Source of the DNA: Burkholderia sp.
Lineage (GTDB): Bacteria; Pseudomonadota; Gammaproteobacteria; Burkholderiales; Burkholderiaceae
DNA: 15,883 nt
Direction: 5' to 3'
Assembly: GCA_028292565.1 (NCBI GenBank)
Contig: JAQGMD010000343.1
Coordinates: forward strand, 1-15,883
Positions 1 through 15,883 of the stretch are shown piece by piece. The translations under genes were made by a program, and so were the position numbers. The notes beneath the pieces are model-generated. The model was not told the origin of the DNA. It saw only the letters and a list, made by a program, of their open reading frames with translations, and ran no database searches. Numbering within the stretch: the stretch's first letter is position 1; every line of letters starts with the position of its first letter.

Positions 1-167
1 CGCTGCTCGGCGGTGACGGCGACGTCGTGGCCGATATCTTCCGCACTCGCGTACTGCGCCGTGGCAAAGGCAGCGAAGTGTGGGGCTGGGGCACCGCGTA
101 CGGCAAAGCACCTAACCAGGGCGCAACCGCGCCGGCACCTGCTGCGCAAGGAGATAAAAAATCATGA
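1..167 (+). CDS. formate dehydrogenase beta (Fe-S) subunit, C-terminal fragment
   Basis: This is the 3' end of a gene that starts upstream of the window; the first complete codon begins at base 3 and the TGA is 165-167. About 54 residues are visible. They include a segment with GDGDVVADIFRTRV and then SEVWGWGTAYGK, which resembles the C-terminus of the electron-transfer (4Fe-4S ferredoxin-type) beta subunit of respiratory FDH3-type formate dehydrogenases. The protein ends in an Ala/Pro-rich Lys-containing tail. No Fe-S cysteine motif lies in the visible part, so the call rests on this tail resemblance and on the neighbours (cytochrome b556 subunit and FdhD downstream). The stop codon overlaps the start of the next gene (ATGA), which indicates translational coupling in an fdh operon. 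The beta subunit normally passes electrons from the catalytic alpha subunit to the membrane cytochrome. Confidence 0.7.
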   Translation, partial: LLGGDGDVVADIFRTRVLRRGKGSEVWGWGTAYGKAPNQGATAPAPAAQGDKKS

Positions 168-388
168 TCCGTCTGACCCTGATTTGTATTTCAGCTGTGC
201 TGCTGGCTGCCTGCGGTGAATCTGACCAGACGCAATCCGCCAACCGCCACCTGCCTGACGTCGCGCCTTACCAGGGCGCGAAAAACGTGCATGTCGTCAA
301 AGGTTGGGCGCCCGGCGACAAGAAGGCGTGGGAAACCCAGTTGCGTAACCGTGCGCAAACCCAGAACGAATACGTCAAAGTAAACTGA
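164..388 (+). CDS. small lipoprotein of the formate dehydrogenase operon
   Basis: A 74-residue protein whose ATG overlaps the stop of the preceding fdh gene. A GGAG-like ribosome site (AAGGAGAT) lies about 8 nt upstream. The N-terminus is a classic lipoprotein signal: one Arg, a hydrophobic stretch and the lipobox LLAAC with Cys17 as the predicted lipidated residue. The mature part is only about 57 residues, hydrophilic and rich in Asn, Gln and Lys, with no domain I recognise. Placement between the beta and gamma subunit genes suggests a role in assembly or stability of the periplasmic side of the dehydrogenase, but that is inference. The lipoprotein call is firm; the function is unknown. Confidence 0.85.
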   Translation: MIRLTLICISAVLLAACGESDQTQSANRHLPDVAPYQGAKNVHVVKGWAPGDKKAWETQLRNRAQTQNEYVKVN

Positions 389-410
389 CCGTACCGCGAG
401 AGGAAACATC

Positions 411-1571
411 ATGAAGAAATGGTTTGCCAGTCTCGCGTTCGGCATGTCACTGCTTGCCGGATCCGTCATGGCGCAGGGCAACGACGCGGCCAAGTCAGCA
501 CCGACCGCCGCTGCTCCTGTCGCCGCCGCTCCTGCTGCCGGCGCACCGAATGTGCAATCGGCCGATATTCTGAACATGGATCAGAACCAGGCCGAGCGCA
601 CTAAAGACCAGCCGGGCAATCTTGCTCCCACCTGGCGCATCGTCAAGGAAGGGCAGAAGCATTACTCCAGCCTGCCCGGTGCCGAGATGGGTGTGCTGAT
701 CCAGCCTAAGGCGCAGTTTCCCGGCCAGTCGCATGCGACTACCGCCGGTGAAGCATGGCGCCAGTACCGCAATGGCCCGCTGACCACCATCGGTGGCTGG
801 CTGCTGGTTGTGGCAATTGTCGGTATGGCTGCCGTGTACGTTCTTTTCGGGCCGTCGAAACTGAAGGGACCGAAGACCGGTCGCCTGATCCAGCGTTTTA
901 CGCCAGTTGAGCGTATCGCGCACTGGACGGTGGCAATCAGCTTCGTGGTACTGGCGATCACTGGCATCACGATGTTGTTCGGCAAGTACATTGTGCTGCC
1001 CGTTTTCGGCCACACGCTGTTCGGCTGGCTGGCTTATGCGTGCAAGAACGTCCACAACTTTGTCGGCCCGCTATTTACCGTGGCGACGATTGTGGTGTTC
1101 ATGATTTTCGTGAAAGACAACCTTCCGCATGCGTCTGACGTCAAATGGATAGCCCGCGCCGGCGGCGCGATCGGCAAGGGTCACGTCAGCTCCGGCCGCT
1201 TCAATGCCGGTGAGAAGTTCTGGTTCTGGGGCGGCGTGGTGGTGCTTGGCCTGATCATCAGCGCATCGGGATTCGTGCTCGACATGATCGTGCCGGGTAT
1301 CGAATACACCCGCGGCAACATGCAGGTGGCAAACATTATTCACCTGGTCGCCGCGGTACTGGTGACAGCTGCATCATTGGGCCACATCTACATGGGCACG
1401 ATCGGCATGGAAGGCTCGTATGCGGCTATGCGCACCGGTTATGTCGACGATACATGGGCACAAGAGCACCATGACCTGTGGTACGACGACATACAAAGCG
1501 GCAAGATAGCGCGTGTACGCGCACCGGAAGGCGCCCCGAAAACTGGTGGCGACCCGATCAAGGCTGTCTAA
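411..1571 (+). CDS. formate dehydrogenase gamma subunit, cytochrome b556
   Basis: A 386-residue protein of the FdnI/FdoI cytochrome b556 family. In this family the subunit anchors formate dehydrogenase in the inner membrane and carries electrons through b hemes to quinone. A GAGAGGAAAC ribosome site precedes the ATG. Residues 1-21 look like a cleaved signal peptide (ending VMAQG). Next come an Ala/Pro linker (about 30-46), a periplasmic segment (about 47-120), and membrane helices near 124-146, 172-190, 215-234, 272-292 and 307-328. Candidate heme-ligand histidines sit in helix contexts at His171 (RIAHW), His215 (NVHNF), His311 (IIHLV) and His325 (LGHIY). The protein is much longer than E. 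coli FdnI (about 217 aa) because of the N-terminal exported extension, which is usual for the proteobacterial FDH3-type gamma subunit. It is co-transcribed with its flanking genes (22-nt and 18-nt gaps). Confidence 0.93.
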   Translation: MKKWFASLAFGMSLLAGSVMAQGNDAAKSAPTAAAPVAAAPAAGAPNVQSADILNMDQNQAERTKDQPGNLAPTWRIVKEGQKHYSSLPGAEMGVLIQPKAQFPGQSHATTAGEAWRQYRNGPLTTIGGWLLVVAIVGMAAVYVLFGPSKLKGPKTGRLIQRFTPVERIAHWTVAISFVVLAITGITMLFGKYIVLPVFGHTLFGWLAYACKNVHNFVGPLFTVATIVVFMIFVKDNLPHASDVKWIARAGGAIGKGHVSSGRFNAGEKFWFWGGVVVLGLIISASGFVLDMIVPGIEYTRGNMQVANIIHLVAAVLVTAASLGHIYMGTIGMEGSYAAMRTGYVDDTWAQEHHDLWYDDIQSGKIARVRAPEGAPKTGGDPIKAV

Positions 1572-1589
1572 ATAGCAGGAGAATAAGGC

Positions 1590-1937
1590 ATGAAAAAGAT
1601 TACATTTGCACTGATGACCCTGGCGGTATCCGGCGCCGTGTTCGCGAAGCTTCCTCCTGCGCCGCCGGAAGCACAGGCTGCTGCGGATGCCGCCAAGCAC
1701 AAGACAGCGTGGGCTGATAAGGTTGCGGCTTACCAGTTGTGCCAGTCGCAGGACAAGGTCGCCAAGTTTTACTTCAAGACAAAGAACCCGAGTGGCAAAG
1801 CGTCAGGTGAGATCGCGGACTGCGCCGACCCTGGCCCATACGTACCGGCCCAGGCCGCTACAGCCCAGGTTGGGGTAGCCGATGCCAAGCCCGTACCGGC
1901 GGCCGGCAAACCAGAAGCACCTCCAGCAAAAAAATAG
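1590..1937 (+). CDS. small exported protein in fdh operon, function unknown
   Basis: A 115-residue protein that starts 18 nt after the cytochrome gene, with an AGGAGAATAAGGC ribosome site. It has a clear Sec signal peptide (MKK, hydrophobic core, cleavage near VFA|K at residue 19). The mature domain (about 20-85) contains Lys/Ala-rich helical sequence and two cysteines, Cys51 (YQLCQ) and Cys78 (ADCAD), which could form a disulfide in the periplasm. The C-terminal 30 residues are Ala/Pro/Lys-rich and probably disordered. I recognise no named family. The two-cysteine core and its position in the fdh operon suggest a periplasmic accessory factor for the dehydrogenase; this is inference. It ends 10 nt before the likely fdhD start. 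Confidence 0.8.
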   Translation: MKKITFALMTLAVSGAVFAKLPPAPPEAQAAADAAKHKTAWADKVAAYQLCQSQDKVAKFYFKTKNPSGKASGEIADCADPGPYVPAQAATAQVGVADAKPVPAAGKPEAPPAKK

Positions 1938-1947
1938 ATTCAACACG

Positions 1948-2793
1948 ATGCAACGCCGACCTCTCCTCTCCAATTCAACGATCCATCTGACTCAAGAGGT
2001 TGAGGTGATGGATGAAAAAGGCCGGCTCTCGACCATTTCCATCCCTGCCGAACGGCCGCTGACCGTCTATGTCGACAAGCGTGAGCTGGTTACACTGATG
2101 ACGCTCGGCGGCGCGCCGGAGGCATTGACGCTCGGCTACCTGCGTAACCAGCGCCTCGTCAAATCGATCGACGACGTCGAATCGGTGCAGGTCGACTGGG
2201 CGGTTGAAGCGGTGGCGGTCAAGACCCGCCACGGCATCAGCGATATCGAAGAGCGCACCGCGAAGCGCGTGGTGACGACCGGTTGCGGCCAGGGTTCGGT
2301 ATTCGGCGGATTGATGGATGAAGTCGATACCATCAACCTGCCGGAAGATGCACGCATGACCCAGTCGACGCTCTACAAGATCGTCGACACCATCCGCACC
2401 CAGCAATCCATCTATAAACAAGCCGGCTCGGTTCACGGTTGCGCGCTGTTTTCCTCCGACGGCGAGATGTTGTACTTCGTCGAAGACGTGGGCCGCCACA
2501 ATGCGGTCGACTCGATCGCCGGGAAAATGTGGCTGGACGAGGTCAGCGGGGGCGACAAGATTTTCTACACCACCGGCCGACTGACCTCCGAGATGGTGAT
2601 CAAGGGCGCGCAAATGGGAATTCCATTCCTGCTTTCGCGCTCTGGCACGACGCAGATGGGGCACATGGTGGGCGAACGCGTCGGCATGTCCTTGCTGGCG
2701 CGCTGTACCGGTAAACACTTCCTGTTATTGACCGGCAAGGAACGGCTGGTGTTTGAGCCGCATTTGTTCGACGCGGCGCTTCGGATCGCCTGA
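1948..2793 (+). CDS. fdhD: FdhD, sulfurtransferase for the formate dehydrogenase Mo/W cofactor
   Basis: A 281-residue FdhD family protein (E. coli FdhD is 277 aa). FdhD carries sulfur from the cysteine desulfurase IscS to the bis-MGD cofactor of formate dehydrogenase, and without it the enzyme is inactive. Recognisable segments are ERPLTVYVDKRELVTLMTLG (about 35-54), TGCGQGS (111-117), the SVHGCALF region, VGRHNAVDSIAGK, YTTGRLTSEMVIK and SRSGTTQMG. The cysteine loop has only one Cys (Cys113; CGQG), where E. coli has CxxC. I chose ATG 1948 because it gives family length and lies 10 nt after the previous stop. ATG 2008 (261 aa) is a serious alternative, since AAGAGG lies 8 nt before it while 1948 has no clear ribosome site. 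A longer in-frame start at 1882 would overlap the upstream gene and is unlikely. Confidence 0.93.
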   Translation: MQRRPLLSNSTIHLTQEVEVMDEKGRLSTISIPAERPLTVYVDKRELVTLMTLGGAPEALTLGYLRNQRLVKSIDDVESVQVDWAVEAVAVKTRHGISDIEERTAKRVVTTGCGQGSVFGGLMDEVDTINLPEDARMTQSTLYKIVDTIRTQQSIYKQAGSVHGCALFSSDGEMLYFVEDVGRHNAVDSIAGKMWLDEVSGGDKIFYTTGRLTSEMVIKGAQMGIPFLLSRSGTTQMGHMVGERVGMSLLARCTGKHFLLLTGKERLVFEPHLFDAALRIA

Positions 2794-2822
2794 CGTATCT
2801 CGTCGCCCATATAAATCACTGT

Positions 2823-2841
2823 CGCCGGCCATCGGCCGGCG
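2823..2841. terminator. perfect 8-bp GC hairpin after fdhD
   Basis: CGCCGGCC, then ATC, then GGCCGGCG forms a perfect 8-bp stem with a 3-nt loop 30 nt downstream of the fdhD stop. There is no T-run after it, so it is a weak intrinsic-terminator candidate. It may instead attenuate transcription or protect the 3' end between the fdh genes and the transporter genes. Confidence 0.4.
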
Positions 2842-2930
2842 CATGAGTACGGTCTGTCGGCATCGCACTTCGTGCAGTAAACCGCAAACCTCTCGACAAT
2901 TCCGAAACCTCTTAGTACTGTGGCGTCACC

Positions 2931-3635
2931 ATGCATTTCACCGAAGCCATCCGGCATGCATTTGCCCTCCTCTTTTCAGGCGACGCCGCCCTATGGCAAA
3001 TCATCTGGGTGTCCCTGAAAACTTCGATCGTTGCATTGTTGATCGCAACGCCGGTCGCCGTGCTCGCGGGATATCTGGTTGCGACCCGCTCTTTCGCTGG
3101 TCGCCGCATCGTCATCTGGTTGATCCAGGCAACCCTGTCGCTGCCGACCGTGCTGATCGGCTTGCTGTTGTACCTGATGCTGACCCGTCACGGCCCGCTG
3201 GGCGGTTTGCAATGGCTGTTCTCGCAACCGGCCATCATTGCCGGGCAAGTCATCGTCGCCCTTCCCGTACTGACTGCATTCACCTTTGCTGCGGTACAGG
3301 CGGCCGATCCACGGCTGGCTGAAACGGCAATCACGCTGGGCGCATCGCGCTGGCGGGTCATGTTCACGGTGCTGCATGAATCGCGCTTCGGTGTGATGGC
3401 CGCGGTAACGCAAGGTTACGGTCGTGTGATCTCCGAAGTCGGCTGCGCGATTATGGTCGGCGGCAATATTGCGGGCGAGACCCGGACCATCACCACCGCA
3501 ATCGCACTGGAAACCAGTAAAGGCGAATTTGCGCAAGGCATCGCCCTTGGCTTCGTGCTGATCGTGATTGCCCTCGCGATCAACGCGGCCCTTGTCCTGC
3601 TGCAGGGCGATGCACGTCCGGCGCGAGGCATATGA
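2931..3635 (+). CDS. tupB: tungstate-type ABC transporter, permease
   Basis: A 234-residue inner-membrane permease of the binding-protein-dependent transport family. Hydrophobic helices lie near 24-50, 60-83, 100-122, 155-178 and 203-226. The cytoplasmic coupling (EAA-type) loop is visible at 131-148 (ETAITLGASRWRVMFTVL). The sequence GNIAGETRTITTAIALE near 178-194 is typical of the TupB/molybdate-like oxyanion permeases. It would form the channel with the ATPase and receive substrate from the periplasmic binding protein, both encoded immediately downstream. Its stop overlaps the next start (ATGA), so the two are coupled. The ribosome site is weak. The tungstate assignment depends mainly on the binding protein; sulfate- or molybdate-type transport cannot be excluded from this gene alone. 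Confidence 0.87.
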   Translation: MHFTEAIRHAFALLFSGDAALWQIIWVSLKTSIVALLIATPVAVLAGYLVATRSFAGRRIVIWLIQATLSLPTVLIGLLLYLMLTRHGPLGGLQWLFSQPAIIAGQVIVALPVLTAFTFAAVQAADPRLAETAITLGASRWRVMFTVLHESRFGVMAAVTQGYGRVISEVGCAIMVGGNIAGETRTITTAIALETSKGEFAQGIALGFVLIVIALAINAALVLLQGDARPARGI

Positions 3636-4315
3636 TGGCGCCTATGTTATCGATCCGGAATTTGCGGAAAAGTTATCGCGACCGGCTGCTGCTGGACATC
3701 GATACGCTCACCATACAGCCCGCAACCGCCTATGTGCTGACCGGAGCCAACGGCGCCGGCAAGAGCACTTTCCTGCGTATCTGCGCCGGACTCGAGTCGG
3801 CGGAAATGTCCGAAGCAAGCTTCAACGGTGAGGCCGTGCAAATGGCGCCCTACCCCCGCATATTGCGGGAAGCGATCGTCTATGTGCACCAGCACCCGGT
3901 CATGTTCTCCACCAGCGTCGCGCACAATATCGGCTACGGCCTGGTTGCGCGCGGCGTGCCGAAGTCAGGCGTCGCACGGCGCGTCGAGGAAGCAATGGCC
4001 TGGGCAGGCGTCAGCCACCTGCGTGACAGTGATCCGAACACACTCTCCGGTGGCGAGAAGCAACGCATTGCTCTGGCACGCGCGAGGATACTGGAACCGA
4101 AACTGCTGCTGCTGGATGAGCCGACCTCAAACCTCGATGGCGCGGCGCGGGAGCAGGTCATCGCGTTGATCCCGACATTGACCGCGGCGGGAAGCAGCGT
4201 GATCATGGCCTGTCATGACCGGGACCTGATTGCCCTGCCCGGCGTGCAGCGGCTAAAACTGAGGGATGGCCGACTGCAGACGCGGCAGCGGCAAATCCCG
4301 ATACGCGCGGTATAG
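3632..4315 (+). CDS. tupC: tungstate-type ABC transporter, ATP-binding subunit
   Basis: A 227-residue ABC ATPase with all core motifs: Walker A GANGAGKST (38-46), Q-loop Gln87 (VHQHP), signature LSGGEKQ (138-144), Walker B LLLLDEP (158-164), and switch His195 (ACHD). This is a minimal cassette without the C-terminal oxyanion-binding (MOP) domain found in ModC, which fits TupC. The start is ambiguous among ATG 3632, 3635 and 3644; GAGG at 3625-3628 fits 3632 or 3635, and 3632 gives the usual ATGA overlap with the permease gene. It hydrolyses ATP at the cytoplasmic face to drive import. It is followed after 27 nt by the binding-protein gene. Confidence 0.9.
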   Translation: MMAPMLSIRNLRKSYRDRLLLDIDTLTIQPATAYVLTGANGAGKSTFLRICAGLESAEMSEASFNGEAVQMAPYPRILREAIVYVHQHPVMFSTSVAHNIGYGLVARGVPKSGVARRVEEAMAWAGVSHLRDSDPNTLSGGEKQRIALARARILEPKLLLLDEPTSNLDGAAREQVIALIPTLTAAGSSVIMACHDRDLIALPGVQRLKLRDGRLQTRQRQIPIRAV

Positions 4316-4342
4316 TTCATCGCCTCCACCGGAATCATTCCC

Positions 4343-5158
4343 ATGCCTTCTTTCATTTCCCGCTGCGCCGCCTTGCTTGCGACGGCAGCGCTGTTCACGC
4401 CACTCGTACAGGCACAGCAAGTCCTGCGCCTGTCCACCACCACCAGCACCGAAAACTCCGGCTTACTGAAGTACCTGCTGCCCGAATTCGAGAAGCAGGC
4501 CAACCTGAAGGTGCATGTGATTGCGGTCGGCACCGGCAAGGCGCTGGAGCTGGCGAAGAACGGCGACGTCGATGTGACGCTCGTGCATGCGCGCGCGTCC
4601 GAGGACAAGTTTGTGGCGGAAGGCCATGGCGTGGACCGGCGCAACGTGATGTATAACGACTTTATCGTGGTCGGGCCGGTCACCGACCCGGCGGGCATCA
4701 AGGGGTCGAACGACGTGCTGGCGGCATTTGCAAAAATCGCAAAGAGCGGGGCGAAATTCATTTCGCGCGGCGACAATTCCGGCACCGACCAGATGGAAAG
4801 GGCGTATTGGAAAGCCGCCGGAGCCAGGCCTTCGGGCAGCGCATATATCTCCGCCGGACTAGGGATGGGCGAGGTGTTAAACATGGCCGCCGAATTGCAG
4901 GCCTATACGCTGACCGATCGCGCGACTTACGTCGCCTACCGCGCCAGGACCGACCTGATGGTGGCGGTCGAGGGCGATGCGCGCATGTTCAACCCTTACG
5001 GCATCATCGCGGTCAATCCGGCGAAATATAAAGACATCAATTACAAGGGTGCGACCCGGCTGATCGAATGGATTACATCCGAGGCAGGGCAGAAGAAAAT
5101 TGCCGCGTTCCGGGTGAACGGGCAGCAGTTGTTCTTTCCGAACGCGTCGAAACAATGA
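4343..5158 (+). CDS. tupA: tungstate-binding periplasmic protein
   Basis: A 271-residue periplasmic solute-binding protein. A signal peptide ends near VQA|QQ (residue 24). The mature protein begins with the TTTST segment (32-36), a hallmark of TupA-family tungstate-binding proteins. Next come VGTGKALELAKNGDVDVTLVH (62-82), the NDFIVVGP segment (105-112) and SRGDNSGTDQME (141-152), all matching the TupA pattern. The family binds tungstate with very high affinity and discriminates against molybdate, but specificity cannot be proved by reading sequence; a molybdate or mixed oxyanion function remains possible. It is the last gene of the permease-ATPase-binding protein set, and a strong hairpin follows its stop by about 12 nt. 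Confidence 0.88.
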   Translation: MPSFISRCAALLATAALFTPLVQAQQVLRLSTTTSTENSGLLKYLLPEFEKQANLKVHVIAVGTGKALELAKNGDVDVTLVHARASEDKFVAEGHGVDRRNVMYNDFIVVGPVTDPAGIKGSNDVLAAFAKIAKSGAKFISRGDNSGTDQMERAYWKAAGARPSGSAYISAGLGMGEVLNMAAELQAYTLTDRATYVAYRARTDLMVAVEGDARMFNPYGIIAVNPAKYKDINYKGATRLIEWITSEAGQKKIAAFRVNGQQLFFPNASKQ

Positions 5159-5169
5159 TGCGGAATGGT

Positions 5170-5214
5170 GGGTGCGCCGTGCGCACCTGATCTACGGGTG
5201 CGCACGGCGCACCC
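5170..5214. terminator. 18-bp perfect hairpin, also a REP-like double palindrome
   Basis: The arms GGGTGCGCCGTGCGCACC (5170-5187) and its exact complement (5197-5214) flank a 9-nt loop. Each arm is itself a small palindrome (GGTGCGC, 3 nt, GCGCACC), so the site looks like two inverted REP-like units. It sits between the convergent ends of tupA and the lipoprotein gene and would end transcription or shield messages from both sides. No long T-run is seen. Confidence 0.6.
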
Positions 5215-5246
5215 TGCGGCATCGCTCAACACTAGCGAAGCGCCAG

Positions 5247-5606
5247 TTACTTTTGCTCGTTGACCGTAGCCGGCGTCGAATGATTATTCACCTGCCCCGC
5301 CAGTGGCATGTTTGCGGATTCCTCTTTCTTGCTTAATTCCTTGGGCGTAGCCTGAGTCGGCCCATCCGCGTCGCTGGTTTTGGTTGCTGGCGGTGGTGGT
5401 TCGGGCTTGATTGCCGCATCGGAAGGGGGCAACGCCCCAGGCGGCGCAGCGACCGAAGACTGGCTGGATGAAGTCACCGAAGCGCCGGAAGTCGATGAAG
5501 CTCCGGAAGTGGACGTCTGCGGCGTGGGCGCGTCGGCCTTCTGGCAGCCGGCCAGCAATAGCATCAGCCCGGCAGAAGCGGCAATTGCTCCAAAAGTCTT
5601 AGTCAT
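5247..5606 (-). CDS. Pro/Ser/Thr-rich lipoprotein, function unknown
   Basis: A 119-residue lipoprotein. I chose the start at 5606 because ACGAGGTAAAC gives a good ribosome site and because the signal begins MTKTFGAIAAS, leading to the lipobox LLAGC (Cys about residue 20). A longer reading from 5693 would put 29 non-signal residues in front. The mature part is low complexity: Ser/Thr/Gly-Ala tracts, then Pro-rich (PEPPPPATK), then a Lys/Glu/Asn-rich tail ending NEQK, so it is probably disordered on the periplasmic face of a membrane. No domain is recognised. It is divergent from the PfpI-family gene and shares a 176-nt intergenic region with it. Confidence 0.75.
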   Translation of the reverse strand: MTKTFGAIAASAGLMLLLAGCQKADAPTPQTSTSGASSTSGASVTSSSQSSVAAPPGALPPSDAAIKPEPPPPATKTSDADGPTQATPKELSKKEESANMPLAGQVNNHSTPATVNEQK

Positions 5607-5629
5607 GTTTACCTCGTGATAAGTGATCG

Positions 5630-5660
5630 TTGACAAGTTTGTAGCTTTTTGACTTGTGAA
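5630..5660. promoter_or_regulatory. inverted repeat between divergent genes, possible operator/promoter
   Basis: TTGACAAGT (5630-5638) and ACTTGTGAA (5652-5660) form an inverted repeat with one mismatch and a 13-nt spacer. The left arm contains a perfect TTGACA that could be a -35 box on the plus strand, but no good -10 lies 16-18 nt away. It lies in the shared upstream region of the lipoprotein and PfpI-family genes, so it could be an operator for either. Confidence 0.3.
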
Positions 5661-5782
5661 CGACGGGCGAGTTCTTTCCACGGAAAAAATCACACCTGCT
5701 TTTGATGCAAAGCAAGTGCCCGCGCGACCGAACTTTTCCGATGCCGTTTAATCAACTCCTGATACATCTTCAGGAGAACAGC

Positions 5783-6409
5783 ATGGAACAACATCCAACG
5801 CAACAACCGCCAGGTCAGACACTGGAAGGCATGGTCATCGCCATTCTCGTTACCGATGGCTTCGAGCAAGTTGAATTCACCGAGCCCAAAAAAGCCCTCG
5901 AGGCGGCAGGCGCGATGACCAGGGTAATTTCGGAGAAGCGCGGCAAGGTGCAGGGATTCAACCACGACACCAAAGCCGACCAGTTCGACGTCGACCTGAC
6001 GTTCGAGGAAGCCGACCCGAAAGATTTCGATGCGGTGATGCTGCCGGGCGGCGTCTTCAATTCGGACCAGATCCGCATCATCCTCGAAGCGCAGCGCATC
6101 GTGCAGGGGATACAAAATGACGGCAAACCGATTGCAGTCATTTGCCACGCCCCATGGCTGCTGGTCTCGGCCGGCCTGGTGAAGGGCAGGACACTGACCA
6201 GCTGGCCGTCGCTGCAGGACGACATCCGCAACGCCGGCGCCAACTGGGTCGACAAGGAAGTGGTGGTCGACGGCAACTGGGTGAGCAGCCGCAAGCCGGC
6301 CGATCTTCCGGCATTCAACCAGAAGATGGTCGAAGTGATCGAACAAAGGAAGCAGGAACGCCTGCGTGGGACCGAAGATCAGAACGCCGTCGGGATCGCC
6401 GGCAGCTAG
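5783..6409 (+). CDS. PfpI/DJ-1 family (class I glutamine amidotransferase-like) protein
   Basis: A 208-residue member of the PfpI/DJ-1 superfamily, whose bacterial members (YhbO-like) are described as stress proteins with deglycase, protease or chaperone-like activity. Start 5783 has a strong ribosome site (CAGGAGAACAGC); the frame stays open to 5702 but without support. The nucleophile motif is VICHAPWLL with Cys121 and His122. An early acidic segment DGFEQVE (25-31) supplies the conserved glutamate, and MLPGG (86-90) is the typical loop. The tail from about 188 is charged and variable. The real substrate is unknown. Confidence 0.88.
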   Translation: MEQHPTQQPPGQTLEGMVIAILVTDGFEQVEFTEPKKALEAAGAMTRVISEKRGKVQGFNHDTKADQFDVDLTFEEADPKDFDAVMLPGGVFNSDQIRIILEAQRIVQGIQNDGKPIAVICHAPWLLVSAGLVKGRTLTSWPSLQDDIRNAGANWVDKEVVVDGNWVSSRKPADLPAFNQKMVEVIEQRKQERLRGTEDQNAVGIAGS

Positions 6410-6427
6410 TACTTCCTCACTGCTTAC

Positions 6428-6456
6428 GCAGGGTGGGCACGCGGTGCCCACCCTGC
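6428..6456. terminator. 13-bp perfect hairpin between convergent genes
   Basis: GCAGGGTGGGCAC (6428-6440) and its complement (6444-6456) form a 13-bp stem with a GCG loop, 19 nt after the PfpI-family stop and 10 nt from the dodecin stop on the other strand. It fits a bidirectional terminator, and its GGTGGGC core resembles the REP-like palindrome at 5170-5214. Confidence 0.6.
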
Positions 6457-6466
6457 CAGTTCTCAA

Positions 6467-6667
6467 TCAGTCGAGGATAAAGGACACCTTCGTAATGACG
6501 CGATAGCTGACGACTTTATCGTTATCCACCATCGCTTCAAAGTCTTTGACATAGACGGACTTGATACCGTGGACGGATTTGCTCGCCTTGGCGATTGCCG
6601 TGGACACAGCGTCCTCCCAGCTGGTGGGGGATTCGGCAATCAATTCGATGACTTTCACTATGGACAT
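6467..6667 (-). CDS. dodecin (flavin-binding storage protein family)
   Basis: A 66-residue protein matching dodecin in length and pattern: VKVIELIAESPTSWEDAV at the N-terminus, a single helix (about 16-32), and the strand pair ending YRVITKVSFILD. Dodecins assemble into hollow dodecamers that bind flavins (or CoA in some) and are thought to buffer free flavin. The start at 6667 is set by a perfect GGAGG 5 nt upstream; 6688 is an in-frame alternative. At the usual flavin-stacking tryptophan position this protein appears to have Tyr39 (SVYVK), so its ligand or affinity may differ. It lies convergent to the PfpI-family gene, with a hairpin between them. Confidence 0.9.
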   Translation of the reverse strand: MSIVKVIELIAESPTSWEDAVSTAIAKASKSVHGIKSVYVKDFEAMVDNDKVVSYRVITKVSFILD

Positions 6668-6761
6668 GTCGGCCTCCATGGGCACCACGTGAGGTGCCGC
6701 ATCAATGGAAAGATAATGAAAAGAAACGGCGCATGGCGGTGAGCCGATACGCCGTCTTTAG

Positions 6762-6790
6762 AGCATAGGAAGCATTGCCCGACCCGGCAA
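6762..6790 (-). promoter_or_regulatory. candidate sigma70 promoter for dodecin
   Basis: On the minus strand TTGCCG (6790-6785) and TATGCT (6767-6762) are separated by exactly 17 nt, each matching the consensus at 4 of 6 bases. It lies about 95 nt upstream of the dodecin start, in the gap after the MgtC-type gene. This is a weak prediction by pattern only. Confidence 0.3.
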
Positions 6791-6846
6791 GATCCATATC
6801 AATTGGCGCTAACCCGGGCCGCGGGGATGACGGCAGACCGGGAGGA

Positions 6847-7590
6847 TTAATTGCGCGCGTGCGACACCTGGAAACCCTCCACGCCATCCAGCGCGGACAG
6901 GTCGTGCGCAAGATCGCTGAGTCGCCGGCCGCTGATCTTGTTCAATGCAATGGCAACGAAGTGCCATTCCGCCTTGCCGTGCTCCATCGATATCCAGATC
7001 GAGCCGCCGGCGATTTCGTAACCGCCGCGAAGCAGGTCGGCGCGCAACGCGTCTTCATGCGGCACAAAATGCGTCTTAAATCGCAACACGATGGCAATTG
7101 CCTGGCGGGCCGGCAGCCAGCGCCCAAGCAAGGGGATCCATACCATGCACAGAGCCGACAGCAACGCCAGCAGGATCGCTGACAGGTAAAACCCGATCCC
7201 CACCAATATCCCGATCACCGACGCCGCCCAGATCGAGGCCGCGGTGGTCAATCCACTGATGTTGAAGCCTTCTTTCATGATCACGCCGGCGCCGAGAAAA
7301 CCGATGCCGGTGACTATTCCCTGGATCACGCGTGTGGGATCGGCGCCGAGTCCGATCGGAACGTGCCCGCCGTACCATTCGCCCGGATAGCCGGCGATGA
7401 CTGTCAGCGCCGCCGACGCCATGCAGACCAGGCCATAAGTGCGCATGCCGGCCGCTCGCCCATGGTAAAAGCGCTCATAACCGACCAGCAGCCCAAGCAT
7501 CAGCGCGCCGGCAAGGCTGAAGAAAACGATGAGGTTGGTATCCAGCACGGAACCGGACCAGAAATCTCCCATGGATTGCATCGACAGCAT
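6847..7590 (-). CDS. MgtC/SapB family membrane protein
   Basis: A 247-residue inner-membrane protein. The MgtC/SapB signature segments are visible: GLLVGYERFYHGRAAGMRTY (33-52) and GIGFLGAGVIMKEG (95-108), followed by GLTTAASIWAASVIG (113-127). Helices lie near 18-38, 52-68, 86-104, 115-133 and 135-153, followed by a cytoplasmic C-terminal domain (about 160-247) of the ACT-like kind found in longer MgtC proteins. In pathogens MgtC supports growth at low magnesium and modulates the F-type ATP synthase; for environmental homologues the role is uncertain. The start has AGGA 8 nt upstream, with in-frame Met codons also at residues 4 and 7. It lies 35 nt after the regulator gene on the same strand, so the two are probably one transcript. 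Confidence 0.9.
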   Translation of the reverse strand: MLSMQSMGDFWSGSVLDTNLIVFFSLAGALMLGLLVGYERFYHGRAAGMRTYGLVCMASAALTVIAGYPGEWYGGHVPIGLGADPTRVIQGIVTGIGFLGAGVIMKEGFNISGLTTAASIWAASVIGILVGIGFYLSAILLALLSALCMVWIPLLGRWLPARQAIAIVLRFKTHFVPHEDALRADLLRGGYEIAGGSIWISMEHGKAEWHFVAIALNKISGRRLSDLAHDLSALDGVEGFQVSHARN

Positions 7591-7625
7591 AGCTAGTGTC
7601 CTGTACTAGGTTTTACTTGTACGAA

Positions 7626-8327
7626 TCAAGCACGGAATTGCCGCAGTCCGTCCAGGTCCAGTATCTGGATGCCACCATAGTCGACCTTCAGCAGGCCTTC
7701 CTTCTCCAATACCTGCAAGGCCTGGTTCGCACGCTGGCGCGACGCGCCCGACAGGTAGCCGACTTCTTCCTGCGATATCTGCAGCAATGTATCGGTGCCT
7801 GGATAAAGGTAGGGATTGAACAGCGCCGCCAGGCAGCGCGCAACCTTGGTGTCGACGTCGAGCAGGCGGTCAAACTCCACCATGCCGATGAACTGGCCGA
7901 GGCGCTCGTTCAGTTGCAGCAGCAGAAAGCGGTTGAACGGCAGGCTGTTATCCAGCAGCCAGCCGAAGGTTGAGGCCGGCATGCGGGCAATGCGGCTGTC
8001 GCGCAATGCGGTCACATCGTATTTGCGCCGTTCCTGCTTGAGCAAGGTGCCCTCCCCGAGCCAGCCGCCCGAATGAACGCCGGCGAAAGTGACCGCCTTG
8101 CCTTCGGGTGAATTGTTGTTGATCTTGACCAGGCCATCCATAACGCCGATCCAGCAATCGACCATCTCCCCTTTGCGGCAGACGAATCCGCCCTTGGGCA
8201 CGAACTGTTCGGTGGTATCCGCTTCCACACGCGCCATCTGCCCGGGCGTCAGGAGCTTTGCCCAGATGGCCTGGCGGAGCAACTCACAAAGCGGAGGCTG
8301 AATTGAAGTCCTTGTGCAGTTCGCCAA
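7626..8327 (-). CDS. Crp/Fnr-family transcriptional regulator
   Basis: A 233-residue regulator with an N-terminal cyclic-nucleotide-binding-type barrel (about 25-130), a dimer helix (about 132-165) and a C-terminal winged helix-turn-helix (about 183-215: QISQEEVGYLSGASRQRANQAL). The start is a TTG at 8327, supported by GAGGA about 7 nt upstream; no ATG gives the full barrel. Cysteines at 4, 14, 50, 58, 165 and 148 do not match the FNR Fe-S pattern, so it is probably not an FNR-type oxygen sensor. The effector is unknown. It sits directly upstream of the MgtC-type gene and divergent from the broken ligase locus, either of which could be its target. Confidence 0.88.
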   Translation of the reverse strand: MANCTRTSIQPPLCELLRQAIWAKLLTPGQMARVEADTTEQFVPKGGFVCRKGEMVDCWIGVMDGLVKINNNSPEGKAVTFAGVHSGGWLGEGTLLKQERRKYDVTALRDSRIARMPASTFGWLLDNSLPFNRFLLLQLNERLGQFIGMVEFDRLLDVDTKVARCLAALFNPYLYPGTDTLLQISQEEVGYLSGASRQRANQALQVLEKEGLLKVDYGGIQILDLDGLRQFRA

Positions 8328-8622
8328 CGATAGTCCTCGTCAAACAGGGTTTCGATAGCATACAGCTTATGAAGCGTCTCATGCCGCGCAGAATATGGTT
8401 CGTCCTTCCACGGCCTGCGGATGGTGCGACACACTAAGGAAGGCCTAAATAAAAAGCCGATTGTCAGGCAGATGACAGCACACCAGCGGGGAAGTCTCTA
8501 GTATGCTGCAATAACGGTCGCCTCCGGCACCACGCCGGGCGATGAGAAATACAAGACCCCGTCCACACGGCGCATGGCTCTCGATTTCGATGGCTGTCGC
8601 CGTTATAAGAGAGAGTGGGACA
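8328..8622. other. 295-nt divergent intergenic region
   Basis: This is the shared upstream region of the Crp/Fnr-type regulator (-) and the broken acyl-CoA synthetase (+). I looked for FNR/CRP-type dyads and clear -35/-10 pairs and found none convincing. Short open frames run through it on both strands, without ribosome sites or recognisable products. Confidence 0.4.
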
Positions 8623-9490
8623 ATGGAGACGACAACCCAGCCCGAAGATGGCACCTTCCCGCGCTTATTGCTGCAGCATGCGCAAATGCGCCCGAACCAG
8701 CCGGCCTTCCGCGAGAAGGACCTTGGCATCTGGCAGACATCGAACTGGGCGCAGGTTGGCAACGAAGTGCGCGCGCTTGCCTGCGGCCTGGCCGCAATGG
8801 GCTTCCGGCGCGGGATGAACCTCGCGATCATCGGCGACAACCGGCCGCGCCTGTATTGGGCGATGGCGGCGGCACAATGGCTCGGCGGCGTTGCGGTGCC
8901 GCTGTATCAGGATGCTCCCGCAGTCGATATGGCCTACGTGCTGGAGAACGCCGAGGTCGAATTCGTGATCGCCGAAGACCAGGAGCAGGTCGACAAACTG
9001 CTGGAAATCCGGCAGACCCTCCCCGGCATTGCCCACATCGTGTTCGATGACGACCGCGGCATGCGTCATTACCAGCAACCCGGCCTCGTTTCTTATGAAA
9101 AGGTGCAGCAGCTCGGGCGCGAGTTCGAGGGCGAGAATCCTTACTTCTTCATGAACGAACTGAACGCCGGCGCCGGAGATGACGTCGCGATCATGCTGTA
9201 CACCTCCGGCACCACCGGCAAACCGAAGGGCGTATGCCTCACCCATGAGGCAATGATCACGGCCGCGCGGGGCGGTGTCGGTTTCGACAAGCTATCGGGC
9301 GAAGAAGACATCCTGTCGTACCTGCCGATGGCATGGGTGGGCGACAACCTGTTCTCCTACGCGCAGCAAATGGTCGCCGGTTACACGGTGAACTGTCCGG
9401 AATCGGGCGCTACGGTCACGACCGATATGCGTGAAATCGGGCCTACGTATTATTTCGCGCCGCCGCGCATCTTTGAAAACATGCTGACCA
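8623..9490 (+). pseudogene. acyl-CoA synthetase (AMP-forming), N-terminal remnant
   Basis: About 289 residues of an AMP-forming long-chain acyl-CoA synthetase-like enzyme. Visible features are the N-terminal FPRLLLQHAQMRPNQPAFREK opening, the ATP/AMP motif LYTSGTTGKPKG (about 192-203), YLPMAWVGDNLFSYAQ, and PPRIFENMLT, which normally sits about half way through such enzymes. Homologues are around 600 residues or more. After ENMLT the expected sequence stops abruptly near base 9490, and the frame runs into about 120 unrelated Arg/His/Pro-rich residues to a stop at 9846. That tail is the out-of-frame reading of a different ligase. ATG 8623 is chosen from the family-like beginning; the ribosome site is weak. 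The C-terminal half of the adenylation domain, including its catalytic lysine region, is missing, so the product should be inactive. Confidence 0.85.
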
Positions 9491-9883
9491 TTGATCCGCT
9501 TTGCCACCGGCGACCTGTCCGCAGTGCTCCCCGGCACAACCCCCTGCGGCCGCACCAACACGCGCATCAAGCGCTGGATGGGGCGTGCCGACCAGACCAC
9601 CAAGATTCGCGCGATGTTTGTCCATCCGTCGCAAGTCGCCGAAATCGCACAGCGCCATCCCGAGATACTGAAGGCGCGCCTGATTGTGACCGGCGAAATG
9701 GCCAACGATGTAATGACGCTCCACTGCGAAGTACGCGACCCGATCGCGGTCGATCCGAAGCGACCGGCCATCGTGGAAACGATACGCGATGTCACAAAAC
9801 TGCGTGGCGAAGTGATCCTGCTCGCCCCCGGCAGCCTGCCAAATGACGGCAAGGTGATCGAGGACGCGCGCAAGTACGAGTGA
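9491..9883 (+). pseudogene. PaaK-like (phenylacetate-CoA ligase family) C-terminal remnant
   Basis: From 9491, shifted relative to the upstream frame, about 130 residues read as the C-terminal domain of a phenylacetate-CoA-ligase-like AMP-binding protein: RFATGDLSAVLPG, CGRTNTRIKRWMGRADQTTK, IRAMFVHPSQVAEIAQRHPE, and then the acetate-domain strand LHCEVRD. The TGDLSAVLPG and GRADQTTK pattern belongs to the PaaK-type group and not to the long-chain synthetase group of the upstream remnant. No start codon or ribosome site serves this frame. The segment is therefore the tail of a second gene that has lost its first two-thirds. Confidence 0.8.
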
Positions 9884-9982
9884 CGCTCGGCAATAAAAGC
9901 CATGCCAAAGTTACCGACAATCGCAATAGCGTTGTAACATCCTGTTCAGGACATCGCTGAGAAAATGCCGGCGCGGATATGC

Positions 9983-10006
9983 GTGTTGTGATTTTTTCTA
10001 CAACAC
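9983..10006. promoter_or_regulatory. inverted repeat upstream of diguanylate cyclase
   Basis: GTGTTGT (9983-9989) and ACAACAC (10000-10006) form a perfect 7-bp inverted repeat with a T-rich 10-nt spacer, ending 21 nt before the start codon. It may be an operator, or a leader hairpin that covers the approach to the ribosome site (AGGAAGG). Confidence 0.4.
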
Positions 10007-10027
10007 CGGCAGCAGGAAGGCAGACAA

Positions 10028-11335
10028 ATGGGCTACGAACGGGATACGCAGCATCCTCATCAACAGCATCTGGCAAGGGAATCATCGACCCCGCCAATTT
10101 ACCTGGTCAACAGCAACGCCTTGCTCGCCGAGGACATGGCGATGCAGCTGCGGTATTTCGGCCATGCGGTGGTCGTGATCGACGGCGTCGCAAAGCTCGC
10201 CGCAGCTATTGCCAATCGCACACCGGCAGCAGTCATCCTCGACTTCGAATTCCGGGATGACATGATGCTCAAGGTCGCCGAGACAGTGCAGAACCGGCCG
10301 GCCGGCAACCGCCGTTTTCCGATCATGCTGATATCGAACCGCGGCAGTTTCAAGGCACGGCTCGCCGCCGCTCATGCAGGCGCCGATTGTTATTTCGTCA
10401 GGCCGGTCGACATGGTGGCGCTGACCGACAGCATAGACACGCTGGTGCTCTCCAAGGAAACGCATCCGTATCGCATCCTGATGATCAGCGATGAGCCTGT
10501 GACGTCGGAACATTACGCCAGGGTCTTGCGCGATGCAGGCATGGACGTGAGGTTGCTGGGACAGCCGACCGAGATTTTTGTGGAGTTCGATGAATATCGA
10601 CCGGAACTGGCGGTGATGGATGTCTCGCTGCCCGCCTGTACCGGCGCCGACCTGACCAGGCTGATCCGGCAAAACAATGTCTATCTCGATGTGCCCATCA
10701 TTTTCCTGTCCGGCGACGGCTCGCCCTCTGCGCGCATGGATGCCATCCAGTCGGGCGCCGAAGACTTCCTCGTCAAGCCGGTCGAACCGGGGCACCTGAT
10801 TGCTTCTGTGGCAAGCCGGGCCGAGCGATATCGGTCGCTGCGCGGGCTGATCATGCGCGACAGCCTGACCGGGTTGTTCAATCACTCGGCGATCAAGGAA
10901 TACCTGTCGCGTTCGATCTCGAGCACCGATCGTTCGCACGCGCCGCTTGCGCTGGCCATGATCGACCTGGATTTTTTCAAGCGCATCAATGACAGTTACG
11001 GGCACCCGGTGGGCGACCATGTGATCCGCGGATTGTCGCGGCTGCTGCAACAGCGGCTGCGGCGCGGTGACGTCATCGGCCGTTACGGCGGGGAAGAATT
11101 CGCAGTGATACTGCCGGCCACTTCCGCCGCCGCCGCGATGAGCGTGATCGACCAGATCCGCGAAGCGTTTTCAAAGATCCGGCATCAGGCCGATGAATGC
11201 GAATTCACCGCCACGTTTTCTGCAGGGGTGGCCGATATCGTCGGGCATGCCGACGCGGAGTCGCTGTTCCGGGCTGCCGATGCCGCGCTGTACAAAGCCA
11301 AGCACAACGGGCGCAACCGGATCGAAATGGATTAG
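10028..11335 (+). CDS. PleD-like diguanylate cyclase, REC-REC-GGDEF
   Basis: A 435-residue cytoplasmic response regulator that should make cyclic di-GMP from two GTP. It has two receiver domains (about 23-140 and 148-262) and a GGDEF domain (about 272-435). REC2 is canonical: Asp155/Glu156, phospho-acceptor Asp198 (VMDVS) and Lys250 (LVKPV). REC1 is degenerate: the acidic pair is replaced (YLVNSN), and the lysine position is Arg125 (FVRPV), although Asp72 remains. The cyclase domain has DSLTGLFN (278-285), Asp313 and the active GGEEF (354-358). A product-inhibition I-site, RRGD (345-348), lies five residues before it. The start has AGGAAGG 7-8 nt upstream. The order matches Caulobacter PleD, in which REC1 serves as a dimerisation adaptor. 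No cognate kinase gene is nearby. Confidence 0.95.
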   Translation: MGYERDTQHPHQQHLARESSTPPIYLVNSNALLAEDMAMQLRYFGHAVVVIDGVAKLAAAIANRTPAAVILDFEFRDDMMLKVAETVQNRPAGNRRFPIMLISNRGSFKARLAAAHAGADCYFVRPVDMVALTDSIDTLVLSKETHPYRILMISDEPVTSEHYARVLRDAGMDVRLLGQPTEIFVEFDEYRPELAVMDVSLPACTGADLTRLIRQNNVYLDVPIIFLSGDGSPSARMDAIQSGAEDFLVKPVEPGHLIASVASRAERYRSLRGLIMRDSLTGLFNHSAIKEYLSRSISSTDRSHAPLALAMIDLDFFKRINDSYGHPVGDHVIRGLSRLLQQRLRRGDVIGRYGGEEFAVILPATSAAAAMSVIDQIREAFSKIRHQADECEFTATFSAGVADIVGHADAESLFRAADAALYKAKHNGRNRIEMD

Positions 11336-11340
11336 GGACC

Positions 11341-11368
11341 GCGCAGGGACGATCCTTCCGCCCTGTGC
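11341..11368. terminator. weak hairpin after diguanylate cyclase
   Basis: GCGCAGGG and CCCTGTGC pair over 8 bp with one G-T wobble and a 12-nt loop, 5 nt after the stop codon and between convergent genes. No T-run follows, so it is a low-confidence terminator. Confidence 0.3.
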
Positions 11369-11395
11369 ACAATCAGGGGCTGTCTTGGCAAACTG

Positions 11396-11677
11396 TCACT
11401 TTCGCCTGGATGTCTTGCCGGTATCCGACGGATTCACCGGTGACGGGCCGGGCGGATTGTTCACCACCGCATCCACGCCGCGGGTTTCCCTCAGGTCGGT
11501 ATCCACCTGCCCGTCCATCAAATCCTTATACGCCTGCTTCATGTCATCGCGCGGCGGCCCCGGCCTGGTTGCCTGGCTGTCATGCGATTCGTCGCGCTCG
11601 TGCGGCAGGCGTGGTGTCGATTCCTTCCGCGAAGGCGGCGTCGTTTTCACTTCGAGCTGTTTGGAAGCAGTGCCCAT
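11396..11677 (-). CDS. small hydrophilic hypothetical protein
   Basis: A 93-residue protein starting MGTASKQLEVKTTPP with a good ribosome site (AAGGA, 7 nt). It is very hydrophilic, with Arg/Lys, Asp/Glu, Pro and Ser throughout and no signal peptide or membrane segment. A central stretch, LPHERDESHDSQ, is followed by DDMKQAYKDLMDGQVDTDLRETRGVDAVVN, the only part that looks helical and conserved. The ends are probably disordered. I recall similar short proteins in Oxalobacteraceae but know no function. The frame is open upstream to 11779 without support. It is convergent with the diguanylate cyclase gene. Confidence 0.7.
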   Translation of the reverse strand: MGTASKQLEVKTTPPSRKESTPRLPHERDESHDSQATRPGPPRDDMKQAYKDLMDGQVDTDLRETRGVDAVVNNPPGPSPVNPSDTGKTSRRK

Positions 11678-11792
11678 TGCAAATCCTTGATATGTTGGCA
11701 ATATCCATTCGAGCCGTCCGCTGCGCAAAGATTCCCGGGTTTCCGGAAAACAGCCTTGACGACGGTCACCTCTTCGCATGGCTACGCAGCGC

Positions 11793-11808
11793 GGGCCTGC
11801 TCAGGCCC
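11793..11808. terminator. weak hairpin overlapping the DUF1330 stop codon
   Basis: GGGCCT, a 4-nt loop and AGGCCC form a 6-bp stem that covers the end of the minus-strand DUF1330 gene. It has no T-run. It may be chance in GC-rich DNA or a short 3'-end structure. Confidence 0.25.
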
Positions 11809-12103
11809 CTTCAACAATGAATAGCCGACCGATCGAGTTGGCCAATCGGATCTCCCGCGCCTTGCTATACTCGACCGAGTCATACCAGGCATGCGCCTGG
11901 TCGAGCGAGGCAAATTCGACGATGACCGTGCGCCACTGGTCGTTGTGTTGTTCATCCATGCCTTCGCGCTGCACACGCGTGCCGCCGCGCACCAGGAACC
12001 GCGCGCCGTACTTATCGGCGGCAGCCGTCGACAGCTCGCGGTACTCGGCGTAGCCGTCCGGATTGGTGACATTGATTTCTGCGACTACATAAGCTTTTTT
12101 CAT
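11801..12103 (-). CDS. DUF1330 family protein
   Basis: A 100-residue protein with the DUF1330 pattern (dimeric alpha-beta barrel fold): opening MKKAYVVAEINVTNPDGYAEY, then KYGARFLVRGG (about 31-41), IVEFASLDQAHAWYDSVEY (about 65-83) and a closing RLFIVEG strand. The start at 12103 has GGAGA about 5 nt upstream; longer readings to 12223 lack support. The biochemical role of the family is unknown. The gene lies 123 nt upstream of the hydrophilic hypothetical gene on the same strand and is divergent from the phosphoribosyltransferase gene. Confidence 0.9.
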   Translation of the reverse strand: MKKAYVVAEINVTNPDGYAEYRELSTAAADKYGARFLVRGGTRVQREGMDEQHNDQWRTVIVEFASLDQAHAWYDSVEYSKAREIRLANSIGRLFIVEGA

Positions 12104-12297
12104 GGGGTCTCCGTATGGTGCCTGGGGTGTTAAACAAAGGGCAAGCGTAGCATCATTGCGATGATTCATTTGCCATGCCGCCCGGTGCCGCCGATGCCGT
12201 TCCGCCCTGTGAAGCGGGCGCATCTTGTGTTATCGTCGTACCCCGTTTTTGCCCCCGGGTTCCCACCGGTCCACTTCTGTTTTCGAGGTCTGGCACC

Positions 12298-12882
12298 ATG
12301 CCGAATAACGAGTCACTCTCCCATCGCGACAAAGCGCTCGCCCTGCTTTCCAAAGCCGAAGAAGTTTACAGCGCAGAGGCTGTCCAGGCAGCCGTTGACA
12401 AGGTCGCACAGGAACTTAACCAACGCTTCGATCATGATGCCGGCGCACCGTTTCCGCTGGTGCTCGGCGTGATGGGCGGCGCGGTCGTCTTCGCCGGTCA
12501 GTTGCTGACGCGCTTGCGCTTCCCGCTGGAGTTCGATTACATCCACGTCACGCGCTATGGCAGCAAGGACAAGGGCGGCACCATCGAATGGAAAGTCGAG
12601 CCGCGCGCGGATGTGCGGGGACGCACGCTGATCGTGCTGGACGACATACTCGACGAAGGCGAGACGTTGGCCCACGTGAAGGAACGCCTGCTGGCAATGG
12701 GCGCCGCGGAAGTCGTGCTGGCCGTGTTTGCGGACAAGGATATCGGCAAGACCAAGCCGGTGTTGCCGGATCATGTCGGGCTGGTTTTGCCTGACAAGTT
12801 CGTGGTCGGGTACGGGATGGATGCGTACGGCTACTGGAGGAATTTGCCAGGGATCTGGGCAATCCAGACTGGTGGGCAGTAG
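12298..12882 (+). CDS. hypoxanthine(-guanine) phosphoribosyltransferase
   Basis: A 194-residue purine-salvage enzyme that should transfer phosphoribose from PRPP to hypoxanthine or guanine in the cytoplasm. The PRPP-binding loop is LIVLDDILDEGETL (111-124). The family-typical GVMGGAVVFAGQLL (57-70) and FDYIHVTRYGSKDKGG segment (79-94) are present, as are the base-binding Lys/Val/Asp region KFVVGYGMD and YWRNLPGIW near the end. ATG 12298 is chosen because the alignment begins there and GAGG lies about 9 nt upstream; the frame extends to 12175 without support. The gene seems to be a single transcription unit. An inverted-repeat element follows its stop. Confidence 0.9.
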   Translation: MPNNESLSHRDKALALLSKAEEVYSAEAVQAAVDKVAQELNQRFDHDAGAPFPLVLGVMGGAVVFAGQLLTRLRFPLEFDYIHVTRYGSKDKGGTIEWKVEPRADVRGRTLIVLDDILDEGETLAHVKERLLAMGAAEVVLAVFADKDIGKTKPVLPDHVGLVLPDKFVVGYGMDAYGYWRNLPGIWAIQTGGQ

Positions 12883-12912
12883 CAACTCCCGCCGCTCTCA
12901 TTGCACGGGAAA

Positions 12913-12999
12913 GCTCCGTAGGTGGGTTTCACGCACCAATGATTGTCGGCCAGCCGATGATATCGCCCATGCGCGGTGAATTGGTGCGTGGAACGGAGC
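12913..12999. repeat. interrupted inverted repeat (REP/MITE-like) between genes
   Basis: Outer arms GCTCCGT (12913-12919) and ACGGAGC (12993-12999) and inner arms CACGCACCAAT (12930-12940) and ATTGGTGCGTG (12980-12990) are exact complements around a 39-nt centre. The centre holds a small hairpin (TCGGC CA GCCGA, 12946-12957). A GTAGGTGGG segment at 12918-12926 resembles the GTAG-plus-palindrome heads of the REP units at 15100-15730. It is probably a small dispersed element that may also stop transcription after the phosphoribosyltransferase gene. Confidence 0.55.
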
Positions 13000-13079
13000 A
13001 TGCCGGCACATGGGAGAACCTGGGGCTGGCAGAAATCCAGGCGATGACTGCAGTAACACGCTCCCCTGGCTTCAAAGTC

Positions 13080-14042
13080 TTATAGCGCGAGCCGCTTCCG
13101 GGCGGCTGCGTATTCCGCTTTCATGCGCTCGACCAGTTCAGCCACGCCCGGCACATCCTCCATCAGGCCGACGCCCTGGCCCGCGCCCCAGATATCGCGC
13201 CATGCCTTGGCTTTGCTTCCGCCGCCGGAGCCGAAGTTCATCGCGGTCTTGTCCGCGATCGGCAGGTTCTCCGGATCGAGGCCGGCCGCGACTATCGATT
13301 TCTTCAGGTAGTTGCCGTGTACGCCGGTGAAGAGGTTGGTATAAATCACATCGGCGGCAGTTGATTCAAGAATCGCCTGGCGATACGCATCGTCGACATT
13401 GGATTCCTTCGTTGCCAGCCAGCGTGAACCGATGTACGCGAGGTCGGCGCCCATCGCTTGGGCGGCAAGGACGGCATCGCCGGTGGCGATCGAACCGGAC
13501 AAGGCTATCGGTCCGTTGAAGAATTTGCGGACTTCACCCACCAGTGCAAACGGCGACAGCGCGCCCGCATGGCCGCCGGCTCCGGCCGCCACCAGGATCA
13601 ATCCATCGACGCCCGCCTCCAGCGCCTTGTTCGCATGGCGGATGGAAATCACGTCGTGCAACACGATCCCGCCATAACTGTGAATCGCATCGAGCATTTC
13701 CTGCGGCGGCGCGCGCAGGCTCGAGATGATGATCGGCACCTGATGCTTCACGCACATCGCGACATCTTCCGCCAGGCGGTTGTTTGACTGATGCACGATC
13801 TGGTTGACGGCGATCGGGCCGACCGTCGCGCCCGGATTGGCTTCCTTGTATTCGGCCAGCTCCACCTGGATCTCCGTCAGCCACGTATCGAGCATTTCCG
13901 CCGGTCGGGCGTTCAGTGCCGGAAAGGCGCCCACGATGCCGGCCTTGCACTGCGCCTTCACCAGCGCAGGCCCGCTGGCGATGAACATCGGTGAGCCGAT
14001 CACGGGTAGACTCAGATTTTGCAGCACGACTGGCAATGCCAT
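13080..14042 (-). CDS. nitronate monooxygenase-like FMN protein (2-nitropropane dioxygenase family)
   Basis: A 320-residue TIM-barrel flavoprotein of the nitronate monooxygenase / FabK-like family. Start 14042 has GAGG 6 nt upstream; the frame is open to 14177 without support. Landmarks are LPVIGSPMFIASGPALV (12-28), GPIAVNQIV (75-83), VPIIISSLRAPPQEML (102-117), the FMN-phosphate and catalytic-His loop VAAGAGGHAG (151-160, His158), IALSGSIATGDAV (179-191) and GADLAYIGSRWLATKES (198-214). Such enzymes oxidise alkyl nitronates or, in relatives, reduce enoyl substrates. The true substrate is not evident. It is divergent from the dienoyl-CoA-reductase-like gene and may share regulation with it. 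Confidence 0.87.
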   Translation of the reverse strand: MALPVVLQNLSLPVIGSPMFIASGPALVKAQCKAGIVGAFPALNARPAEMLDTWLTEIQVELAEYKEANPGATVGPIAVNQIVHQSNNRLAEDVAMCVKHQVPIIISSLRAPPQEMLDAIHSYGGIVLHDVISIRHANKALEAGVDGLILVAAGAGGHAGALSPFALVGEVRKFFNGPIALSGSIATGDAVLAAQAMGADLAYIGSRWLATKESNVDDAYRQAILESTAADVIYTNLFTGVHGNYLKKSIVAAGLDPENLPIADKTAMNFGSGGGSKAKAWRDIWGAGQGVGLMEDVPGVAELVERMKAEYAAARKRLAL

Positions 14043-14075
14043 TGGAAACCTCGCAAAGACGGGATGAGGGTTCCG

Positions 14076-14081
14076 ATTATA
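14076..14081 (-). promoter_or_regulatory. candidate -10 box for nitronate monooxygenase-like gene
   Basis: The minus strand reads a perfect TATAAT here, 34 nt before the start codon. No TTGACA-like hexamer stands 16-18 nt upstream, so only the -10 is supported. Confidence 0.35.
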
Positions 14082-14107
14082 GGGTAGAAAAAGAACGGTC
14101 GTGCTAG

Positions 14108-14137
14108 AGCGGATTTCAGCGCCAGGCGAAATCCGCT
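14108..14137. promoter_or_regulatory. perfect 10-bp inverted repeat in divergent promoter region
   Basis: AGCGGATTTC (14108-14117) and GAAATCCGCT (14128-14137) are exact complements with a 10-nt spacer. It lies between the nitronate monooxygenase-like and SDR genes, just beyond the TATAAT of one and before the start of the other. It could be a shared operator, or a dispersed palindrome. Confidence 0.4.
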
Positions 14138-14190
14138 GTGCATTGCAGGCTCTACAACATATATACCTCGATACCATTCAGGAGATAACC

Positions 14191-15093
14191 ATGTTCCAAC
14201 CCAGACTACTGCAAGGAAAGCGGATCCTCGTCACGGGCGGCGGCACCGGCCTCGGCCGTGCGATGGCGGAGAGATATCTTTCACTCGGCGCCGATCTCTA
14301 TATCTGTGGCCGCCGCAAACCGGTATGCGATGAAACCGCCGCGGAGCTGATGGCCAAGCATGGTGGCAGTGTCAAAACCTTCGGCATCGACATACGCGAT
14401 GCGGGAGCGGTGGACGATATGGTGGAAGAGATTTTTGCGGAAGGCGGGCTGACCGGATTGGTCAACAATGCCGCCGGCAACTTCATCTCCCCGACCGCTT
14501 CGCTGTCGCCGCGCGGCTTCGATGCCATCGCCAACATCGTGATGCATGGCACCTTCTACGTCACGCACGCGGTTGGTCGCCGCTGGGTCGACATGGCGGC
14601 CAAAGGTGAGTGGAAACCCTCCGACGGCTATCGCAGCGTGATTTCGATCATCGTGACCTGGGTGCTGAACGGCGGCCCCTATGTCGTGCCATCGGCGATG
14701 AGCAAGTCGGCAATTCATGCGATGACCATGTCGCTTGCCACCGAGTGGGCGCAATACGGCGTGCGGCTTAATGCGATCGGCCCCGGGGAGATTCCAACCG
14801 AGGGCATGAGCAAGCGGTTGAATCCGGGTGAAGCGCCAGGTGCGCGATCAGCGGCGATTAATCCGATGGGACGCGCCGGCAAGATGGAAGAGTTGCAGAA
14901 CCTGGCGACGTTCCTGATGGCTGATGGGTGTGACTGGCTGAATGGTCAGGCGATCATGATGGATGGCGGGGGACATCTTGCTACCGGCGGCAATTTCTAC
15001 GAATTGCGGTCGTGGTCGGAACAGCAGTGGACTGAGGCGCGGGAACGGATTGAGGCGCAGAATAAGAAAGATCGGGCGCAGCGGACAGTGTGA
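14191..15093 (+). CDS. SDR oxidoreductase, 2,4-dienoyl-CoA reductase-like
   Basis: A 300-residue short-chain dehydrogenase with the NADP-binding motif TGGGTGLG (15-22), ICGRRK (38-43) and NNAAGNFISPTASLSP (92-107). The last segment is close to the mammalian 2,4-dienoyl-CoA reductase pattern. The region VVPSAMSKSAIHAMTMSLATEW (165-186) and the C-terminal GNFYELRSWSEQQW also follow that family, which reduces 2,4-dienoyl-CoA during oxidation of unsaturated fatty acids. The classical YxxxK is absent: Ser168 and Lys172 remain, but the position of the reductase's catalytic Tyr (15 before Lys) is Trp157. A Tyr is present at 164. Start 14191 has AGGAGATAACC; the frame is open to 14101 without support. 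It is a single gene downstream of a shared regulatory region. Confidence 0.87.
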   Translation: MFQPRLLQGKRILVTGGGTGLGRAMAERYLSLGADLYICGRRKPVCDETAAELMAKHGGSVKTFGIDIRDAGAVDDMVEEIFAEGGLTGLVNNAAGNFISPTASLSPRGFDAIANIVMHGTFYVTHAVGRRWVDMAAKGEWKPSDGYRSVISIIVTWVLNGGPYVVPSAMSKSAIHAMTMSLATEWAQYGVRLNAIGPGEIPTEGMSKRLNPGEAPGARSAAINPMGRAGKMEELQNLATFLMADGCDWLNGQAIMMDGGGHLATGGNFYELRSWSEQQWTEARERIEAQNKKDRAQRTV

Positions 15094-15107
15094 ATGGTCA
15101 GGTTGGG

Positions 15108-15347
15108 ATTAGCACCCGCATATACGGCAAATCGCAATATGCGACGGACGTAGGTTGGGATGTAATCCCAACATTCACCCTCCGCATAAGGGCCGGCTTT
15201 TATCTGTGTGTGAATGTTGGGATTAACATCCCAACCTACGTCCATCCGATTTTAGCTTGAATGCCAATAGCAACGTCAATCCCGATCGCTGGTCTCCGTC
15301 ACAATGCGTATCCCCGACATCAACCTCGGCACATCGCATCCGCGGAA
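15108..15347. repeat. tandem unit, copy 1 (240 bp)
   Basis: First unit of a direct tandem array. It begins at ATTAGCACCCGC and ends at CATCCGCGGAA. It contains a REP-type inverted pair, then a spacer, then a stretch whose minus strand reads the end of a protein (IVTETSDRD and stop). Its left flank GGTTGGG keeps what looks like the original REP sequence, so this is the left edge of the array. It differs from copy 2 by about a dozen substitutions and one indel. Confidence 0.9.
15146..15243. repeat. REP pair (BIME-like) in copy 1
   Basis: Arms of 33 nt (15146-15178) and 34 nt (15210-15243) are complementary except for one extra A, around a 31-nt loop. Each arm holds GTAG followed by GTTGGGAT, a 3-4 nt loop and ATCCCAAC, the head-plus-hairpin layout of REP elements. 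Equivalent pairs lie at 15386-15484 and 15627-15725. Confidence 0.8.
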
Positions 15348-15588
15348 ATTAGCACCCGCGTACCCGGCAAATCGCAATGTGCGACGGACGTAGGTTGGGA
15401 TGTAATCCCAACATTCATCCTCCGCACAACGGCTGGCTTTTATCAGGGTGTGAATGTTGGGATTAAACATCCCAACCTACGTCCATCCGATTTTAGCTTG
15501 AATGCCAATAGCAACGTCAATCCCGATCGTTGGTCTCCGTCACAATGCGTATCCCCGACATCAACCTCGGCACATCGCATCCGCGGAA
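15348..15588. repeat. tandem unit, copy 2 (241 bp)
   Basis: Second unit, directly abutting copy 1 and in the same orientation. It contains the REP pair at 15386-15484 and the same gene-end remnant, read on the minus strand as IVTETNDRD and stop. The junction with copy 3 is identical to the copy 1/2 junction (CCGCGGAA|ATTAGC). Confidence 0.9.
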
Positions 15589-15770
15589 ATTAGCACCCGC
15601 GTACACGGCAAATCGCAATATGCGACGGACGTTGGTTGGTATGTAATCCCAACATTCACCCTCCGCACAACGGCTGGCTTTTATCTGGGTGTGAATGTTG
15701 GGATTAAACATCCCAACCTACGTCCATCCGACTTTAGCTTGAATGCCAATAGCAACGTCAATCCCGATCG
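15589..15770. repeat. tandem unit, copy 3 (182 bp, then diverges)
   Basis: Third unit, matching the others up to CCCGATCG at 15770. At that point copies 1 and 2 continue with GGTCTCCGTC, while this copy has about 100 nt of different sequence before GGTCTCCGT reappears at the window edge. The left arm of its REP pair (15627-15659) has two substitutions (GTTGG for GTAGG, GGTAT for GGGAT). The different stretch is coding on the minus strand. Confidence 0.85.
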
Positions 15771-15883
15771 AACAACGCTTCGCCGATGACTTCTGCCGCG
15801 CCCGCACGCACTAGCTGCGCAATCGCCCACTGCGCCAGCTCCGACTCCGGCTTATTGAGAAAGCGCCTATTGGTCTCCGTGAC
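15758..15883 (-). CDS. unidentified protein, C-terminal 41 residues (partial)
   Basis: The minus strand is open from the window edge to a TGA at 15760-15758 and gives 41 residues. They contain RRFLNKPESELAQWAIAQL, then VRAGAAEVIGEALFDRD and stop. The composition (amphipathic helix, acidic end) looks like a real protein C-terminus; I do not recognise the family. The support is comparative: copies 1 and 2 of the tandem array carry VTET(N/S) and DRD-stop in the same frame with the 33 residues in between missing. The true gene therefore continues to the right of the window, and its end was duplicated into the array. Confidence 0.65.
   Translation of the reverse strand, partial: VTETNRRFLNKPESELAQWAIAQLVRAGAAEVIGEALFDRD

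Follow-up and report, generated by a model that had tools for sequence, protein, structure and literature searches.

How does the 3′ end of an ordinary metabolic gene come to stand in repeated copies between two converging genes, and in what order did the copies arise? The question is raised by the right-hand end of the window, by which we mean the whole stretch of 15,883 nucleotides of Burkholderia sp. DNA analysed here, where a tandem array separates a short-chain dehydrogenase (SDR) gene from the truncated end of a gene for an MBL-fold hydrolase:

14191–15093, plus strand: SDR gene, the left neighbour of the array (Pfam PF13561/PF00106)
15108–15288: unit 1, with a REP pair, 3′ flank and the last codons (DRD-stop) of a captured gene end
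15348–15529: unit 2, made up as unit 1
15589–15770: unit 3, adjoining the long gene end
15758–15883, minus strand: 3′ end of the MBL-fold hydrolase gene, 41 codons and stop, truncated by the window edge

A tandem array between converging genes

The units begin at 15108, 15348 and 15589, at spacings of 240 and 241 nucleotides, the same starts and period that a preliminary description of this DNA had given. TRF reports 15108–15770 as 2.8 copies of a 241-nucleotide period (95% matches, score 1221), and the array contains a 241-nucleotide direct repeat at 97% and a 64-nucleotide stretch in three copies at 98–100%; this repetition is far beyond chance.

The SDR gene has orthologues with about 90% protein identity. 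The gene on its right reads, on the minus strand from 15883 to 15758, VTETNRRFLNKPESELAQWAIAQLVRAGAAEVIGEALFDRD-stop, a fragment that alone gives no Pfam match; using tblastn we found the same gene end in three relatives' loci fetched with the SDR gene (L001, L002 and L008; 63–69% over 39–41 residues). Its counterpart in relatives is a hydrolase of about 302 residues, publicly annotated as an MBL fold metallo-hydrolase, and Pfam PF00753 is present in P0061, the single homologue checked. The two genes converge in the window, as they do in the Noviherbaspirillum records L001, L006, L007 and L008 and in L086 (genome G166). The gap between them is 93, 34, 30, 119 and 49 bp in these five converging relatives, respectively, and thus 30–119 bp, versus 664 bp in the window; in L002, L003, L005, L009, L010, L012, L014 and L020 the genes lie 1.6–7.5 kb apart.

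The repeats did not turn up in relatives within the scope of the following searches. Three of 12 relatives gave matches, in the gene tail only, and no same-species genome was seen among the relatives searched. Unit 3 matched none of 392 family genomes in a search run without a positive control, an empty result that by itself shows nothing, and positions 14101–15883 matched 157 of the 392, none of the matches listed covering the repeat part, with at most two candidates scored per genome. A plasmid or phage origin was dropped, there being no match to 14101–15883 in a plasmid collection (near mode) or to 15094–15883 in a phage collection (distant mode).

Elsewhere in the window, positions 8542–9880 hold an AMP-binding N-terminal part (PF00501, profile positions 3–273 of 384) followed in another frame by a C-terminal-like part (9491–9880; AMP-binding_C_2, under its cut-off). 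When these were compared with 15 relatives' loci the C-terminal part matched 10 and the N-terminal part none, and the segment may be the product of a deletion that fused two paralogous genes, or else of an assembly join.

REP elements and their folding

Each unit contains two REPs in inverted orientation:

15150–15172, plus strand: REP of unit 1, GTAG head
15216–15239, minus strand: inverted REP of unit 1, GTAG head
15390–15412, plus strand: REP of unit 2, GTAG head
15456–15480, minus strand: inverted REP of unit 2, GTAG head
15631–15653, plus strand: REP of unit 3, head altered to GTTG and one stem change
15697–15721, minus strand: inverted REP of unit 3, GTAG head

These REPs are of the GTAGGTTGGGAT type. 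The plus-strand elements of units 1 and 2 read GTAG-GTTGGGAT-GTA-ATCCCAAC and the minus-strand elements of all three units GTAG-GTTGGGAT-loop-ATCCCAAC, so that the GTAG head, and with it the arrangement that defines a REP, a GT(A/G)G head directly before a short palindrome, is found in five of the six. The order + − + − + − over 15150–15721, in head-to-tail modules with a period of 240–241, makes the array a BIME, and one that includes the captured 3′ end of a gene that is not a rayt. With up to one mismatch allowed, GTAGGTTGGG occurs five times in the window, always inside the array; 200 shuffles gave 0.43 occurrences on average and at most 3. Between the SDR gene and the array, at 15097–15111 on the left border of unit 1, GTCAGGTTGGGATTA resembles by eye a further REP reduced to its broken head half.

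The REP pair of unit 3, the only unit folded, forms one long hairpin (z −4.8 for 15589–15770 as RNA and −7.8 for 15619–15740 as DNA, with 0 of 200 shuffles equally stable in either case). A structured RNA reading was dropped, as the only two Rfam matches in 15000–15883 fall far under their gathering scores (mir-75, 23 versus 60 bits; adapt33_3, 16.5 versus 70). Intrinsic terminators of the simple kind number 0 in the same interval versus a mean of 1.2 in shuffles. A role of REPs at transcript ends has been proposed in print, and it is possible that the REP pairs here could influence the transcript ends of the SDR and MBL genes. Minus-strand frames of 64 residues run from within the REP pair to the captured tails, and these are unlikely to be genes.

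Captured gene ends and a shared loss of 99 nucleotides

Two shortened copies of the gene end lie within the array:

15276–15347, minus strand: captured gene end, copy 1, (FRGC)DVPRLMSGIRIVTETS-DRD-stop, 99 nucleotides shorter than the gene
15517–15588, minus strand: captured gene end, copy 2, (FRGC)DVPRLMSGIRIVTETN-DRD-stop, 99 nucleotides shorter than the gene
15771–15869, minus strand: the 99-nucleotide gene-end stretch missing from copies 1 and 2, as placed by alignment and homologues

The preliminary description had read the minus-strand ends of copies 1 and 2 as VTET(N/S)-DRD-stop, with VTETN, 33 further residues and then DRD-stop at the window edge, and had concluded that the two copies share one in-frame difference of 99 nucleotides; all of this holds, with VTETS-DRD-stop in copy 1 and VTETN-DRD-stop in copy 2, and the difference corresponds to 15771–15869. 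Its proposal that the array captured the 3′ end of a gene is likewise supported, as DVPRLMSGIRIVTETN aligns in register with homologues just upstream of the part of the gene at the edge, in matches that are short and of weak score. Upstream of VTETN the copies read DVPRLMSGIRI, for which the homologue stretches in the same register are DVPRLLYGIPLVAETNRR (P0061, 66.7% over 18 residues) and DVPQLLSGIRLVAASNRR (P0108), again short matches with low scores (27 bits) and taken from homologues already known. Because this upstream stretch matches homologues in register, the copies appear to contain gene sequence from beyond the window edge, and a stretch like DVPRLMSGIRIV should stand directly before VTETN in the MBL gene past position 15883. 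The match lends indirect support to what the preliminary description had predicted for the bases to the right of the window. FRGC (12 nucleotides, 15577–15588 in copy 2) has no match within the MBL family, and the capture junction would therefore lie in or near those bases.

Homologues also indicate which form of the gene end is the normal one. With the C-terminal 62 residues of the L002 protein as query we found 248 proteins, and in all of the 120 listed there are 34–37 residues after the N of VTETN, compared with 36 in the long form in the window and 3 in the copies, although the query included the C-terminal segment and so favors proteins that have it. Window residues 6–35 align without gaps in 108 of the 120, and in the remaining 12 the ungapped alignment extends only to residue 32 or 33. 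A full-length MBL query, which depends less on that segment, gave matches reaching residue 298–302 of 302 in 12 of 12 matching relatives' loci, L001 being the source of the query. Since the long end is the normal form, copies 1 and 2 have lost 99 nucleotides, as had first been suggested from the window alone. Microhomology at the deletion junction is not evident by eye.

REPs, RAYTs and similar repeats in relatives

Of 195 family genomes, 22 contain REPs of the same plan (GTAGGTTGGG...CCCAACA); G104 has 161 such places and G046 has 42, and the control, a reversed pattern, gave a single match, in G107. Two such genomes place a RAYT-family frame between REPs: in contig C14 of G046 the REPs at 18183 (+) and 18785 (−) enclose the frame at 18236–18673, and in contig C3 of G107 those at 83481 (+) and 84074 (−) enclose the frame at 83541–83975. 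These flanking REPs have the same head and GTTGGG stem start as those of the array and differ in the inner part. RAYT-family matches were obtained in 10 of 10 relatives tried, 9 of them over the curated cut-off, versus 6 of 14 control genomes, 1 over the cut-off. REPs of this kind thus appear to be linked with RAYTs in relatives, and by extension may be so in the window's own genome.

We also surveyed 957,033 bases of relatives' sequence for repeats that hold gene ends; these are chosen and partly overlapping loci that include the window, with overlaps counted twice, and the counts come without a chance control. Allowing up to one mismatch in the head, there are 166 REP-like places and 27 REP-linked direct repeats, and six hits with gene ends come down to four separate places, of which G046 has three and G102 one; the window, whose MBL frame is shorter than the filter allows, does not appear among the hits. 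The four are looser cases than the array:

L149 (G046): 28 bp of a frame with a sub-threshold DUF1351 Pfam match
L151 (G046): 51 bp of an AraC/DJ-1 type regulator gene; the repeat itself has no REP, and a REP pair lies between the copies
L162 (G046): 39 bp of a GNAT gene; copies 957 bp apart
L155 (G102): 15 bp overlap with a pirin gene

In L162 a 128-bp block made of the GNAT end and a REP pair (8054–8181) recurs 957 bp downstream (9011–9138) at 94.5%; copies of this sort thus need not adjoin one another. In L149 (4610–4889) a 63-bp gene-end copy follows a REP pair at the very end of contig C14, and contigs may break at such arrays.

Comparison with known systems

The array is a phenomenon already in print for rayt genes, here on an ordinary gene. 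In the sections of PMC2817692 considered, Nunvar et al. (2010) describe, in four cases, a BIME whose inter-REP segment derives from the 3′ end of a rayt and the sequence to the next REP; a Coxiella REP starting GTAGGTTGGG is among those they list. Those BIMEs share with the array their inverted GTAG-headed REPs, head-to-tail modules, and the use of the 3′ end of a gene, together with the stretch downstream of it, as the inter-REP segment; as presented there they differ in that the captured gene is the REP transposase gene rather than that of an MBL hydrolase, and in that the array copies have a common loss of 99 nucleotides. The GTAG REP clusters of PMC3733652 resemble the array in their tandem REP dimers with flanking DNA segments and in their position between converging genes, whereas captured gene ends and an order of events are not described in the portions of that paper considered. 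REPINs, the inverted REP doublets of PMC3116915, similarly consist of two inverted REPs in one hairpin of about 100 nucleotides; in the part of that source drawn on here the doublet is a dispersing mobile unit, whereas the array doublet is known from the sequence of one locus. Our literature search found no capture of non-rayt genes by BIMEs, which is weak evidence as subscription papers lay mostly outside it, and nothing useful on partial gene duplications.

Order of events

Alignment of the three units reveals 14 differing columns, of which 7 (including one gap) set unit 1 apart from the others, 4 set unit 2 apart and 3 set unit 3 apart; between the two spacers there is 1 difference in 59 positions. 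A comparison of units 1 and 2 gives 10 differences in the 118 left-hand positions and 1 in the 123 positions of the right-hand part plus spacer (Fisher p 0.005), a descriptive value, as the split was picked after the data had been seen and the differences are few. Because units 1 and 2 diverge on the left and hardly at all on the right and in the spacer, the breakpoint of the last duplication probably lay within the REP pair; the same mosaic pattern could also come from gene conversion. With equal rates, a model of the last duplication predicts that units 2 and 3 should match on the left as closely as units 1 and 2 match on the right, and the observed 6 of 118 versus 1 of 123 is more than expected (Fisher p 0.06). 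The order put forward in the preliminary description, a duplication, a loss of 99 nucleotides and a second duplication, fits a deletion that is common to copies 1 and 2.

In the scenario we favor, the starting state would have been a REP doublet, two inverted GTAG palindromes, between the converging ends of the SDR and MBL genes. A tandem duplication would have copied the doublet with at least about 160 nucleotides of the MBL gene end, and the left duplicate, presumably free of selection for function, then lost the 99 nucleotides, a step shown by the homologues. The shortened module would have been duplicated again, probably through an unequal exchange that broke within the REP doublet, as the divergence pattern suggests, and the outcome would be a small BIME-type array with the captured end of an ordinary gene as its inter-REP segment; on a model from the literature, a RAYT could have been responsible for the placement of the REPs or for the cuts. 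That a REP doublet and MBL gene end were duplicated, one copy lost 99 nucleotides, and the module was duplicated once more to give the BIME-type array is, in our judgment, very likely, given the array with its alternating REPs, the strong hairpins, the 664-bp gap, the long homologue ends, the REPs in relatives and the rayt precedent.

The units could instead have been multiplied by active RAYT-driven amplification, such as rolling-circle copying of the module, and not by recombination between repeats. A model of this sort is proposed in the part of PMC2817692 considered, and the REPs of the same plan that flank RAYT frames in relatives would agree with it; the divergence between units varies along their length, however, which points to separate events at different times, and no RAYT is visible among the window frames, as viewed without a family search of those frames. 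We consider this a possible but distinctly less probable course of events. The closeness of the array to the window end brings to mind an assembly artefact, in which a single unit was multiplied or contigs were joined wrongly, but the units show differences of their own (at 7, 4 and 3 alignment columns), unlike false copies of one unit, and such an error is very improbable. A 99-nucleotide insertion that lengthened the right-hand gene while the copies kept the older short end, the alternative raised in the preliminary description, would suit a difference that is in frame (33 codons) and a short form at two of the three places, but it is contradicted by the long end in every listed homologue and by the relatives' loci that match out to the last residues of the protein, and is thereby ruled out with hardly any probability left to it.

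Implications

The captured ends run in the same direction as the MBL gene and have about 48 nucleotides in common with it. It is conceivable, though we think it most improbable, that these short ends act as silent cassettes. In that case a single crossover would remove a unit, and the MBL hydrolase would stay in frame and keep its DRD-stop but lack 33 C-terminal residues; REP arrays would then provide these bacteria with a natural means of remodeling the C-termini of proteins. The locus, otherwise an ordinary change between two converging genes, indicates that the growth of a tandem REP array can carry along the end of an ordinary metabolic gene, beyond the REP transposase gene, and the common deletion together with the mosaic of differences provides a trail for testing how BIMEs grow.
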